Source of the DNA: Metallumcola ferriviriculae
Lineage (GTDB): Bacteria > Bacillota > JADQBR01
Assembly: GCF_035573695.1 (NCBI RefSeq)
Contig: NZ_CP121694.1
Span: forward strand, 3,418,001 to 3,482,000
DNA length: 64,000 nt
Reading direction: 5' to 3'
Shown: piece by piece, positions 1 through 64,000 of the stretch
Layout: each line of letters starts with the position of its first letter
How positions within the stretch are numbered: the stretch's first letter is position 1
Made by a program: the position numbers and the translations under genes
Notes under the pieces: model-generated
Seen by the model: only the letters and a program-made list of their open reading frames with translations
Databases searched by the model: none
Told to the model about the DNA's origin: nothing

Positions 1-1
1 C

Positions 2-580
2 CGGGCTCTAGCAAATGACCCCACGGTGCTGCTGTGTGATGAAGCCACCTCTGCCTTGGATCCGGATACCACCGCTGCCATTCTTCGGCTGTTGCAGGAC
101 ATTAATCAGAAATTAAACCTTACTATCGTTGTCATCACCCACGAGATGCATGTAATTAAGCAAATCTGCGACCGGGTGGCGGTGATCGATGATGGCAAGG
201 TGATAGAGGAAGGCCCGGTCATTGATATTTTTACCAATCCCGTTTCGGCTGTTACTAGGCGTTTCATCAACAGTGTCGTCAAAACAGAGGTACCTCAAGT
301 TATCAAAGACCGCCAAATAGAACTACAATCTTCCGGCGACCCAGCAAAAATAATACGTATCTCCTTTATCGGTCAGGCGGCGGGAGAGCCGGTAATTTCC
401 CAGCTCGTTAAAGACTTTCACGTTAGAGCAAACGTCCTTTATGGTAATATTGACCACATTAAAGAAACCATTTACGGAACTCTGACCCTTGAATTAACGG
501 GGGAAAGCGAAGCTTTGGAACAGGCCCTTAGCTTTCTCCAGCAGCAAAACTTACAAACCGAGGTGCTGCATCATGTTTAG
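2..580 (+). CDS. metN: Methionine ABC transporter ATP-binding protein MetN (5' end outside window)
   Basis: ATPase subunit of the D/L-methionine importer, acting at the inner face of the membrane with MetI. Only the last 192 residues are here: the frame is open from base 2, so the Walker A and signature regions lie upstream of the window. Visible are the Walker B and D-loop (LLCDEATSALDP, residues about 10-21 of the fragment), the switch histidine in VVITHEM, and a C-terminal NIL domain (about residues 105-190), the methionine-sensing domain typical of MetN. The 3' end overlaps metI by 8 bases, so the two are translationally coupled. Apart from the missing start nothing looks odd. Confidence 0.95.
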   Translation, partial: RALANDPTVLLCDEATSALDPDTTAAILRLLQDINQKLNLTIVVITHEMHVIKQICDRVAVIDDGKVIEEGPVIDIFTNPVSAVTRRFINSVVKTEVPQVIKDRQIELQSSGDPAKIIRISFIGQAAGEPVISQLVKDFHVRANVLYGNIDHIKETIYGTLTLELTGESEALEQALSFLQQQNLQTEVLHHV

Positions 581-1241
581 CGGAGAAGAACTACAACAAA
601 CAATCAAGCTGCTTTCTGAGGGACTCCTGGACACCACTTACATGGTGGGCCTGTCGGTATTTTTGTCCCACTTTCTTGGTATTCCTTTGGGCATAATTCT
701 GGTTACCACCGAAGAGGGGCATGTCTGGGAAAATCACCTAATCAACATGGTGCTTGGGGCGATAGTGAATGCCACCCGTTCGATACCTTTTATCATTTTA
801 TTGGTGTTTATTATGCCTTTTACCGATAAAGTAGCGGGAACCACCATTGGCCCTACAGCAGCTGCAGTACCGCTGACAGTGGGGGCCATCCCGTTTGTAG
901 CGCGGATGGTAGAAACAGCCTTTAAGGAAATTGAATGGGGAATTATTGAAGCGGCGCTGGCTATGGGCGCTAGTCCCGGGCAGATAGTACGCAAGGTACT
1001 GATACGTGAAGCGCTTCCCTCCATAATTCTAGGCGCGGCTATTACTACCATCACCTTGGTCAGTTTCTCAGCTATGGCCGGTGTTGTGGGGGGAGGTGGT
1101 CTGGGCGACTTGGCCGTTCGCTACGGATACTATCGGTACGAAAAGCCACTGATGTTTATCATAGTCGTACTGTTAATCATCATCGTTCAATTAATACAAA
1201 TGACGGGAGATGTTGTCTCAGCCCGGCTCAACAAAAAATAA
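573..1241 (+). CDS. metI: Methionine ABC transporter permease MetI
   Basis: Membrane permease of the MetNIQ importer, 222 residues, the normal length. About five hydrophobic segments are visible, and a typical EAA loop (EAALAMGASPGQIVRKVL, about residues 129-146) provides the contact with MetN. It overlaps metN upstream and is followed after 15 bases by metQ, so the three form one operon. The family is recognised from the whole sequence. The ATG at 573 is the only start that fits the short overlap. Confidence 0.96.
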   Translation: MFSGEELQQTIKLLSEGLLDTTYMVGLSVFLSHFLGIPLGIILVTTEEGHVWENHLINMVLGAIVNATRSIPFIILLVFIMPFTDKVAGTTIGPTAAAVPLTVGAIPFVARMVETAFKEIEWGIIEAALAMGASPGQIVRKVLIREALPSIILGAAITTITLVSFSAMAGVVGGGGLGDLAVRYGYYRYEKPLMFIIVVLLIIIVQLIQMTGDVVSARLNKK

Positions 1242-1256
1242 GGAGGAATTTTTAAA

Positions 1257-2117
1257 ATGCAAATTAAAAAAGTACTTATCTTATTGTTAGTTTTAGGCTT
1301 GACTACAGGTCTTGCCGTCGGTTGTGGCGGACAGGACAACGAAAAAACTCCAGGAGAGGACCAGCAGGGCGCTGCCAAAGAAGAAGTGACAAAATTACTA
1401 GTAGGCGCCACCCCTGTACCCCATGCGGAAATACTTCAGGAAGCTAAAAAACTGCTGGTAGATAAGGGTATCGAGCTGGAAATCATTGAATTCACCGATT
1501 ATGTCACGCCCAACAAGGCTTTGGCCAACGGAGACCTGGATGCAAACTACTTCCAGCATGTACCATACCTGGATGATTTCAAGGAGAAGAATAATTTAGA
1601 CCTGACACATACCGTAGCAGTGCATTTTGAACCCATGGGAATATATTCGCAAAGCATTGATAGCCTTGACAACTTGAAAGACGGTGATAAGGTGGCAGTA
1701 CCCAATGACCCCACTAATGAAGCTAGGGCATTACTATTGCTGCAGGATAACGGCCTCATTACCCTGAAAGAAGGCGTCGGGATGGAAGCGACCAAACAAG
1801 ATATCGAGAGTAAGAAAATAGATGTGGAGATAGTCGAACTGGAAGCGGCACAAATCCCCCGTTCCTTAGGCGATGTAGGTGCTGCAGTGATTAACGGTAA
1901 CTACGCCATTGATGCCGGCCTTAACCCCGCCACTGATGCCATTACCGCTGAAACCAAAGATTCTCTCGCAGCCCAGACCTATGGTAACGTGGTAGCGATT
2001 CGTACCGGTGAAGAAAACCGGGAAGAAATCAAAGCATTAGATGAAGTGCTCACTTCACCGGAAATTAAGCAGTTCATTGAAGATAAATATCGAGGCGCCG
2101 TAGTACCGATGTTCTAA
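1257..2117 (+). CDS. metQ: Methionine-binding lipoprotein MetQ (NLPA family)
   Basis: Extracytoplasmic substrate-binding protein of the methionine importer, 286 residues. The signal peptide ends in a lipobox (LAVGC, lipidated Cys at residue 23), followed by a charged linker and an NLPA-type domain beginning near KLLVGATPVPHAEIL. The Shine-Dalgarno AAGGAGGA lies 9 bases before the ATG. A hairpin 24 bases past the stop ends the operon. Methionine is inferred from the metNI neighbours; NLPA proteins can also bind related amino acids. Confidence 0.95.
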   Translation: MQIKKVLILLLVLGLTTGLAVGCGGQDNEKTPGEDQQGAAKEEVTKLLVGATPVPHAEILQEAKKLLVDKGIELEIIEFTDYVTPNKALANGDLDANYFQHVPYLDDFKEKNNLDLTHTVAVHFEPMGIYSQSIDSLDNLKDGDKVAVPNDPTNEARALLLLQDNGLITLKEGVGMEATKQDIESKKIDVEIVELEAAQIPRSLGDVGAAVINGNYAIDAGLNPATDAITAETKDSLAAQTYGNVVAIRTGEENREEIKALDEVLTSPEIKQFIEDKYRGAVVPMF

Positions 2118-2140
2118 TGACGGATAGCTGAAAATTATAA

Positions 2141-2170
2141 GAAGCCCGTAAACTTTATCACGGGCTTCTT
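2141..2170. terminator. Hairpin terminator between convergent metQ and ger operons
   Basis: A 9-bp perfect stem (GAAGCCCGT / ACGGGCTTC) with a 10-base loop, followed by TT on the plus strand. It lies between two convergent operons and touches the stop of the small membrane gene, so it could serve both directions. The U-tract is weak on both strands. Confidence 0.7.
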
Positions 2171-2405
2171 ACTTTAACATAGTTTGCATAATTTTCACTA
2201 CCGGTTCGAATATCAAGCCAATCACATGAGTAGGGTTGGGCACCGGCAAATCAAAAATTTGAATCAAAGACACAGCCATTCCCAGCATGGTAATCAGGCC
2301 AACCACTGTTAGCTCGCGATACATTTGAAAGCGGAAAAGCGGCATGCCCACCAGTAGAGCTATCACCCCCACTACCACAAAAATGGCCATGATTGCCAAT
2401 ATCAT
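2169..2405 (-). CDS. Small membrane protein at the end of the ger operon
   Basis: A 78-residue protein with two or three hydrophobic stretches (residues about 1-22, 32-50 and the amphipathic C-terminus) and no recognised domain. The ATG at 2405 is preceded by AGGGAGGG; a TTG one codon upstream is also possible. It begins 12 bases after the gerC stop and is the fourth gene of the operon. Small accessory membrane proteins such as GerD or the 2TM protein of the VA3 receptor occur near ger operons, but I see no sequence basis to equate them. Function unknown; a germination role rests on position alone. Confidence 0.7.
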   Translation of the reverse strand: MILAIMAIFVVVGVIALLVGMPLFRFQMYRELTVVGLITMLGMAVSLIQIFDLPVPNPTHVIGLIFEPVVKIMQTMLK

Positions 2406-2417
2406 CAATATCCCTCC

Positions 2418-3599
2418 CTAATGCTTCTTTAAACTGTTGGTAGTCAGACCCGTGCGCCGCAGATTAATTTCAGTGACTATTTTTAGCGGCACTTCAGGAA
2501 AAACTTGCGTACTCCATTTATCCTTCACATCATCCCAATAATCCGGCAGTTGATTCTTTACCACCATACCAAAGTTAAAGGGGTCCACTTGTAAATCTTT
2601 TGCTTCCTTCAAAGCCCGACGGGCACGCAGGGTAACTTTATCTGCCACCTGTTTTTCAACGTCTTTTATAAAATTTGAATTCGCTAATTGTGTGGGACAG
2701 TCTGCCTCTTCCAAATCCACATCGCCAATGAGTTTAACTTCAATTTGTAACCGCTCCTCCCCCACCAGCACTTTTACTTCCCGGCTGTTATCCCTCACTC
2801 TCATGGAAATAAAACTACCCGGATGCCCGGGACACTCAAAGGTTATCACGCCGCTGCTAACATCCTCACCCCGCAGCCACATCAAGCCCCGGGTTGCACT
2901 TTCCTCCATCCAGCCTACCAGCTTGCTTTGTTCATTGAACAGCGCCGCACCATTGAGACGCAGCTTTTTTTGCTTACCCTTTTGTGCCATCGGATCGGTA
3001 AAAGACTCGATTCTGGGCAGTACCACAGGTGTTACACCTTTAGCGGCCAGCATATCCAGAAAAGTAAACAACTTTACTTCCAGGGATATTCTATTGCGGT
3101 TCATCGCGGCTAGCTGCTCGCTAATTGTTTTTTCTAGCTCCGATTCTACACTGAGCAGGTCCTGGGCCCGGCCGCCGGTAACCATCACCCAGCTGGTTAA
3201 CCGAGTTTGACGCTCCCGAGACAAAAAATCAAGCATAACTACACCGGATTTGGCCAGATCTTCACCGATAAGTATCAAGCGGTTGTGGGACCAAAAAATT
3301 CTCCGGGATAAGGTTTTGGTAATATTACGGGTTGCCTCGGAAATTGTCTTCCCTGTTGCTGTGACCAGAATGGTTGGATTTTCTTCACCACCGCCGCCAC
3401 CGGATTGGCCGCCGGCCAAAGCCGACGGTTTTATAATCAATACGCTCAATTGAATATCGTTATTGGGCGTAGTATCCAATGCCGCAGCGGTAACTATAGC
3501 CAGTTCCTCAATTTCCTGACGTGACCAACAGCCGCCATTAAACAAGAGCGCTGCCGTCAGCAGTACCAGTATGCCGATTTTTAACTTACGCTTGAGCAT
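2418..3599 (-). CDS. gerC: Spore germination lipoprotein, Ger(x)C family
   Basis: C subunit of a nutrient germinant receptor of the spore inner membrane. 393 residues with a signal peptide and lipobox (FNGGC, Cys 24) followed by WSRQEIEELAIV, the usual Ger(x)C opening. The rest is the three-domain extracellular body; the C-terminal part with the KDVEKQVADK helix is typical. It overlaps the 3' end of gerB by 14 bases. The germinant cannot be read from the sequence. No defects seen. Confidence 0.93.
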   Translation of the reverse strand: MLKRKLKIGILVLLTAALLFNGGCWSRQEIEELAIVTAAALDTTPNNDIQLSVLIIKPSALAGGQSGGGGGEENPTILVTATGKTISEATRNITKTLSRRIFWSHNRLILIGEDLAKSGVVMLDFLSRERQTRLTSWVMVTGGRAQDLLSVESELEKTISEQLAAMNRNRISLEVKLFTFLDMLAAKGVTPVVLPRIESFTDPMAQKGKQKKLRLNGAALFNEQSKLVGWMEESATRGLMWLRGEDVSSGVITFECPGHPGSFISMRVRDNSREVKVLVGEERLQIEVKLIGDVDLEEADCPTQLANSNFIKDVEKQVADKVTLRARRALKEAKDLQVDPFNFGMVVKNQLPDYWDDVKDKWSTQVFPEVPLKIVTEINLRRTGLTTNSLKKH

Positions 3600-4695
3600 T
3601 ATCTCCCCTCACCTTCCGTCTCACTAATGCTATTAGCAGTACGATAACAGGAATACCCAATTCAAAAATACCAATGGAATATACCGGCCAGGTAGTACCG
3701 ATAAAGGAAATAAACTCCATAAAGTTATTAAACAACCAAAAAGACAATGCTATCTGAACAAATCCATAAGGAATTATCAGCGGTTTATAGGACCTGAGTG
3801 CAAAAGTCTCTCCGGTTACCAACACCAGCATGTAAAACCAAATAGCAATCTTTAAAAATACTCCCGCCACCCAAATGGCCATCACCAGTGACTCCACCCG
3901 CTCAATAATATTGCCGATAGAGATAATGCGGGCAAGACTATAGGTGGGAAAAAGCAGGTGACGGGTATTTTGAAAACCAAATACCATGGTGGCGTTCATG
4001 GTAATCACAGCCAAAAAAAGCCCCACCACTATTACACCAGCCACCACCCACAGAATACTTCTCCGCTGTTGGTAAACATACGGAGTGATGAGGGCAACCA
4101 GCACAACCTCGCCCATCCAACTGGCGGGCACCATTGAGCCGGCTAATATCCCCTTCACATTTTGGTGGGCCACCGGCAGCAGCCTCATGGGCTCGGCATC
4201 GCGGAACACCAACACCACCACCACTAATGTGGCAGGCATGACTAGGGGAAAAATAAATTCCGCCATTCTTCCTATCGGTTCCAGACCCTGGTAGACTGCC
4301 CAGGCCGCCAAGATAACTACAGAAATGTTAAATACTGATAAAGGTGTCCGCGGCATCACCGCAGTGGTTAGAAATTCCCCGAATTCCCTGATAATGATGG
4401 AGTTGGCATGAAGAATAAACCAAATGTAGCCAATGCCTACCAATTTACCCAGCCATCGGCCCAAGGCAATTTCCCCGACGCCAACCAAGCTTTGTTGTGG
4501 AAAATATTTGTAATACATCCCAATTACTACCGCCATGGTTGTCCCCGCCGCCGTTGCCAATAATACGGCAATCCAACCGTCCTGCTTTGCCAATACCGTG
4601 GTCACGCCGGGAACGGATAAAATCGCAGTGGGGAGGATAATAAAAAGCACTATTAAGAACAACTGCCAATTACCAATCCGGCCCTTTTCAATCAT
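3586..4695 (-). CDS. gerB: Spore germination permease, GerB family (GerAB/ArcD/ProY)
   Basis: Polytopic B subunit of the germinant receptor, related to amino-acid permeases of the APC superfamily and thought to form the germinant-binding channel. About 370 residues with ten hydrophobic segments, starting MIEKGRIGNWQLFLIVL. I chose the ATG at 4695 because AGGAGG lies 10 bases upstream; an upstream start at 4713 would add six residues. It overlaps gerA by 8 bases and gerC by 14, so the three subunits are probably translationally coupled. Confidence 0.93.
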   Translation of the reverse strand: MIEKGRIGNWQLFLIVLFIILPTAILSVPGVTTVLAKQDGWIAVLLATAAGTTMAVVIGMYYKYFPQQSLVGVGEIALGRWLGKLVGIGYIWFILHANSIIIREFGEFLTTAVMPRTPLSVFNISVVILAAWAVYQGLEPIGRMAEFIFPLVMPATLVVVVLVFRDAEPMRLLPVAHQNVKGILAGSMVPASWMGEVVLVALITPYVYQQRRSILWVVAGVIVVGLFLAVITMNATMVFGFQNTRHLLFPTYSLARIISIGNIIERVESLVMAIWVAGVFLKIAIWFYMLVLVTGETFALRSYKPLIIPYGFVQIALSFWLFNNFMEFISFIGTTWPVYSIGIFELGIPVIVLLIALVRRKVRGDNAQA

Positions 4696-6331
4696 CTGCC
4701 TGTTCCTCCTCATCCTTATTCTGGCTGGGTTCAGGCATCAGTCCTTCGGCCTGACGCTTCAAATCCCTGGCCTCAATGGATCGAGGGCGGTAGTCCATGG
4801 CCCACCAAGGCGCCCTAACCAGGACATCCCGCCATTCGCTGAATCTGAACGGTGCCACCGGTGCCAAATATGGAACCCCAAAAGAACGCAGACCGGTTAG
4901 GTGAATTAATATCGCCAGTAGTGCCACCATAATACCGTAAAATCCCAATGTACCGGCTAAAATAATAATGGGAAAACGCAGCATTCTCAAAGTGATTGCC
5001 ATGTTAAACGCGGGCAGCGAAAATGAAGCTAAAGCAGTTACTGCTACCACTATCACCATCGCCGGTGAAACAATGCCGGCAGTTACCGCGGCATCACCAA
5101 TAACCAGGGCGCCGACGATACTTACCGCTTGGCCCACTGCTCTAGGCAGTCGTACCCCGGCTTCCCGTAGCAGCTCAAAGGTCAGTTCCATTATCAACGC
5201 CTCCACCAAAGCCGGAAAGGGCACACCCTCCCGTTGACTGGCGATACTTATTAACAGCGGTGTGGGTATCATTTCCTGGTGAAATGTAGTGGACGCCACA
5301 TAAACAGATGGCAGCAGCAGCGCAATATTCAGTGCCAAAAAGCGACCAATACGAAAAAAAGAAGAGAGAAAAAAGCGCTGATAATAATCTTCCGGTGATT
5401 GAATAAATTGAGAGAACACGGTGGGAACCATCAAGACAAAAGGAGTTCCATCTACCATGATGGCCACCCGCCCTTCCAACAAATTGGCAGCTACCACATC
5501 AGGGCGTTCCGTGTACTCCATCTGCGGGAAAGGAGACCACGGTTCATCTTCAATCAATTCTTCAATATAAGAACTTTCTAAAATACCGTCAATGTCAATC
5601 CGCTCCAGCCGCTGAAACACCTCATGGATTACCCCTTGATTGGCAAGACCGGAAATATAGCATACCGCTACATCAGTTTTGGTGAATTTCCCTTTAACCT
5701 TTACTTCAATCTTGAGGTCCGGACTTTTAATCTTGCGCCTTAGCATCGCCGTATTAAACCGTAATGTCTCAGTTAAACCCTCCCGCGGCCCCCGTACCAC
5801 TGTTTCAGTAGTGGGTTCGGTTATGCCCCGGCTCTGCCAGCCGCGCACAGAAAGAGAGAGCCCTTCCGTATGCCCGTCCACCATAAAAATACATTCTCCC
5901 ACTAGCACTTTGTCCACTGCCTCTTCGATTGTTTTTACCACAGATACCTCACCGATACTAATGACAGAGTCTTTCAGCAGTTGAAAGGCATTCTTTTTGG
6001 TCAATTCATCTGCCTTATCACCCATCATCAGCATTACCGAGCGCATAAGAAAATTATTGATTGTATCTTTATCAATTAGTCCATCGGTATAAACCAGCAT
6101 CGCATCTAAGCCATCCTTACCGCCAACAGTGAACGGCCTGTTTACAATGTCACTGCATTTGCGAAAGATAGTCTCGAAATTTTGTTGATTTTTCTTAATG
6201 TCCTGCTCAAGAAAAAACTGCCCTAAATCCACGGCAATTTCCACCGGCTTGACAGCCTTTTCCTGGCGTTTTTCCTTCCACTGATTCATATCCATTGGTC
6301 TGATGAAACGACGCAAGCAGCACCACTCCAT
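4688..6331 (-). CDS. gerA: Spore germination protein, GerA family
   Basis: A subunit of the germinant receptor, 547 residues. A large N-terminal cytosolic domain (about 1-300), containing FTVGGKDGLDAMLVYTDGLI and the conserved RGPREGLTETLRFN stretch, is followed by four or five membrane segments (about 320-490) and a short charged C-terminus. It is the first gene of a gerA-gerB-gerC set transcribed toward metQ. The start at 6331 has TAAGGA about six bases upstream; the methionines at residues 13 and 15 have no obvious ribosome site. Expression in the forespore under sigma-G is expected for the family, but I did not identify a promoter. Confidence 0.94.
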   Translation of the reverse strand: MEWCCLRRFIRPMDMNQWKEKRQEKAVKPVEIAVDLGQFFLEQDIKKNQQNFETIFRKCSDIVNRPFTVGGKDGLDAMLVYTDGLIDKDTINNFLMRSVMLMMGDKADELTKKNAFQLLKDSVISIGEVSVVKTIEEAVDKVLVGECIFMVDGHTEGLSLSVRGWQSRGITEPTTETVVRGPREGLTETLRFNTAMLRRKIKSPDLKIEVKVKGKFTKTDVAVCYISGLANQGVIHEVFQRLERIDIDGILESSYIEELIEDEPWSPFPQMEYTERPDVVAANLLEGRVAIMVDGTPFVLMVPTVFSQFIQSPEDYYQRFFLSSFFRIGRFLALNIALLLPSVYVASTTFHQEMIPTPLLISIASQREGVPFPALVEALIMELTFELLREAGVRLPRAVGQAVSIVGALVIGDAAVTAGIVSPAMVIVVAVTALASFSLPAFNMAITLRMLRFPIIILAGTLGFYGIMVALLAILIHLTGLRSFGVPYLAPVAPFRFSEWRDVLVRAPWWAMDYRPRSIEARDLKRQAEGLMPEPSQNKDEEEQADD

Positions 6332-6386
6332 AATATTCCTTAAAGTCTAGCTTAGCTTTACCTGTAAACAACCAATATATACAAAG

Positions 6387-6416
6387 ATTGGGGGCAGCAT
6401 CTAAGCTGCCCCCAAT
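6387..6416. terminator. Strong hairpin between purD and gerA
   Basis: A perfect 12-bp stem (ATTGGGGGCAGC / GCTGCCCCCAAT) with a 6-base loop. It lies 110 bases beyond the purD stop and just upstream of gerA, both on the minus strand, so it most likely ends the purine operon and insulates ger. On the minus strand it is followed by CTTTGTATATATT, a poor U-tract. Confidence 0.65.
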
Positions 6417-6442
6417 TCGTTTTCAATTATTAATTTAACCAA

Positions 6443-6525
6443 GTGAAGCATGGGGACGGTTCGAGCGTCCCCGTAGCGAAGCGAAAGAATGAAGGGAAGA
6501 CGATGGAACCGTCCCCGTGCTTCGC
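6443..6525. repeat. REP-like palindrome with GGGGACGGTTC arms
   Basis: Arms at 6443-6462 and 6503-6525 form an imperfect inverted repeat whose core is GGGGACGGTTC / GAACCGTCCCC, flanked by AAGCA / TGCTT. A second GTCCCC copy sits inside the left arm. It abuts the purD stop codon. Palindromes with this core are, to my knowledge, common dispersed REP-type repeats in Peptococcaceae; that needs a genome count. It may also fold in the purD mRNA 3' end. Confidence 0.6.
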
Positions 6526-6526
6526 G

Positions 6527-7798
6527 CTAATCTCTCTTTTTTGCCAAGGCCTTTTGCCCAATATCCTTTCGATACTGCATTCCGGTAAAATCAATTTTTT
6601 CAACCGCTGCGTAAGCCGTTCGAATAGCTTCACCGATACTTTTCCCCAAAGCGGTGACACCTAACACCCTGCCCCCATTAGTGGTAATTTCCCCGCCATC
6701 AAACCGAGTACCGGCATGAAAAACTTCCGCTTCGGTAACTTGATCAATTCCCATGATTACCTCACCCTTTTCATAGTTTCCAGGATATCCGCCGGAAGCA
6801 ATTACAATACAGACACTGGCATTATTCGACCAAACAATCTCCTGCTCATGGAGTCGCCTGTCAACCACCGCTTCCATAATTTCCACCAAATCGCTCTCCA
6901 ATCTCATTAAAACCGGCTGGGTCTCGGGGTCGCCAAAACGGCAATTGAACTCCAACACTTTAGGACCGTCCCTTGTAATCATCATTCCTGCATAAATAAC
7001 ACCCTGATAAGCAATACCTGCATCGGCCAAACCATTTATTACTGCATCTAAAACCTGCTTCTCTACCTGTTCCTGCACCTTTGCGGTATACACCGGCGCC
7101 GGTGAATAGGCACCCATTCCACCGGTGTTAGGCCCCTGGTCATCGTCGAATATACGCTTGTGGTCCTGGGAAGATACCATGGGAACTACCGTCTTACCGT
7201 CAGTAAAAGCAAGAACACTTACTTCTTCTCCCTCAAGAAATTCTTCCACAATCAACTTATTCCCCGCTGTTCCAAATGCTTTTTCTGTCATAATTGTATC
7301 CACAGCAGCCAACGCCTCGGCCAAACTGATAGCAATAATAACGCCCTTGCCTGCGGCCAAGCCGTCAGCTTTAATGACGCAGGGCACGCCATGCTCTTGA
7401 ATATAGTCTTTTGCCGCCTGCGCTTCTTCAAACTCAGCATACTTAGCTGTGGGCACTTGACATCTTACCATCACTTCCTTGGCAAAAGCCTTGCTTCCCT
7501 CTAACTGGGCGGCGGCTTTTCGCGGACCAAATATCCTTAAATCGTGGTTTTGAAAGACATCCACAATACCCTCCACCAGAGGTGCTTCCGGACCCACCAC
7601 GGTCAAGTCAATCTTATGCTCATGGGCAAAGGTGAGCAGGCCAGTAATGTCCTCGGCCTTTATATCCAAGCATTCTGCGTACTGGGAAATTCCGGCATTC
7701 CCCGGTGCGCAGTAAATTTTATCTACCTTGGGACTTTGGGCAAGTTTCCAGACCAAGGCATGTTCTCTGCCGCCCCCGCCGATCACCAAAATCTTCAT
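6527..7798 (-). CDS. purD: Phosphoribosylamine-glycine ligase PurD
   Basis: Second step of IMP synthesis: ATP-dependent joining of phosphoribosylamine and glycine to GAR. 423 residues, full length for the ATP-grasp family. The N-terminal MKILVIGGGGREHALVW, the central PCVIKADGLAAGKGV (about 140-155), the QDHKRIFDDDQGPNTGGMGA block and VLEFNCRFGDPETQ are all present. It is the last gene of the purine operon, 13 bases after purH. The stop codon lies directly against a REP-like palindrome. Confidence 0.97.
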   Translation of the reverse strand: MKILVIGGGGREHALVWKLAQSPKVDKIYCAPGNAGISQYAECLDIKAEDITGLLTFAHEHKIDLTVVGPEAPLVEGIVDVFQNHDLRIFGPRKAAAQLEGSKAFAKEVMVRCQVPTAKYAEFEEAQAAKDYIQEHGVPCVIKADGLAAGKGVIIAISLAEALAAVDTIMTEKAFGTAGNKLIVEEFLEGEEVSVLAFTDGKTVVPMVSSQDHKRIFDDDQGPNTGGMGAYSPAPVYTAKVQEQVEKQVLDAVINGLADAGIAYQGVIYAGMMITRDGPKVLEFNCRFGDPETQPVLMRLESDLVEIMEAVVDRRLHEQEIVWSNNASVCIVIASGGYPGNYEKGEVIMGIDQVTEAEVFHAGTRFDGGEITTNGGRVLGVTALGKSIGEAIRTAYAAVEKIDFTGMQYRKDIGQKALAKKRD

Positions 7799-7811
7799 TA
7801 CTGACTACCTC

Positions 7812-9341
7812 CTAGTGTTTGAAGTGCCGTGCGCCGGTAAATACCATGGCTATACCATGTTTATCCGCTTCCTCAATAGACTCTTCATCCCGCATTGAGC
7901 CACCGGGTTGGATAATGGCGGTAACACCGGCTTTGACAGCCATGGCTACAGTATCCTTAAACGGAAAAAATGCATCTGAAGCCAGCACTGCCCCCCGAGC
8001 CTTTTCTCCTGCCTGACGTAAAGCAATATTGGCCGCGCCTACCCTGTTCATCTGCCCGGCACCCACTCCCAAGGTAGTTTTATCCTTAGTCACCACTATG
8101 GCATTAGATTTAACATGCTTCACCACTTTCCAGGCAAACAAAAGCTCTGCTAATTCTTTATCAGTAGGCTTAACCTTAGTAACAACATTTAATTGCTGCG
8201 ATTCTACCATCGCCAAATCAATATCCTGCACCAAAAAACCACCGTTAACCGTCTTCACCTGCTCACCGGCCGTCCGCGAACTTATTTCTCCTACGGCCAA
8301 TACCCGCAGGTTTGGTTTTTCCGCTAAAATTTTCAATGCTTCATCACTATAAGCAGGCGCAATTACCGCTTCCAGAAAAGTCTCTACCATTGCCCGAGCG
8401 GTTTTTTCATCAACTTGCCGATTTAAGCCGACTATTCCCCCAAAAGCTGAGACAGGGTCTGCCTCATAAGCGCTTAAGTACGCATCAACCTGCTGTGCTG
8501 CTTGAGCAGTTCCGCAAGGATTGGTATGCTTAATCACCACCGCCGCTGTATCCTTAAATTCCCTGACCAATTCCAATGCCGCGTCTACATCAATAATATT
8601 GTTATACGAAAGTTCTTTCCCCTGGAGTTGACGGGCAGAAGCCACACAATCCCCGCCGGCTTCTTCCATGCGGTAAAAGGCTGCTTTTTGATGAGGGTTT
8701 TCCCCATAACGCAGCTGCTGCATCTTCTGTCCGGCAAGTACGTAATTAATGGGAAAGCCGCTGTTGTCCTCTTTGTTAGTTAGATAACCGCTGATAGTCT
8801 GATCATAATCTGCCGTATGAGCAAAAGCCTCCACAGCCAATTCCAGACGAAACTCCCTTTCCACGTTATCGGTCTCCAACTGCTGCAGCACTTCTTCATA
8901 TCGGCCGGGATTTACCACTATTAGTACACTATCATAATTTTTTGCCGCCGCTCTAACCATGGTGGGGCCGCCGATATCTATGTTTTCGATGGCCTCTGCC
9001 AAAGTAACGTTAGGCTTCTTAATTGTCTCCTTAAAAGGATAAAGATTAACTGCCACCACATCAATGGGTACAATACCGTGTTCACCAAGCTGGGCCAAAT
9101 GTTCGGGATTACGCTTAGCAAGAATTCCGCCGTGAACATAGGGATGCAGCGTCTTAACCCTGCCCTGTAGAATTTCCGGAAATCCGGTAATATCACTGAC
9201 ATTCGTTACCGGGATGCCTGCTTCACGCAGTACTTTTGCTGTCCCACCCGTGGACACCACCTCATAACCTAACGCCACCAAACCTTTGGCAAACTCCTTC
9301 ACACCTGTCTTATCCGACACACTCACCAACGCTCGTTTCAT
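7812..9341 (-). CDS. purH: Bifunctional AICAR transformylase / IMP cyclohydrolase PurH
   Basis: Last two steps of IMP synthesis in one cytosolic enzyme. The N-terminal MGS-like IMP cyclohydrolase domain ([23 protein letters not shown]-type [14 protein letters not shown] near 65) is followed by the AICAR transformylase domain with [12 protein letters not shown] (about 260) and the C-terminal [12 protein letters not shown] and [13 protein letters not shown]. About 509 residues, normal. I chose the ATG at 9341 because AAGGAAGGTG precedes it; a GTG three codons upstream is possible. It follows purN closely. Confidence 0.97.
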
Positions 9342-9355
9342 CTGGTTCACCTTCC

Positions 9356-9961
9356 TTAACTTCTTTTTATCGTAACTTTTCGTCCGTCCGTCTCAATCAA
9401 TCCTTTACCCAAAAGCGCTAACACCGCCGCGTAAAGCCTATGTTCTTCCTGCAATATTCTTGCACTGAGGGTCTCTGTCGTATCACCTTCAATTACCGGT
9501 ACGCACTTTTGGGCAATTATCGGTCCGGTATCCATCCCTTCATCCACAAAGTGTACCGTACATCCTGACACCTTAGCCCCGTATTCCACTGCCTGTTTTT
9601 GGGCATCAAGACCGGGAAAAGCCGGCAGCAAAGAAGGGTGAATATTAATAATACGGTTAGGGAATTTGCTAATAAAGTCATTTCCCAGTAAACGCATAAA
9701 GCCGGCCAACACCACCAAATCAGCATTTAACCCGGTTATTAACTGCGCCAAAGCCCGGTCATACTCTGCCCTGGTTGTATAATTCTCAGCAGGAAGTATT
9801 CTGGTGGGAATGTTATTTTTCACCGCCCGTTCCAGCGCCTGGGCACTGCCTTTGTCACTAACCACTGCCCCTATCTCTACCTCCAGTGCGCCTTTTTTTA
9901 CAGAATCTATTATGGCCTGCAGGTTAGAACCCCTTCCGGAAGCCAACACAACTATCCTCAT
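9356..9961 (-). CDS. purN: Phosphoribosylglycinamide formyltransferase PurN
   Basis: Formyl-THF-dependent GAR transformylase (step 3). About 201 residues. N-terminal [17 protein letters not shown] binds the phosphoribosyl group; the catalytic region [12 protein letters not shown] (Asn-His) and the later [10 protein letters not shown] (catalytic Asp) are intact. The ATG at 9961 follows GGAGGG; the longer MEGI start would overlap that site. Its use of formyl-THF fits an organism with formate metabolism genes in the same window. Confidence 0.97.
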
Positions 9962-9987
9962 AATACCCTCCATGTCTTTATCCGCAT

Positions 9988-10989
9988 CTATTCTACCACA
10001 GTACCGATTTTGTAGGATTCTCCGCTTACAGCGTTCATCACCGCTTCCGCCTCTTTCGGCGAAACCACTAAAACAAAACCGATGCCCATGTTAAATGTCC
10101 TGTACATTTCCGTTTCAGCAACATTTCCCCGCTCCTGAATAAGTTTAAAAACAGGATGCACCGGCCAGCTGTTGTAGTTAAATTCAGCCTGAAGACCTAT
10201 AGGCAGTGTACGTGGTACATTTTCCAGCAGGCCGCCGCCGGTAATATGGGCCATCCCTTTAATATCAAACTGCTCCAAAAGCGGCATCACCTGGGAAACA
10301 TAAATGCGGGTAGGCTCAAGTAATTCATCGGCGAGAGTACGTCCCAAGCCTTCTTCGTTATCGGTCAATCTGCTTATATCGTCATCCAGCAGCACCTTAC
10401 GAGCAAGGGAATAGCCATTACTGTGTAAGCCAGAACTGGGCAGTCCAATTAAAATGTCGCCCGCTTTAATTCTCTTACCATCCACTATCTGCTCCCGGTC
10501 CACCATCCCTACAGCGAAGCCGGCAATGTCATACTCTCCATCACCATAGAAACCGGGCATTTCTGCAGTTTCACCACCAATTAGAGCACATCCTGCCAGA
10601 CGGCACCCTTCCGCTACACCGGTAACAATCTCGTTCACTTTATCTGGCAGCAGCTTGCCTACAGCCAAATAATCCAAAAAGAATAAAGGTTCAGCACCTT
10701 GCACCAAAATATCATTGACACACATGGCCACTGCATCTATGCCGATAGTATCATGTCTGTCTGCACCAAAGGCTACCCGTAATTTGGTACCCACACCGTC
10801 CGTACCGGAAACCAACACCGGTTGTTTGTACTTTTTCATGTTAGGAGCAAACAGTCCGCCAAAACCGCCCAAATCAGTAAGCACCTCGGGTCGCCAGGTC
10901 TTCTTTACCACACTTTTTATCAGCTCCACAGAACGGTTACCGGCGTCAATGTCCACTCCCGCATCTTTATAAGAAACACCTTTAGGCAT
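9988..10989 (-). CDS. purM: Phosphoribosylformylglycinamidine cyclo-ligase PurM
   Basis: AIR synthetase, step 5, ATP-dependent ring closure of FGAM. About 333 residues, normal for the PurM/SelD fold. [13 protein letters not shown] at the start, [15 protein letters not shown] (about 65), [14 protein letters not shown] and [13 protein letters not shown] are the family signatures. The ATG at 10989 overlaps the end of purF by 8 bases and has GGTGG upstream. Confidence 0.97.
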
Positions 10990-12406
10990 AATTACCACCC
11001 GTTTCCATGACATACTTACTCATATGTTCAAAATCCGGTATTTCAATTGGATACTTGCCGCTAAAGCATGCATTGCAAAAGAATCCCGGCTCCTGCCCGG
11101 CTGACTTGAGCATTCCTTCCAGGCTGAGATAATGTAAGCTGTCGGCACCGATATGCTCTCTTATTTCATCTAAATCATATTGGGCAGCAATTAATTCTGC
11201 CCTGGCAGAGGTATCAATCCCATAGTAGCAGGGATGAAGAATGGGTGAGGAACTGACCAGCATGTGTACTTCTTTAACCCCTGCCTTGCGAAGCATTTGT
11301 ACAATTTTTCTGCTGGTTGTACCACGCACGATGGAATCATCTACCATTATCACCCGTTTTCCCTCGAGGACACTTCTAACGGGATTTAATTTAAGGCGAA
11401 CAGCCAGGTCCCGCATTTCCTGGGACGGCTGGATAAAGGTTCTGCCTACATAACGGTTCTTCATTAGTCCTTCTTCAAAAGGTATGCCGGATTCCTCTGC
11501 ATAACCTACCGCTGCGGCCGTACCGGAATCCGGTACCGGAATGACAATGTCCGCATCAATTTTACATTCTTTGGCCAACTGACGACCAAATTGCCGCCGG
11601 GTCACTACCACATTTTGACCGTCAATATTGCTGTCCGGCCGTGCTAGATAAACAAACTCAAATATGCACAATGCCCGGCGGGCACCCCGTAAATTATTTA
11701 TGGAATTAATGCCGTTTTTATCGATAATTACTATTTCGCCAGGCTCTACATCCCGCAAAAAATCAGCTCCGACAGTATCAAGAGCACATGTCTCCGATGC
11801 CAGTACATATCCCCCATCAACTTTACCAATGCATAAAGGTCGTACCCCATAAGGGTCTCTAACACCAATCAGCTTATCCTCTGTCATTACCAACAGGGAG
11901 TATGCTCCTTTAATATCAATCATGCATTTCATCAGTGCTTCTTCGATGGGGTTTTGCCCATAACGAGCTATCAAGTTTACAATTACTTCACTGTCGGTAG
12001 TAGACTGGAATACCGACCCGGTAGCCCCCAGGCTGTTTCGCAATTCATTGGCATTGGTCAAATTACCATTGTGGGCCAATGCTACCTTGCCGCGGCTGTA
12101 CCGAAAGGAGAGCGGCTGAGCATTAATGAGCAGGCTGGAACCGGTAGTGGAATAGCGAACATGACCAATGGCAATATCGCCATGCAGTTTACTCAGACTA
12201 TCCTCAGTAAAAACCTCTGTCACCAAGCCCATGTTTTTATGCAGCTGGATGTCGCTGCCATTGGTGGTGGCAATACCGGCACTTTCCTGACCCCGGTGCT
12301 GTAAGGCATACAAACCATAATAGGTCAGTTTGGCTACATCTTGGTGTGGGGCGAAAATGCCAAATACGCCGCATTCATCTTTAACCTTATCTAGTTCAGC
12401 ATACAT
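10982..12406 (-). CDS. purF: Amidophosphoribosyltransferase PurF
   Basis: First committed step: PRPP plus glutamine to phosphoribosylamine. 474 residues. An 11-residue propeptide precedes the catalytic Cys 12 in ECGVFGIF. The PRPP loop [13 protein letters not shown] is at about 350. Cysteines in [15 protein letters not shown] and FFCNACF match the spacing of the 4Fe-4S ligands of the Bacillus subtilis enzyme, so this is the oxygen-sensitive iron-sulfur type (known for the family, inferred here). It overlaps purL by 16 bases and purM by 8. Confidence 0.97.
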
Positions 12407-14589
12407 TCAATCGCCTCCCGCCAGGTATTAGCTGCCTTTTCCAAGGGCATAGCAATAACAGACTTTCCACTAATGGCAATACGCAGTTTATCTCCCCGCA
12501 CCTGTCCTAATTTGTTGCAGGATACACCATGTTTTTCTGCCGAAGCCAGCAGTTGTTTTTCCTGTTCGGGAGAGACAGATATTATGATTCTCGACTGACT
12601 TTCGGAAAACAGTACCGCCCTGACTGGCATATCCGCCGCTGCTACATCGGCGTCAAGTCCTTTGCCTCCACTGATACAACTTTCGGCGAGAGTAACCGCA
12701 AGGCCACCTTCAGCACAGTCATGGGCCGAACGCACAATGCCTGCGTTAATGGCCTCTAGACAACATCTCTGAACCCGGCCCTCTAAATCCAGGTCCAACT
12801 CCGGAACCCGACCGGTATCCAGACTATGAATAATGGATAGGTATTGGGACCCGCCCAGTTCCGCCTTAGTCTCGCCTAATAAATATACCACATCACCATC
12901 GTCCTTAAATCCTATCGTACATCGTTTATCAATATCATCCAACAGCCCGACCATTCCCACTACCGGCGTGGGATAGACAGCCTGACCATTAGTCTCATTG
13001 TAAAAGCTGACGTTACCGCTCACTACCGGGGTAGATAAGGCCTCACAGGCCTTACCCATCCCATCTACCGCTTGTTTGAACTGCCAAAATATTTCCGGCT
13101 TTTCCGGGTTGCCGAAGTTCAAACAATCGGTAACAGCTAACGGTTTTGCACCGGTACATACCAGGTTTCTTGCCGCTTCTGCTACCGCAATTGCGCCACC
13201 GGCAAATGGATCTAAATAGCAGTAAAGTGAATTACAATCAGTGGTCACTGCCACACCTTTACTCGTTCCCTTAATACGCAGCACCGCGGCGTCCGATCCC
13301 GGCCCCACCACCGTATTAGTACGCACCATATAATCATATTGACGAAATACCCATTCTTTGCTGGCTATGGTAGGACTACCCAGCAGCCTCAAAAGTACTT
13401 GGTTGTAATCTGCCGCTTCCGGCAGGCTTTCTACAGCAAACTGTTTTACACGACTCAGGTATTCCGGTTCCTTGCTTTCCGGTTGATAAACGGGACATGC
13501 TTCAGTCAACGCCGCGGCAGGAACTACCGCAACCGTTTCTTCACCATCCATTACCGTTAAATTTCCATCGTCCGTAACCTGTCCGATTATGGCTGCTTCC
13601 AAGCCCCATTTGGCGAAAATTTCTTCAACCACCTTTTCCTTACCTTTTTGGGGGATAACCAACATTCGCTCCTGGGATTCTGAAAGCAATACCTCGTAGG
13701 GCTGCATTCCTTCCTCGCGGCGGGGAACCTTAGCCACATCAAAAACCATACCGCTGCCTCCGCGGGTGGCCATCTCACAGGAAGAACTAGTGAGGCCGGC
13801 TGCCCCCATATCCTGCATACCGACCACGGCGCCGGACTTTATTAACTCCAAGCAGGCCTCCAACAACAGTTTTTCCATAAATGGGTCACCAACCTGAACG
13901 GAAGGTCGTTTATCTTCAGATTTATCACCCAATTCCTCCGAGGCAAAAGTCGCGCCGTGAATTCCATCCCTGCCGGTTCGAGTACCTACAGCCATCACCG
14001 GGTTACCAACTCCCGAGGCCGTCCCCAGCTTGATATCCTTGTGTTCTAATACACCTACGCACATAGCATTGACTAAGGGATTGCCTCCATAAGATTCATT
14101 AAAATATACTTCACCGCCAACAGTAGGAATGCCGATACAATTGCCATACCAGGCGATACCGGAAACCACGCCGCCAAACAAGTATTTCACCCGATCATTT
14201 TCTAAAGATCCGAAGCGCAGAGAATTCAATAAAGCAATGGGGCGTGCGCCCATGGTGAAAATATCCCTAATAATACCACCAACACCGGTAGCGGCACCCT
14301 GAAAAGGTTCGATGGCCGACGGGTGATTATGGCTTTCAATTTTAAACGCAATCCCCAGGCCGTCCCCAATATCCACAATACCGGCATTCTCTCCCGGTCC
14401 CTGCAGTACCTGAGGCCCTTCCGTAGGGAAGTTCTTCAATACTGGGCGGGAGTTCTTATAGCTGCAGTGCTCAGACCACATTACTGAAAACATCGATAAC
14501 TCTGTATAATTTGGTTCCCGACCCAAGATGTTTACTATGGTATCGTATTCTGTGTCTGTTAGACCCAAATCCTGCCAAATTTTAGCCAC
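12391..14589 (-). CDS. purL: FGAM synthase large subunit PurL (small form)
   Basis: Synthetase subunit of the three-part FGAM synthase (step 4), partner of PurQ and PurS. About 732 residues, the Gram-positive small PurL rather than the 1300-residue proteobacterial fusion. [17 protein letters not shown] (about 45-60), [19 protein letters not shown] (about 90) and [18 protein letters not shown] are hallmark motifs. I place the start at the GTG at 14589, which follows GGGGGGAGC; this gives [12 protein letters not shown] and an 8-base overlap with purQ. Confidence 0.96.
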
Positions 14590-15289
14590 GCCTTGCTCCC
14601 CCCTCAAACCAGTTCAAAATAGAATCAAATATCATCTTTCCATCCTCACCGCCCAAAAGTGCTTCCGCACAGCGTTCCGGGTGCGGCATCATACCTAAAA
14701 TATTACCTGCCTTATTGACAATACCGGCGATATTAGCCGTGGAACCATTGGGGTTTACATCAGGGATAACCTCTCCGGCGGCAGTAGCATATTGAAATAC
14801 TATCTGGTCGTTGGCCTTAAGCTCTGCCAGGGTATCCGCATCAGCGAAATAATTCCCTTCTCCATGGGCAATAGGAATGCTAACCACCTGACCAGCAGAC
14901 ATCTGATTGGTATAGGGAGTGTCTGCGTTATTAACTCGAAGAAAAGCATCCTCACAGCGAAATTGCAAACAGTCGTTCACTTTCATTGCGCCGGGAAGCA
15001 GGCCTGCCTCCAATAGTATCTGAAAACCATTACAGATGCCTAATACCAATCCCCCCTGCAGGGCAAAGTCTTCTACTGCTTTCATTATCGGTGAAAAACG
15101 AGCAATTGAGCCGGTACGAAGATAATCTCCGAAAGAAAAACCGCCGGGAAGGACCAAGCAGTCATACCCGGATAAGTCCTGGGTACCATGCCAAATATAA
15201 TCTACCGGCTGCTCTATCACATGTTCTATCGCATGCTTTACATCGGTATCACAGTTAGAACCGGGAAATACTACTACACCAAATTTCAT
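14582..15289 (-). CDS. purQ: FGAM synthase glutaminase subunit PurQ
   Basis: Class I glutamine amidotransferase that supplies ammonia to PurL. 235 residues. [14 protein letters not shown] opens the protein, the nucleophile is in [10 protein letters not shown] (about 85-95), and [10 protein letters not shown] near the C-terminus carries the His-Glu of the triad. It overlaps purS by 4 bases (ATGA type) and purL by 8, consistent with stoichiometric production of the complex. Confidence 0.97.
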
Positions 15290-15540
15290 GATTTTGCCTC
15301 CGCCAAATCGAAAGTAAACTCCTCAATTACCGGATTGGCCAAAAGTCTTTGACACATCTCTTTAACTTGCTGCTCTGCGCTTTCCCGGTTATCCGCTGCC
15401 ACAGTCAGTTCCATATATTTACCGATGCGTACATCGGTAACATTGGTATATTCCATCGCATGTAGTGATTTCTCCACTGTATTACCCTGAGGGTCCAAAA
15501 CACCCTTTTTCAAAGTAACTCTTATCCTAGCTCGATACAT
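15286..15540 (-). CDS. purS: FGAM synthase subunit PurS
   Basis: Small third subunit that bridges PurQ and PurL, 84 residues. [22 protein letters not shown] is the typical opening, followed by the ferredoxin-like fold. Its start overlaps the purC stop by one base and its stop overlaps the purQ start. Presence of PurS agrees with the small PurL. Confidence 0.96.
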
Positions 15541-16253
15541 TAATTTCCCTCCCCCTTTAAACGACGGTAAATTTCCTGGTATGCATCTTCTACACCGCCC
15601 ATATCCCTGCGAAAGCGGTCTTTGTCCAGCTTCTCTTTAGTTTCTGCGTCCCAAAAGCGACAGGTATCCGGGGAAATCTCATCGCCCAAAATCACCTTGC
15701 CCTTATGCAGCCCAAACTCCAGTTTAAAGTCTACCAGTAAAATGCCCAATTCCTTAAAGCGCTTAGTTAGCAGTTGGTTAATCTCCCATGCTTGCTTTTT
15801 AATTCCCTGCATCTGCTCAGCAGTTGCCAAGTCTAAAGCAGCAATATGGTAATCATTGATCATGGGGTCATCCAATTCGTCTGATTTATAGCAGAATTCC
15901 AGCACCGGACGTGATAATTCAGTCCCTTCTTCCAATCCAAGCCGCTTAGCCAGACTGCCGGCAGCTATGTTGCGCGCGATCACTTCCACCGGAATAATTT
16001 TTAAGGCTTTTACCAACATCTCCCGGTCACTGAGCAGCTTGACAAAATGATTTTCAATGCCCCTTTCTTCCAGCCATTGAAATAATATTGCGGAAATCTG
16101 GTTGTTGTAGTAACCTTTGTCCTGAATGGTGCCTTTCTTTTTGCCGTTAAACGCCGTAGCATCATCCTTAAACTCAGTCCAATAAAGATCTGGTTCGCCC
16201 GTTGCATAAACCTTTTTGGCTTTGCCTTCGTAAAGAAGTTTACCTTTTTCCAC
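15540..16253 (-). CDS. purC: SAICAR synthase PurC
   Basis: ATP-dependent ligation of CAIR and aspartate. 237 residues. [30 protein letters not shown] (about 95-110) and LVDFKLEFG plus [14 protein letters not shown] are all present. Start is GTG with AAAGGAGAG upstream. A 65-base gap separates it from purB; purS follows directly. Confidence 0.97.
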
Positions 16254-16318
16254 TGATAATCTCTCCTTTTTTCGCTAAGATAAAGTCCGCCTTGGGGTGT
16301 CACTTTAGCCGGGATACC

Positions 16319-17614
16319 TTATTCAATCCCTGCCCGTTTTAAGATATAATCTATATTTTTCAAATGGTAATCGTAATCAAATAAATCCTTTATTTCCTGC
16401 GGGGAAAGGTAAGTGCAAATTTCTTCATCAGCCATTAGCAAATCAATAAATTTAACTTTTTCCTGCCATGCCTGCATAGCATTTCGCTGCACCCATTGAT
16501 AGGCTGTTTCTCGAAGTACCCCTTTATCAACTAGAGCGAGCATTACCCGCTGGGAAAAAACTAAGCCTAGAGTCTTCTCCACATTTGCTTTCATGTTATC
16601 TTCGTAAACTACTAAATTCTGCATCACATCAATGAATTTGTGAAGCATATAATAAAGCGCAATGGTGCTGTCAGGAATTATTACCCTCTCCACGGAAGAA
16701 TGGGTAATATCCCGCTCATGCCATAACGCTACATTTTCTAACCCTGCCAATGCATTACCCCTAAGCACGCGGGCCAAACCAGCCACCCTTTCAGCAGTGA
16801 TGGGGTTTTTCTTATGAGGCATTGCCGAGGAACCTTTTTGCCCCTTGGCAAACCGTTCCTCTACCTCCAGAATATCGGTGCGTTGTAGGTTTCTAATTTC
16901 GGTGGCAAACTTATCCAGTGAACTTGCTACCACTGCTAGAGTGGTAAGATAGTGTGCATGTCTGTCCCGTTGAATAATCTGGGTGGAAACGAGGGCGGGC
17001 TTAAGCGCCAGCTTCTTACAGACATATTCTTCTACCTGTGGGTCCACATTAGCAAAAGTTCCTACCGCCCCGGAAATTTGCCCGACGCTGATCGTGTCAA
17101 TTGCATCCTTTAACCGTTCAATATTCCGCTCGGTCTCCACCACCCACAAGGCCATTTTCAGGCCGAAAGTCACCGGTTCCGCATGAATGCCATGGCTTCT
17201 GCCAATCATCAATGTATTTTTATACTTCTTAGCCAAATCCACTAACACTGCTTTCAATTCTATCAATTTATCAAGGATCTTAGTCCCTGCTTCTTTCATC
17301 ATTATGGCTAACGCCGTATCTAAAATGTCTGAGGAAGTCATACCCATATGAATATATTTGGAAGCATCCCCCACCTTTTCTGCCACAGCGGTAAGAAATG
17401 CCAGTACATCGTGTCGAGTAACCTCTTCAATCTCGTTGATTCTGTCAATCTCAAAATCCGCCTTCTCCTGAATTTCCTTTAGTGCATCAGTTGGAATTTT
17501 ACCCAATTCGGCCCATGCCTCACAGGCATAAACTTCAATCAGCAGCCATTTACGAAATTTATTCTCTTCAGACCAAATTTCTTTCATTTCCGGCAGCGTA
17601 TACCGTTCAATCAT
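16319..17614 (-). CDS. purB: Adenylosuccinate lyase PurB
   Basis: Cleaves SAICAR and adenylosuccinate, so it acts in both IMP and AMP synthesis. About 431 residues of the fumarase/aspartase superfamily. HDVLAFL (about 66), MTSSDILDTALA, GRSHGIHAEPVTFG (catalytic His near 140) and the mobile signature loop GSSAMPHKKNP (about 262) are intact. The ATG at 17614 has AGAGGTG eight bases upstream. Spacing to purE is about 110 bases and contains a hairpin. Confidence 0.97.
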   Translation of the reverse strand: MIERYTLPEMKEIWSEENKFRKWLLIEVYACEAWAELGKIPTDALKEIQEKADFEIDRINEIEEVTRHDVLAFLTAVAEKVGDASKYIHMGMTSSDILDTALAIMMKEAGTKILDKLIELKAVLVDLAKKYKNTLMIGRSHGIHAEPVTFGLKMALWVVETERNIERLKDAIDTISVGQISGAVGTFANVDPQVEEYVCKKLALKPALVSTQIIQRDRHAHYLTTLAVVASSLDKFATEIRNLQRTDILEVEERFAKGQKGSSAMPHKKNPITAERVAGLARVLRGNALAGLENVALWHERDITHSSVERVIIPDSTIALYYMLHKFIDVMQNLVVYEDNMKANVEKTLGLVFSQRVMLALVDKGVLRETAYQWVQRNAMQAWQEKVKFIDLLMADEEICTYLSPQEIKDLFDYDYHLKNIDYILKRAGIE

Positions 17615-17661
17615 ACCAATCACCTCTAGATAGTTTTATTGTTATAATTGCCAGTCAGCAA

Positions 17662-17717
17662 AAAATCCCCAGGCAAGGAGAAATCTCAATTATCTTCACC
17701 TAGTACCTGGGAATTTT
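17662..17717 (-). promoter_or_regulatory. Hairpin with U-run between purE and purB (possible attenuator)
   Basis: On the minus strand AAAATTCCCAGG pairs with CCTGGGGATTTT around a roughly 32-base loop that holds a smaller ATTGAGATTTCTCC stem-like segment, and the 3' arm runs into TTTTTT. This has the shape of an intrinsic terminator inside the operon, directly after purE. It could lower expression of purB and the genes beyond. No known riboswitch was recognised here. Confidence 0.45.
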
Positions 17718-17723
17718 CACCGA

Positions 17724-18248
17724 CTACTTGTTCATCTGCTCAAGGTAAGCTGTCACACCCAATTCTTGTAGTTTTTTATCTTTTTCTGCAACAGCCCCCG
17801 CCAGTTCCTGCTTAAAGCTGCGAACTTTTTCCCGAACCGCCGGATCCTTTACTCCTATGATTTGGGCTGCCAAAATTCCGGCATTCTTTGCGCCATTAAT
17901 AGCCACGGTGGCGACAGGAATTCCTCGGGGCATCTGTACAATCGAATAAAGAGAATCCACGCCCCCTAAGGTTGAGGTTTTGATGGGAACACCAATTACC
18001 GGCAAACAAGTCAGGGCAGCAATTACTCCGGGCAAGTGGGCAGCTCCGCCGGCTGCAGCAATAATTACCTCGATGCGTCTTTCCTCGGCGCTCTGCGCAT
18101 ATTGAGCAGTTTTCTCCGGTACCCGATGGGCTGAAGATATTACTATCTCATACTCCACACCCAGCTGTTCCAATACCTCAGTCGTATCCCTCATCACCGG
18201 CAAATCTGAATCGCTTCCCATTACAATTCCTACTTTTGGTTGTGTCAA
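17724..18248 (-). CDS. purE: N5-carboxyaminoimidazole ribonucleotide mutase PurE
   Basis: Carboxylation step of the pathway. 174 residues. VGIVMGSDSDLPVM, SSAHRVPEKT (about 42) and AAAGGAAHLPGV are present, followed by GVPIKTSTLGGVDSLYSIVQ. These resemble class I PurE, which uses N5-CAIR made by PurK, yet no purK lies in the operon. The start is TTG, with GGAGG seven to eight bases upstream. It is the second gene of the operon, 41 bases after the permease. Confidence 0.96.
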   Translation of the reverse strand: MTQPKVGIVMGSDSDLPVMRDTTEVLEQLGVEYEIVISSAHRVPEKTAQYAQSAEERRIEVIIAAAGGAAHLPGVIAALTCLPVIGVPIKTSTLGGVDSLYSIVQMPRGIPVATVAINGAKNAGILAAQIIGVKDPAVREKVRSFKQELAGAVAEKDKKLQELGVTAYLEQMNK

Positions 18249-18289
18249 CAGCTAAACCTCCTAAGCAACTGGTATATTTATGCTGCGCC

Positions 18290-19636
18290 TTAAACGATAA
18301 AAAACCTCAGAACAAAGATACCAGTGAGAATCCACATTGTCAGACTGACGTCTTTTATTCTGCCAGTCAAGGCGTGCAAGAAAGTATAAGCCAATACTCC
18401 GGCTACAATACCTTCGGCAATACTAAAAGAAAATGGCATTATAACGATGGTAAGGAATGCAGGAATTGCTTCTAGCATATCACTAAAATTAATTTTCATT
18501 ACCGATTCCATCATAAAAATGCCAACGATGATCAGAATCGGCGCGGTAGCTGCACCGGGAATAATAGCCACCAACGGAGAGAAAAAGATGGACAAAAAGA
18601 AAAGAATGGCTGTGGTTAAGGATGTCAGGCCTGTCCGCCCGCCTTCGGCAACACCGGAAGCACTCTCAACATAAGTGGTTACGGTACTGGTCCCCATAAC
18701 AGAACCAAAGATGGTACCAACTGAATCGGCAAGCAGTGCCTTATTGGCTCTTGGCAGGTGCCCTTTTTCATCTAACATATCCGCCTTACTGGCCACGCCA
18801 ACCAAAGTGCCAATGGTATCAAATAAATCAACAAAAGCAAAGGTAAAGATTACTGTCAGCCAGCCGACACTGGCTAGTTCATTGAAGTTCATCTTGAAGA
18901 AAATCTCACCAATGCTCGGGGGCATACTTACTATTTGGAAATTGCTAATGTTGGTAACTCCCATAGGGATACCAATGATGGTGGTAAGTAATATTCCATA
19001 AAGCAAAGCGCCTTTAGTTCTCCGGACTACTAAGAAACCAGTAACTAACAATCCGATAATTGATAGCAAGACACTTTGTGGGGTAATGAAATTTGCCTTA
19101 AAGTATTCAGCATAGTTAGGATCTTGGAATAAATGCGGATTAACAATCTTTAAGAAAGTGGCTGGGTCGCTGACAATAATACCTGCATTTTTAAAGCCGA
19201 TGAAAGCAATAAAAAGACCAATACCAGCACCAACAGCCAGCTTCAGTGACATAGGAATTGCGTTTACAATGGCCTCGCGAGCCTTGGTTAGTGTTAACAG
19301 CAGAAAGAGAACACCGGAAACAAACACGGCAGCCAGAGCAGCCTGCCAAGAAAGTCCCATTCCAAGAACAACTGTATAGGTAAAGAATGCATTTAAACCC
19401 ATACCAGGAGCCAAAGCAAACGGGTAGTTAGCAAGAACAGACATCAGTAGGGTAGCAAAAGCTGCAGATAATGCTGTCGCCACCATCACAGCACCAAAAG
19501 GCATGCCGGTCGCACTTAAAATAGAAGGATTGACAAAAATAATGTATGCCATGGTCATAAACGTGGTAACGCCGGCCATAACTTCAGTGCGAACATTAGT
19601 ATTATGTTCTTTTAATTTAAAAAAGCTTTCTAACAC
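18290..19636 (-). CDS. NCS2 family purine permease (AzgA/PbuG-like)
   Basis: Proton-coupled importer of guanine, hypoxanthine or adenine, 448 residues with about 12 to 14 membrane segments. NTNVRTEVMAGVTTFMTMAYI and the GMGLNAFFTY motif are characteristic of the AzgA branch. It is the first gene after a guanine-class riboswitch and heads the purine operon, so salvage import and synthesis are controlled together. Start is GTG at 19636 with AGGGGAG about ten bases upstream. The exact substrate is inferred from the riboswitch class. Confidence 0.92.
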   Translation of the reverse strand: MLESFFKLKEHNTNVRTEVMAGVTTFMTMAYIIFVNPSILSATGMPFGAVMVATALSAAFATLLMSVLANYPFALAPGMGLNAFFTYTVVLGMGLSWQAALAAVFVSGVLFLLLTLTKAREAIVNAIPMSLKLAVGAGIGLFIAFIGFKNAGIIVSDPATFLKIVNPHLFQDPNYAEYFKANFITPQSVLLSIIGLLVTGFLVVRRTKGALLYGILLTTIIGIPMGVTNISNFQIVSMPPSIGEIFFKMNFNELASVGWLTVIFTFAFVDLFDTIGTLVGVASKADMLDEKGHLPRANKALLADSVGTIFGSVMGTSTVTTYVESASGVAEGGRTGLTSLTTAILFFLSIFFSPLVAIIPGAATAPILIIVGIFMMESVMKINFSDMLEAIPAFLTIVIMPFSFSIAEGIVAGVLAYTFLHALTGRIKDVSLTMWILTGIFVLRFFIV

Positions 19637-19725
19637 ACTCGTTCACTCCCCTTTGAAATAGTTTGTCCCGTAAAATCATGCCTATCCACCGTTTCGGAAC
19701 GCTTTCACCTCCTGTTAAACTAAAT

Positions 19726-19776
19726 AAGCCCAAACGGGTAGATAACTGCGTAGCAGAAACCTACCCGTCTGGGCTT
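19726..19776 (-). terminator. Riboswitch expression-platform hairpin upstream of the purine operon
   Basis: Minus-strand arms AAGCCCAGACGGGTAG and CTACCCGTTTGGGCTT form a 16-position stem with one mismatch, enclosing a small CTGC/GCAG stem. It is followed by TATTTAGTTTAAC, only moderately U-rich. It sits about 90 bases downstream of the aptamer and 90 upstream of the permease start, the expected place for a ligand-controlled terminator. Confidence 0.65.
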
Positions 19777-19863
19777 TTATCCCTCCGGTGTAGCGCTTGA
19801 TAGGCACCTGCACCACTTGATCCAGCCATGCCCATGAGCATGCGGAACTCTAGGTGCACTTTC

Positions 19864-19937
19864 CACTGTAGCCAGGGTAATTTACGGTTACCCGGTAGAG
19901 ACTTGCGAGCCATATTCTCACAATTATACAGCTGAGG
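19864..19937 (-). promoter_or_regulatory. Purine riboswitch aptamer (guanine class)
   Basis: On the minus strand the block TATAATTGTGAGAATATGGC, then CAAGTCTCTACCGGGTAACC, then GTAAATTACCC and TGGCTACAG matches the xpt-type aptamer: P1 pairs CTGTA with TACAG, the J1/2 TATAAT, L2 and L3 loops and the P3 stem CCGGGTA/TTACCCTGG are all present. The specificity position is C (CTA in J3/1), the guanine/hypoxanthine class rather than adenine. Known family; specificity inferred. It should switch the whole 12-gene operon off when guanine is plentiful. Confidence 0.9.
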
Positions 19938-20050
19938 AAATTGCATAATTAACTTTTTGCAACTTCTCAAAAATAGTTCAAAAAATGCAATAAATACTAA
20001 ACCCACTTTTAATCTGTGGATAACTAAAATATTTTCTTTTTTAAAGTACT

Positions 20051-21312
20051 GAATTATCCACAGGTAGTGCTAAGCAACTTTTAGTTTGCTTTGGCCTGAG
20101 TTTGCTGCTATTGTCCCAGCAACTAAAGCAATTGAGTTTAAGAGGCAGTGGGTTAGAGCTTTTTTAATCCCTTTAGCCCTGATATTTCCTAGATTGAGAT
20201 ATTCTTTAAGTCTACTGTTACATCGTTCAACTGCTGTTCTTTGATTGTAGATGCTTTGCCATTTTTCTGTACCTCTGAACGGATAGCTATAAAACCTGGG
20301 TTCCTTTTTATAGTTGACCTTTCTAACATAACCGTAGTTAGAGTTGGAACACCAGTTAGATCCGTGGACACAATCGACTTTCCCGCATACATGAGGACAT
20401 CTTAGTTTGATATAGTCACCATCTGTACCCCAGTAAACCATCTTATAGCCTGCGGAACAAATGGGTTGCAAATCATTATCTAACCCTTCGGGGGCGCTTT
20501 TGCTTCCTCGTGGATTATAAGCTATAACTGGTTTAGCCTGATAGTCATTTACTATAGCATCATAGATGTAATTAAAGTCATATCCAGAGTCCATGGCATA
20601 GTATCGGGGTTTAAAGAGGTCTCCAAAACTCTCAAATAATTTTTCAATCAGCGGCAAGGCAACAGTTCCGTCATATACGTTTGCCGGAGTAACGGATATT
20701 TCTAGTGGCAGCTCACTTTTGGTATCACTCAGGATATGAAGTTTCCAGCCAAACCATTTTACTTGATTGCCGTTTGTATCTCGCTTGGCGCCCCAGTTAG
20801 GCGTTAAACCGTTATCCGTAAGTTTACTATGAGGTTTAGGGCTCTCAAAAGCATCCATTTTGGTTGAATCAATGGCTACAGTTTCACCGTCGATAATATT
20901 CAGTTCCTTTGCGCGGATAACTAATTTATGAAATAGCTTTTGCAGATCCTCACTTTCTGAAATCTTAGTTAGAAACCGGCTGAATGTGGCCTCTGAAGGT
21001 ACCTGGCCACATACTTCAAAACAGCAGCAGTAACGAAAAACAGGGTCTTGCTTTAACCTTTGCACTAAAGCTTTAACAGTTCTTATTTGCTCTAGCTGCG
21101 CAGCAATTAAAGCATATAGCATTGGTGTTGGGTCATAGCCTTTGGGACCAAACCTACTTCTCTTAAAGGCTATTTCAAAATCACTTAGGTCAATTTGTGA
21201 CAAAACCAATTCCAACTTTGTTTGGGGCTGAAGATTTAAAATTTCTTCAAAGGATAATAAGCATTCTTGGCGAATATACATTAGTGATTTCACCTACCTT
21301 GTGGATAATTTT
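20051..21312. mobile_element. Complete insertion sequence, IS5/IS1182-type, 1.26 kb
   Basis: One intact transposase gene bounded by related ends: GAATTATCCACAGGTAG at 20051-20067 and, inverted, CTACCTTGTGGATAATTTT at 21294-21312. One arm has an extra base. A third similar motif (CTGTGGATAACTAAAAT, 20015-20031) lies just outside the left end, so the true terminus may be farther out. I could not identify a target duplication. It separates the purine operon leader from the accessory island. Confidence 0.75.
20070..21281 (-). CDS. DDE transposase of the IS5/IS1182 group
   Basis: About 403 residues, apparently intact. N-terminal DUF772-like region (YDPTPMLYALIAAQLEQIRT, CGQVPSEATFSRF), then a DDE domain: ETVAIDSTKMDAF (first Asp near 144), WFGWKLHILSD, YYAMDSGYD (second Asp near 240) and the C-terminal RTAVERCNSRLKEYLNLGN with the catalytic Glu. 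I use the ATG at 21281; a GTG four codons upstream overlaps the terminal repeat. The family level is sure; the IS subgroup is my reading. Confidence 0.88.
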   Translation of the reverse strand: MYIRQECLLSFEEILNLQPQTKLELVLSQIDLSDFEIAFKRSRFGPKGYDPTPMLYALIAAQLEQIRTVKALVQRLKQDPVFRYCCCFEVCGQVPSEATFSRFLTKISESEDLQKLFHKLVIRAKELNIIDGETVAIDSTKMDAFESPKPHSKLTDNGLTPNWGAKRDTNGNQVKWFGWKLHILSDTKSELPLEISVTPANVYDGTVALPLIEKLFESFGDLFKPRYYAMDSGYDFNYIYDAIVNDYQAKPVIAYNPRGSKSAPEGLDNDLQPICSAGYKMVYWGTDGDYIKLRCPHVCGKVDCVHGSNWCSNSNYGYVRKVNYKKEPRFYSYPFRGTEKWQSIYNQRTAVERCNSRLKEYLNLGNIRAKGIKKALTHCLLNSIALVAGTIAANSGQSKLKVA

Positions 21313-21629
21313 GGTTTGGTCACTAAAGATATTCAACAAGGATGGGGTGAAATCTTTTTTATTGCACGAATTTTTACTGATATACCAATGGTTTAGAGTT
21401 ATGAAATTTACTCAGCTATAAAACTTTGTTTTTACAAGCACAATAATAGCAAATGTCGCAAAAAATGTCAATAGATTGCCGAACAATTTGCCTGAGGATT
21501 CTAATAATATTCGTTGTTCACCCACATTTCACCTTAAAAGCTAGGTGTCTCAGTCCTTTTTTGGCTAAAACTCTGGCTCCCGCACTTTTTCCCGGCAAAT
21601 GCAGGCACACCAAGACTCTATCCTTTCAC
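21313..21629. other. Gene-free stretch beside the IS
   Basis: AT-rich sequence of about 320 bases. I see no convincing reading frame, hairpin or repeat. The part around 21520-21610 is richer in GC and may be a decayed remnant, but I cannot assign it. Confidence 0.4.
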
Positions 21630-22397
21630 TTATATCAATTCATTAAACAAATCATCAACATCTGCTGATAAGCCGCTAAATACAATTGATTGGGCAATAT
21701 ATCCCTTTTCATAAACCTTATACCTATCAATTTCATATTTATCAAAACTATACACCATAATATTTTCTTGTTTTTGATCAATGAGCCAGTATTCCTTTAC
21801 TCCTGATAACATGAAAGTATTTAACTTGTCTATCATATCTTTATTTCTAGTGCTGTCAGATAGAATTTCAATAACTAAAGTTGGAGTACCCATATACCGT
21901 CCTTTTTCCGTAACATTACCTTCTAAATCACAGGCTACTGATACATCTGGCTGCATGACATCAGGTTCTTTAAAATCCTTCTTATTAAAATGGACATCAA
22001 AAGGGGCTAAAAATACCCTGCATTTCTTGTCCTTGAAATATTCGCTGAATATCAAGTGCAGCCTTCCAAGTATCTCCTGATGCCCAATGTTTGGAGATCC
22101 TAATAAGTAGATTTCACCATTGATAAATTCCATTCTCGGAGTGCTTTTTTCAGAAATCTCCATAAACTCTTCATAAGAAACCTTTTTCCCACCATATTGA
22201 TAGTCCAACGCCTTTTCTCTCACTGTAAAATATTGTTCGATATCAGTTACATAAGGAGTTAACCTGGCAATTTTACTACCATTTTTCGTGACAACCACAT
22301 CGTTTTGCTGTTCAACGTAATCCAAATATTTTCCTAAATTCTGTTTAAGTTCAGTTGCAGTTATTACAACCCCTTCTTTATAATTGACCGATTTCAT
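21630..22397 (-). CDS. Phd/YefM antitoxin domain fused to Uma2 (DUF820) nuclease domain
   Basis: 255 residues in two parts. Residues about 10-55 (VVITATELKQNLGKYLDYVE, then VVVTKNGSKIARLTPY) match the Phd/YefM antitoxin DNA-binding fold. Residues about 75-250 match Uma2 of the PD-(D/E)XK superfamily: EFINGEIYLLGSPNIGHQEI, EPDVMQPDVSVAC (catalytic Asp), then LVIEILSDSTRNKDMIDKL (Glu and Lys). The frame is intact, so this reads as an autoregulated or self-restrained nuclease-like protein. Uma2 proteins are abundant but poorly understood. A solo gene with no toxin partner next to it; the fusion itself is unusual. Confidence 0.8.
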   Translation of the reverse strand: MKSVNYKEGVVITATELKQNLGKYLDYVEQQNDVVVTKNGSKIARLTPYVTDIEQYFTVREKALDYQYGGKKVSYEEFMEISEKSTPRMEFINGEIYLLGSPNIGHQEILGRLHLIFSEYFKDKKCRVFLAPFDVHFNKKDFKEPDVMQPDVSVACDLEGNVTEKGRYMGTPTLVIEILSDSTRNKDMIDKLNTFMLSGVKEYWLIDQKQENIMVYSFDKYEIDRYKVYEKGYIAQSIVFSGLSADVDDLFNELI

Positions 22398-22500
22398 ACA
22401 AGCACCTCCAGTAAAATCATACCATTACAGACGATTCAATACAACTTCTTTGTACCATATTTACAAATTATTAGTACTATTTCATTATAGTTATCGTACA

Positions 22501-22701
22501 ATGCAGACTGAGGCAGCAGACAGAGGGATTCTGATGCCATTATTAAATGAGTATAGAAGGTGCATATGGTGGCGGCTGCCGGAAAATGAATTTGAACGGC
22601 AATGTGGAGAAAGTAACAAGAATGCGATGAAGGAAATTGTTAATTCGGGAAAGGCAAGTGGTATCATTGCATATATTGGTGACGAGCCGGTTGGATTGTA
22701 G
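22501..22701 (+). pseudogene. Truncated GNAT acetyltransferase fragment
   Basis: An in-frame stretch from ATG 22501 ending IIAYIGDEPVGL then stop. RRCIWWRLPENEFERQCGE followed by NSGKASGIIAYIGDEPVG strongly resembles the N-terminal third of a GNAT family whose next residues carry the acetyl-CoA site (PVGW, then Q/RxxGxG/A). The frame stops exactly where the 102-base dispersed repeat begins, so the rest was lost by insertion or recombination. Non-functional as an acetyltransferase. Confidence 0.6.
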
Positions 22702-22802
22702 TAAGTTGGCAAACAAAAAATGGCGGTTAAGACTTCACCAAAAACAGGCGAAAATCAAAACCACCACTTTTAATAATTCAGAACCCTAAACCTCAAGTAA
22801 AA
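22701..22802. repeat. Dispersed 102-bp repeat, copy C
   Basis: Collinear with 31191-31292 (copy A) and 36024-36125 (copy B). From GGTTAAGACTTCACC to CAAGTAAAA (about 79 bases) copy C is identical to copy A, while copy B differs from both at four positions. Copy B lies naturally next to intact guaA, so A and C are probably derived. It begins at the point where the GNAT fragment is cut. Confidence 0.85.
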
Positions 22803-22833
22803 ATCATCCCACCCTTTATCAGAGAAGGTAAGA

Positions 22834-22953
22834 TTACTCATTTGCCATTTCCTCTAATTCTTCCATAGTTTTCACAACAACTTTACCCTGATTTATTTGC
22901 TCCATGCTTCTATCAATCATATCTAGATATTCCGAATTACGGGCAGCTCTCAT
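22834..22953 (-). pseudogene. Antitoxin-like C-terminal remnant
   Basis: A 39-codon open stretch reading RNSEYLDMIDRSMEQINQG then KVVVKTMEELEEMANE and stop. The KVVVKTxEELE ending resembles the C-terminus of small type II antitoxins of the RelB/Phd type that bind toxin. The upstream part is out of frame or missing; the frame stays open only about a dozen codons beyond the ATG. Probably a remnant. No cognate toxin is visible alongside. Confidence 0.4.
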
Positions 22954-23016
22954 TATATCATTCAAATTTTTCAAAAACAGCAAAGTTGTCTATTGTCCTA
23001 ATTTTCTTTATCATCT

Positions 23017-24054
23017 TTATTTCGACCTCTCTTCCAACTCCATAAACCTGTCAAAATCACTCTCAAACAACCTGTCCTGCATAATGCGGTACTTTTCAAA
23101 CTCAGTTTCAGCGTGAAGCTTCGCCTGCTCATGAGATATTTTTCCAGCGCCTATCAAAATTTCGTTACCATTGAACTCCAAAAAGCCGTCAAGCCTTTTT
23201 GCCCAGTCCTCCATAGACATGGGTATCTTGCGCTCAGCTTGCAACTCCGCATAGTCCAGATATATGGATACAATACGTTCAAGATAGTCCATCTCTTTTT
23301 CGTTCAGATAATTCTTTGCAACAGAAACATCAGCTTTGATGATTTTTCCGTGAGGCGCGGCCTCCCATGTGGTCAGTCCCATACGCTCTTTTTCTGCGTT
23401 GGCCCGCCCAACAATCAACTCGGCTGCCGTATGTCTGTGAACCGCCCAGTGCATTTTATTTTGAACCAACTTAAAGAACTCACGCGTAGTTTTGGCATCC
23501 TTGTCGTAGTCAAAAGCGTTGGCATAAATGTCGGTCACTTTCTGATAAAATTTGCGCTCCGACAAACGAATTTCCCGAATATATTGCACTTGGCGGTCAA
23601 AATATTCATCTGTGAACATATGGCCTTTTTTCAGCCGGTCAACGTCCATTGTCCACCCTTGTATAGTGTAATCCTTAACGATTTGACTTGCCCATTTCCG
23701 AAAACGGACTGCGCGCTCATTATTAACCTTGAACCCTACGGCAATGATCATTTGAAGATTATAATGGTTGGTATTATAGGTCTTTCCGTCAGACGCAGTT
23801 ATCCGGAATTTCCGGATAACTGTTTCCTCGTCCAATTCTTTGTCCGAAAAGACCTTCATTATATGTTCATTGATGGTGCGAACATTAACATCATACAACC
23901 CCGCCATTAATTTTTGCGTTAACCAAATATTCTCATCCTCATAGCGGATTTCAACACCACCCTCGCCGCTTGCGGCAACGAAGGTTAAATACTCGGCGGC
24001 ACTGCTACGAATGGTTATTTCATTTTTCTTTTTTCCATCCTTCTTGCTTGCCAT
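23017..24054 (-). CDS. rhuM: RhuM family protein
   Basis: 345 residues, intact. The N-terminal part (VEIRYEDENIWLTQKLMAGL, then NVRTINEHIMKVFSDKELDE, then VIRKFRITASDGKTYNTNHY) is the conserved RhuM/ORF6N-like DNA-binding region, followed by a conserved FRKWASQIVKDYTIQG and a C-terminal half with a TTWEAAPHG motif. RhuM was named in the Salmonella SPI-3 island; homologues are common in defence and mobile islands, sometimes fused to Fic, but the biochemical role is unknown. Its ATG abuts the stop of an XRE-like fragment, so the two may once have been co-transcribed. Confidence 0.88.
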   Translation of the reverse strand: MASKKDGKKKNEITIRSSAAEYLTFVAASGEGGVEIRYEDENIWLTQKLMAGLYDVNVRTINEHIMKVFSDKELDEETVIRKFRITASDGKTYNTNHYNLQMIIAVGFKVNNERAVRFRKWASQIVKDYTIQGWTMDVDRLKKGHMFTDEYFDRQVQYIREIRLSERKFYQKVTDIYANAFDYDKDAKTTREFFKLVQNKMHWAVHRHTAAELIVGRANAEKERMGLTTWEAAPHGKIIKADVSVAKNYLNEKEMDYLERIVSIYLDYAELQAERKIPMSMEDWAKRLDGFLEFNGNEILIGAGKISHEQAKLHAETEFEKYRIMQDRLFESDFDRFMELEERSK

Positions 24055-24206
24055 TTAGGATTCCTCCCGTTCGTCGAGTTTAATTTCCATAATATCGGAA
24101 ACATCGCATTTTAACGTTTTGCAGATTTTAATCAGGATCGGTAAGTACTCCGGCATTATGCGCTGCTTCAGCAAGAAGCTGATTCCACTGTTTGACGTTT
24201 CCACGA
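24055..24206 (-). pseudogene. XRE-type regulator C-terminal fragment upstream of rhuM
   Basis: A minus-strand open stretch reads LLKQRIMPEYLPILIKIC followed by KTLKCDVSDIMEIKLDE, ending one base before the rhuM ATG. ILIKICKTLKCDVSDIMEI resembles the fifth helix and C-terminal tail of small XRE/Cro repressors. The N-terminal helix-turn-helix is absent. A second frame over 24150-24290 (EGTRRQEVQDAFNQLDEN) looks protein-like too, suggesting a deletion joined two genes here. Low confidence. Confidence 0.35.
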
Positions 24207-24415
24207 ACAACTAATCGTTTATTATTTTCATCAAGCTGATTAAAGGCATCTTGAACTTCCTGGCGACGTGTCCCTTCGTGAAAATTATCTTGATTTCGTT
24301 ATATCATACCGCATGTGTTGTTTTCCCTTTTATCATAGGCATTATCTATATATTTCCTTAACAATTTCCTAGGAAAATTGTGGTATTTATTTACTCAGGC
24401 ACTGTCATGTTCATG

Positions 24416-24812
24416 CTATAACGAAGCTTTCATATCATCTACATCGATATAGTCGGCAATGTACTCCTTACGTAGAATTTCCGGAGGGGTATATTCATTA
24501 AATTTACCCTGCATAAGAGGCCTTCGTGAAATGCCTTTTATTGGTTCAACATAAATGTTTTGCCTATCATTATCTACTTCAACGACCTGCCATGTTAGAC
24601 CTGCCAGAGCGAAGCGAAAACCGACGGGGAAAGCAGCGCTAACTGATCCGATTTCCTGTGATTTATATCTTACAGAATACTCAATGGAAGATGCAAACAC
24701 GGCATAGAAATCAAAGTGATTTGTAAGTTTTTCGCCCTCCAGCCCGATCAATATATCGCCGTTCTCCATTCGCTCCAATTGATGCTTTTCGAGCATATAG
24801 CGCAGGTTATAT
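24416..24812 (-). pseudogene. C-terminal remnant of an Lhr-like helicase
   Basis: About 130 codons. FDFYAVFASSIEYSVRYKSQ, then IGSVSAAFPVGFRFALAGLTW, then VVEVDNDRQNIYVEPIKG matches the beta-rich C-terminal domain of large Lhr-type DEAD/DEAH helicases. The helicase core is missing: the frame begins exactly at the left boundary of the duplicated segment starting at 24808. The apparent TTG start at 24817 lies in that segment and is not a real start. With RhuM and Uma2 nearby it may be the leftover of a defence locus. Confidence 0.55.
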
Positions 24813-25274
24813 CTCAATTACCATAAGATAGCTTAAGCAATGGATAAGTAGAATTCCGCCTAAAAGTATACCTTATACTATCCGTACTAAACATATAGTC
24901 ACGATAGATCCCATCTTCCCATTCAGAATTTTGTTGAGTTACAACAGTACTTCCGCTACTATTTTGAAGCTCGACCTTGATTAGTTTAGCCTTTCCATTG
25001 CCTACTTCTGGAGGCCAAATAACCCACTTATCATCTCGATAAATAAAGAAATCTTGTTTTTCAACTGCCTGAAATGAAGAACCAAATGGGTCGGTGCCTT
25101 CCCATTCATCTCCATAATAAGAAAGGGTAAAATACTGCCTTTTACTTCCATAATCAGGAGACCAAGGATCATAATAAAAAGTTTGTCCAGCTGAGACAGT
25201 AGTTAGTGCGAGTGCTACCTACTATTAACAGTAGGAAAGACAGTATTAACATCAATGATACCCGCTTAACATTT
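24808..25274 (-). pseudogene. Decayed second copy of the 32.5-kb secreted protein gene
   Basis: Near-identical to 32424-33034. Two lesions: a deletion of about 136 bases (relative to 32467-32602, with a TA microhomology at the joint) removing the C-terminal 40-odd codons and stop, and an 8-base deletion (one unit of the GTGCTAC/AGTGCTAC repeat, near 25217) that frameshifts the signal peptide. Otherwise only isolated substitutions are seen. The duplication is therefore recent. Its right end runs into the 48-base repeat at 25272. Confidence 0.85.
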
Positions 25275-25319
25275 TTCATACAGGGAACCTAAGTAAGCCT
25301 GTCCTTATCTAAGTATAGT
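25272..25319. repeat. 48-bp dispersed repeat, copy 1
   Basis: TTTTTCATACAGGGAACCTA through TTATCTAAGTATAG recurs at 30577-30624 in the same orientation with about four differences. At both sites it marks the joint between unrelated segments: here the end of a duplicated pseudogene, there the end of an anti-sigma remnant. Confidence 0.75.
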
Positions 25320-25398
25320 AAAAAAATTTAAACGTGCAATACATCATAGGGGCATTCTGTGGGGTTACTATTCTCGCCACAGTATTTGACTGAGCATT

Positions 25399-25881
25399 TC
25401 ATCCCTCTTTTTTATGGTTCGACTTTATATTCTGATGTTCCTTATTGCAAATAACGTCAGGATGTTCTTCTTTGTAAAAGCTATCCGAGAGAAAAAAGCC
25501 GAGACCAATACCGCTAATAATTAAGATGATCTTCCAGTTCGAGTAAAATAGAATATTATACACGTATCCAATAGGGCTCCATGAATTACCCAGAGGGGAA
25601 TAAAAAAATAAAAGGATATTCAATGTTATAAACCCTAAGGGTATGGCTACGCACATCAACTGAATCCAGTTTGCTTTCCAGGTGCCCTGCGACTTGATTT
25701 TTTTTATTAAAGTCGGCAACGATAAATAGACACCTACAAGAACCGAAAACGATATTAAGAGGGTTATTTCTTCTAACATTACCATGCTGGTCTCTAATTT
25801 AACAATAAATTTATTAAGTAAATATAGAAAGAAGATATAAAGTAAAGTATATGAAGTGCTGAGTAATATTCTTATAAGCAC
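25399..25881 (-). CDS. Hypothetical four-pass membrane protein
   Basis: 160 residues with about four hydrophobic segments (roughly 1-24, 33-58, 72-92 and 111-133) and a charged, lysine-rich cytosolic tail. No family recognised. The start at 25881 has TTAAGGAGGG about 10 bases upstream. It belongs to a run of minus-strand genes of unknown function in the island. Confidence 0.7.
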   Translation of the reverse strand: MLIRILLSTSYTLLYIFFLYLLNKFIVKLETSMVMLEEITLLISFSVLVGVYLSLPTLIKKIKSQGTWKANWIQLMCVAIPLGFITLNILLFFYSPLGNSWSPIGYVYNILFYSNWKIILIISGIGLGFFLSDSFYKEEHPDVICNKEHQNIKSNHKKEG

Positions 25882-25915
25882 AAAAATCCCTCCTTAAGAT
25901 AGAGCAGGAAGAATA

Positions 25916-25943
25916 GACCGAAGCAAAGTACTTTGCTCCGGTC
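25916..25943. terminator. Hairpin downstream of the 26-kb gene
   Basis: GACCGAAGCAAAG and CTTTGCTCCGGTC pair over 13 positions with one mismatch around a 2-base loop. On the minus strand it is followed by TATTCTTCC, a weak U-tract. It lies between two minus-strand genes and probably ends the upstream one. Confidence 0.5.
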
Positions 25944-25965
25944 CAGCAGACTGTAAAACTAACAC

Positions 25966-26096
25966 CTAACTTAACGGTGAGTTGAGAATTCTAATATACC
26001 ATGTGTTATCAGGGTCGCCTCTCATAATTCGAACAAACGAAGCACCATTAAGTGATAGCAAATAATACCCATCACTTATGAGCCTTAATATCTTTG
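25966..26096 (-). pseudogene. Out-of-frame coding remnant after the 26-kb gene
   Basis: Minus-strand frame reading ILRLISDGYYLLSLNGASF, then VRIMRGDPDNTWYIRILNSP and stop. It has protein-like composition and no start codon of its own; it overlaps the end of the 26072-26500 gene in another frame. The simplest reading is a frameshift near 26100 that cut the last 40 residues off that gene. Alternatively it is the tail of a separate lost gene. Confidence 0.4.
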
Positions 26097-26500
26097 GAAA
26101 ATGGTTTCAAAATCTTAACGTTTGTAATTACCCATTCTCCTTTGTTTATTGTTAGAATTATCGAAAGATAGCCGTAGAAAATGTCGGCAATATCGCCATT
26201 TGGATGGTACTTTATGGATTCGATCCTTATTATATATGCGTTTGCTGCGTTACGAGTAACCAAAACATCAAAAGAATCTATACCGTAGATATCTAGACGA
26301 TTTTTAAAATTGGCTATTTTAATCTCATCCTCTGTTTTTATTTCTACATTAGAATTGTTTCCAAGTAGCATATTTTCAACAGCTACTTTAACTATAGTGC
26401 TAGGTGGGGTAGCCATAGTATCGAATATCTTGATTGCAAATAAAACCAATAAAAAAGCAACGCCTAAAATTAATTTCCTATTGGATTGAATACCGAACAC
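26072..26500 (-). CDS. Hypothetical membrane-anchored protein, possibly frameshifted at its end
   Basis: 142 residues. One N-terminal membrane anchor (LILGVAFLLVLFAIKIF, about 9-25) followed by an extracytoplasmic domain with an alternating beta pattern (FDVLVTRNAANAYIIRIESI, YGYLSIILTINKGEWVITNV), reminiscent of small DUF4829-like or NTF2-like folds, though I cannot name the family. The lysine-rich last 8 residues (KDIKAHK) may be an out-of-frame ending, because coding-like sequence continues in another frame. A MITE-like palindrome lies just upstream. Confidence 0.6.
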   Translation of the reverse strand: MFGIQSNRKLILGVAFLLVLFAIKIFDTMATPPSTIVKVAVENMLLGNNSNVEIKTEDEIKIANFKNRLDIYGIDSFDVLVTRNAANAYIIRIESIKYHPNGDIADIFYGYLSIILTINKGEWVITNVKILKPFSKDIKAHK

Positions 26501-26517
26501 TCCCTTTTTTACTAGTA

Positions 26518-26672
26518 GTGCGTGTTCGAAAAGTCCATCGTAGCAGGCGCAAGAAGTTCAAGGCCGCGAAGACTTTGAGACGCGGAGCGTACTGGAGCGT
26601 ACGTGAGCAGTCTCAAAGTCTAAGAAACGCAGAAATTCGCCGCTCACCTGCGGTGGACTTTTCGAACAACCT
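26518..26672. mobile_element. MITE-like palindromic element with 6-bp target duplication
   Basis: A 155-base near-palindrome: left end GTGTTCGAAAAGTCCA, right end TGGACTTTTCGAACA, with further paired blocks inside (AGACTTTGAGAC / GTCTCAAAGTCT, and GAGCGTAC / GTACG toward the centre). CTAGTA flanks it on both sides (26512-26517 and 26673-26678), the pattern of a target-site duplication. The right duplication contains the stop codon of the next gene. No coding capacity. GC content is well above that of its surroundings. Confidence 0.75.
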
Positions 26673-27677
26673 CTAGTAATTAACGGTCCCCAGCGCTTTC
26701 CAGTTAGTACTATAGTAGCTGGCCTCATATCCTGTCGCATGGATGGGAGTCGACAGGTTAGGTTCTTTGCTGTACCAATATTGTGTTACATCTAAAATTT
26801 CCTGGTTGTCGTCAAAATAATGCATCCATTGCCATTCAATTGGCTTGTAACCATTGTTAGGTGTAAAATAAGTAGTTTTTATATTTTTCACCTGACCATT
26901 AGAGTAATAACTGATTTCCTCTTGATCCCAGTAAACTTCATCTTGTTTAGTCTCAAAGTAAGTTTTCCAAGCACCACTATGGTATGCTTGACCATACTTA
27001 TAAACTTCTCTCTGCTTAGACGTACCATCACCTTTCCCCTTGTACCCATCTATAATATCATCAAACACCACAGATAAAAACAGATTTAAAACTGGGTTTG
27101 AAGTAAAGGTGCCCGATAAGAATTCAAGTCCTTTAGTATAGCTTACTTTTTCAAGGGTTTCCTTATATCCAGTCTCTGTATCGAATAGACCCGTGTTACT
27201 GAGGGCTTTGTAGCTAACAACAACCCGCAAATCCCCTTCTAATGCGTAACCCAAAAGAGAAATATCGCTGTTTAAATTGGAGTCCATGGCTACTACAGTA
27301 GTACCTAATTGCTGTTGCTCAGAAATTACGTTTTTAACGTTGTTTGCCTCAGGTGTATTTTTATATGTTGCTCGATAGTATTTTATTTCCGTTAGAAGTT
27401 TTCCAGTGTCATCAAAATCCTTTTCAACCTTGTATAAATTATAATCAGCAATTTTACCAATAAAAGAATCATTAAATCTGATCATTTTTGATTTATCCAA
27501 ACCAAACCGTTCAAAACTTCGTTCTTGTTCCTCTTTTGTCGGGATAACTTTATATGTGTATGGGCCAACTTTAGAAGCCCTGTCTTTTGCAATACCTACA
27601 GCACCCGTGCTAGCAAAAGCAAGTGAGCTAAAACAAAAAGAAATCAATAAAAGTATACTTACCAACTTTTTATTCAT
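26673..27677 (-). CDS. Hypothetical secreted protein
   Basis: 334 residues with a clear signal peptide (LVSILLLISFCFSSLAFA, cleavage near residue 22). The mature part is rich in Tyr, Lys and Asp; the C-terminal third is full of aromatic residues (ETKQDEVYWDQEEISYYSNG, YKPIEWQWMHYFDDNQEILD) and looks like repeated beta hairpins. It has the NGQVKN-type turns seen in MORN-like antitoxin repeats, but I cannot assign a family. The stop codon TAG lies in the target duplication of the MITE-like element, so the insertion fell exactly at the gene end. Confidence 0.7.
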   Translation of the reverse strand: MNKKLVSILLLISFCFSSLAFASTGAVGIAKDRASKVGPYTYKVIPTKEEQERSFERFGLDKSKMIRFNDSFIGKIADYNLYKVEKDFDDTGKLLTEIKYYRATYKNTPEANNVKNVISEQQQLGTTVVAMDSNLNSDISLLGYALEGDLRVVVSYKALSNTGLFDTETGYKETLEKVSYTKGLEFLSGTFTSNPVLNLFLSVVFDDIIDGYKGKGDGTSKQREVYKYGQAYHSGAWKTYFETKQDEVYWDQEEISYYSNGQVKNIKTTYFTPNNGYKPIEWQWMHYFDDNQEILDVTQYWYSKEPNLSTPIHATGYEASYYSTNWKALGTVNY

Positions 27678-27713
27678 TTACTTAATCCTCCTCGTATAAT
27701 ATGTTTTGACTAG

Positions 27714-27730
27714 GCGTTTGCAAAACGCCG
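27714..27730. repeat. Short perfect palindrome at the edge of the second IS
   Basis: GGCGTTTGCAAAACGCC: 7-bp arms, 3-base centre. It lies between the secreted protein gene and the transposase gene and may be part of the left end of that IS or a terminator stem. Confidence 0.4.
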
Positions 27731-27847
27731 CAACCCTTGCAAATTCTATCTTTTTTCTTGCTTAGTTATATAGAACTCCTCACTTGTCTTGTGTAAAATA
27801 TAGTTAACAGGCAATATCTACATTCAACAAGAAAGGAGATCTATTCT

Positions 27848-29272
27848 GTGAAATTTAAACAATTATCCCTATCTGATATTTATGACGGTTGTCTTGATTT
27901 CGTTGATAAGGATAAACCTCGGTTTCTAGCGCTTCTTGAAGAGCATATTCAACTTTCAGAGTATATTTCGCTGAGTTTCTATCAGGCTTTTTACAAGCAC
28001 TTTGGTCGCAAACGAAAATTTAAGCTTGAGTCTTTTCTTTATGCACTCATCATTCAGAGAATCTTTTCTATTCCTACAGATGCGCTTCTGATTATTTTTT
28101 TGAATTTTTCCAAGGAAATCCGTGAATTCTGTGGTTTTTCTAAAGTACCTGATGCATCAAAATTTACACGATTTAAGCAAGATTTTTCTAAACATCTTCA
28201 AACACTTTTTGATAACCTTGTTGATCAAACTGAACCTATTTGTGAGCAAATTAACTCAGAACTTGCTTCATATCTCGTCTTTGATACCTCTGGCGTTGAA
28301 GCTTACGTTACTGAGAATAATCCTAAGTTTATCAATCGCTTAATCAAGCAGCTTAAGTCTCAATACAAAGGCAACTCTTCTGTTGACCCATACAAAATGG
28401 CATACGGCATTATGCCTTCCTGCGCATCATCAAATCCAAATGTCAAACAGCTTTACATCAATGGCCATTTTTGCTATGTCTATAAATTTGGTATGCTCAC
28501 AAATGGCCTTGGTATAGTCAGAAATATTTCCTTTTTTGATGAAGACTTTATAAATGCACACCCTGAAATCCCAATAGAGAAAAAGTCTGATTCCCCTGAT
28601 GAAGATAAATCCTTATCCGATTCTAAAGCACTTAAACCTGTTCTGCGCGACTTTTTTAAAACACATACTCATTTTAAACCCAGCACGTTTATTGGCGATG
28701 CTGCTTTTGATACAAACGATTCCTATAACTTTTTATTGAAGGATTGTCACTTTTTAAAAACAGTCATTCCTCTGAACGAACGAGGTTCTAAGAACCTCCC
28801 TGAACCCGGGTTCAACGAATCTGGACAACCTCTGTGTCCGTTAGATTCTTCTTTACCCATGAAATATGAAGGTAAAGCGCCCTTAAGGAGTGGCGTTGTT
28901 AGAGATAAATGGGTTTGCCCAAAAATGAAGTGGAAAGGTTCTAAACGCATTACTTTATGTGAACATCCTTGCTCCGACTCTCCTTCTGGTAGAATGTTTT
29001 ATACCTATCCTGAAAAAGACTTAAGACTTTATCCTGGCATTATTAGAGACACCCCTGAATGGATTGATATCTACAAAAATCGTTGCGTTATTGAGCAAAC
29101 CATTCAACACTTTAAATCCAATTTTGGCGTCGCCAACAGAAAAACTACAAATGCTTTAACCATTAAGGCTGACTTACTCCTTGCAGGAATTACTCAACTG
29201 CTTACCGTTATTCTTGCAGACAAACTCCATAAACACGAACTCATCAGAAGCCTTAAACCTCTTTTGGCTTAG
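27848..29272 (+). CDS. DDE transposase, 474 aa (IS1182-like)
   Basis: Intact reading frame of 474 residues, starting GTG with AAAGGAGAT upstream. Recognisable parts: YQAFYKHFGRKRKFKLESFL (DUF772-type N-terminus), YLVFDTSGVEAYV (first Asp near 143), STFIGDAAFDTNDSYNFL (second Asp near 284), and IYKNRCVIEQTIQHFKSNFG (catalytic Glu near 426). AT-rich codon use unlike the purine or kor genes suggests import. I searched for terminal repeats: TTGCAAATTCT (27738 region) and the inverted TTGCGAAATTC near 29415 are partly alike, not decisive. Confidence 0.85.
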   Translation: MKFKQLSLSDIYDGCLDFVDKDKPRFLALLEEHIQLSEYISLSFYQAFYKHFGRKRKFKLESFLYALIIQRIFSIPTDALLIIFLNFSKEIREFCGFSKVPDASKFTRFKQDFSKHLQTLFDNLVDQTEPICEQINSELASYLVFDTSGVEAYVTENNPKFINRLIKQLKSQYKGNSSVDPYKMAYGIMPSCASSNPNVKQLYINGHFCYVYKFGMLTNGLGIVRNISFFDEDFINAHPEIPIEKKSDSPDEDKSLSDSKALKPVLRDFFKTHTHFKPSTFIGDAAFDTNDSYNFLLKDCHFLKTVIPLNERGSKNLPEPGFNESGQPLCPLDSSLPMKYEGKAPLRSGVVRDKWVCPKMKWKGSKRITLCEHPCSDSPSGRMFYTYPEKDLRLYPGIIRDTPEWIDIYKNRCVIEQTIQHFKSNFGVANRKTTNALTIKADLLLAGITQLLTVILADKLHKHELIRSLKPLLA

Positions 29273-29505
29273 CAAATCCTTTATACTTGCTCTTTCAACC
29301 CGCAAAATACTTGCGGTTATTTGTGCCGAATTTTTTCTGTCCAACCTCTGCTTAAAATTTTCTGTCCTCTTTATTAAACTTTCTGATTAGCTGCCTACGT
29401 TAAATTTTGAATTTCGCAATTACCTATATGTTTTGACAAACCAAATATCATCAAATTTCCAGTTAAGTTTTGTTCTTTGAAAACTTAAAACTGACTCGTT
29501 TGTAT

Positions 29506-29650
29506 TGCCCAGCCCATTCACTTTACCCTTAATGGTGGGTGGGCCGCATGATAGTCTCGTTGGCTGCACAGCCGCCTCCCTTATAGGGGAGGGCTCTCAG
29601 GCTGTGTCAACCATGGGCCAAAGGTTCACGGTCAATTACGGGTGTCTTAA
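29506..29650 (+). ncRNA. Probable HEARO / IscB omega RNA without its nuclease gene
   Basis: A GC-rich structured block in AT-rich surroundings. ATTCACTTTACCC, then GGTGGGTGGGCCGC, match the start of HEARO (omega) RNAs as I know them. Nested stems are visible: GTTG with CAAC, CACAGCC with GGCTGTG, and CTCCC with GGGAG. GCCCA near 29507 can pair with TGGGC near 29614-29618 to close the domain or make a pseudoknot. In complete elements an IscB ORF follows; no RuvC or HNH frame is present here. Identity rests on motif memory, not on a covariance search. Confidence 0.5.
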
Positions 29651-29991
29651 GAAACATAACATTTTGCCATATTTCTTAATGAGTATGAGTGTCTTAGAAA
29701 ACGCCAGGCTAAGATTTACTTAATCCATCGGAAATCCCCCCCTTCCGCTCAGTCATGAAAATGAACAACATGCCATCTACCCCTATGATAAAAGCTTGGT
29801 GCAGTACACTTCAGGTGGACCAGCCAAGGTGTTCATTCGACCTAGTGCTAATTCCTTATAAAAGGCAAATTACCAGACCTAGAAGAAAAGGCCTTTATAT
29901 ATAAGATAAAAAGAAACCATTCGGGTTCCCTTAATTTTGGATTTTTTCAAAAAATGCTATAATTAACTGTGCAAGGGGGAGGGGTTGCTTG
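29651..29991. other. Gene-free stretch between the HEARO-like RNA and the sigma factor gene
   Basis: No credible gene. Short protein-like pieces occur in different frames, which might be decayed coding sequence, but none can be assigned. A possible promoter for the sigma gene is TTGGAT (29937) with TATAAT (29958), spacing 15, which is short. Confidence 0.35.
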
Positions 29992-30402
29992 ATGTTGAAA
30001 GAGAAAAGGGCCAACACTAGATTAACATTGGAAACCAACCAACTGATTTACGAGAGCCATTTTGAAACGGTATATAGATTAGCCCTATATCTGACTCGAA
30101 ATCAAGAAATGGCCGAAGAAGTAACCCAAGAGGCTTTTACCATTGCCTTCGAGAAATACCATCAACTCAGAGACCCTGCCAAAATAGCGGCATGGATTAA
30201 AGCCATTACCCTAAATACGGCCCGACAGCACTTATATAAAGCAAAAAAAGTATTACCCCTCGATAAAGATCGGATTGATTACATACAAAAGGGATTTGCC
30301 AAGGACCAAGTAAATGATGCTGTCATCCAAAAAGAACGGGAAGAGAAATTGCTGGTAAGATTGCTGTTGCTGACACTAAATGGGAATATCTGGTTTACTT
30401 AA
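29992..30402 (+). pseudogene. Truncated ECF-type sigma-70 factor
   Basis: 136 residues from ATG 29992 (GGGGGAGGGG upstream). Residues about 20-80 are a good sigma-70 region 2: LIYESHFETVYRLALYLTRN, AEEVTQEAFTIAFEKYHQL, RDPAKIAAWIKAITLN. Region 4, needed for -35 binding, is missing: the frame ends LLLLTLNGNIWFT after only the linker. A piece of its usual anti-sigma partner follows 60 bases on. The loss of region 4 and of the partner's front end fits one internal deletion. Confidence 0.75.
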
Positions 30403-30463
30403 AAATTTAAAATTTTTGTCTTTTACTGTAGAAGGGGCATACTTGATGTTCTAAGGAACAACC

Positions 30464-30601
30464 ATGTTAATAAATAACAAAGGGGGAAAGAAAACCTTGT
30501 ACTGGCATGAGCAGGGTATTATCTACAGCATAGTAGGTTACTACCCCGCAGAAGAGATGATAAAAATTGCAGAAAGTTTTTCATATAGGGAACCTAAGTA
30601 A
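30464..30601 (+). pseudogene. C-terminal remnant of a DUF4367-type anti-sigma protein
   Basis: 45 in-frame codons: KTLYWHEQGIIYSIVGYYPA then EEMIKIAESF. The pattern W-x-E-x-G-x-x-Y-x-I-x-G followed by EEMIKIAES is the C-terminal end of DUF4367 domains found in anti-sigma/sensor proteins next to ECF sigma genes. The membrane segment and N-terminal half are gone. The last codons run into the 48-base repeat at 30577. Confidence 0.6.
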
Positions 30602-30624
30602 GCCTCTCTTTATCTAAGTATAGG
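30577..30624. repeat. 48-bp dispersed repeat, copy 2
   Basis: Matches 25272-25319 in the same orientation. It supplies the sequence immediately upstream of the secreted-protein gene, including one arm of the inverted repeat at 30614-30644. Confidence 0.75.
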
Positions 30625-30644
30625 AAAACCAAAACTATACTTAG
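30614..30644 (+). promoter_or_regulatory. Inverted repeat before the DUF6147-like gene
   Basis: CTAAGTATAG and CTATACTTAG, perfect 10-base arms with an 11-base spacer, ending at the Shine-Dalgarno (AGGGGGAA) of the next gene. It could be an operator or an mRNA hairpin that masks the ribosome site. Copy 1 of the 48-base repeat has only the left arm. Confidence 0.5.
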
Positions 30645-30656
30645 GGGGAATGTAAA

Positions 30657-31106
30657 ATGGTCAAAAAGTTGCTTGTAAAACTACTAGCTACCTTCATTTT
30701 TGTGGGGATGGTTACTAATCCTGCCCTGGCGGCAAAGACTCCACCACCGCCGGACGATGATTTTAGTATAGGGGTACAGTCACTTGACCTAATTTCCAGT
30801 GGTGATTGTACTATTAATGATAATGGAGACCGTACTATTTCATCGAGAGGACGTAGTTTCACTCAGTATGTGGTTGACTCTGTTGGGGTAAAACTATTTC
30901 TCCAAAAGTGGAATGGGTCGTCATGGACAGATATAGCTTCTTCCGTAACATTTACAGAGTATAACTCTGATTATGCAGATGGGTATTATAAATTCTCAGA
31001 TGTCCAGCCGGGTTATTATTATCGCATAAAGGCCCAGCATAGTGCAGAAGATGGGGGCACCAAGGAGCAGACGGAATCATTTTCACCATATAAATACATT
31101 AATTAA
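30657..31106 (+). CDS. Small secreted protein, DUF6147-like
   Basis: 149 residues. Signal peptide ending near ALAA (residue 26), a short proline-rich linker (PPPPDDD), then a compact beta domain: VVDSVGVKLFLQKWNGSSW, SVTFTEYNSDYADGYYKFSD and GYYYRIKAQHSAEDGGTKE. This pattern resembles small secreted Firmicutes proteins of the DUF6147 type; function unknown. ATG with AGGGGGA upstream; a terminator follows. Its 3' two-thirds are duplicated with the downstream guaA end at 35659. Confidence 0.75.
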   Translation: MVKKLLVKLLATFIFVGMVTNPALAAKTPPPPDDDFSIGVQSLDLISSGDCTINDNGDRTISSRGRSFTQYVVDSVGVKLFLQKWNGSSWTDIASSVTFTEYNSDYADGYYKFSDVQPGYYYRIKAQHSAEDGGTKEQTESFSPYKYIN

Positions 31107-31112
31107 TCCAGC

Positions 31113-31152
31113 AGCTAGACATGGGGGTGATTTCCCGGTGTCTAGCTTTTTT
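31113..31152 (+). terminator. Terminator of the DUF6147-like gene
   Basis: AGCTAGACAT pairs with GTGTCTAGCT around a short GC-containing loop, followed by TTTTTTA. A standard intrinsic terminator 7 bases past the stop. An identical copy is at 35946-35985. Confidence 0.85.
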
Positions 31153-31190
31153 ATGTTTTCTTTTGGCATGTTCTAAATTATCATAGGCAG

Positions 31191-31292
31191 GTAGGTTGGC
31201 ATCAAAAAAACGATGGTTAAGACTTCACCAAAAACAGGCGAAAATCAAAACCACCACTTTTAATAATTCAGAACCCTAAACCTCAAGTAAAA
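31191..31292. repeat. Dispersed 102-bp repeat, copy A
   Basis: Same unit as 22701-22802 and 36024-36125. Identical to copy C over about 79 bases. Lies between the secreted-gene terminator and the guaA fragment. Confidence 0.85.
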
Positions 31293-31315
31293 CCAGTGTT
31301 TTCAATCCTTCTACC

Positions 31316-31540
31316 CTATTCCCACTCAATCGTCCCCGGCGGTTTGGAGGTAATATCATAGACCACCCGGTTTATCTCTTCTACTTCATTGACAATCCTG
31401 TTGGATATTCTTTCAAGCAAATCATAGGGCATACGCGCCCAGTCGGCGGTCATGGCGTCATCGCTGGTCACCGCCCGCACTACTGCGGTGTAGGAATAGG
31501 TGCGCTCATCGCCCATGACGCCCACAGAGCGCATGGAGGG
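31316..31540 (-). pseudogene. guaA 3'-end fragment
   Basis: Encodes the last 73 residues of GMP synthetase ([20 protein letters not shown] to [11 protein letters not shown]) in frame, protein-identical to the C-terminus of intact guaA at 36149 although the DNA differs at a number of third positions. It is cut at about 31540 where it joins unrelated sequence. It cannot give a functional enzyme. Silent differences mean the copy is not brand new or comes from a related strain. Confidence 0.9.
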
Positions 31541-31689
31541 TAAGTGGCTATGATTTTTGACAACTGTCTTTTTATTTTTATATAGCTAAATAGTGAAACA
31601 TGGCTTTCTTCCGCGAACCCGTAGGCCGGTACCGTTACAACACCTCTAGTATTAGCTTTCTAAATTTCCTCCTTTAAATTATTGAAAAG

Positions 31690-32356
31690 TTATTAACTCA
31701 ACTTTCGCACCAAGAAAAATATAATTTATTCAACAGCAGTGGTGCTGATGCCCGTTAAAGTATAGTACTTGATTTTAAAAAAAGCATGAAAAACACCTCA
31801 ACGTTTGGTATAGTAGGTTTGTCAAGAACCACAATTACCATACAGAAGAGGTGTCTCCTATATGATAACGGATAACAGCCAAAACAAGCAACTACCAAAT
31901 GAACTAAACCTTATATTTAAAGAGCTAAAAATACTAAAACATTTGAGGAAAGCTGGCATTACCAAGGCTTTCGGTTTCTCCTGTGCTTACATTTTTCAGT
32001 TGATTTTTTGTTTAATCTTTGAGCACAAGAACTGGTTTCAAACCCTTGAAAGCAAGAAATCTACCGATTTTCCAGCTAAGGACGCAGTCTATCGTTTCTT
32101 AAATCAACCTACTTTTGCTTGGCGAAGGTTTTTACTGTTTCTTAGTACATACACAATTGGGAAAGCCACAAGACTTACAAATCATAATCGCCCAAAAGTA
32201 TTGATTTTAGATGATTCTTCCTATGAACGAAACCGCAGCAAGTCAGTAGAATTATTAGCTCGCTGCTTTGACCATGCTTCTCAAAAAATGCGTTTTTACA
32301 AGGGGTTTCGCATGCTTACCCTTGGCTGTTTCAGTCTGCGAAAGTTGAGTTATTAA
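31690..32356. mobile_element. Internally deleted IS4-type element with both terminal repeats
   Basis: TTATTAACTCAACTTTCGCA at 31690-31709 is repeated inverted at 32337-32356 with 19 of 20 bases matching. Between them, 667 bases in all, is only the first third of an IS4-family transposase, read straight into the right repeat. It is therefore a non-autonomous deletion derivative that could still move if a full-length relative supplies transposase. I could not settle the target duplication. Confidence 0.75.
31862..32356 (+). pseudogene. Truncated IS4-family transposase
   Basis: 164 codons. FKELKILKHLRKAGITKAFG, CAYIFQLIFCLIFEHKNWF, KDAVYRFLNQPTFAWRRFL and PKVLILDDSSYERNRSKSVE are the usual N-terminal blocks of an IS4-type transposase of about 450 residues; the first catalytic Asp pair (LDDS) is present, the second Asp and the YREK box are missing. 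Coding sequence stops after YKGFRMLTLGCF and continues into the terminal repeat (SLRKLSY). Confidence 0.8.
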
Positions 32357-32373
32357 TTCACAACATAATTATC

Positions 32374-32408
32374 TTAACTGGCACCGTAATGAAACGGTGC
32401 CAGTTTTG
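32374..32408. terminator. Strong hairpin next to the IS4-type element
   Basis: AACTGGCACCG / CGGTGCCAGTT, an 11-bp perfect stem with an 8-base loop, followed by TTGC. It lies just outside the right end of the IS4-type element and downstream of two minus-strand genes; may end transcription in either direction. Confidence 0.55.
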
Positions 32409-32423
32409 CAAAACCTTTTCTTT

Positions 32424-33034
32424 TATATCTCAATTACCATAAGATAGCTTAAGCAATGGATAAGTATTTGCTTAGTAGCTTTTAAAAATAACTTGTAGTT
32501 ATAGATTTCTCCCAAAAATCTGGAAACCATGAACCTGTAGGCATATAGTGCATTCCCGTAGCCTTAATCCTATATGACCCAGAGGGTTCATTTGATATCA
32601 TAGAATTCCGCCTAAAAGTATACCTTATACTATCCGTACTAAACATATAGTCACGATAGGTCCCATCTTCCCATTCAGAATTTTGTTGAGTTACAACAGT
32701 ACTTCCGCTACTATTTTGAAGCTCGACCTTGATTAGTTTAGCCTTTCCATTGCCTACTTCTGGAGGCCAAATAACCCACTTATCATCTCGATAAATAAAG
32801 AAATCTTGTTTTTCAACTGCCTGAAATGAAGAACCAAATGGGTCGGTGCCTTCCCATTCATCTCCATAATAAGAAAGGGTAAAATACTGCCTTTTACTTC
32901 CATAATCAGGAGACCAAGGATCATAATAAAAAGTTTGTCCAGCTGAGACAGTAGTTAGTGCGAGTGCTACAGTGCTACCTACTATTAACAGTAGGAAAGA
33001 CAGTATTAACATCAATGATACCCGCTTAACATTT
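32424..33034. repeat. Duplicated segment, intact copy (partner of 24808-25274)
   Basis: Contains the complete secreted protein gene plus about 55 bases downstream. Left boundary TTATATCTCAATTACC is shared with the copy at 24808. See the pseudogene entry there for the lesions. Confidence 0.85.
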
Positions 33035-33039
33035 ATCAT
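32482..33039 (-). CDS. Hypothetical secreted protein (duplicated gene)
   Basis: 185 residues. Signal peptide (VSLMLILSFLLLIVGSTVAL) ending near residue 28, then a soluble domain rich in Tyr, Trp and Ser (FYYDPWSPDYGSKRQYFTLS, EWEDGTYRDYMFSTDSIRYT). The beta-rich pattern suggests a small extracellular binding domain; no family recognised. It follows the SurA-like gene by 19 bases and is probably its operon partner. A damaged copy lies at 24808-25274. Confidence 0.75.
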   Translation of the reverse strand: MINVKRVSLMLILSFLLLIVGSTVALALTTVSAGQTFYYDPWSPDYGSKRQYFTLSYYGDEWEGTDPFGSSFQAVEKQDFFIYRDDKWVIWPPEVGNGKAKLIKVELQNSSGSTVVTQQNSEWEDGTYRDYMFSTDSIRYTFRRNSMISNEPSGSYRIKATGMHYMPTGSWFPDFWEKSITTSYF

Positions 33040-33058
33040 TAAAATCTCCTCCTTTTTT

Positions 33059-33817
33059 TTATAAGAATAACTTTTCTAAATCAAGTTCTAAGTTAAGACC
33101 CTTGTCATCAAGCATTTTAACTTCCGCTTTTGCTTTAAGACTTTTCTTGTGGTTGTTCCAGTAAGTCTCGTATTGTTTTATCATCTCCTCTGTAATTCCA
33201 TTTTCCCCAGAAGGAAGTTTCCCTTGTTTTTGACCATTTTTGATTACAAATTTATAAGTGTTATCAAATGCTAATAGACGGAATGCGTTATACCACTCAT
33301 AGGTAGTCCAATATTCATTCAAAGTCATATTACTCGCACGCAATATTGCATCTACTGTTTCTTTGTACTGCCCATTAGAGTCTTGATACCACCCTTTTTC
33401 CCTTTCAATAAGTTCTTGAATTTGTTCCTTGGATGGTAAGATTCCGTTCTTGAGTGAATAGTCTATAATTATTTTTTCTTCAACTAACACATTAAAAACA
33501 TCCGTATATTCCGAAGAACCCAAACCAGATATGTCGCGTAACCCTCTTCTAAATTCTAATTCCCCCATTGTGATAGGCCAAGCATTTACACGTGCAATTA
33601 TTTCCTCTACTTTTAGGTTGTCTGCCCTTAGTGACGATATCGATTGAGATAAGTAATTTTTGTTTTCTTTCATGAAGCTACCTATCGGAGTAAAAAATTC
33701 TTTTATCGTCTGCTCTTTCTGCTTTTGTAGTGCATAAGTATTCTGTACGTGAATTCCAGACCCTACTATTATCATAAGAGCAACGGTTATCAGTATCGCA
33801 ATAAATTTTCGAGTCAT
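33059..33817 (-). CDS. SurA-N-like secreted or anchored chaperone without PPIase domain
   Basis: 252 residues with an N-terminal membrane anchor or uncleaved signal (FIAILITVALMIIVGSGIHV). Residues about 70-200 resemble the SurA/PrsA N-terminal chaperone module: IIARVNAWPITMGELEFRRG, VFNVLVEEKIIIDYSLKNGI and LPSKEQIQELIEREK. No parvulin domain follows. In the SurA-N-2 group such proteins are thought to be extracytoplasmic folding helpers. Likely partner: the small secreted protein encoded directly downstream. Confidence 0.75.
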   Translation of the reverse strand: MTRKFIAILITVALMIIVGSGIHVQNTYALQKQKEQTIKEFFTPIGSFMKENKNYLSQSISSLRADNLKVEEIIARVNAWPITMGELEFRRGLRDISGLGSSEYTDVFNVLVEEKIIIDYSLKNGILPSKEQIQELIEREKGWYQDSNGQYKETVDAILRASNMTLNEYWTTYEWYNAFRLLAFDNTYKFVIKNGQKQGKLPSGENGITEEMIKQYETYWNNHKKSLKAKAEVKMLDDKGLNLELDLEKLFL

Positions 33818-34365
33818 ACTGTTTTATCCTCCTCACTTATAATAATCTAGAATTTTTCCTGTACATAAAACATTTAAAGGCTAAAATATAAATAACTACC
33901 TTACCTACTTTTAATGTAGGTAATAGTGCTCCCTGCTAATGGTCAGTTACGAGTTGTTCATTAGCAGGGATATTATTTTTTCAAACCATATGACCACCTC
34001 CTTTAATCCGCCTCAAAAGAAGCTCTCCCGAATCTTAAGCATAATCGCTAAGTTGATAAATTTTAACTTTTTGATCAAACAAAGCATCCCATATTGTACA
34101 TCCTATGTAAATGCGGTAGCCTCATTTACCCTTTAATAAAGCCTATTCAACCTTATACCTGCTGCTTCTAACCACTTCGGTTTACAGTAGAACCCTAGCC
34201 CAAGTTTCGGCAGGTCATCGCAGGAATTGCCCGAAAACGGCATTTTGAGGTTCAAAAACCCTTGATTTTACTGTGTTGTTCCTCGGAATTCAAATGTAGT
34301 GTCCTAATCAGATATTGTTTCAAAAAGTTGTTTATTTTTCCATGATTTCTTGGTATCCTTATCCT
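33818..34365. other. Gene-free stretch with an orphan terminator
   Basis: About 550 bases. Contains the terminator-like hairpin at 33931-33978 and, from about 34280, the left flank of the IS1634-type pseudogene. A 65-codon plus-strand frame over 33939-34136 starts inside the hairpin and has no family resemblance; I do not count it as a gene. Confidence 0.45.
33931..33978 (+). terminator. Intrinsic terminator with no gene in front of it
   Basis: CCCTGCTAATG / CATTAGCAGGG, 11-bp perfect stem, then ATATTATTTTTT. On the plus strand nothing is encoded upstream until the IS4-type element, so this is likely left over from a deleted gene, or it ends an unrecognised small RNA. A short ACCTACTTTTAATGTAGGT palindrome precedes it at 33903. 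Confidence 0.6.
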
Positions 34366-35414
34366 ATGTACATACGTGAAACGTTTACCAAAAACTGAAA
34401 AAAAGAAATATAGCAAGCATCAGCTGATTGAATCCGTTCGAACCGAGAAAGGACCCAGGCAGCGTATTGTGATGGAGCTGAACGTTGACCTTACCCAAGT
34501 CCCGATGGCCTAAGTTGGCGGCTCTTTTAGAAACCAGGTTAGCCGGGCAATTCTCCTTGTTTGAAGATGAGGCGGAACTTCCAAAGGCGGCCAATCAGGC
34601 GATGGAACACTATGATTTTCTTCAAACGAAACAAAAGGACAAAATCCGTCGACAAGATCAACGCGAACTGGTCAACATTGATATGAATGGCATTGAGATC
34701 GCATTATCCCGTTCGCTAGGGCCTGAGCTGGTTGCTCATACGATGTGGGAACATCTGGATTTGGATTCCATATTACAGGCTTGTGGTTTTACCCTTACGG
34801 AGCAAGCATTGGCTAAAGCTGTGCTTATCGCTCGATTGATTGAGGCGTCCAGTGATCTGGCTGCTTGGGAGTGGTTGCGAAACCGTACGGCGCTGTTGGA
34901 ATTGCTCCCGGTGAATCTGTCGGACATTGGCAAAGACGCCGTCTACGAGATTGCCGATAAGCTTTGGATTCATAAATCATCATTGGAAAAAACGCTGCGA
35001 AGCCGTGAGCAGGGATTATTCGTGAGTGAACCGACGCTCTTTCTATACGATCTCACGAACACCTGCTTCGAAGGACGCTGCATAAACAATGAATTGGCGA
35101 AACGCGCGAAATCCAAAGAAAAGCGAAATGACTGCCCTCTGGTTACGTTGGCGCTGGTCGTGGACGAGCGCGGATTCCCTCTGTTCAGCCAAATTTACGA
35201 AGGAAATCAATCCGAACCGGAGACCCTCTCCGCCATCTTGAATCGTCTGTACGAGCCGGATTTATTCCAACATCTGAAACCTACGATTGTCATGGATCGC
35301 GGCATTGCCACCAAAGACAATTTGGCTCTGTTAAAAGAAAAGAAGTATCCTTTCATCGTGATAGAACGGCGAGCTGTTGCAGAGCGGCGTATTAAACCGC
35401 ATTACCGTTCCTGA
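34366..35414 (+). pseudogene. IS1634-type transposase, frameshifted and truncated
   Basis: Starts MYIRETFTKN and resumes in another frame as KYSKHQLIESVRTEKGPRQR, then shifts again near 34500 to LPKSRWPKLAALLETRLAGQ and stays open to 35414. Two frameshifts plus loss of the C-terminal part (the frame ends shortly after DRGIATKDNLALLKEKKYPF) make it inactive. LFLYDLTNTCFEGRC and CPLVTLALVVDERGFPLFSQ are typical of the family. Base composition is richer in GC than the neighbours, suggesting a foreign origin. Confidence 0.85.
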
Positions 35415-35417
35415 ACA

Positions 35418-35610
35418 TTACCATCTAATTTTTGAAAAACATCCGTCATAGTCGTCATACCTTTCGTGATGATGCCGGACCATTTCTATTACATCCACTA
35501 TTCTTCCTCCCAGGGGTGTTAACATTTCAACAGCCCACCGGGGATGCTGCTTAATCAAGCGCCATTCTTCATCAAGACAGTCTTTCCATTCAACAAGGGA
35601 TAAGTATCAT
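35418..35610 (-). pseudogene. HD-GYP domain fragment
   Basis: Minus-strand frame reading DEEWRLIKQHPRWAVEML then TPLGGRIVDVIEMVRHHHE then RYDDYDG. LIKQHP...HHHERYDG is the core of the HD-GYP cyclic-di-GMP phosphodiesterase domain (usually ending GYP, replaced here by GCF, then junk and stop). About 55 codons of a normal domain of over 150 residues remain. It is wedged between the IS1634-type remnant and copy B of the direct repeat. Confidence 0.6.
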
Positions 35611-35660
35611 TTCCTCCGAAAGAGGGTTGGAATCGTTGGGAATTAATTATGTCATACTGA

Positions 35661-35939
35661 GACCGTACTATTTCATCTAGAGGACGTAGTTTCACTCAGT
35701 ATGTGGTTGACTCTGTTGGGGTAAAACTATTTCTCCAAAAGTGGAATGGGTCGTCATGGACAGATATAGCTTCTTCGGTAACATTTACAGAGTATAACTC
35801 TGATTATGCAGATGGGTATTATAAATTCTCAGATGTCCAGCCGGGTTATTATTATCGCATAAAGGCCCAGCATAGTGCAGAAGATGGGGGCACCAAGGAG
35901 CAGACGGAATCATTTTCACCATATAAATACATTAATTAA
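35661..35939 (+). pseudogene. 5'-truncated copy of the DUF6147-like gene
   Basis: Encodes the last 92 residues of the protein at 30657 with almost no change, but signal peptide, ribosome site and promoter are missing and a TGA directly precedes the joint. The terminator copy follows at 35946-35985. Confidence 0.85.
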
Positions 35940-35945
35940 TCCAGC

Positions 35946-35985
35946 AGCTAGACATGGGGGTGATTTCCCGGTGTCTAGCTTTTTT
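35946..35985 (+). terminator. Terminator, copy in repeat B
   Basis: Identical to the hairpin at 31113-31152, AGCTAGACAT / GTGTCTAGCT then TTTTTTA. Because guaA converges on it from the right, it may now help to stop readthrough from the island. Confidence 0.75.
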
Positions 35986-36023
35986 ATGTTTTCTTTTGGC
36001 ATGTTCTAAATTATCATAGGCAG

Positions 36024-36125
36024 GTAGGTTGGCATCAAAAAAACGATGGTTAAGACTTCACCAAAAACAGGCGAAAATCAAAACCACCACTCTTAATAGT
36101 TGAAAACCCTAAACCTCAAGTAAAA
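36024..36125. repeat. Dispersed 102-bp repeat, copy B (beside guaA)
   Basis: Same unit as 22701-22802 and 31191-31292; differs from the other two at four positions in CACTCTTAATAGTTGAAAAC. Lies 23 bases past the guaA stop. Confidence 0.85.
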
Positions 36126-36148
36126 CCAGTGTTATCACGGCTTCTACC

Positions 36149-37696
36149 CTACTCCCACTCAATCGTCCCCGGGGGTTTTGAGGTAATATCATATACCACC
36201 CGGTTTATCTCTTCTACTTCATTGACAATCCTGTTGGAAATTCTTTCGAGCAAATCATAGGGCATACGTGCCCAGTCGGCGGTCATGGCGTCGTCGCTGG
36301 TCACTGCCCGCACTACTGCGGTGTAGGAATAGGTGCGCTCATCGCCCATGACGCCCACGGAGCGCATTGAAGGGAGGACAGCAAATGCCTGCCAAATGTC
36401 CCGGTAAAGATTGGCTCTTTTGATTTCATCTATCACGATGTTATCCGCATCTCTAAGGGTCGCCAATTTTTCCTCGGTGATTTCTCCTAGGATTCTAATG
36501 GCCAAACCCGGCCCCGGGAAAGGCTGACGCCAGACAATATCCGCTGGCAAGCCCAACTCTTCTCCTACCAAACGCACTTCATCTTTAAATAGACTGCGCA
36601 GCGGTTCAATTAGCGATAAATTCATCTCTTCGGGCAAGCCGCCTACATTGTGGTGACTCTTGATGGTAGCGGCAGTTTCTGTACCACTTTCCACTACGTC
36701 AGAATACAGCGTTCCCTGCACCAGGTAGTCTATCTCACCTAACTGTTCTGCTTCTTCCTCGAAAACGCGAATGAACTCTTCACCGATAATTTTTCTTTTT
36801 TGTTCGGGGTCTGTAACACCCGCCAGTTTTTTAAGAAATCTTTCTTTTGCATCAACGGCGATAAAATTCAGGTTAAACTTGCCGCCAAACGTATCCTTGA
36901 CCTGCTGTGCTTCACCTTTGCGCAGCAGACCGTGATCTACAAAAATGCAGGTCAGCTGCTCACCAATGGCCTTGCTTACCAGCACCGATGATACCGCGGA
37001 ATCCACGCCGCCGCTCAAAGCAGAAATCACTTTCTTATTGCCCACCAGTTCTCGAATACGCACCACTTCTTCATCGACGAAAGAAGCCATGTTCCATTCA
37101 CCGGCACAACCGCACACTTCATATAAAAATGCCTCCAACATATCCTGCCCCCGGGGCGTGTGCTTCACTTCGGGGTGGAACTGAATGCCGTAGTGCCTTC
37201 TTGCTTCATTTGACATAGCGGCAATCGGCGTACTGGCAGTAACTGCAGTAATTTTAAACTGCGGTGGTGGCTGCGTAATATAATCCCCATGGCTCATCCA
37301 GCAGTCTGTCTGCATTTCGATGCCACGAAAGATTTTATCTTCTTCAGTTATCTTCAGAGTCGCTTTACCATACTCTCTCGACTTTGCTCGTTCCACTTTG
37401 CCACCCAGGTCGTGGGTCATTAACTGCATGCCATAACAGATTCCCAAAATAGGAATACCACTTTCATAAATTCGACGGTCAATACGGGGGGCCCTTTCCC
37501 CATAAACACTAGACGGTCCACCGGAAAAGATAATGCCTTTTGGCTCTTTGGCAAGAATGTCCTCCACCGGAGTTGTATAAGGCAGCATTTCGCAGTAGAC
37601 ATTGGCTTCTCTTACCCGACGGGCAATCAATTGATTATACTGGCCGCCGAAATCCAGTACTATTACTAACTGGTGCTTCTCGCTAAAATCCTTCAC
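36149..37696 (-). CDS. guaA: GMP synthase (glutamine-hydrolysing) GuaA
   Basis: Converts XMP to GMP. 515 residues. N-terminal class I amidotransferase domain ([20 protein letters not shown], nucleophile in [22 protein letters not shown]), then the ATP pyrophosphatase domain with the P-loop [17 protein letters not shown] (about 230) and the C-terminal dimerisation domain ending KPPGTIEWE. Start is GTG after GGGGAGG. It follows hpt by 14 bases. Its last 225 bases are duplicated at 31316. Confidence 0.97.
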
Positions 37697-37710
37697 CCTG
37701 TTACCTCCCC

Positions 37711-38256
37711 TTACTCGTACGCCTTGGGTTTCAATACCCCTATGTACGGCAGATTGCGATACCTTTCCGCGTAATCCAGTCCATAGCCCACCACAAATCG
37801 GTCCGGGATATTAAACCCATTATAGTCAACCTTCACTCCGACTGTACGCCGCTCCGGTTTATCCAACAAAGTGCATGTCTTAACACTTTTCGGACTGCGG
37901 GATTTTAAATTCTCCAGTAAGTATTTTAGCGTCAGACCGGTATCCACAATATCCTCCACAATCAAAACATGCTTATCTTCAATATCCACCTCTAGGTCCT
38001 TAAGAATTCGAACGGCCCCAGAACTATGTATGTTTGTACCATAACTAGAAACTGCCATAAAATCCAAATTTATGGGGATAGTAATTTCCCTAACCAAATC
38101 AGATAGAAAAATAATGGCCCCCTTTAGTATGCCTACCACTATCAAATTCTCGGCGTCACCATAGTCACCACTGATTCGTTTTCCTAATTCCTTCACTTTT
38201 TCTTGAATTTCCGCTTCGGAAATAAGCTTTTCCTGTATATCATTTCCTACTGCCAC
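37711..38256 (-). CDS. hpt: Hypoxanthine(-guanine) phosphoribosyltransferase
   Basis: Purine salvage: hypoxanthine or guanine plus PRPP to IMP or GMP. About 181 residues. The PRPP loop [18 protein letters not shown] (about 95-112), LVVGILKGA and the flexible-loop VSSYGT are typical. I prefer the GTG at 38256, which has AAAGGAG eight bases upstream, to an upstream TTG. It probably shares a transcript with guaA, so salvage and GMP synthesis lie together. Confidence 0.95.
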
Positions 38257-38358
38257 TATGCATTCTCCTTTCACCGATTCCGTCAATAATTATTTTTTCC
38301 CACTGAGGCAAATTTACCCACTAGAGTTCTCTACTAAATAATGAATTCCTTCCCAATC

Positions 38359-40158
38359 CTATTTTTTTGGTGAATTTTGTCGCAAATTATCCCATTCACG
38401 CCGCAGCTGTTGCTCGTTTTGGCAGTCGATATCTTTAGTTTCCTTATTACCGTAACGCTTCGCACTAAATTGTTCGGCAGCTGAGGCCAATACATTCTTA
38501 AATCCAGGTCTAATGCTACCTGCCCGGCCGGCATATTCCCTAGGCGTTTCATGGCTTTTAGGTGCCAGCCCTCGACCGGCTAGCCAAACAACCATTTCTC
38601 CATATAGCCCGGTCCGCTTATATTGCCGCAGGGTTGGGCCAGAGCTGTTCCTACGTTTTCGAAGCGCATTTTGATAAATTCTAAAAATAAATAATGTTAA
38701 CACAAGGATAACTACCACAATCACAGTTAAATAAATGCCATTTCCCAGGTTATAATTATTTACAGTTTCTTCAACTGGAGTTAACCCTGGCATAGCGAAC
38801 CCCGGGGTAGCTTCCACGGGTAGCCACCCGCTGCCGGACACAAACACTTCCGCCCATGTATGGGCATTACGACCGTAGACAAAATATGCCTGCTGTTCCT
38901 TATCAAAAATACCTGGTGTAAAACCCAAGACCCAACGCGCAGGAATACCCACGCTACGGGCCATTATAACGAAGCTTGACGCATATTGCACGCAATAACC
39001 CTCTTTTTTTGAAAAAAGAAACTCCCCGATCAAATCTTCCTCACTAAACTTAGCCTGGGTGTTATAGCGAAAGTTTTCTGTTAGATAATTACTAATCAAC
39101 ATCGCCTTTTCCCAGCGGTCAGCACCATCTTTGCTTACCTTTTCTGCCAGGATCCCTATCTCGGGAGAAATTCCCTCAGGAATCTGAAGAAATTTTTCCT
39201 TTGTCATGGTAAAACTATCATCCTTCAGGTTTCCCGGCAATGACGGTACTGTGGACACTGCGCGATAAGTAAAGGGCGCTTCAATATCCTTAATCACTGA
39301 CCCAGCGCTGTCAATAGCCGCTCCGGGTACCTCTAAACTATTAACTTGATAAGCTGCCGGTAAAAATTTTGCATTCGCAAAAAGTGTTATTTCCTGCTCC
39401 ACTGTATCAGCTGCCAGCTGATTGGCAAATTGTGGCTGAATGGCCTCTCTAATGTCTAACGTTGATGTCCAGCTACCACCGTCAAAATAGTCAAATACCT
39501 TCCCCCGCCAGTACGCAGGTGAGCTGCTCTTCACCATAAATAATGGCTGCTCAAGCTCCTGGCGGCTGTCCGAGATAGGATTTTTTTCACTGCCATCATA
39601 TTTAACCACCTGATCCAAGGCTACCGGCGGCACCACTTCATCATTCCGAGGCAGCCATAGAAGTAGTAACAAAGGTAACGATATTAAAATAGCGAAACTC
39701 AAAGCAATCAGGGCAGTATTATGTTTTCTTAAACTCTGGGCTAGCAGTAATAAAAAAACAAAAAGTACCACAACAAACCAGAGATTCACCGAAAATACTG
39801 CTTGTTCCAATAATAACACAGTAGTGCCGGTCATAACCACCGCCCAAAAATCCCCTTTATGGAACTGAGCAGCCATAAGATAAGACAAACCCCAACAGAA
39901 AGCAACCGCGAAACTAACCGTGTCAGTAATTCCCAACACCATAACACGGTAAACTAAAAAAAGCCACCCTAGCGAAGTAATACTGAGGAATATCCGCACC
40001 CTGGATGTAAGAGTGTATACTGCGAAAATATAATAACAGGTACTGAACAATGCAAATATCAACCAGGATAATCCCGTAAAAGGTTTAAAAGCGCCGGCTA
40101 AAAAAACAACCAGCGCTGCAATTAACGCGATGTGGGTAATAATTTTATTTGTGCGCAT
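38359..40158 (-). CDS. Membrane transglutaminase-like protein (TgpA type)
   Basis: 599 residues. Five to seven N-terminal membrane segments (about 1-180, DUF3488-like), a large extracytoplasmic part with the transglutaminase core: KEGYCVQYASSFVIMARSVG (catalytic Cys near 395), ARWVLGFTPG, YGRNAHTWAEVFVSGSGWLP (His) and VEATPGF (Asp), then a final membrane segment (about 480-500) and a cytosolic tail (DUF4129-like). Third gene of a MoxR-DUF58-transglutaminase set. Substrate unknown. It overlaps the DUF58 gene by 14 bases. Confidence 0.92.
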   Translation of the reverse strand: MRTNKIITHIALIAALVVFLAGAFKPFTGLSWLIFALFSTCYYIFAVYTLTSRVRIFLSITSLGWLFLVYRVMVLGITDTVSFAVAFCWGLSYLMAAQFHKGDFWAVVMTGTTVLLLEQAVFSVNLWFVVVLFVFLLLLAQSLRKHNTALIALSFAILISLPLLLLLWLPRNDEVVPPVALDQVVKYDGSEKNPISDSRQELEQPLFMVKSSSPAYWRGKVFDYFDGGSWTSTLDIREAIQPQFANQLAADTVEQEITLFANAKFLPAAYQVNSLEVPGAAIDSAGSVIKDIEAPFTYRAVSTVPSLPGNLKDDSFTMTKEKFLQIPEGISPEIGILAEKVSKDGADRWEKAMLISNYLTENFRYNTQAKFSEEDLIGEFLFSKKEGYCVQYASSFVIMARSVGIPARWVLGFTPGIFDKEQQAYFVYGRNAHTWAEVFVSGSGWLPVEATPGFAMPGLTPVEETVNNYNLGNGIYLTVIVVVILVLTLFIFRIYQNALRKRRNSSGPTLRQYKRTGLYGEMVVWLAGRGLAPKSHETPREYAGRAGSIRPGFKNVLASAAEQFSAKRYGNKETKDIDCQNEQQLRREWDNLRQNSPKK

Positions 40159-41083
40159 ATTTACTCCCTACCTTTAACTGCGAAAACCTGCCACTGAATT
40201 TCTTGGGAATTTCACCCGCCACTATCACTTGGTCATCAGTTTGAATGGTCCCCATCACTTTAGCAAGACCCGTGTATTGATAAGGCCCTTTTGCCCGGGC
40301 TAAAATCTTTAACATCCTGTTGGGCGAGTTTGGGGCCATATTGACTAGGTGCACATCCGCGGCGGCCACTATTGCACTATAACGTAAGCCGCCCTTCCTG
40401 AAGGCCTGCCACCAGGAAGCAGCCTCATCGGCGATTTGACTGTCTTTTTCCTCATCTCCGGAAAATATCACCAGCATCTTTATTTCTGCTTGATGCCGTG
40501 GTTGGCGTATCATCAATTTTCCCGTTGCCGCAGTGGCACGCCAATGTATCCGCCGCCTGTCTGCCACACCGGTACCCTCAATTAAAATCTCATCTCCCCC
40601 AGAGTAAAACTGCCTTATGTTGACCTGTTGGATGCGGGGGTAAACCCACATGGAGTCTGCCAATATTAATTTTCTTCTCCACTTAAAAAAACCCAACGGG
40701 TCCTGCCAATGTAATTTTATCCTAGGAGCATCATAAAAGCCTCGACGGTTAACTATTAACTGTAATTCATTACTCCCAATTTGCTTGATTACCATTTTGC
40801 CGGTCTTCGCTTCGCCTTCCATGGAAAAATTATGGGGAACGAACCTCAGCAAACGTAACTGCTTGACCTTTACAGCAGTCGATGCCATTCTCACCGCTTC
40901 CAACATACCTAATGGGCAAACCTGTACCATTATACCGGCTAGGTATGCGACTAATATATCCATAGTAATAACTAATGCCACAGCCCCTACAAATGGCAAC
41001 GCCTGCTGACCCATACCCAGTCTCGACAACAGTAAGCTGACTATCGCAAGCCATAGTAGGGTAACCGGCAGTTTCAGTCTCAT
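40145..41083 (-). CDS. DUF58 domain protein
   Basis: 312 residues. Two N-terminal membrane segments (about 5-50), then a vWA-like DUF58 domain whose hallmark is GTGVADRRRIHWRATAATGKL (about 168-188). Family members work with MoxR ATPases and transglutaminases in envelope or metal-centre assembly; exact role unknown. It starts 2 bases after moxR and overlaps the next gene. Confidence 0.9.
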   Translation of the reverse strand: MRLKLPVTLLWLAIVSLLLSRLGMGQQALPFVGAVALVITMDILVAYLAGIMVQVCPLGMLEAVRMASTAVKVKQLRLLRFVPHNFSMEGEAKTGKMVIKQIGSNELQLIVNRRGFYDAPRIKLHWQDPLGFFKWRRKLILADSMWVYPRIQQVNIRQFYSGGDEILIEGTGVADRRRIHWRATAATGKLMIRQPRHQAEIKMLVIFSGDEEKDSQIADEAASWWQAFRKGGLRYSAIVAAADVHLVNMAPNSPNRMLKILARAKGPYQYTGLAKVMGTIQTDDQVIVAGEIPKKFSGRFSQLKVGSKYAHK

Positions 41084-41085
41084 AA

Positions 41086-42027
41086 TTAACCTACCACCGG
41101 TACAGTTATCAAGGTAAGTGCCTCTTCCACCAAATACTTAGCCTGAACCCCGCCAAATGCCAACTCATCTTTTAAGAATAAGCGGTGGGAGAGCGCCTCT
41201 GATGCAACTGCTTTAACATCATCCGGCAGGGTATAGCTGCGCCCATGAAGCAGGGCCCAAGCCCGAGAAAGTTGGTAAACATCCAATGTGGCCCGCGGGC
41301 TGAGTCCTACCCTCAATTGATTATCGTGTCTCAATTTTTGGACCAGTTTCACCATATACTCCTTAACACTTTGTTCCACATATATTTTCGTGACCGCCTC
41401 TTGTGCCGCAATAACCTCTTTGGCATCTATCACCTGTTCTACTTCGTCCAAGGGATTACTGCCTTGCCATAAATCCAGCATATTCAGTTCCTGTGAAATA
41501 TCAGGGTAACCCAGCGAAACTGTCACCATAAACCTGTCCAACAATCCTTCAGCAAGAGGAAATGTACCTGCCAGATCTAATGGGTTTTGGGTAGCAATAA
41601 CGCAAAATGGCTCGTTCAATTGATAACTTTCTTCACCTACCGTCACCTGTTTTTCTTCCATGGCTTCCAGCAACCCGGACTGGGCTCGGGGATTACCGCG
41701 ATTAATCTCATCCACCAGTACCAAATTAGACATAATTGGCCCGGGTACAAACTTAAATTCACCCTCCTGGGTGTAAATATCTACGCCGGTAATATCACCG
41801 GGCAAAATATCTGCATTGAATTGGATACGGGAAAACTTGCATCCTATCGACCGGGACAACGCCTTGGCGAGCATGGTTTTTCCCACACCTGGCTTGTCCT
41901 CCAACAAGACATGACCGCGAGCCACAACTGCTGCCAAGACCATTTTGGCAGCATCATTTCTGCCCACAAGCACCTTGTTTATATTTTTTAATACCGCTTC
42001 TAATTTTGTATGCAATTCGTTATCCAT
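41086..42027 (-). CDS. MoxR family AAA+ ATPase
   Basis: About 313 residues. Walker A VLLEDKPGVGKTMLAKAL (about 45-60), Walker B NLVLVDEINRGNPRAQSGLL, sensor 1 CVIATQNPLD, and the C-terminal lid with RVGLSPRATL. MoxR ATPases act as chaperones with vWA partners, here the DUF58 protein encoded 2 bases downstream. The ATG at 42027 follows GAGGTG. Start of the operon. Confidence 0.94.
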   Translation of the reverse strand: MDNELHTKLEAVLKNINKVLVGRNDAAKMVLAAVVARGHVLLEDKPGVGKTMLAKALSRSIGCKFSRIQFNADILPGDITGVDIYTQEGEFKFVPGPIMSNLVLVDEINRGNPRAQSGLLEAMEEKQVTVGEESYQLNEPFCVIATQNPLDLAGTFPLAEGLLDRFMVTVSLGYPDISQELNMLDLWQGSNPLDEVEQVIDAKEVIAAQEAVTKIYVEQSVKEYMVKLVQKLRHDNQLRVGLSPRATLDVYQLSRAWALLHGRSYTLPDDVKAVASEALSHRLFLKDELAFGGVQAKYLVEEALTLITVPVVG

Positions 42028-42159
42028 AGTTTTCACCTCAAATCCTCATACAATTATTCGACAATGGTATCACTAATCCTGCGCTGAATTAGAAAAAGGA
42101 TAATGATGTCAGCCTTCAGAGCAAATCCTTGGTATCATTATAAGCAATACTGCTGCCGA

Positions 42160-42193
42160 AAAAATAAAAGAAGGCCGTGTCCCGACCTTCATA
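42160..42193 (-). terminator. Terminator downstream of the 42.2-kb gene
   Basis: Minus strand: GAAGG..CCTTC stem with internal CGGGACACGG loop region, followed by TTTTATTTTTT. It lies 10 bases beyond the stop of the upstream minus-strand gene and ahead of moxR. Confidence 0.75.
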
Positions 42194-42199
42194 CAATCC

Positions 42200-42895
42200 C
42201 TAATCACTTTCCGGTGGTTTAATGGTAAACTTTTTATTAAAATCCTTTAAATCTACCTCAATGCGCATGGTATCTTTGGGGTCTCTAAGACTTACGGCAC
42301 TTATTTGGGCTTTAACTACTCTTTCGCTATGTCTATCAATCCAGAGGCGATAACTAAAATCCTGCCAATATTTTTCCAAGAAACCGTTGTTAACCACAGG
42401 GTTGCAGGTAATTATATGCAGCTTCTGGTGGTTATTCTTCTCAACCCCCTGGTACTGGATATTATTTACCTGAGTAAATCGGAAATTAGACATTGGGTTT
42501 ATTTCCGTCATGAAAAGTTCTGGTTGAAATAACTCGCTTCCCGGAGTGACCATCCACTGTTGTGTTTTTGGATTTAATGAATAAGTAATATCGTCCACTT
42601 GGTACACTTCCACCTGCTGCCCCAGCATCGTTCCTTTGATATGAAAATTGTTCTTTTGTTTTTCCCCATTGATATCACTGAGTGCCCTCTTGTCTGTACC
42701 ATCCAGTTCTAAGGATGCACTAACCTGGTAGCGGTAATTTCCCACTGCCAATGTGTTTTCCAAGGAGCTCGCCACCAACTCCTCTGGAATCACCCTTACT
42801 TCCTTAATATAGTATAAGTAACCACCCGAGACCACCGCTGCAACTAATAACACACCCCCTAGGATCAGCCAAAGTCGCTTAAGCCTAATTACCAC
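42200..42895 (-). CDS. Hypothetical membrane-anchored protein, LolA/LppX-like domain
   Basis: About 231 residues starting at GTG 42895 (GAGGAAGGATG upstream; a longer frame to 43003 lacks such a site). One N-terminal anchor (LWLILGGVLLVAAVVSGGYL), then an extracytoplasmic domain: YRYQVSASLELDGTDKRALS, YQVDDITYSLNPKTQQWMV and FSYRLWIDRHSERVVKAQIS, which resembles the half-barrel of LolA/LppX-type or DUF6612-like proteins. Function unknown. It stands alone between moxR and the sigma-54 activator. Confidence 0.7.
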   Translation of the reverse strand: MVIRLKRLWLILGGVLLVAAVVSGGYLYYIKEVRVIPEELVASSLENTLAVGNYRYQVSASLELDGTDKRALSDINGEKQKNNFHIKGTMLGQQVEVYQVDDITYSLNPKTQQWMVTPGSELFQPELFMTEINPMSNFRFTQVNNIQYQGVEKNNHQKLHIITCNPVVNNGFLEKYWQDFSYRLWIDRHSERVVKAQISAVSLRDPKDTMRIEVDLKDFNKKFTIKPPESD

Positions 42896-43001
42896 GGCAT
42901 CACATCCTTCCTCTTTCTTCCTAAATAAGTACGGTTGTGATTGTGTAATTATGAAGGTAATAAATACCAGCTGAAGTCCCAAATGGGAAAGAGGTAAAAG
43001 C

Positions 43002-43046
43002 AATAACTTGACAAAATGGTGCCTGACACCATTTTGTCAAGTTATT
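43002..43046. repeat. Perfect 20-bp palindrome with GGTGCCTGACACC core
   Basis: AATAACTTGACAAAATGGTG pairs perfectly with its inverted copy across a 5-base loop (CCTGA). The TGGTGCCTGACACCA core is, to my knowledge, a common dispersed REP-type palindrome in clostridial and other genomes. It lies between the activator gene's stop (43065) and the next gene and could also act as a terminator or mRNA stabiliser. No clear U-run. Confidence 0.7.
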
Positions 43047-43064
43047 AGGCACGGCGCGGCAAAC

Positions 43065-44876
43065 TTAGAATTCACTGTTATTTCCATTTAGGTGATACTT
43101 CTGTATCTTTCGATAAATTGTTGCCCGAGAAATACCCAATGCATCGGCCGCCTGCTGCTTACCTTCTTCCGTCCAACCGTATTCTTCTAAAGCACGTACA
43201 ATGGCTTCCCGTTCCAATTCAGCCAAGGTCGGTACTTTGTTTTCCCCATGGGCACTCTTCTTGAAAACTTCTCGTTTGTTGGTATCTTCCCGCATCCGCG
43301 GCGGTAAACTCTCAGGAGTAATATGAGTTCCCTCCTCCAGGTTTATCGCGTATTCTATGGCATTTATCAGTTCTCGAACATTCCCCGGCCAAGGATACTT
43401 AAGACAAATCTCCTGCGCTGAATGGGTCAATCCTCTTATCTTCTTATCCATTAATTTACTGTATCGACGAGAAAAATAGTCTAAGAGCAGCAGGATGTCA
43501 TCCTTTCTCTCTCGCAGCGGCGGTATTTCCAACGGTATGACATTAAGTCGATAATACAAATCCTCCCGGAACTGCCCCTTCTCCACCATGCTGCGTAAAT
43601 CACTGTTAGTAGCAGCGATAATACGAATGTCCACGGGAATAACTTTTGTTCCGCCTACCCGTTCAATCTGTTTTTCCTGTAGTACCCGCAGCAACTTTGC
43701 TTGAAGGTAAAGAGACATATTGCCTATTTCATCTAAAAACAGAGTGCCGCCGCTAGCCAGCTCAATTTTCCCAGGCTTTCCGCCACGCCTTGCTCCGGTG
43801 AAGGCACCTTCATCATAACCAAAAAGTTCACTTTCTAGCAGCGGTTCCGGAATAGCGCCGCAGTTGATGGCAATAAATGGTTTATGACTGTGTGGACTGG
43901 CAGTATGAATTGCCCGGGCAAACACTTCTTTCCCCGTACCACTTTCCCCAACTATCAGCACCGTAGAATTGCTGCCGGCAATTTTCTTTGCTTTTTCCTT
44001 GACCTGTTGGATGGACTTACCCTGCCCGATTATACTATTGAAACCGATGCTGTTTTGCCGGTTTACGATTTGGTATGCAAGTTGTTGAGTTTCGCTAAAA
44101 TCTCTAAAAGATGCCACCACACCTACTATCCGCTTATCCTCTGCCTTAATCGGCCTAGCGGTGCTAACAAAATGCAGCTGCTTATTTTGGAAGTTAAAAT
44201 ATATTTCCCTGGAAGAAAAGCCCTTACCCCCATGCATAACATCCAATAATGGCACGGACGGAATGAGATGCTGCAAATTCTTGCCAATAACTTCTTTCTT
44301 TTTGATACCAAACATTTTTTCTGCTGATTTGTTGAAGTGGGTAATTACCCCCTCCTGGTCCAACGCTAAAACACCCTCGTGCACCGAATCCACCAGGGCT
44401 TGCAGTTGGTTAGCCATAACAATTTTTTCAGCTACCATTTCCCGTTCCGCTACTTTACTGCCAATCAGGTCAGCCATCCGACCGATGAATTCCAAATGAT
44501 TATTGGGCGCGGAACAAAGTGTTCGCTTCTGTTCCTCATCAAAAGCGATCAGGCTCATGGCGCCGATGACCTCAGCATTATTTACCTTGATAGGGTACAC
44601 GATAGAGGCCATATAATAACAGTCCCCTTCAAGCGGACAGGAATTACAGATACTATGATGCCCGGCGTCCTTGATAAATACCGGTTTACTGGTTTTAATT
44701 ACATGTTTATTAATAAGCCCCCTGCGCAGACGAGACCCTACATCGTTTCTAATTTTCCCAGTCCCCGCTACCCTTACCAAGTCTAGGTCCACAATTTCCA
44801 CATCTACCTTCAAGACCGTGGCAATGGCTTCAGCCACCTTTTGTCCGTTTTCTTTAACCTGCTGTAACCTAGACAT
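43065..44876 (-). CDS. Sigma-54-dependent transcriptional activator (GAF-like, PAS, AAA+, Fis)
   Basis: 603 residues. An N-terminal sensor domain (about 1-140) with cysteines 77, 80 and 86 (CNSCPLEGDC), a candidate metal or redox site; a PAS domain (about 155-260, HEGVLALDQEGVITHFNKSA); AAA+ domain with GESGTGKEVFARAIH, the sigma-54 contact loop GAFTGARRGGK and DEIGNMSLYLQAKLLRVLQ; and a Fis-type helix-turn-helix at the end (ADALGISRATIYRKI). Lies directly downstream of korDABC, which has a -24/-12 promoter, so it very likely controls that operon. ATG after GGGGGAG. Confidence 0.94.
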   Translation of the reverse strand: MSRLQQVKENGQKVAEAIATVLKVDVEIVDLDLVRVAGTGKIRNDVGSRLRRGLINKHVIKTSKPVFIKDAGHHSICNSCPLEGDCYYMASIVYPIKVNNAEVIGAMSLIAFDEEQKRTLCSAPNNHLEFIGRMADLIGSKVAEREMVAEKIVMANQLQALVDSVHEGVLALDQEGVITHFNKSAEKMFGIKKKEVIGKNLQHLIPSVPLLDVMHGGKGFSSREIYFNFQNKQLHFVSTARPIKAEDKRIVGVVASFRDFSETQQLAYQIVNRQNSIGFNSIIGQGKSIQQVKEKAKKIAGSNSTVLIVGESGTGKEVFARAIHTASPHSHKPFIAINCGAIPEPLLESELFGYDEGAFTGARRGGKPGKIELASGGTLFLDEIGNMSLYLQAKLLRVLQEKQIERVGGTKVIPVDIRIIAATNSDLRSMVEKGQFREDLYYRLNVIPLEIPPLRERKDDILLLLDYFSRRYSKLMDKKIRGLTHSAQEICLKYPWPGNVRELINAIEYAINLEEGTHITPESLPPRMREDTNKREVFKKSAHGENKVPTLAELEREAIVRALEEYGWTEEGKQQAADALGISRATIYRKIQKYHLNGNNSEF

Positions 44877-44993
44877 CGAACTAGCTGCTCCCCCTTTTGT
44901 AACATACTATTAACGTGAACACTAATAAGTCACCTTTTTATTCACCACAAAATGCTATTATCCTGCAGTATTTTTTGGGGATTAAAAAAAATA

Positions 44994-45017
44994 TGGGGAA
45001 GGAGTACTCCTTCCCCA
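44994..45017 (-). terminator. Terminator of the kor operon
   Basis: TGGGGAAGGAGTACTCCTTCCCCA is an unbroken 24-base palindrome. On the minus strand it is followed by TATTTTTTTTAAT. It touches the korC stop codon. The activator gene beyond would then need its own promoter. Confidence 0.85.
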
Positions 45018-45593
45018 TTATCCAGCTACAACTTTTCTAACTGCAGTTTTTTCGATTGCTCTGGCAGCATGCTCAAATCCGAGCGCCAGGGCTTTTTTAT
45101 TCAGTTCTTCAGTCCCTTTGGGAACCCGGGCCAATACCGCCTCAGTTACCGCTTCCCTGGTTACTACACCTGTAATACCTACGACAGCGCCTAAAGCGAT
45201 AATATTAGCAACTAGGGTTTTACCCATCTCTTCCTTTGCTAATTTGGTGATAGGCAGAGAATAAACCTTTGCCCCGGTTTCCGGGATACGCTCCACAAAA
45301 GTGCTATCTATTATTAATAATCCCTCTTTTCTCAAAGTTGATATATATTTATCGCATGCTTCCTGGGTCATAGCCAGCATAACTCCCGGCTCAGTAACTT
45401 TAGGGTAATCAATATCACCCTGGCAAATAATTACCTCAGCCTTACTGGCACCACCTCGTGCTTCGGGACCATAGCTTTGGGTCTGGACAGTATTCAAACC
45501 ATCCTTAATTGCTGCCTCAGCTAAAATAATCCCTCCTAGAATTAAACCTTGACCCCCAGAACCGCTTAATCTTATTTCTTGAGCATTTTGCAT
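45018..45593 (-). CDS. korC: 2-oxoacid:ferredoxin oxidoreductase, gamma subunit KorC
   Basis: 191 residues of the POR/KOR gamma family: EIRLSGSGGQGLILGGIILA, QSYGPEARGGASKAEVII and VANIIALGAVVGIT are signatures. It completes the four-subunit enzyme that oxidises a 2-oxoacid with CoA and ferredoxin, or runs in reverse for CO2 fixation. It follows korB by 49 bases with GGGGGAGG before the ATG. Confidence 0.95.
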   Translation of the reverse strand: MQNAQEIRLSGSGGQGLILGGIILAEAAIKDGLNTVQTQSYGPEARGGASKAEVIICQGDIDYPKVTEPGVMLAMTQEACDKYISTLRKEGLLIIDSTFVERIPETGAKVYSLPITKLAKEEMGKTLVANIIALGAVVGITGVVTREAVTEAVLARVPKGTEELNKKALALGFEHAARAIEKTAVRKVVAG

Positions 45594-45642
45594 GATATAA
45601 CCTCCCCCAGTTATACATTAACAAGATTCTATTTTCTCCAAT

Positions 45643-46461
45643 TTAAGCTTTTGCCTGAGCTCGCCGGATAACTTGCTCATAAGTTTCGGTGTATTCCGGC
45701 GCTGGTGTATCATGCAATACACCGATGGTAAACTTACCCTGCATTTGCTCCTCGGTTAACCTGGCAGCCGCACTTACTTTAACGGCCTGCTGCTTCTGCA
45801 GTTTAATCATCTCCGCCGGGTCGCCCGGCTTATTTTTTCTACCATAAGATGTTGGACATTGACTGATTGCCTCGACTACGGAAAAGCCCTTGTTTCTAGC
45901 TCCTTTAGCAATCAATTGCGTGAGCAGTTTAGCATGATAAGCCGTACCCCGGCCAACAAAAGTAGCTCCGGATGCAATGGCTAGTTGAGACAAATCAAAA
46001 GACCGCTCAATAGTACCATATGGTGCAGTGGTTGCCTTTTTAGCTTGCGGTGTCATGGGCGAATATTGCCCACCGGTCATACCATAGATGTTATTGTTAA
46101 AGACAATTGCCGTTAAGTCAATATTTCTCCTAGCGGCATGTATGAAATGGTTGCCGCCGATAGCGGTGCAATCGCCGTCCCCCATCACCACAAATACCTT
46201 CAACTCGGGTCTGGCCATCTTAATTCCCGTTGAAAAAGCAAGTGCACGCCCATGGGTCGTATGCAGAGTATTAAAATCCAAATATCCCGAAGCCCGTGAT
46301 GAGCAGCCGATACCGGAAACCACTACGGTCTTATTCTGATCGTAACCCAATTCCTTAATCGCCCGGGTCATAGCACCTAATATGATACCGTGTCCACAAC
46401 CGGGACACCAGATATGAGGCAGTTTTTCTAAACGATAGTATTCCTCAATTTGGGAAAACAT
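45643..46461 (-). CDS. korB: 2-oxoacid:ferredoxin oxidoreductase, beta subunit KorB
   Basis: TPP-binding subunit, 272 residues. WCPGCGHGIILGAMTRAI, SGIGCSSRASGYLDFNTLHT, then the TPP/Mg motif VVMGDGDCTAIGGNHFIHA (about 88-106) and NNNIYGMTGGQYSPMTP. The SGIGCSSR...HTTHGRA pattern is closer to 2-oxoglutarate enzymes than to pyruvate ones; that is inference. Starts 1 base after korA. Confidence 0.95.
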   Translation of the reverse strand: MFSQIEEYYRLEKLPHIWCPGCGHGIILGAMTRAIKELGYDQNKTVVVSGIGCSSRASGYLDFNTLHTTHGRALAFSTGIKMARPELKVFVVMGDGDCTAIGGNHFIHAARRNIDLTAIVFNNNIYGMTGGQYSPMTPQAKKATTAPYGTIERSFDLSQLAIASGATFVGRGTAYHAKLLTQLIAKGARNKGFSVVEAISQCPTSYGRKNKPGDPAEMIKLQKQQAVKVSAAARLTEEQMQGKFTIGVLHDTPAPEYTETYEQVIRRAQAKA

Positions 46462-46462
46462 C

Positions 46463-47605
46463 TTATAACACCTCCTGCACTTTAGCTACTATCTCTGCGG
46501 GTGTAATCAGTTCTCCATCATAACGGTTCAAAGGAATTACCGGTACTTTGCCGGCGGCTACCCTTTCAACTTCGCCCACCAACTGGCCCATGTTCATCTC
46601 AGGGACAACCAATGCTTTCACTCCGCCCAAGCGCTGTTTTAACCGTTCTACAGGAAAAGGCCAAATGGTAATGGGTCTGAATAAACCAGCCTTAATTCCC
46701 TTTTTCCTTAATTCCTTCACCGCTTTTTTAGCGGACCGGCCGACACTGCCGTAAGCAAATATTACTATTTCTGCGTCTTCCATCTCTGTTTCATCCACCA
46801 TTATAATCTCGTCAGCATTATCAGCAAGTTTATTATGCAATCGATCCAAAAATTTCTTAATTCGTTCAGGGTTGTTACTGGGGAAACCGGTTTCATCGTG
46901 GACCAAGCCGGTAACATGATAACGGTAGCCATCCCCGAAGTTAGCCATGGGCGGCACGCCAGTTTCATCATCTTTATAAGCATAATAGCTTTCAGGGCCT
47001 ACATCGGGTTTTTTGCGTTCAACAACTTCTATCTCTTCTGCCCGCGGCAGCTGCACCCGCTCCCGCATATGGCCAATCACCTCATCCATTAACAGGATTA
47101 CCGGAATGCGGAATTTTTCCGATAAATTAAATGCTTTTACTGTAGCTTCAAAAGTTTCCTTTACCGATGCCGGAGCTAGAGTAATGATGGGGTGGTCACC
47201 GTGTGTACCCCAACGAGCCTGCATCACATCGCCCTGAGCCGGCGCAGTCGGTACCCCTGTGCTGGGTCCACCCCGCTGCACATTCAATACCACGCATGGC
47301 ACTTCTGTCATGATGGCAAATCCTAAATTTTCCTGCTTTAAAGAAAAGCCCGGGCCGCTGGTAGCGGTGATAGATTTAAGTCCCGCCAGCGAAGCACCAA
47401 TTACTGCTGCCATACCGGCGATTTCATCTTCCATTTGAATAAATTTACCACCAACCTTAGGTAATTCGGCGGCTAAGATTTCGGCTACTTCAGTAGATGG
47501 AGTGATCGGGTAGCCGGCAAAGAACTTTGCCCCAGCTGCCAATGCCCCTGCGGCACAAGCTTCATTTCCTTGCATCAATACGCCCAAGTCTTTTACCTCA
47601 GTCAT
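46463..47605 (-). CDS. korA: 2-oxoacid:ferredoxin oxidoreductase, alpha subunit KorA
   Basis: About 380 residues. QGNEACAAGALAAGAKFFAG, YPITPSTEVAEIL, FIQMEDEIAGMAAVIGASLA and SGPGFSLKQENLGFAIMTEV are the pyrimidine-binding domain motifs; the C-terminal part holds VVPEMNMGQLVGEVER. The ATG at 47605 overlaps the korD stop by 8 bases. A longer frame upstream to 47662 only runs through korD in another frame. Confidence 0.95.
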   Translation of the reverse strand: MTEVKDLGVLMQGNEACAAGALAAGAKFFAGYPITPSTEVAEILAAELPKVGGKFIQMEDEIAGMAAVIGASLAGLKSITATSGPGFSLKQENLGFAIMTEVPCVVLNVQRGGPSTGVPTAPAQGDVMQARWGTHGDHPIITLAPASVKETFEATVKAFNLSEKFRIPVILLMDEVIGHMRERVQLPRAEEIEVVERKKPDVGPESYYAYKDDETGVPPMANFGDGYRYHVTGLVHDETGFPSNNPERIKKFLDRLHNKLADNADEIIMVDETEMEDAEIVIFAYGSVGRSAKKAVKELRKKGIKAGLFRPITIWPFPVERLKQRLGGVKALVVPEMNMGQLVGEVERVAAGKVPVIPLNRYDGELITPAEIVAKVQEVL

Positions 47606-47822
47606 TGCTGCCCACCTCCACGCTGATAGCATAATCGGGACAATGGGTTTCACAAATCCCACAGCCGATACATTTTTCCGGATAGGAAACCACTACCTTG
47701 CCCCGTTCATCAGCCTTTAACACTTGCTGGGGGCAAAGGGCTATGCAGATGCCGCATGCCTTACACCAATTTTTTTTCACCTTTATTTCAGTTGGTTCTA
47801 ATGGGGATATTGTTCTTGCCAT
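47598..47822 (-). CDS. korD: 2-oxoacid:ferredoxin oxidoreductase, delta (ferredoxin) subunit KorD
   Basis: 74 residues with two 4Fe-4S motifs, CKACGICIALCP and CIGCGICETHCP, which pass electrons to external ferredoxin. First gene of korDABC. The -12 element of the sigma-54 promoter lies about 125 bases upstream. Confidence 0.94.
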   Translation of the reverse strand: MARTISPLEPTEIKVKKNWCKACGICIALCPQQVLKADERGKVVVSYPEKCIGCGICETHCPDYAISVEVGSND

Positions 47823-48318
47823 AAGATACCACCTCTAATTCTAGTAATTTTACTGTTTCTATAAATTCTTAGACCAACCTTTAAGCAGCTCTTCAGATAC
47901 TCATCACCCTTGCATTTGGATACTTTAGCTTTCACTACTATCTCTAAGCAATATCTATGCCAAAGGTAACATATTCTAAAAATTTATACAATAAGCACTC
48001 TCCCTCACCTAAGGAGCAGCGGGCCCAAAGGCCGCAGCGTCAGCATTCCCGCGCGACTTATCGAAGAAATAAACTAACTAGTAGCCTACTGTGAATAACA
48101 GGGTTTTATGGCATCAATACACAATTAGCACTTTTTAAAAAAATTGTATCCCTGTATGTAAGCTCGCAAAATGAGACGAATTACTGAAAACCCTTGATTT
48201 TAATGATTTCTCATTTTGATACGAATATCATTTTGAGAGCCAATTACGTAGCTGAATTTTTTCCATGCCTTTTTCTTCCGCATAAATATACAAATTTTTC
48301 CTATAATTATAAAAAAAT
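47823..48318. other. korD leader and groEL downstream region
   Basis: About 500 bases without a gene. It holds the sigma-54 promoter at 47947 and a GC-rich patch (48018-48058) of unclear meaning. No reading frame with family resemblance was found. Confidence 0.5.
47947..47962 (-). promoter_or_regulatory. Sigma-54 (-24/-12) promoter of korDABC
   Basis: Minus strand TGGCATAGATATTGCT fits the consensus TGGCAC-N5-TTGCW: GG and GC are separated by exactly 10 bases, and TTGCT is perfect. It stands upstream of korD on the correct strand, with a sigma-54 activator gene at the far end of the operon. Confidence 0.75.
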
Positions 48319-48350
48319 AAAACCCCATCCCGAAAAAGGATAGGGTTTAG
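48319..48350 (-). terminator. groEL terminator
   Basis: Minus strand: AAACCC-ATCC stem (AAACCCTATCC / GGATGGGGTTT) with a TTTTTCG loop, followed by TATTTTTTT. 15 bases after the groEL stop. Confidence 0.85.
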
Positions 48351-48364
48351 AAGTAAATCTTATC

Positions 48365-50008
<1,644 letters not shown>

Positions 50009-50024
50009 TTAAACCTTCTCTTTT

Positions 50025-50312
50025 TTATTGAACTTTTGCTAATATGTGTTCTCCAGCCAAAATTAAGTATTCCTTGCCATCCAGCTTTACCTCAGTGCCC
50101 GTATACTTGGAGTAGATTACCTTGTCGCCTTCTTTAACCTCCAAGGCTACCTTTTCACCATTTTCCAGCACACGACCGCTGCCTACTGCAACAACTTCGC
50201 CTTCCTGAGGCTTTTCCTTGGCAGTATCCGGCAAAACGATACCACTGACCGTTTTCTCCTCAGATTCTAACACCTTAATCACTACTTTGTCACCTAATGG
50301 CTTGATGTTCAT
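50025..50312 (-). CDS. groS: Co-chaperonin GroES (10 kDa)
   Basis: 95 residues starting [20 protein letters not shown], with the mobile loop [20 protein letters not shown] and the beta-barrel ending [15 protein letters not shown] chose the ATG at 50312 (AAGGAGGG upstream); a longer frame to 50360 would run into the CIRCE operator. Confidence 0.97.
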
Positions 50313-50349
50313 TACAACAAACCCTCCTTCTATTATATGATATTTATTA

Positions 50350-50376
50350 TTAGCACTCACCGCTAGTGAGTGCTAA
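50350..50376 (-). promoter_or_regulatory. CIRCE operator
   Basis: TTAGCACTC-N9-GAGTGCTAA, a perfect match to the HrcA-binding CIRCE consensus, 38 bases before the groES start. It predicts HrcA-mediated heat-shock induction; hrcA itself is not in the window. Confidence 0.97.
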
Positions 50377-50669
50377 CATCCAACAATACTAATAATAATC
50401 AAGCTTTGGCTTCTATGCAAGTATTGTCTATGGCCATTTCACGAAACTATTGCCCGTTTACAGTCTATTTCCTCTTATTTCCTTGTTAAATCTATGCAAA
50501 TCTTTATTTATCTTACATTAGCTGGGATTTTGACTAAAAAAACACTGAACGGCATTATTTATTGTTACCACCTCATGAAAAAATATTACCAATTAAGGTA
50601 AGTTTTATACAATCATCTCAAAAATTTCATCCCAAGTCCCATTTAGTGGCGCGTTGAGCAGTTCATTTG
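50377..50669. other. Gene-free stretch between groES and mogA
   Basis: About 290 AT-rich bases including the groESL promoter area. No coding frame, hairpin or repeat that I can support. Confidence 0.5.
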
Positions 50670-51164
50670 TTATATATTACTACCACATTCTCCAGTGTCA
50701 CCTCGCAGAATCTCTATTCCATGTTTTAACGGCGGTAGAATCACATCCAAACATTCCTTTACCGCTTTGGGACTCCCCGGCAGATTAATAATCAATGTCT
50801 CGGCGCGGATGCCCGCAACCGCTCTAGAAAGCATAGCCCTGTCGGTAACCGCCAAACTACGCATACGCATCGCTTCCGGGATCCCCGGTACTAACCTTTC
50901 AACTATACTCATGGTTGCTTCGGGGGTTATGTCCCGAGGGCTCATACCGGTGCCCCCGGTGGTAAAAACCAAATCAAGCTTAAGTACATCAGCGCAATAC
51001 TTCATTGACCTTACCAATTCAGTCTGCTCATCAGGGACAATAACGTAATGAATTACTTCCCCGCCTATCTGTCTGGCCATATCTTTAATTACCGGCGCGC
51101 TCTTATCTTCTCTTTCCCCCCGGGAACCCTTGTCACTTGCGGTAATGATGCCAACCTTAATCAT
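50670..51164 (-). CDS. MogA/MoaB family molybdopterin adenylyltransferase
   Basis: 164 residues. VGIITASDKGSRGEREDKSA, LVFTTGGTGMSPRDITPEAT (about 68-87) and LINLPGSPKAVKECLDVI are MogA/MoaB motifs. It adenylylates molybdopterin before metal insertion by MoeA. Last gene of the cofactor operon, overlapping the MOSC gene by 8 bases. MogA versus MoaB cannot be decided by eye. Confidence 0.93.
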   Translation of the reverse strand: MIKVGIITASDKGSRGEREDKSAPVIKDMARQIGGEVIHYVIVPDEQTELVRSMKYCADVLKLDLVFTTGGTGMSPRDITPEATMSIVERLVPGIPEAMRMRSLAVTDRAMLSRAVAGIRAETLIINLPGSPKAVKECLDVILPPLKHGIEILRGDTGECGSNI

Positions 51165-51597
51165 CCTTCACCACCACCAATCCATCGCCTACCCTGACTT
51201 TCCCATCTTCAAGCACTTTGACAAATATCCCCTCTTTAGGCATAACACAGTCACCCGCCTGATAATAAATAGCGCAGCGGTCATGGCAGACCTTGCCTAT
51301 TTGGGTCACCTCACAGAGCACTTCATCTCCTAATCTCACCTTGGTCCCCACCGGCAATTTTGCTACTTTTATGCCTTCGGTAGTGATGTTTTCCGCAAAA
51401 TCCCCAGGGCCTACATCCAATCCCTTGTCCTGCATCTTTTTAATACTTTCCACAGCCAAAAGGCTTACCTGCCTATGCCAATCGCCGGCGTGGGCATCCC
51501 CCACTATGCCGTGATTAACCTGAAAAGCCGCTTCCCCTACATTTTTCTTACGTTCACCTTTCTTTTCACTGGTACACACCGCTATTATTTTCCCCAC
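51157..51597 (-). CDS. MOSC domain protein
   Basis: 146 residues of the stand-alone MOSC type: [58 protein letters not shown] and the conserved Cys in the CHDRCAIYY segment. MOSC domains are sulfur carriers in molybdenum cofactor maturation. In this operon it probably modifies Mo or W cofactor for enzymes such as the formate dehydrogenase at 62.6 kb. Overlaps moaC by 13 bases. Confidence 0.92.
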
Positions 51598-52079
51598 TCT
51601 TCTTCACCCTCTCGCTTAAAATGCCCGCTTTTACCGCCGCTTTTTTCCACTAACCGGACCGCCTCAATTATCATGGCTTTATCAACAGCCTTACACATAT
51701 CATAAATAGTTAGTCCAGCAACCGACACCGCCGTTAGTGCTTCCATCTCCACCCCGGTTTTACCGGTGGTCCCCACCCGGGCCTCTATCTCCACCTTGGT
51801 TTCTTGTGAATTAATTTTGAAATCAACTTCGATAGAAGTGAGCATTAATGGATGACACATAGGTATAAGCTCCCCGGTTTTCTTGGCAGCCATAATCCCT
51901 GCCACCCGAGCTACCCCTAATACATCTCCTTTGGCTACTTGTCCCCGGGCAATGCGTTCTAAAGTTGCCTTCTTCATCATTACACTACCCCGCGCTACCG
52001 CAACCCGCCTGGTATCCCCCTTTTCAGAGACATCCACCATCCTTGCCCGTCCTTGCTCGTCAAAATGAGTAAGCTCCAT
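51585..52079 (-). CDS. moaC: Cyclic pyranopterin monophosphate synthase MoaC
   Basis: 164 residues. [33 protein letters not shown] (about 75) and [20 protein letters not shown] with the catalytic KAVDK are intact. It acts after MoaA on the GTP-derived intermediate. Starts 3 bases after moaA. Confidence 0.97.
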
Positions 52080-52082
52080 CCT

Positions 52083-53048
52083 TTACCCCCCTATGGTATT
52101 CATCAACGAATTTTTATTCCATTCGCTGCTGCGGTATCCGGCAGGTTTATGCATTACCGCCTGTCCGAACAGTTCTACTAGTTCCGCTTCGGCAGCACCG
52201 TTTCGCAGCGGGCCTTTAATATCCAGGCTCTGTTCTTGCTGCAGACAATAGCGCAGCCGCCCGTCGGCAGTTAACCGCAGCCGATTACACCGAGCGCAGA
52301 AGTGTCTGCTGATAGCATGGATAAATCCTACAGTGCCGTGATACCCCTCCACTTTGAAGTAATCCGCCGGGCCGCCCCCGGCCAATTCGCCTTTCACCAA
52401 TGAGTAGTCCTCACTAACTATTTTTTTAATCTCTTCAGCGGAAACAAACTCATCACTCAACCCGCCACCACATCCCATGGGCATAATTTCGATAAACCGC
52501 ACGTGGATTGGCGCACTTTCAGTGAAACGAATAAAATCCCGCACCTCATCCAGGTTGAAATCCCGCTGAACCACCACATTTATCTTAACAGGAGTCAACC
52601 CCAAAGCTAGGGCCTTCTCAATCCCCACCAACACTCGGCCCAAGCTACCGCGTCGAGTAATTTCTTTGTACTTATGTTCCATCAAAGTATCCAAACTGAT
52701 ATTGACCCGCTTCAGGCCGGCCTCCTTTAGCTCTTCGGCCAGGTCAGCCAGTAAAATAGCATTGGTGGTAAGCGAAATGTCTTTTATCCCAGGCATCAAG
52801 CTTACTTTTTTTATCAACGTACTAACATCGCGTCTCACCAATGGTTCGCCACCGGTAATTCGCACCCTCCGAATACCAGCATTGCTGCCGGCTCGTATTA
52901 TTCGTTCTAACTCTTCCAAGCTGAGAATTTCATCCCGGGAAAGCTGCTCAACCCCTTCTTCGGGCATACAATAACAGCAGCGTAGGTTGCAGCGGTCTGT
53001 GACACTTACCCGCAAATAATCAATATTACGGCCAAATTTATCAAGCAT
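52083..53048 (-). CDS. moaA: GTP 3',8-cyclase MoaA (radical SAM)
   Basis: First step of molybdenum cofactor synthesis. About 321 residues from ATG 53048: MLDKFGRNIDYLRVSVTDRC with the SAM cluster motif CNLRCCYCMP (CX3CX2C), the GTP-binding C-terminal cluster (FCARCNRLRLTADGRLRYC) and the functional C-terminal Gly-Gly. It overlaps moeA by 8 bases. The open frame extending to 53141, with an apparent lipobox, lies over moeA and is not coding. Confidence 0.96.
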   Translation of the reverse strand: MLDKFGRNIDYLRVSVTDRCNLRCCYCMPEEGVEQLSRDEILSLEELERIIRAGSNAGIRRVRITGGEPLVRRDVSTLIKKVSLMPGIKDISLTTNAILLADLAEELKEAGLKRVNISLDTLMEHKYKEITRRGSLGRVLVGIEKALALGLTPVKINVVVQRDFNLDEVRDFIRFTESAPIHVRFIEIMPMGCGGGLSDEFVSAEEIKKIVSEDYSLVKGELAGGGPADYFKVEGYHGTVGFIHAISRHFCARCNRLRLTADGRLRYCLQQEQSLDIKGPLRNGAAEAELVELFGQAVMHKPAGYRSSEWNKNSLMNTIGG

Positions 53049-54978
53049 CCTGATCCTCCTCTCCCGGCAGCCAGATAATACTGCCGCTATTAGAAGCATC
53101 ATAACCGCCAAGAGCTTTGGCCCGCCGTCGAAACTCTTCACTTCGGATTATTTCCAACATCTTTGCGATTAATGGAGTGTCCATCAGTTGCCGGGGAATA
53201 CAGATATCATAACGTTCTCGGTCCACCGGAACGAAATCAAGACCTAAGGCCTTTGCCGCCGCCCGTATTCCTAACGCCGCATCCGCGGCACCATTGGCCA
53301 CTGCTGCCGCCGCAGAAAGGTGAGTATATTCTTCACGCCGATAGCCTTGTATTTGTCTGGGATCTATCCCCTCTTCCTTCAACCTGAAATCCAGCAGCAC
53401 CCGAGTGCCGGACCCTTTCTGCCGATTGATGAATACAATATCCTCTTGCGCTAAGCTTCTTAAATTTTTTATCCCTTTGGGATTTCCCGGAGCCACCATC
53501 AACCCTTGTTCCCTGTAGGTTAAGTGAACCAATAGCGCTTTGTCCTGTAAATGCTGTTTGACATAAGTTATATTATACTCCCCACTTGCCGGGTCCAACA
53601 GGTGGGTACCGGCACAATGTGCCTCCACATCCCTTAGTCCTACTAAACCGCCTAGACTACCCACGTGAGCAGAGGCCACGGAATAACCCAGGTAACGCTC
53701 TCGCATTATGCTGTCTATAATATCCAAAGTCATGTCATGGCTGCCGCTGATCATCAGTGTACGCCTAATCTCCGCCTGATCGCGGAAAAGCTCCACCATT
53801 ATTGTCTCCCCGGCTAGCCGGCCCTCGCTAAGCCTATCCAGCACCAGCATCCCATCCGCTTTCACCAGAGAAGTAATCACCCCAGCTCCCCGGCCCAAAG
53901 GAGCGGCAATTAACTTTTCACCAACCTGACCCAGACGTACCCGCACAAACTCCTCCATACCTAAAGTAGAATGTAGAGACCGACTGAGCAGTGCTTTCAC
54001 CCGTTCCCCTTCTGCCGTTCCTTGGCCTCTTAAAGCTCTTACCAGCGGGTAAACAAAAAGCTTCGCCGTCAAAGCCGCTGACACCGGATAGCCGGGCACA
54101 CCGATAACAGGGGTCTTATCAATATAACCCAGTATCACCGGTTTTCCTGGTTTAATGGCCACACCGTGAGTCACCACGTTACCCAATTCAGCTAAAGCTG
54201 CCGCGGTAAAGTCTTCCCGCCCCGCTGACGAACCGGCATTGACGATAACTATATCGTTTTCCGATACTGCCTTGGCCATGGCATCACGAATTAATTCATA
54301 TTTATCCTTTATTATTGGAAATGTAGTTACTAGAGCACCCCACTGGGTAAATAAGCCGCCCAGCATAGTACTATTGAACTCCACAATCTCACCCCGTGCC
54401 GGAGTTTCCCCCGGGGGTACCAATTCTGACCCGGTAGGAATAACAGCTACCTTGGGCTGTCTCCGTACTTCTATGTCCTTAATGCCGCCTGCAATCACCG
54501 CCCCTAAATCAGGAGCCGTCAGGGTGTGGTTGCTGGGGATAATAACTTCTCCTTTAATCATATCCTCACCGATAGCTCTCACGTGCTGCCACGGAGATGC
54601 AGCAGCGATAATTTCTACTTTACCGTTATCAATGAACTGTACCTCTTCTACCATAATCACCGCATTGAACTGAGAAGGCAGCGGATCTCCGGTGTCCACT
54701 TCAACAGCATCCTCGTCCAGGGTTAAGACCACTGGGTTAGTTTCTCGGGCCTGATAGGTGTCTTCAGCTCGAACCGCTATTCCATCCATTGCTGAAGCAT
54801 GGTAATGGGGTACAGAACTCTTTGATACTACAGCTTCTGCTGTAACCATTCCTAATGAATCTCGTATGGGCATTAACTTCCCCGCCAACGGCTCCAACGC
54901 CCCCAGTTGCTCTAATTGGGCCACGAATTCACTGCGTGCACCTTGATATTCTTTATTTTCCAGGTAAACTCTCCGCAT
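53041..54978 (-). CDS. moeA: MoeA with C-terminal substrate-binding-like domain
   Basis: 645 residues. The first about 410 form a MoeA molybdotransferase: HYHASAMDGIAVRAEDT, PTGSELVPPGETPARGEIVE, NAGSSAGREDFTAAAL and GYPVSAALTAKLFVYPLVRAL. The last about 220 (SHDMTLDIIDSIMRERYLGY, FINRQKGSGTRVLLDF, GAADAALGIRAAAKALGLDF) match the PBP-like domain seen in ModE/LysR-type molybdate proteins. Such fusions are known in anaerobes; the extra domain might sense molybdate or tungstate. Starts 3 bases after the other MoeA. Confidence 0.94.
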   Translation of the reverse strand: MRRVYLENKEYQGARSEFVAQLEQLGALEPLAGKLMPIRDSLGMVTAEAVVSKSSVPHYHASAMDGIAVRAEDTYQARETNPVVLTLDEDAVEVDTGDPLPSQFNAVIMVEEVQFIDNGKVEIIAAASPWQHVRAIGEDMIKGEVIIPSNHTLTAPDLGAVIAGGIKDIEVRRQPKVAVIPTGSELVPPGETPARGEIVEFNSTMLGGLFTQWGALVTTFPIIKDKYELIRDAMAKAVSENDIVIVNAGSSAGREDFTAAALAELGNVVTHGVAIKPGKPVILGYIDKTPVIGVPGYPVSAALTAKLFVYPLVRALRGQGTAEGERVKALLSRSLHSTLGMEEFVRVRLGQVGEKLIAAPLGRGAGVITSLVKADGMLVLDRLSEGRLAGETIMVELFRDQAEIRRTLMISGSHDMTLDIIDSIMRERYLGYSVASAHVGSLGGLVGLRDVEAHCAGTHLLDPASGEYNITYVKQHLQDKALLVHLTYREQGLMVAPGNPKGIKNLRSLAQEDIVFINRQKGSGTRVLLDFRLKEEGIDPRQIQGYRREEYTHLSAAAAVANGAADAALGIRAAAKALGLDFVPVDRERYDICIPRQLMDTPLIAKMLEIIRSEEFRRRAKALGGYDASNSGSIIWLPGEEDQDA

Positions 54979-54981
54979 AGA

Positions 54982-56232
54982 TTACAACTCCTTAAACAAT
55001 TTCACTGCTACTTCAGAACCCGCTGCCAGCCCTTGGGCTTCTAACGATACAGTTACAACCCCGTGAGCCGCCGTAAGGGAAGTAAGCATTCCTGATTTGC
55101 CAAAAACCGGTTCTACCAGTACTTGTTCCCCCTGGCTGATTAGACGAACCCGTACATGTTCCTCCCGACCAGCCTGGGATGGGATGTTTTTGGTAAGTCT
55201 ACCGTAAACACATGCCGGCGGAAGCAATTCCCTTAAATGCCCCTTTAACAGCGGTTCCACCAATCTTCTAAATGTGATAAAAGCAGATACCGGGTGACCC
55301 GGCAGACCTATCACCAGGGTATTTGTACCGGAACTGTCTTTGACAACGGTAGCAAGGGTCGGCTTTCCGGGCTTTACTGCAATGCCATGAAACAGTAGTT
55401 CTCCCAATTGATTAAGTATCTTTAAGGTTAAGTCCCGTGTACCTACCGAAGAGCCCCCGGATACTAACACCACTTGGTTTTCTTCTACGGCCTTCAGTAT
55501 CGTTGCGCGGAATTCTTCTTCCTGATCAGGTACCAAGCGATATAAATGCGGCTGCCCGCCGGCATCTTTTACCGCTCCATACAAGGTATATGAATTACTA
55601 TCCCTGATTTGTCCCGGAGAAGGTGTTTTTTCCGGTTCGACCAATTCATTACCGGTAGAAATGATCCCCACATTGGGAAGGCAAAAGACTTCCACTTCAG
55701 TTATCCCCAAGCTGGCCAGCACTCCCATTTCCTGTCCCCGTACCAGGGTGCCCCGTCTCAGCACCACCTGGTTGGCACCAACATCCTCCCCTTTTTCTAA
55801 GATATTTTCCCCCGGTGCCACTGGTCGAAAAACGGCTATTGTTCGGTCGTCTATTTTTGCTGTTCTTTCTATCATCACCACAGCATTTGCCCCCTGCGGC
55901 AACATACTTCCCGTAGCCACAGCCATAGTTTCGTCCATATCAATTACTTGTTCCGGCTTAACCCCCATTGGTACCTCGCCACGTAAGGTCAGGTAAGCCG
56001 GTAAAGATTCGCTGGCGCCAAAGGTATCTTCGGCATTAACCGCGTAACCATCCATAGTTGAACGAGAAAAACCGGGTACATCTTCCGGCGCCACCACATC
56101 TTCTGACAATATCCGATTCCAAGTATCTCTTAGACCTACTCGCTCCAACCGGGCAGGCAGCTGCCAATGAGAAAGTATCTTCTCACTCGCTTGATCCGCG
56201 GTAATTACTTCAAACATTAACTCCCGGGGCAT
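54982..56232 (-). CDS. moeA: Molybdopterin molybdotransferase MoeA (single-domain paralogue)
   Basis: About 416 residues. MPRELMFEVITADQASEKIL, PGFSRSTMDGYAVNAEDTFG, STGNELVEPEKTPSPGQIRD, SGGSSVGTRDLTLKILNQLG and GLPGHPVSAFITFRRLVEPL give a complete MoeA. The ATG at 56232 overlaps the stop of the upstream 57-residue gene (TAAAATG), so the two are coupled. Two MoeA paralogues in one operon may serve Mo and W separately; that is inference from other anaerobes. Confidence 0.94.
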   Translation of the reverse strand: MPRELMFEVITADQASEKILSHWQLPARLERVGLRDTWNRILSEDVVAPEDVPGFSRSTMDGYAVNAEDTFGASESLPAYLTLRGEVPMGVKPEQVIDMDETMAVATGSMLPQGANAVVMIERTAKIDDRTIAVFRPVAPGENILEKGEDVGANQVVLRRGTLVRGQEMGVLASLGITEVEVFCLPNVGIISTGNELVEPEKTPSPGQIRDSNSYTLYGAVKDAGGQPHLYRLVPDQEEEFRATILKAVEENQVVLVSGGSSVGTRDLTLKILNQLGELLFHGIAVKPGKPTLATVVKDSSGTNTLVIGLPGHPVSAFITFRRLVEPLLKGHLRELLPPACVYGRLTKNIPSQAGREEHVRVRLISQGEQVLVEPVFGKSGMLTSLTAAHGVVTVSLEAQGLAAGSEVAVKLFKEL

Positions 56233-56233
56233 T

Positions 56234-56407
56234 TTAAAAACACCCCAGCTGACAGGCAAATAGCTTAATATTCAACCGATCTGCGGCAGCACCGACTTCC
56301 TTAAGGGAAATCTTGTGTTCTTTAGCTAATTCGTGGGCTTTACTGCATGATAATTTGTTGTTGTCCGCAGCCTTAATAACTATCTCATCAATCTGTTTTC
56401 TATCCAC
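56234..56407 (-). CDS. Small 57-residue protein, first gene of the Moco operon
   Basis: GTG start with AGGAGG seven bases upstream; stop overlaps the moeA start region. The sequence opens MDRKQIDEIVIKAADNNKLS, has helices typical of a small winged or coiled fold (KAHELAKEHKISLKEVGAAA) and ends LFACQLGCF, with cysteines 21, 52 and 56. I remember similar short proteins near molybdenum genes in anaerobic Firmicutes but know no function; the terminal C-x-x-x-C could bind metal or sulfur. It is easily missed because of the GTG start and short length. Confidence 0.75.
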   Translation of the reverse strand: MDRKQIDEIVIKAADNNKLSCSKAHELAKEHKISLKEVGAAADRLNIKLFACQLGCF

Positions 56408-56423
56408 TGAAATCGCCTCCTAA

Positions 56424-56452
56424 ATAAAAAAACCGGCACAGAAGGGCCGGAT
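56424..56452 (-). terminator. Terminator of the Moco-operon leader
   Basis: Minus strand CCGGC-CCTTCTGT-GCCGG followed by TTTTTTTA. It lies between the structured leader and the first gene, 17 bases before its GTG, so it must be read through for expression and is the likely switch of the riboswitch. Confidence 0.85.
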
Positions 56453-56454
56453 GG

Positions 56455-56585
56455 TTTACTGGCTCCTTTCCAAATGCGGGAGGCCTTGGCGTTTCCACCA
56501 AAACCCTCTCTGCTCAGCAGACGGCTGTATTACCATAGACTTCCTTAGGTAAGGCAGCTCGGAGCGGTACTTGTATATTATTATA
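56455..56585 (-). promoter_or_regulatory. Probable Moco/Tuco riboswitch
   Basis: Structured GC-rich leader on the minus strand ahead of the cofactor operon. CTCCGAGCTGCC, the ACGCCAAGGCCTCCCGC block and GGAAAGGAG resemble the Moco RNA motif, and several stems can be drawn (CCTTACCTAAGG; GGCCTCC with GGAAAGGAG-type pairing). A terminator follows, giving an obvious off switch. Assignment is from memory of the motif and from the neighbouring genes; I could not run a covariance model. Ligand could be molybdenum or tungsten cofactor. Confidence 0.6.
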
Positions 56586-56712
56586 ACTATTCTATCTCTT
56601 TTACAGCATTTCTGCAACTTCTTCAACATATTAATACAAATAAAATTTGTTTCTTAGACATCACAGTTTGAACAACTAAGAAGTAATTTTGTTTTAAGGA
56701 GGCTAAATAATA

Positions 56713-57579
56713 ATGTTTGGATTGGTTTTAAGCGGCGGCGGGCTGCGCGGTGCGGTTCATGCAGGCTTTCTGTCAGTGCTTGATGGTGAGAGTATTTTCC
56801 CGGATATGATTGTCGGCAGCAGCGCGGGCAGCATTGTCGCCGCACTTTACGCATCAGGATTATCACCTGCGAGTATCCAAAAAATCGTCATTAATCAAGC
56901 ACCTTTTAGCTTGCACCCGGACTGGCGTCTGTTATTCTTACCATTTGGTTTTTTAAGAAATACTTTAGGCGCCTTTTTTGGAGTACCTATGGGAATCTTT
57001 TCTGGAAAACAGTTGGAATGGGCACTGGCAAAAGTAATTGGGGAAAAGGGGTTTAAAGACATGCATCCCCCCATCGCCGTAGTTTCATGCAGTATCAGTG
57101 ACGCCCATACTGTAGTATTTACTTCTCTTGAACCCTCCCAATCCCTGCCAAAGATAGAATTTACCGATAAAGCCAGTGTCGCTCAAGCAGTCACTGCCAG
57201 CAGCAGTATACCCGGTATATTTTCACCTAAGCAAATCAATGACCGTATGCTTGTAGACGGAGGGGTAATAAATAACTGCCCGGCGGACATAGCCAAAATG
57301 CTGGGAGCTACCAATATCATCGCCATTGATCTGGGCTTTACAGTAAAGGACGAACTGCAGCCTTCTAATGGTGTTGAAGTAATGCTGCAAGCGGTGGATA
57401 TCATGGGACAGCGTAGCTCTAACTTAATAACGTCCCAATACGCGGACCTTACCTTGAAGCCGGCAACAGGTAATGTCAGTCTTGTGGACTGGGATGAGAT
57501 ACCTAGATTATTTGAATTAGGCCGCAGCCTAGCAATGGATAACCTTAGCAGAATAAAAGATGTTTTAAAAATGAGCTAA
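56713..57579 (+). CDS. Patatin-like phospholipase (RssA type)
   Basis: 288 residues, intact. Oxyanion motif GGGLRGAVHAGFLSVLDG near the N-terminus, nucleophile Ser in GSSAGSIVAALYASG (about 37), and the catalytic Asp in LVDGGVINNCPA (about 180). Cytosolic acyl hydrolase of unknown substrate. ATG with AAGGAGG upstream. It stands alone on the plus strand and converges on the DUF2148 gene. Confidence 0.93.
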   Translation: MFGLVLSGGGLRGAVHAGFLSVLDGESIFPDMIVGSSAGSIVAALYASGLSPASIQKIVINQAPFSLHPDWRLLFLPFGFLRNTLGAFFGVPMGIFSGKQLEWALAKVIGEKGFKDMHPPIAVVSCSISDAHTVVFTSLEPSQSLPKIEFTDKASVAQAVTASSSIPGIFSPKQINDRMLVDGGVINNCPADIAKMLGATNIIAIDLGFTVKDELQPSNGVEVMLQAVDIMGQRSSNLITSQYADLTLKPATGNVSLVDWDEIPRLFELGRSLAMDNLSRIKDVLKMS

Positions 57580-57615
57580 GTCTTTCTGCCATCATATTAT
57601 ACCTTTAGGAAAATG

Positions 57616-57656
57616 AAAAACCACATTGACGCCAATCAATATGGTTTCTTTTTTTA
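57616..57656. terminator. Bidirectional terminator between convergent genes
   Basis: AAACCACATTGA / TCAATATGGTTT with a GCC-centred loop, followed by CTTTTTTT on the plus strand and by TTTTCATTTTCC on the minus strand. It serves the patatin gene and the DUF2148 gene. Confidence 0.85.
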
Positions 57657-57673
57657 GATGATATCACTTCTTA

Positions 57674-58195
57674 TTAACGATCAAAATATATACTTTTGCC
57701 ACTGGCAGAAATGGGCACCCCCACTACTACTTCACCGGCAATTAAGCCCAACCGTTTGGCAGAGACACCTATGCGATACATGATACGATTATCAGCATTA
57801 TGTGTACTGGCAGTTTTAACAGCAGAGCCTAAGGCGATGCCCAGATCGATTAACCGCCAGGCGCACCATGGTCCGTCAAATTCCGGTCCCACAAAGGAAC
57901 CCGAATTCAAATCGCTGCAATTCTCTACCCCGCAAGCACCGCAGTTCAATCCTGTGACTTTAGCATCGTTCAATGAGACAAGTAGCACAGAATCAGACTC
58001 TTTAACATTGGCACTGTCGCGGTCAAAATTTCCTCGGCCGGTTTCTTTACCGTATTTTTCCATATCTGCGGCAAGTTTATTGATTTCTCTACCTTTCAAC
58101 ACCCGAACTTCGAGAAAATCCTTACCCCCGGCTTTAGGTGCCGTACGGGCTGATAGAGCCATTAAACCGGCAACGGTTTCCATAATTTCCTTCAT
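57674..58195 (-). CDS. DUF2148 ferredoxin-domain protein
   Basis: 173 residues. METVAGLMALSARTAPKAGG, GLNCGACGVENCSDL (about 83-98) and PWCAWRLIDLGIALGSAVKT are the family hallmark, with cysteines likely to hold an iron-sulfur cluster. Widespread in anaerobes; function unknown. Single gene with its own terminator. Confidence 0.88.
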   Translation of the reverse strand: MKEIMETVAGLMALSARTAPKAGGKDFLEVRVLKGREINKLAADMEKYGKETGRGNFDRDSANVKESDSVLLVSLNDAKVTGLNCGACGVENCSDLNSGSFVGPEFDGPWCAWRLIDLGIALGSAVKTASTHNADNRIMYRIGVSAKRLGLIAGEVVVGVPISASGKSIYFDR

Positions 58196-58360
58196 CCTAT
58201 GACCCCCTTACATTTTTAAACTCCCCCCAGACTTAGCCAGGGTTTACCATTTCTATACATTATATCAAACTGATAACAAGGTGGAAAGTAATGGCAGCAG
58301 AAGGTTTTATCACCATAGCAAAAGTTCACCTAATCGATAAAAACGCTTGTTTGCCAAAGT

Positions 58361-58798
58361 CTAATCTTTTACAACTGAAGCAGCATTGATAGATAGTCTT
58401 TTCATCAAATCTATCACCATTTTCTTTTCTTCTTCTGTAAAACCGCTGGTCACCATATCAGTCCATTTATCGGATATTTCCTCCAGCACCGGTTGAATAT
58501 TTACTGCCTTATTGGTGACGTACACCACTCGCGCCCGTTTATCCCTGGGGTCAGTCGTACGCCTCACATAGCCTGCCGCCTCCAGTTTTTTGACTGCTCT
58601 GGCAGTAGTGGCCTTATCAATGTTAAGCACCCTGGAAAGTTCCTCCTGCCTCATTCCGTCCCTTTTTAAAAGGATTATTAGAAAAATATACTGTCCACTG
58701 CTAATACTATACATCTTTAATTCGCGGTCCAAAAAGCTCTGACCGTAACGATATAGTACCGACACCCAGCGTCCAATGGAATTTCCCGTAGTGGCCAT
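58361..58798 (-). CDS. MarR family transcriptional regulator
   Basis: 145 residues starting ATG 58798 (TTGGAGGTG upstream). Winged helix: GQYIFLIILLKRDGMRQEEL, NIDKATTARAVKKLEAAGYV (recognition helix about 65-80) and the wing RRTTDPRDKRARVVYVT. It precedes a MATE exporter on the same strand, with a divergent MFS exporter beyond, so it probably represses one or both in response to a toxic compound. Confidence 0.93.
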   Translation of the reverse strand: MATTGNSIGRWVSVLYRYGQSFLDRELKMYSISSGQYIFLIILLKRDGMRQEELSRVLNIDKATTARAVKKLEAAGYVRRTTDPRDKRARVVYVTNKAVNIQPVLEEISDKWTDMVTSGFTEEEKKMVIDLMKRLSINAASVVKD

Positions 58799-58865
58799 AG
58801 TCACACCTCCAACTAAAGACTTTTACCCCAATGCGTTCTAACCTGAAATGGTTCGGTGAGTTAAC

Positions 58866-60245
58866 CTAACTTTCGTTCATGCGCCGACGCATCTGTGTCT
58901 CTTCATGTTTAACACCAAGACTGCGCAGCTCCGCCGTCAGCCATATTCCCGTCAACAGAGCAGACCCGACATCCGCTATCGGCCCCGCATAAAGAACCCC
59001 ATCTAACCCATAGAATCGGGGCAAAATCAACAGCAAAGGAATTAATAATAACACCTGCCTGGATAACGTCAAAATCATAGATTGTCTGGGCTTACCCACT
59101 GCCTGGAAATAATTGGCCCCCACAATTTGAAAGCCGATAACGGGCAGTGCAGCCAAAAAGACCACCAATGTTCGGGACCCAAATTCCATCAACTGGGTAT
59201 CCTCTTTATTGAACAGTGCTATAAATGCTTCCGGCCAAATACGAGTAACTGTATATCCTAACACTACAATAATTGTAGCCGCGATAATTGCTTGCTTCAA
59301 AGCTTCTTTAACCCGATCAAAGTTATGGGCACCATAGTTGAAACCAATAATTGGCTGGGCACCTTGAGTAATACCGATAACCGGCATAAACATTAAAGTC
59401 ATAATACTAAAAACTACGCCCATACCTGCAATGGCCACATCGCCCCCATATATTCTTAAGCTGTTATTAAGTACCACTTGAAGGACACTGTTAGCCAATT
59501 GCATAGCAAAAGGTGCTGCACCGATCGCCAATATCTGTGTCAACACCGGCAGCTGCAATTTAAAGTTAGCAGCATGTATTTTTAGCACACTCTTGCCCCT
59601 GGCGTAATAGTACACTATCCAAGCGCTTGAAATGGTACGTGCTAACACCGTAGCCACTGCAGCACCCCTGATCCCCCATCCAAATGTAAAAATAAAAATA
59701 GGATTTAAGATGATGTTTAAAATGGCTCCAATCAACATAGTGTACATGGCCACCATTGGATTGCCTTCGGCCCTGATAAAGTTACTCATGCCAAAACCGG
59801 TGGACATAAAGACAGTGCCGATCAGGATAATTTCCATATACTGCCGCGCGTAGGGAAGAACATCCTTGCTGGCTCCGAAAAGTGTTAATAACGGGGTTAA
59901 AAAGAGAAGGCCGATCACTGAAATTATTAACGAAATCAGCACCAACAGGATTATGCCATTGCCGAGAATTAGCTCGGCCTCTTCCTGGTTATCCTCGCCA
60001 AGTTTGATGGAAAGAAGAGAAGTAGCACCAATCCCGATTAGCATGGAAAAAGCCATCACCACCAGCATTACAGGAAAGCCTATAGTTACTCCCGCGATAC
60101 CCAACGAACCTACCCCGTGACCGATAAAAATTCTATCTACAACATTGTAAATTGCATTTACTAACATTCCTACAATTGCAGGCAGGGAAAATCTAAACAG
60201 CAATTTAGAAATTTTTTCATTGCCTAATTGTGCCGAACGATTCAA
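58866..60245 (-). CDS. MATE family efflux transporter
   Basis: About 459 residues with 12 hydrophobic segments in two homologous halves: LPAIVGMLVNAIYNVVDRIF and GMSNFIRAEGNPMVAMYTML are typical of the NorM/DinF-like branch. I place the start at TTG 60245 because AAGGAGGAC lies seven bases upstream; the frame extends 15 codons further but that part contains the ribosome site. Cation-driven drug export inferred from family. The marR gene follows. Confidence 0.92.
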   Translation of the reverse strand: MNRSAQLGNEKISKLLFRFSLPAIVGMLVNAIYNVVDRIFIGHGVGSLGIAGVTIGFPVMLVVMAFSMLIGIGATSLLSIKLGEDNQEEAELILGNGIILLVLISLIISVIGLLFLTPLLTLFGASKDVLPYARQYMEIILIGTVFMSTGFGMSNFIRAEGNPMVAMYTMLIGAILNIILNPIFIFTFGWGIRGAAVATVLARTISSAWIVYYYARGKSVLKIHAANFKLQLPVLTQILAIGAAPFAMQLANSVLQVVLNNSLRIYGGDVAIAGMGVVFSIMTLMFMPVIGITQGAQPIIGFNYGAHNFDRVKEALKQAIIAATIIVVLGYTVTRIWPEAFIALFNKEDTQLMEFGSRTLVVFLAALPVIGFQIVGANYFQAVGKPRQSMILTLSRQVLLLIPLLLILPRFYGLDGVLYAGPIADVGSALLTGIWLTAELRSLGVKHEETQMRRRMNES

Positions 60246-60389
60246 TATTTTTGTCCTCCTTAGGTCAAGTAAAAAGTATTGTCTTCGCAACTATTATAAT
60301 GTAGAATAGTTGCAGATGCAATCTTTAAGAAAAGAACTTCCACGTATTCAGGATTCCTTAAGAAAATTATATTTAATGGAGGCATTTAT

Positions 60390-61862
60390 ATGAGCGAGGC
60401 AACGCGAGCAAAACATAGGCAACCGCTATTCGAACAGTTAACTTTGGCACAGCGACGCTGGATTTTATTTGCAGTGGCAGTGGGTACTTTTATGGGACCC
60501 TTGGACAGCAGTGTAGTCAATATTGCCCTGCCCAGCATAAGCGCATTTTACAACGTTACACTTTCCACCGTTGAATGGGTTGTAATGTCTTATCTCCTTG
60601 TTATAAGCAGTTTGCTCCTAACCTATGGTCGCATGGGCGATTTATACGGCCATAGGAAAATTTATATCTCCGGTTTTGCCATTTTTACTATCGGTTCATT
60701 ATTATGCGCAGTGTCTCCCACCATTGCCTGGTTAATCATCTTCCGTGCACTTCAAGCCATTGGCGCCGGGATGATGATGTCGATGGGGCCGGCAATTATT
60801 ACCGATATTACTCCTCCCCGGGAACGAGGTAAGTCCCTGGGGGTAGTTGCGGTTTCCGTTTCCGTAGCCCTAACTGCCGGGCCGGTGTTAGGCGGATTCC
60901 TCACCAATACCTTTGGGTGGGAGAGCGTTTTCCTTATTAACATACCCATCGGTATCTTAGCTATCATTCTCGCACTAAAAGTAATACCGCCTACCGGCGG
61001 TGATGAGGCCCAACCTTTCGATATAGCCGGCTCAACTTTACTGTTTCTTGCACTGATAAGCATCTTATATTCCTTGAGCAACGGCCAAAGTATGGGCTGG
61101 ACAAACCCGTTGGTCATCGGTCTATTGGCCGCAGGTATTGTTATAATGATTAGTTTTCTTTTCTTGGAAAATAAGGTTAAATATCCGATGCTGGATCTTT
61201 CTTTATTTAAAAATAAATTGTATTCCATGGGTAATACGTCTGCAATGATCAGCTATATTGCTATGTTTTCTGTGGTTTTAATTATGCCGTTTTACCTGCA
61301 AGATTTATTAGGATATTCGCCTTCAAAGGCCGGTTTCTTTATGATACCAATGCCATTGGTCACTATGATCATAGCACCCATAGCCGGCACCGTCTCAGAC
61401 CGTGTTGATACCCGGTATGTCAGTTCTTTAGGACTAGCTATCAATGCTTTGGCCTTATGGCTGCTGGCTAACCTTGACCCTAGCTCAAGCATCATCTCCA
61501 TTACCCTGGCGTTGGCTGTGATGGGATTAGGTTCCGGCCTGTTTCAGACACCCAATAACAGCGCTGTACTGGGTACGGTTCCACCTTATCGGAGGGGTAT
61601 TGCCTCCAGTATGCTGGCTATAATGCGTAACATTGGTATGGTGCTTGGTGTTGCCATTTCTGGAGCAATATTTAGCAGTCGTTTGGACCATCTGAAAGAA
61701 TCCCTGGCCGCCTCCGGTTTGGCAGGGACGGCCCTACAACACCAGGCCTTTACCGGTGCTTTGCACACTACCTTCATAGTTGCAGCGGCAATTGCCGTCA
61801 TCGGTGTTTTTGCCTCTTTGGTACGGGGCCCGCTGCATGAAGCTAATAAAATTACCGATTAG
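60390..61862 (+). CDS. MFS drug exporter, DHA2 (EmrB/QacA) family, 14 TM
   Basis: 490 residues. LDSSVVNIALPSISAFYNVT (motif D1), LLLTYGRMGDLYGHRKIYIS (motif A), RALQAIGAGMMMSMGPAIIT (motif B) and GPVLGGFLTNTFGWESVFLI (motif C, antiporter) are clear; about 14 membrane segments. Divergent from the MATE gene with 145 bases between starts, so a shared MarR operator is likely. ATG after ATGGAGG. Confidence 0.94.
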   Translation: MSEATRAKHRQPLFEQLTLAQRRWILFAVAVGTFMGPLDSSVVNIALPSISAFYNVTLSTVEWVVMSYLLVISSLLLTYGRMGDLYGHRKIYISGFAIFTIGSLLCAVSPTIAWLIIFRALQAIGAGMMMSMGPAIITDITPPRERGKSLGVVAVSVSVALTAGPVLGGFLTNTFGWESVFLINIPIGILAIILALKVIPPTGGDEAQPFDIAGSTLLFLALISILYSLSNGQSMGWTNPLVIGLLAAGIVIMISFLFLENKVKYPMLDLSLFKNKLYSMGNTSAMISYIAMFSVVLIMPFYLQDLLGYSPSKAGFFMIPMPLVTMIIAPIAGTVSDRVDTRYVSSLGLAINALALWLLANLDPSSSIISITLALAVMGLGSGLFQTPNNSAVLGTVPPYRRGIASSMLAIMRNIGMVLGVAISGAIFSSRLDHLKESLAASGLAGTALQHQAFTGALHTTFIVAAAIAVIGVFASLVRGPLHEANKITD

Positions 61863-62000
61863 AGTTCTTAAAAGTACGCCCCCTTCGCTTACGGGTGCTT
61901 TGCCACGTAGGCTATTCCTACAAATTATTTCGTATTATAAGGCTCCTTATGGTAAAATATTTAGGAAAGATGTCATTACAAATGCCCGAGGATGGTTTGC

Positions 62001-62192
62001 ATGTATGAGTATACAGCTGTGATAGATTATTTCGACAAAGACAAGGCGCAGCGAACAGTACGTATAACTGTTCAAGCCAAAAATAAAAAAGAAGCTATCG
62101 CCAACTTCAATCGTTTAGGGCAGATTAAAAAAATCATCTGGGAAAGCGTCCCCATTGATAACATGGACGATAACCAATTAGAATTGTTTTAA
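62001..62192 (+). CDS. Small hypothetical protein
   Basis: 63 residues (MYEYTAVIDYFDKDKAQRTV then RITVQAKNKKEAIANFNRL). Looks like a small beta-alpha-beta domain with a conserved-looking acidic tail (DDNQLELF). GAGGATG lies about eight bases before the ATG. No family recognised. A hairpin follows at 62199-62242. Confidence 0.65.
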   Translation: MYEYTAVIDYFDKDKAQRTVRITVQAKNKKEAIANFNRLGQIKKIIWESVPIDNMDDNQLELF

Positions 62193-62198
62193 CGTGAA

Positions 62199-62242
62199 CA
62201 AAAGCATTTCATGCCTTTCGGCACTTAAAGGTAATGCTTTTG
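62199..62242 (+). terminator. Hairpin after the 62.0-kb gene
   Basis: CAAAAGCATT / AATGCTTTTG, 10-bp perfect arms around an internal CCTTTCGGCACTTAAAGG stem-loop. Weak U-run inside the stem end. Confidence 0.55.
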
Positions 62243-62261
62243 CACCCAAGGGCATTAAGAT

Positions 62262-62553
62262 CGACTAGGCAACAAGTTGCCAAGTCTCTCTATATTCTTA
62301 CCCAGGGAAACCGTGGGTGCTACGCACCCGGCCGCCTCACCGACTCGGCGGCGCTCGTACCTTGGCGTCACTTATCCGTGACGCCACTCGCCCTAGGTCG
62401 CTTCGCTGTTGCAAAACTCTTAGCAACTTGTTGCTGTAGAGTTTTGGCATGCCCCTTGCGGGTAGACCCTCCTGCATTTAACATAAGGGGGCAAGCCCCC
62501 TTAACAACCCCCATGTATAGGAAATTATCCACAACCCATAATTTCCTATACAT
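62262..62553. repeat. Block of consecutive palindromes, gene-free
   Basis: At least six hairpins in about 290 bases: GGCAACAAGTTGCC (62268), GCCGCC...GGCGGC (62330-62353), GGCGTCAC-TTATCC-GTGACGCC (about 62362), GCAAAACTCT...AGAGTTTTGGC enclosing GCAAC/GTTGC (62412-62450), AAGGGGGCAAGCCCCCTT (62485-62502) and a 15-bp perfect stem ATGTATAGGAAATTA with an 11-base loop (62513-62553). GC content is high for the window. It codes for nothing I can support. Could be a structured RNA or a palindromic mobile element. Confidence 0.65.
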
Positions 62554-62561
62554 CAGAATAT

Positions 62562-62602
62562 AAATAACCAGGGTAGGAATCCAATCCTTACCCTGGTTAT
62601 TT
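62562..62602. terminator. Terminator after the formate dehydrogenase gene
   Basis: AAATAACCAGGGTA / TACCCTGGTTATTT with a short AGGA-ATTCCAATCCT inner part; about 30 bases beyond the fdh stop on the minus strand. T-rich on both sides, so it may act in both directions. Confidence 0.75.
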
Positions 62603-62634
62603 GTTATTTGGCTTATTATTCTTCTACGTTCCCA

Positions 62635-64000
62635 TTAGCTTATCTTGTCTACCTTAACCGCACAAACCTTAAACTCCGGTATCTTTGCCTTTGGATCTCG
62701 GGCATCGTTGGTGAGTTTATTAACATTAGTTTCACGGAAGTGGAAAGATGCAAACACTAGTCCTGGTTGTACCACTTCGGTAACTTTTACCGGTATTTCT
62801 ATCTCGCCACGGCGGGAGGCTACGCGTACTTTCTCGCCGGTCTCCACCCCTAATTTTTCCGCATCCTTAGGGTTTATCTCCAGATACTCTTCGGGGTAAA
62901 TCTCCGTTAAAGCGTCCACTCTACGAGACATGGTTCCAGTATGATAATGGAATAAACGTCGGCCGGTTGTCAATACCATTGGATATTCATCATTAGGCAT
63001 TTCGTCAGGATCTACATAACTGACAGCATGGAACTTGCCCTTACCCCGGGCAAACCCACCTTGATGCAGCAGCTTTGTGCCCGGGTGTTTTGTATCGGGA
63101 CAGGGCCATTGAAGACCCTTTTGCTGCAATCTGCGATAGGTGATGCCGCCATACTGCGGTGTCAACTCATTGATTTCCGCCATAATATCAGCCGCACTCC
63201 TGTAGTCCATTTCGTAACCCATGGCCTTGGCCAGCATTTGGGTGATCTCCCAATCCGCCTTACTGTCGCCGATAGGATCAACCGCCTTGCGTACCCGCTG
63301 TACACGGCGTTCAGTATTAGTGAAAGTGCCGTCTTTCTCCGCAAAACTGGCGGCAGGCAGTACTACATCTGCCAGTTCCGCAGTTTCGGTAAAGAATATA
63401 TCTTGAACAACCAAGAATTCTACGTTCTTTAGACCCTTAGCAACGTGGTTGCTGTCCGGGTCACTGATAACCGGGTTCTCACCGATCACCATAAGGGATT
63501 TTAGTTTCCCTGCCAAGGCATTGTCCATCATTTCACCAACGGTAAGACCTACCTTAGAAGAAAGTTTGACTCCCCAAGCTTTTTCAAATTTGGCCTGAAT
63601 TTCCTCATCATTAACCTTCTGATAGCCTGGATAAACATTAGGTAGTGCACCCATATCACAGGCACCCTGCACATTGTTCTGGCCCCTCAATGGGTTTACA
63701 CCGGTGTTTTCCCGACCGATATGTCCAGTGAGTAACGCGAGGTTGGCAATAGCCAATACATTATCGGTACCGCAGATGTGTTGGGTAATGCCCATAGTAT
63801 AAAGGATGGTTCCTTTTTCTGCTGCCGCGTAGGCCCTGGCTACCTGACGGATGGTATCCGCAGGAGTATTGGTGATTTTTTCTGCCCATTCCGGAGTACA
63901 ATCTCTTACCGCTTCCTTGACAGCATCAAAATCTTCAGTTTTATCAGTAACGAATTTTTTATCCCATAGCTCTTCATCAATTATTACCTTAGCCATGGCG
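62635..64000 (-). CDS. fdhA: Formate dehydrogenase-type molybdopterin oxidoreductase, C-terminal part (5' end outside window)
   Basis: 455 codons of a molybdopterin oxidoreductase; the frame runs out of the window, and the ATG at 63996 is probably internal. ITQHICGTDNVLAIANLALL, GRENTGVNPLRGQNNVQGAC, VIGENPVISDPDSNHVAKGL, VLPAASFAEKDGTFTNTERR and TGRRLFHYHTGTMSRRVDAL are formate dehydrogenase alpha motifs; the C-terminus is the MopB_CT domain (RVASRRGEIEIPVKV, FHFRETNVNKLTNDA). The active-site Cys/Sec region is beyond the edge. A likely client of the Moco genes at 50.7-56.4 kb. Confidence 0.92.
   Translation of the reverse strand, partial: AMAKVIIDEELWDKKFVTDKTEDFDAVKEAVRDCTPEWAEKITNTPADTIRQVARAYAAAEKGTILYTMGITQHICGTDNVLAIANLALLTGHIGRENTGVNPLRGQNNVQGACDMGALPNVYPGYQKVNDEEIQAKFEKAWGVKLSSKVGLTVGEMMDNALAGKLKSLMVIGENPVISDPDSNHVAKGLKNVEFLVVQDIFFTETAELADVVLPAASFAEKDGTFTNTERRVQRVRKAVDPIGDSKADWEITQMLAKAMGYEMDYRSAADIMAEINELTPQYGGITYRRLQQKGLQWPCPDTKHPGTKLLHQGGFARGKGKFHAVSYVDPDEMPNDEYPMVLTTGRRLFHYHTGTMSRRVDALTEIYPEEYLEINPKDAEKLGVETGEKVRVASRRGEIEIPVKVTEVVQPGLVFASFHFRETNVNKLTNDARDPKAKIPEFKVCAVKVDKIS

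Follow-up and report, generated by a model that had tools for sequence, protein, structure and literature searches.

A widespread family of small cysteine proteins associated with molybdenum and tungsten cofactor genes behind a Moco riboswitch

The GTPases MeaB, HypB and UreG serve in the loading of cofactors or metals, HypA-HypB and UreE-UreG are metal-loading pairs for nickel, and the arm of DsrC/TusE passes sulfur via its penultimate cysteine. How molybdate or tungstate is delivered to MoeA, and how the metal is chosen in anaerobes that use both molybdenum and tungsten (Mo and W), are to our knowledge open questions. Two further systems are close to the locus studied here. For the Moco riboswitch (RF01055), presence of the P3 stem indicates the Moco type rather than the Tuco (tungsten) type, as given in the accessible part of PMC2408646. 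Moreover, the accessible part of PMC11733289 describes a contiguous MoeA pair that is common to Methanomicrobiales and some anaerobic bacteria. Its PBP-fused member was proposed there to serve tungsten, and the moeA pair was proposed to have passed laterally between Methanomicrobiales and anaerobic bacteria.

We report on a small gene, here referred to as X, that lies between such a riboswitch and such a moeA pair in Metallumcola ferriviriculae. The window, i.e. the whole stretch of DNA that was analysed, comprises 64,000 nucleotides (contig NZ_CP121694.1, positions 3,418,001 to 3,482,000). The accessible parts of PMC2408646 and PMC11733289 mention no small first gene behind the switch and no third small gene beside the MoeA pair, respectively, and the gene is likewise not mentioned in those of PMC10102598, PMC6147048 and PMC2700814. 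No title or abstract in the open-access library that was searched was found to describe it; a label for X may exist in subscription papers or in the COG/arCOG lists.

The riboswitch and the operon behind it

The features of the locus, all on the minus strand, are as follows (basis of each assignment in brackets).

56447-56576, minus strand: Moco riboswitch aptamer RF01055, with P3 stem (cmscan)
56426-56450, minus strand: intrinsic-terminator-like hairpin and T run, putative expression platform (sequence)
56416-56421, minus strand: Shine-Dalgarno sequence AGGAGG, 8 nt before the GTG (sequence)
56234-56407, minus strand: X, 57-residue three-cysteine protein, GTG start at 56407 (open reading frame and homologues)
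54982-56232, minus strand: moeA, 416 residues from the ATG at 56232 (Pfam MoeA_N, MoCF_biosynth, MoeA_C)
53041-54978, minus strand: second moeA, fused to a PBP_like domain, 645 residues (Pfam)
52083-53048, minus strand: moaA, start chosen at the methionine of MLDKFGR (Pfam Radical_SAM, Mob_synth_C)
51585-52079, minus strand: moaC (Pfam MoaC)
51157-51597, minus strand: MOSC-domain protein (Pfam MOSC)
50670-51164, minus strand: mog/moaB-type protein (Pfam MoCF_biosynth)

A probable Moco/Tuco riboswitch, with a structured leader and a terminator, had been proposed for this region. Running cmscan on the whole window identified the full-length RF01055 aptamer (model positions 1-135) at 56576-56447 with 82.7 bits (E 1.5e-18), compared to a gathering cut-off of 36 bits, and the riboswitch is an ordinary member of this family. 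Its P3 stem is aligned and paired in the RF01055 alignment of the leader; by the rule in the accessible part of PMC2408646 we therefore predict the Moco type, and the Tuco reading is not favoured. Ligand-dependent control by Moco is predicted from the aptamer match. A terminator-like hairpin (CCGGC..GCCGG) with a run of seven T behind it is also present (56450-56426), although taken alone this is weak evidence since 0.8 such terminator-like sites are expected by chance on the basis of shuffles. When the leader is folded freely on its own it does not stand out (z -1.07), and the evidence for the riboswitch is the covariance score and not the free folding. With its full aptamer, P3, terminator platform and downstream Moco operon, the leader does not differ from the riboswitches described in PMC2408646.

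Downstream of the switch and X the Moco genes follow in the order moeA, moeA-PBP, moaA, moaC, MOSC and mog, as identified with Pfam. MoeA followed by MoeA-PBP is also the arrangement of the archaeal-type pair MoeA2 and MoeA1-PBP (PMC11733289, accessible part). In the window as well as in methanogens, X precedes the moeA pair. The original prediction had a GTG-started small gene overlapping moeA, and of this the GTG start stands while the overlap does not: the stop codon of X (56236-56234) and the moeA ATG (56232-56230) are 1 nt apart, and MoeA read from this ATG is full, with MoeA_N starting at residue 10 (Pfam). The overlap needs a mechanical TTG start at 56259 and is an artefact of the longest-ORF rule.

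Two observations concern the genes on either side. The Moco genes are followed by groES/groEL-like genes (named by reading the sequence) in the window (48365-51164) and at loci L119, L122 and L177, and the order moa-mog-groESL is conserved between the window and many X loci of other families. Before the riboswitch, a patatin-like phospholipase gene (PF01734; 56713-57579, plus strand) is divergently oriented, and this patatin-like cluster (cluster 9) recurs in 19 of 193 loci.

Distribution, sequence and fold of X

X is a genuine, widespread and unnamed protein family, present in bacteria as well as archaea. The single window sequence matched 112 of the 299 genomes of the phylum at E <= 0.01, and a profile matched 113 of the 299 at E <= 0.001, nearly always with one copy. 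These 113 loci remained from 128 after removal of 14 short duplicates and one locus from a near-copy genome (L047), and a tandem second X domain in genome G142 was not counted separately. At this tandem locus (L053) both domains are in one open frame and the first is without C56 (CALGLF). An alignment-based scan of one genome per species gave at least 540 confirmed relatives, and the best 80 of these (hereafter the named loci, some of which are in genomes shared with the phylum set) include members from Nitrospirota, Chloroflexota, deltaproteobacterial groups, Actinomycetota, a planctomycete-type MAG and Methanoregula; in the archaeal phylum of the latter X was found in 24 of 148 genomes. A single-sequence scan of genome contigs with X was empty where the alignment scan gave these relatives, because its patterns were too strict, while no X homologue was found in viral contigs, phages or plasmids.

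X is short, starts with GTG and is positioned tightly before moeA, which is what would be seen for a chance open reading frame or for a translation-coupling leader lacking a function as protein. Homologues in 112 of 299 genomes exclude a chance reading frame, and conservation across phyla, invariant cysteines, domain fusions and the tandem copy speak against this reading as a whole; it is refuted by the conservation and we give it practically no probability.

As predicted, the protein has 57 residues and ends FACQLGCF with a C-x3-C pair, C52 and C56; in addition there is a third cysteine, C21, not mentioned in that prediction. A 78% redundancy filter left 89 sequences, of which alignment A1 comprises 82, with seven that were fused, truncated or odd omitted; in A1, C21, G39, C52, L54 and F57 are invariant; a second alignment, A2, comprises 73 of the 80 named-locus proteins and the window protein. 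For the cysteines we counted 205 sequences (113 from the phylum, 80 from the named loci and 12 archaeal), where it should be noted that the named loci were found with the pattern KIxxC[QE]LGCF and that their C-terminal conservation is built in. Both C52 and C21 are kept in all 205, the latter in one archaeal case displaced by an insertion of two residues, as judged by eye. C56, the penultimate residue in most members, is kept in 198, and the seven exceptions, all in the phylum set, carry Leu or Ile. The core is thus C21 and C52.

That X had no known function agrees with the database searches: the window protein is not covered by any Pfam family above cut-off (best PF24655, 14.2 vs 27 bits), there was no NCBIfam match and no match in PDB sequence and profile searches, and PHROGs gave nothing convincing. 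Among family members DUF7645 (PF24655) is the best recurrent Pfam match (29 of 82 members, best E 1.5e-5), and many of the weak Pfam matches are to helix-turn-helix (HTH) families. The AF2 model is compact with three helices and two strands (pLDDT 85.6, pTM 0.63), and the tail after residue 50, the last block, is less confident (pLDDT 68). For X alone, fold searches gave weak matches of the HTH, homeodomain and L11 type, with a best Foldseek E of 1.6 and a best Z of 5.6 for the ribosomal L11 C-terminal domain. DsrC, IscX and FeoC are absent among the fold matches listed, which excludes none of them.

The HTH-like model and the HTH families among the Pfam matches are what would be expected for a DNA- or RNA-binding regulator of the Moco genes equipped with a thiol or Fe-S sensor. 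We consider this unlikely given that none of the structure matches is significant, that the operon is already under a riboswitch, that X is fused to an enzyme-like GTPase (see below), and that helix 3 is on average slightly acidic. Specifically, its mean net charge is -0.77 in 107 phylum sequences and -0.80 in the 80 named ones (0 in the window protein), and it is +1 or more in 16-17% of the sequences.

The cysteines, on the other hand, bring to mind a sulfur carrier, in which a persulfide at C52/C56 on the flexible C-terminal end would pass sulfur to molybdopterin or to the Mo ligand. Like DsrC/TusE, X is small with a penultimate C-terminal cysteine; an invariant C52, the less confident tail of the model and the presence of FdhD in some X loci would fit as well. 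However, no DsrC/TusE match appeared in the PDB profile search or among the Pfam matches of the window protein, C56 is replaced in 7 of the 113 phylum members, and the fusion partner of X is a GTPase and not a sulfurtransferase. A role of this kind therefore appears rather improbable to us.

Gene neighbourhood and fusions

A Moco gene adjoins X in 107 of the 113 phylum loci. In 86 of them moeA is directly downstream on the same strand, at a distance never exceeding 162 nt (three of these loci also have a MobB-like gene upstream or fused), and in 14 moaA is directly downstream. The other seven have a MobB-like fusion only (two), mog (one) or another Moco gene within 4 kb (four), while no Moco gene was found near X in the remaining six. 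X is directly before moeA in all 12 archaeal loci that were fetched, and the suggested link between its homologues and moeA is thereby seen in both domains. Among the 80 named loci we found moeA in 24, moaA in three, a MobB-like gene upstream or fused in 15 and another Moco gene within 4 kb in 10; none was found in 28, several of these loci being truncated and the reference set small. Moco riboswitches were counted with a model trained on 15 X-linked examples. In 55 of the 113 phylum loci, the training examples included, one precedes X at a distance of 39-461 nt (four loci had less than 300 nt of upstream DNA), and one is also located upstream of X in 10 of the 80 named loci.

In Nitrospirota (L145, L147, L159, L182, L195 and other loci) there is a fixed order of a topA-like gene, MobB-like/X, a cytochrome c assembly gene (PF01578) and a hemA-like gene, which puts X between Moco and haem genes (topA and hemA were named by reading the sequence).

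X is also found as the C-terminal domain of a MobB-like P-loop protein, at L111-L114 and in the same form at six Nitrospirota loci (L147, L181, L190, L193, L195 and L199), and is hence fused to a GTPase of the MobB/HypB/UreG/MeaB type in at least two lineages. With Pfam MobB (PF03205, cut-off 26.6) the three fusions scanned score 25-35 bits (L112 35.1, L195 29.6 and L113 25.3), but four fusion proteins do not reach the equivalog cut-off of 76.2 for NCBIfam mobB (TIGR00176; 24.7-32.5 bits), and we therefore call the partner MobB-like only. The model of the L190 fusion (pLDDT 90.2, pTM 0.85) has MeaB/MMAA (Foldseek E 4e-5), with SRP-type GTPases among them, as best PDB matches, followed lower down by HypB (9e-4), UreG (2.5e-3) and E. 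coli MobB (1.1e-2), and on this model the partner is predicted to have the SIMIBI GTPase fold. A single locus, L202:5584-6171, has an in-frame fusion of X to a HIT domain (PF01230, E 4e-27) of the nucleotidyl-hydrolase type.

Its operon, its fusions and a gene order that recurs in bacteria and archaea tie X to late Moco/Tuco synthesis, and the genomic context lends good support to a genuine role in handling the Mo or W cofactor, as originally suggested from its position. We take the GTPase fusion as the strongest hint to mechanism, in which X would be the small partner both of MoeA and of a GTPase of this kind. HypA-HypB and UreE-UreG are comparable in that X, too, is a small cysteine protein linked or fused to what is predicted to be a SIMIBI GTPase, but no sequence relation was seen.

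Tentatively, and with slightly less than even confidence, we favour a chaperone role for X, in which this small thiol protein would help MoeA or the GTPase to load Mo or W into the cofactor; binding to MoeA, binding of metal or sulfur, and the step of action are what we infer. X represents an undescribed family of approximately 57-65-residue proteins, three-helix and HTH-like by the model, in which the invariant C21 and C52 and, towards the C-terminus, the usual third cysteine C56 would form a thiol site. It would act as an accessory protein in late Mo/W cofactor synthesis and is predicted to share a transcript with moeA, probably with coupled translation, under feedback from the Moco riboswitch. 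Docking would most likely be on MoeA or on the MobB-like SIMIBI GTPase, and during metal loading of molybdopterin X may hold a soft metal (Mo/W oxo-thio species or copper) or a persulfide. Together with the GTPase or MoeA it would resemble the loading of nickel by HypA-HypB and UreE-UreG.

Co-occurrence with Moco enzymes

MoeA_N is present in 207 of the 299 phylum genomes, 111 with and 96 without X. It was detected in 111 of the 113 X genomes (the two exceptions are both fusions) vs 96 of the 186 that lack X, which leaves 90 genomes with neither. Since 96 of 207 MoeA genomes are without X it is not essential for making Moco, and probably belongs to a variant of the pathway and not to the core.

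The AOR family was found in 37 of 40 X genomes vs 23 of 40 MoeA genomes without X (Fisher p 5e-4), Molybdop_Fe4S4 in 38 vs 27 of 40 (p 0.003) and both together in 36 vs 15 of 40 (p 1.5e-6), where these p-values ignore kinship and the choice of genomes, the 80 genomes being hand-picked from mostly different families. These counts suggest that X goes with organisms using both W-type and bis-MGD-type enzymes. It is conceivable, if doubtful, that X is the missing dedicated Mo/W-insertion metallochaperone of anaerobes: its thiols would receive Mo or W, or remove the copper that protects molybdopterin, and hand over to MoeA helped by the MobB-like GTPase, and X may keep Mo and W apart where Mo/bis-MGD and W/AOR enzymes are run side by side.

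An exclusive association with Moco synthesis is not upheld. MoeA is present in 14 of 20 X genomes that were checked (18 via named loci, plus G226 and G250); of the six without MoeA two have MoaC, and four (G226, G250, G304 and G312) have neither. In G226, a single contig with 99% completeness, X is present only as a fusion, located between fatty-acid synthesis and tRNA-synthetase genes as judged by reading the sequence. Genome incompleteness may explain G250, because this genome carries a Moco riboswitch and, next to its fusion, a formate dehydrogenase-like gene (again by reading the sequence). The four genomes would fit a wider thiol or Fe-S role of X in anaerobes, with the gene riding in a horizontally spread moe cassette. 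Dehalococcoidia loci in which X adjoins ferredoxin or YgbA_NO genes, a desulfobacterial locus with a neighbouring NUBPL-type Fe-S carrier ATPase, and the lateral transfer of the moeA pair proposed in the accessible part of PMC11733289 point in the same direction. Set against this are the fusion to the MobB-like GTPase and the Moco genes that adjoin X in archaea as well as in 107 of the 113 phylum loci, and we regard such a wider role as quite unlikely.

Nor does X mark one MoeA clade: on a FastTree tree of 101 rows (including 31 of 108 X-adjacent bacterial and 8 of 11 X-adjacent archaeal MoeA; deep branches are weak) adjacency to X needs 10 changes. The X-adjacent MoeA not being one clade, X was gained, lost or moved several times.

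X is a convenient object: it is tiny and easily expressed, and its position beside moeA in bacteria and archaea together with the fusion to a GTPase of the metal-loading type makes the questions of Mo/W delivery directly testable. Moreover, a family label would cover a gene in at least several hundred genomes for which there is no Pfam or NCBIfam model.

Finally, the window has a second riboswitch, of the purine type (RF00167, 77.6 bits; 19849-19951, minus strand). The open reading frame behind it (18290-19636) reads like a xanthine/uracil permease, a purE-like frame (17724-18248) is located further downstream, and an IS1182-type transposase-like frame (20070-21293, minus strand) is just upstream, all three assigned by reading the sequence.
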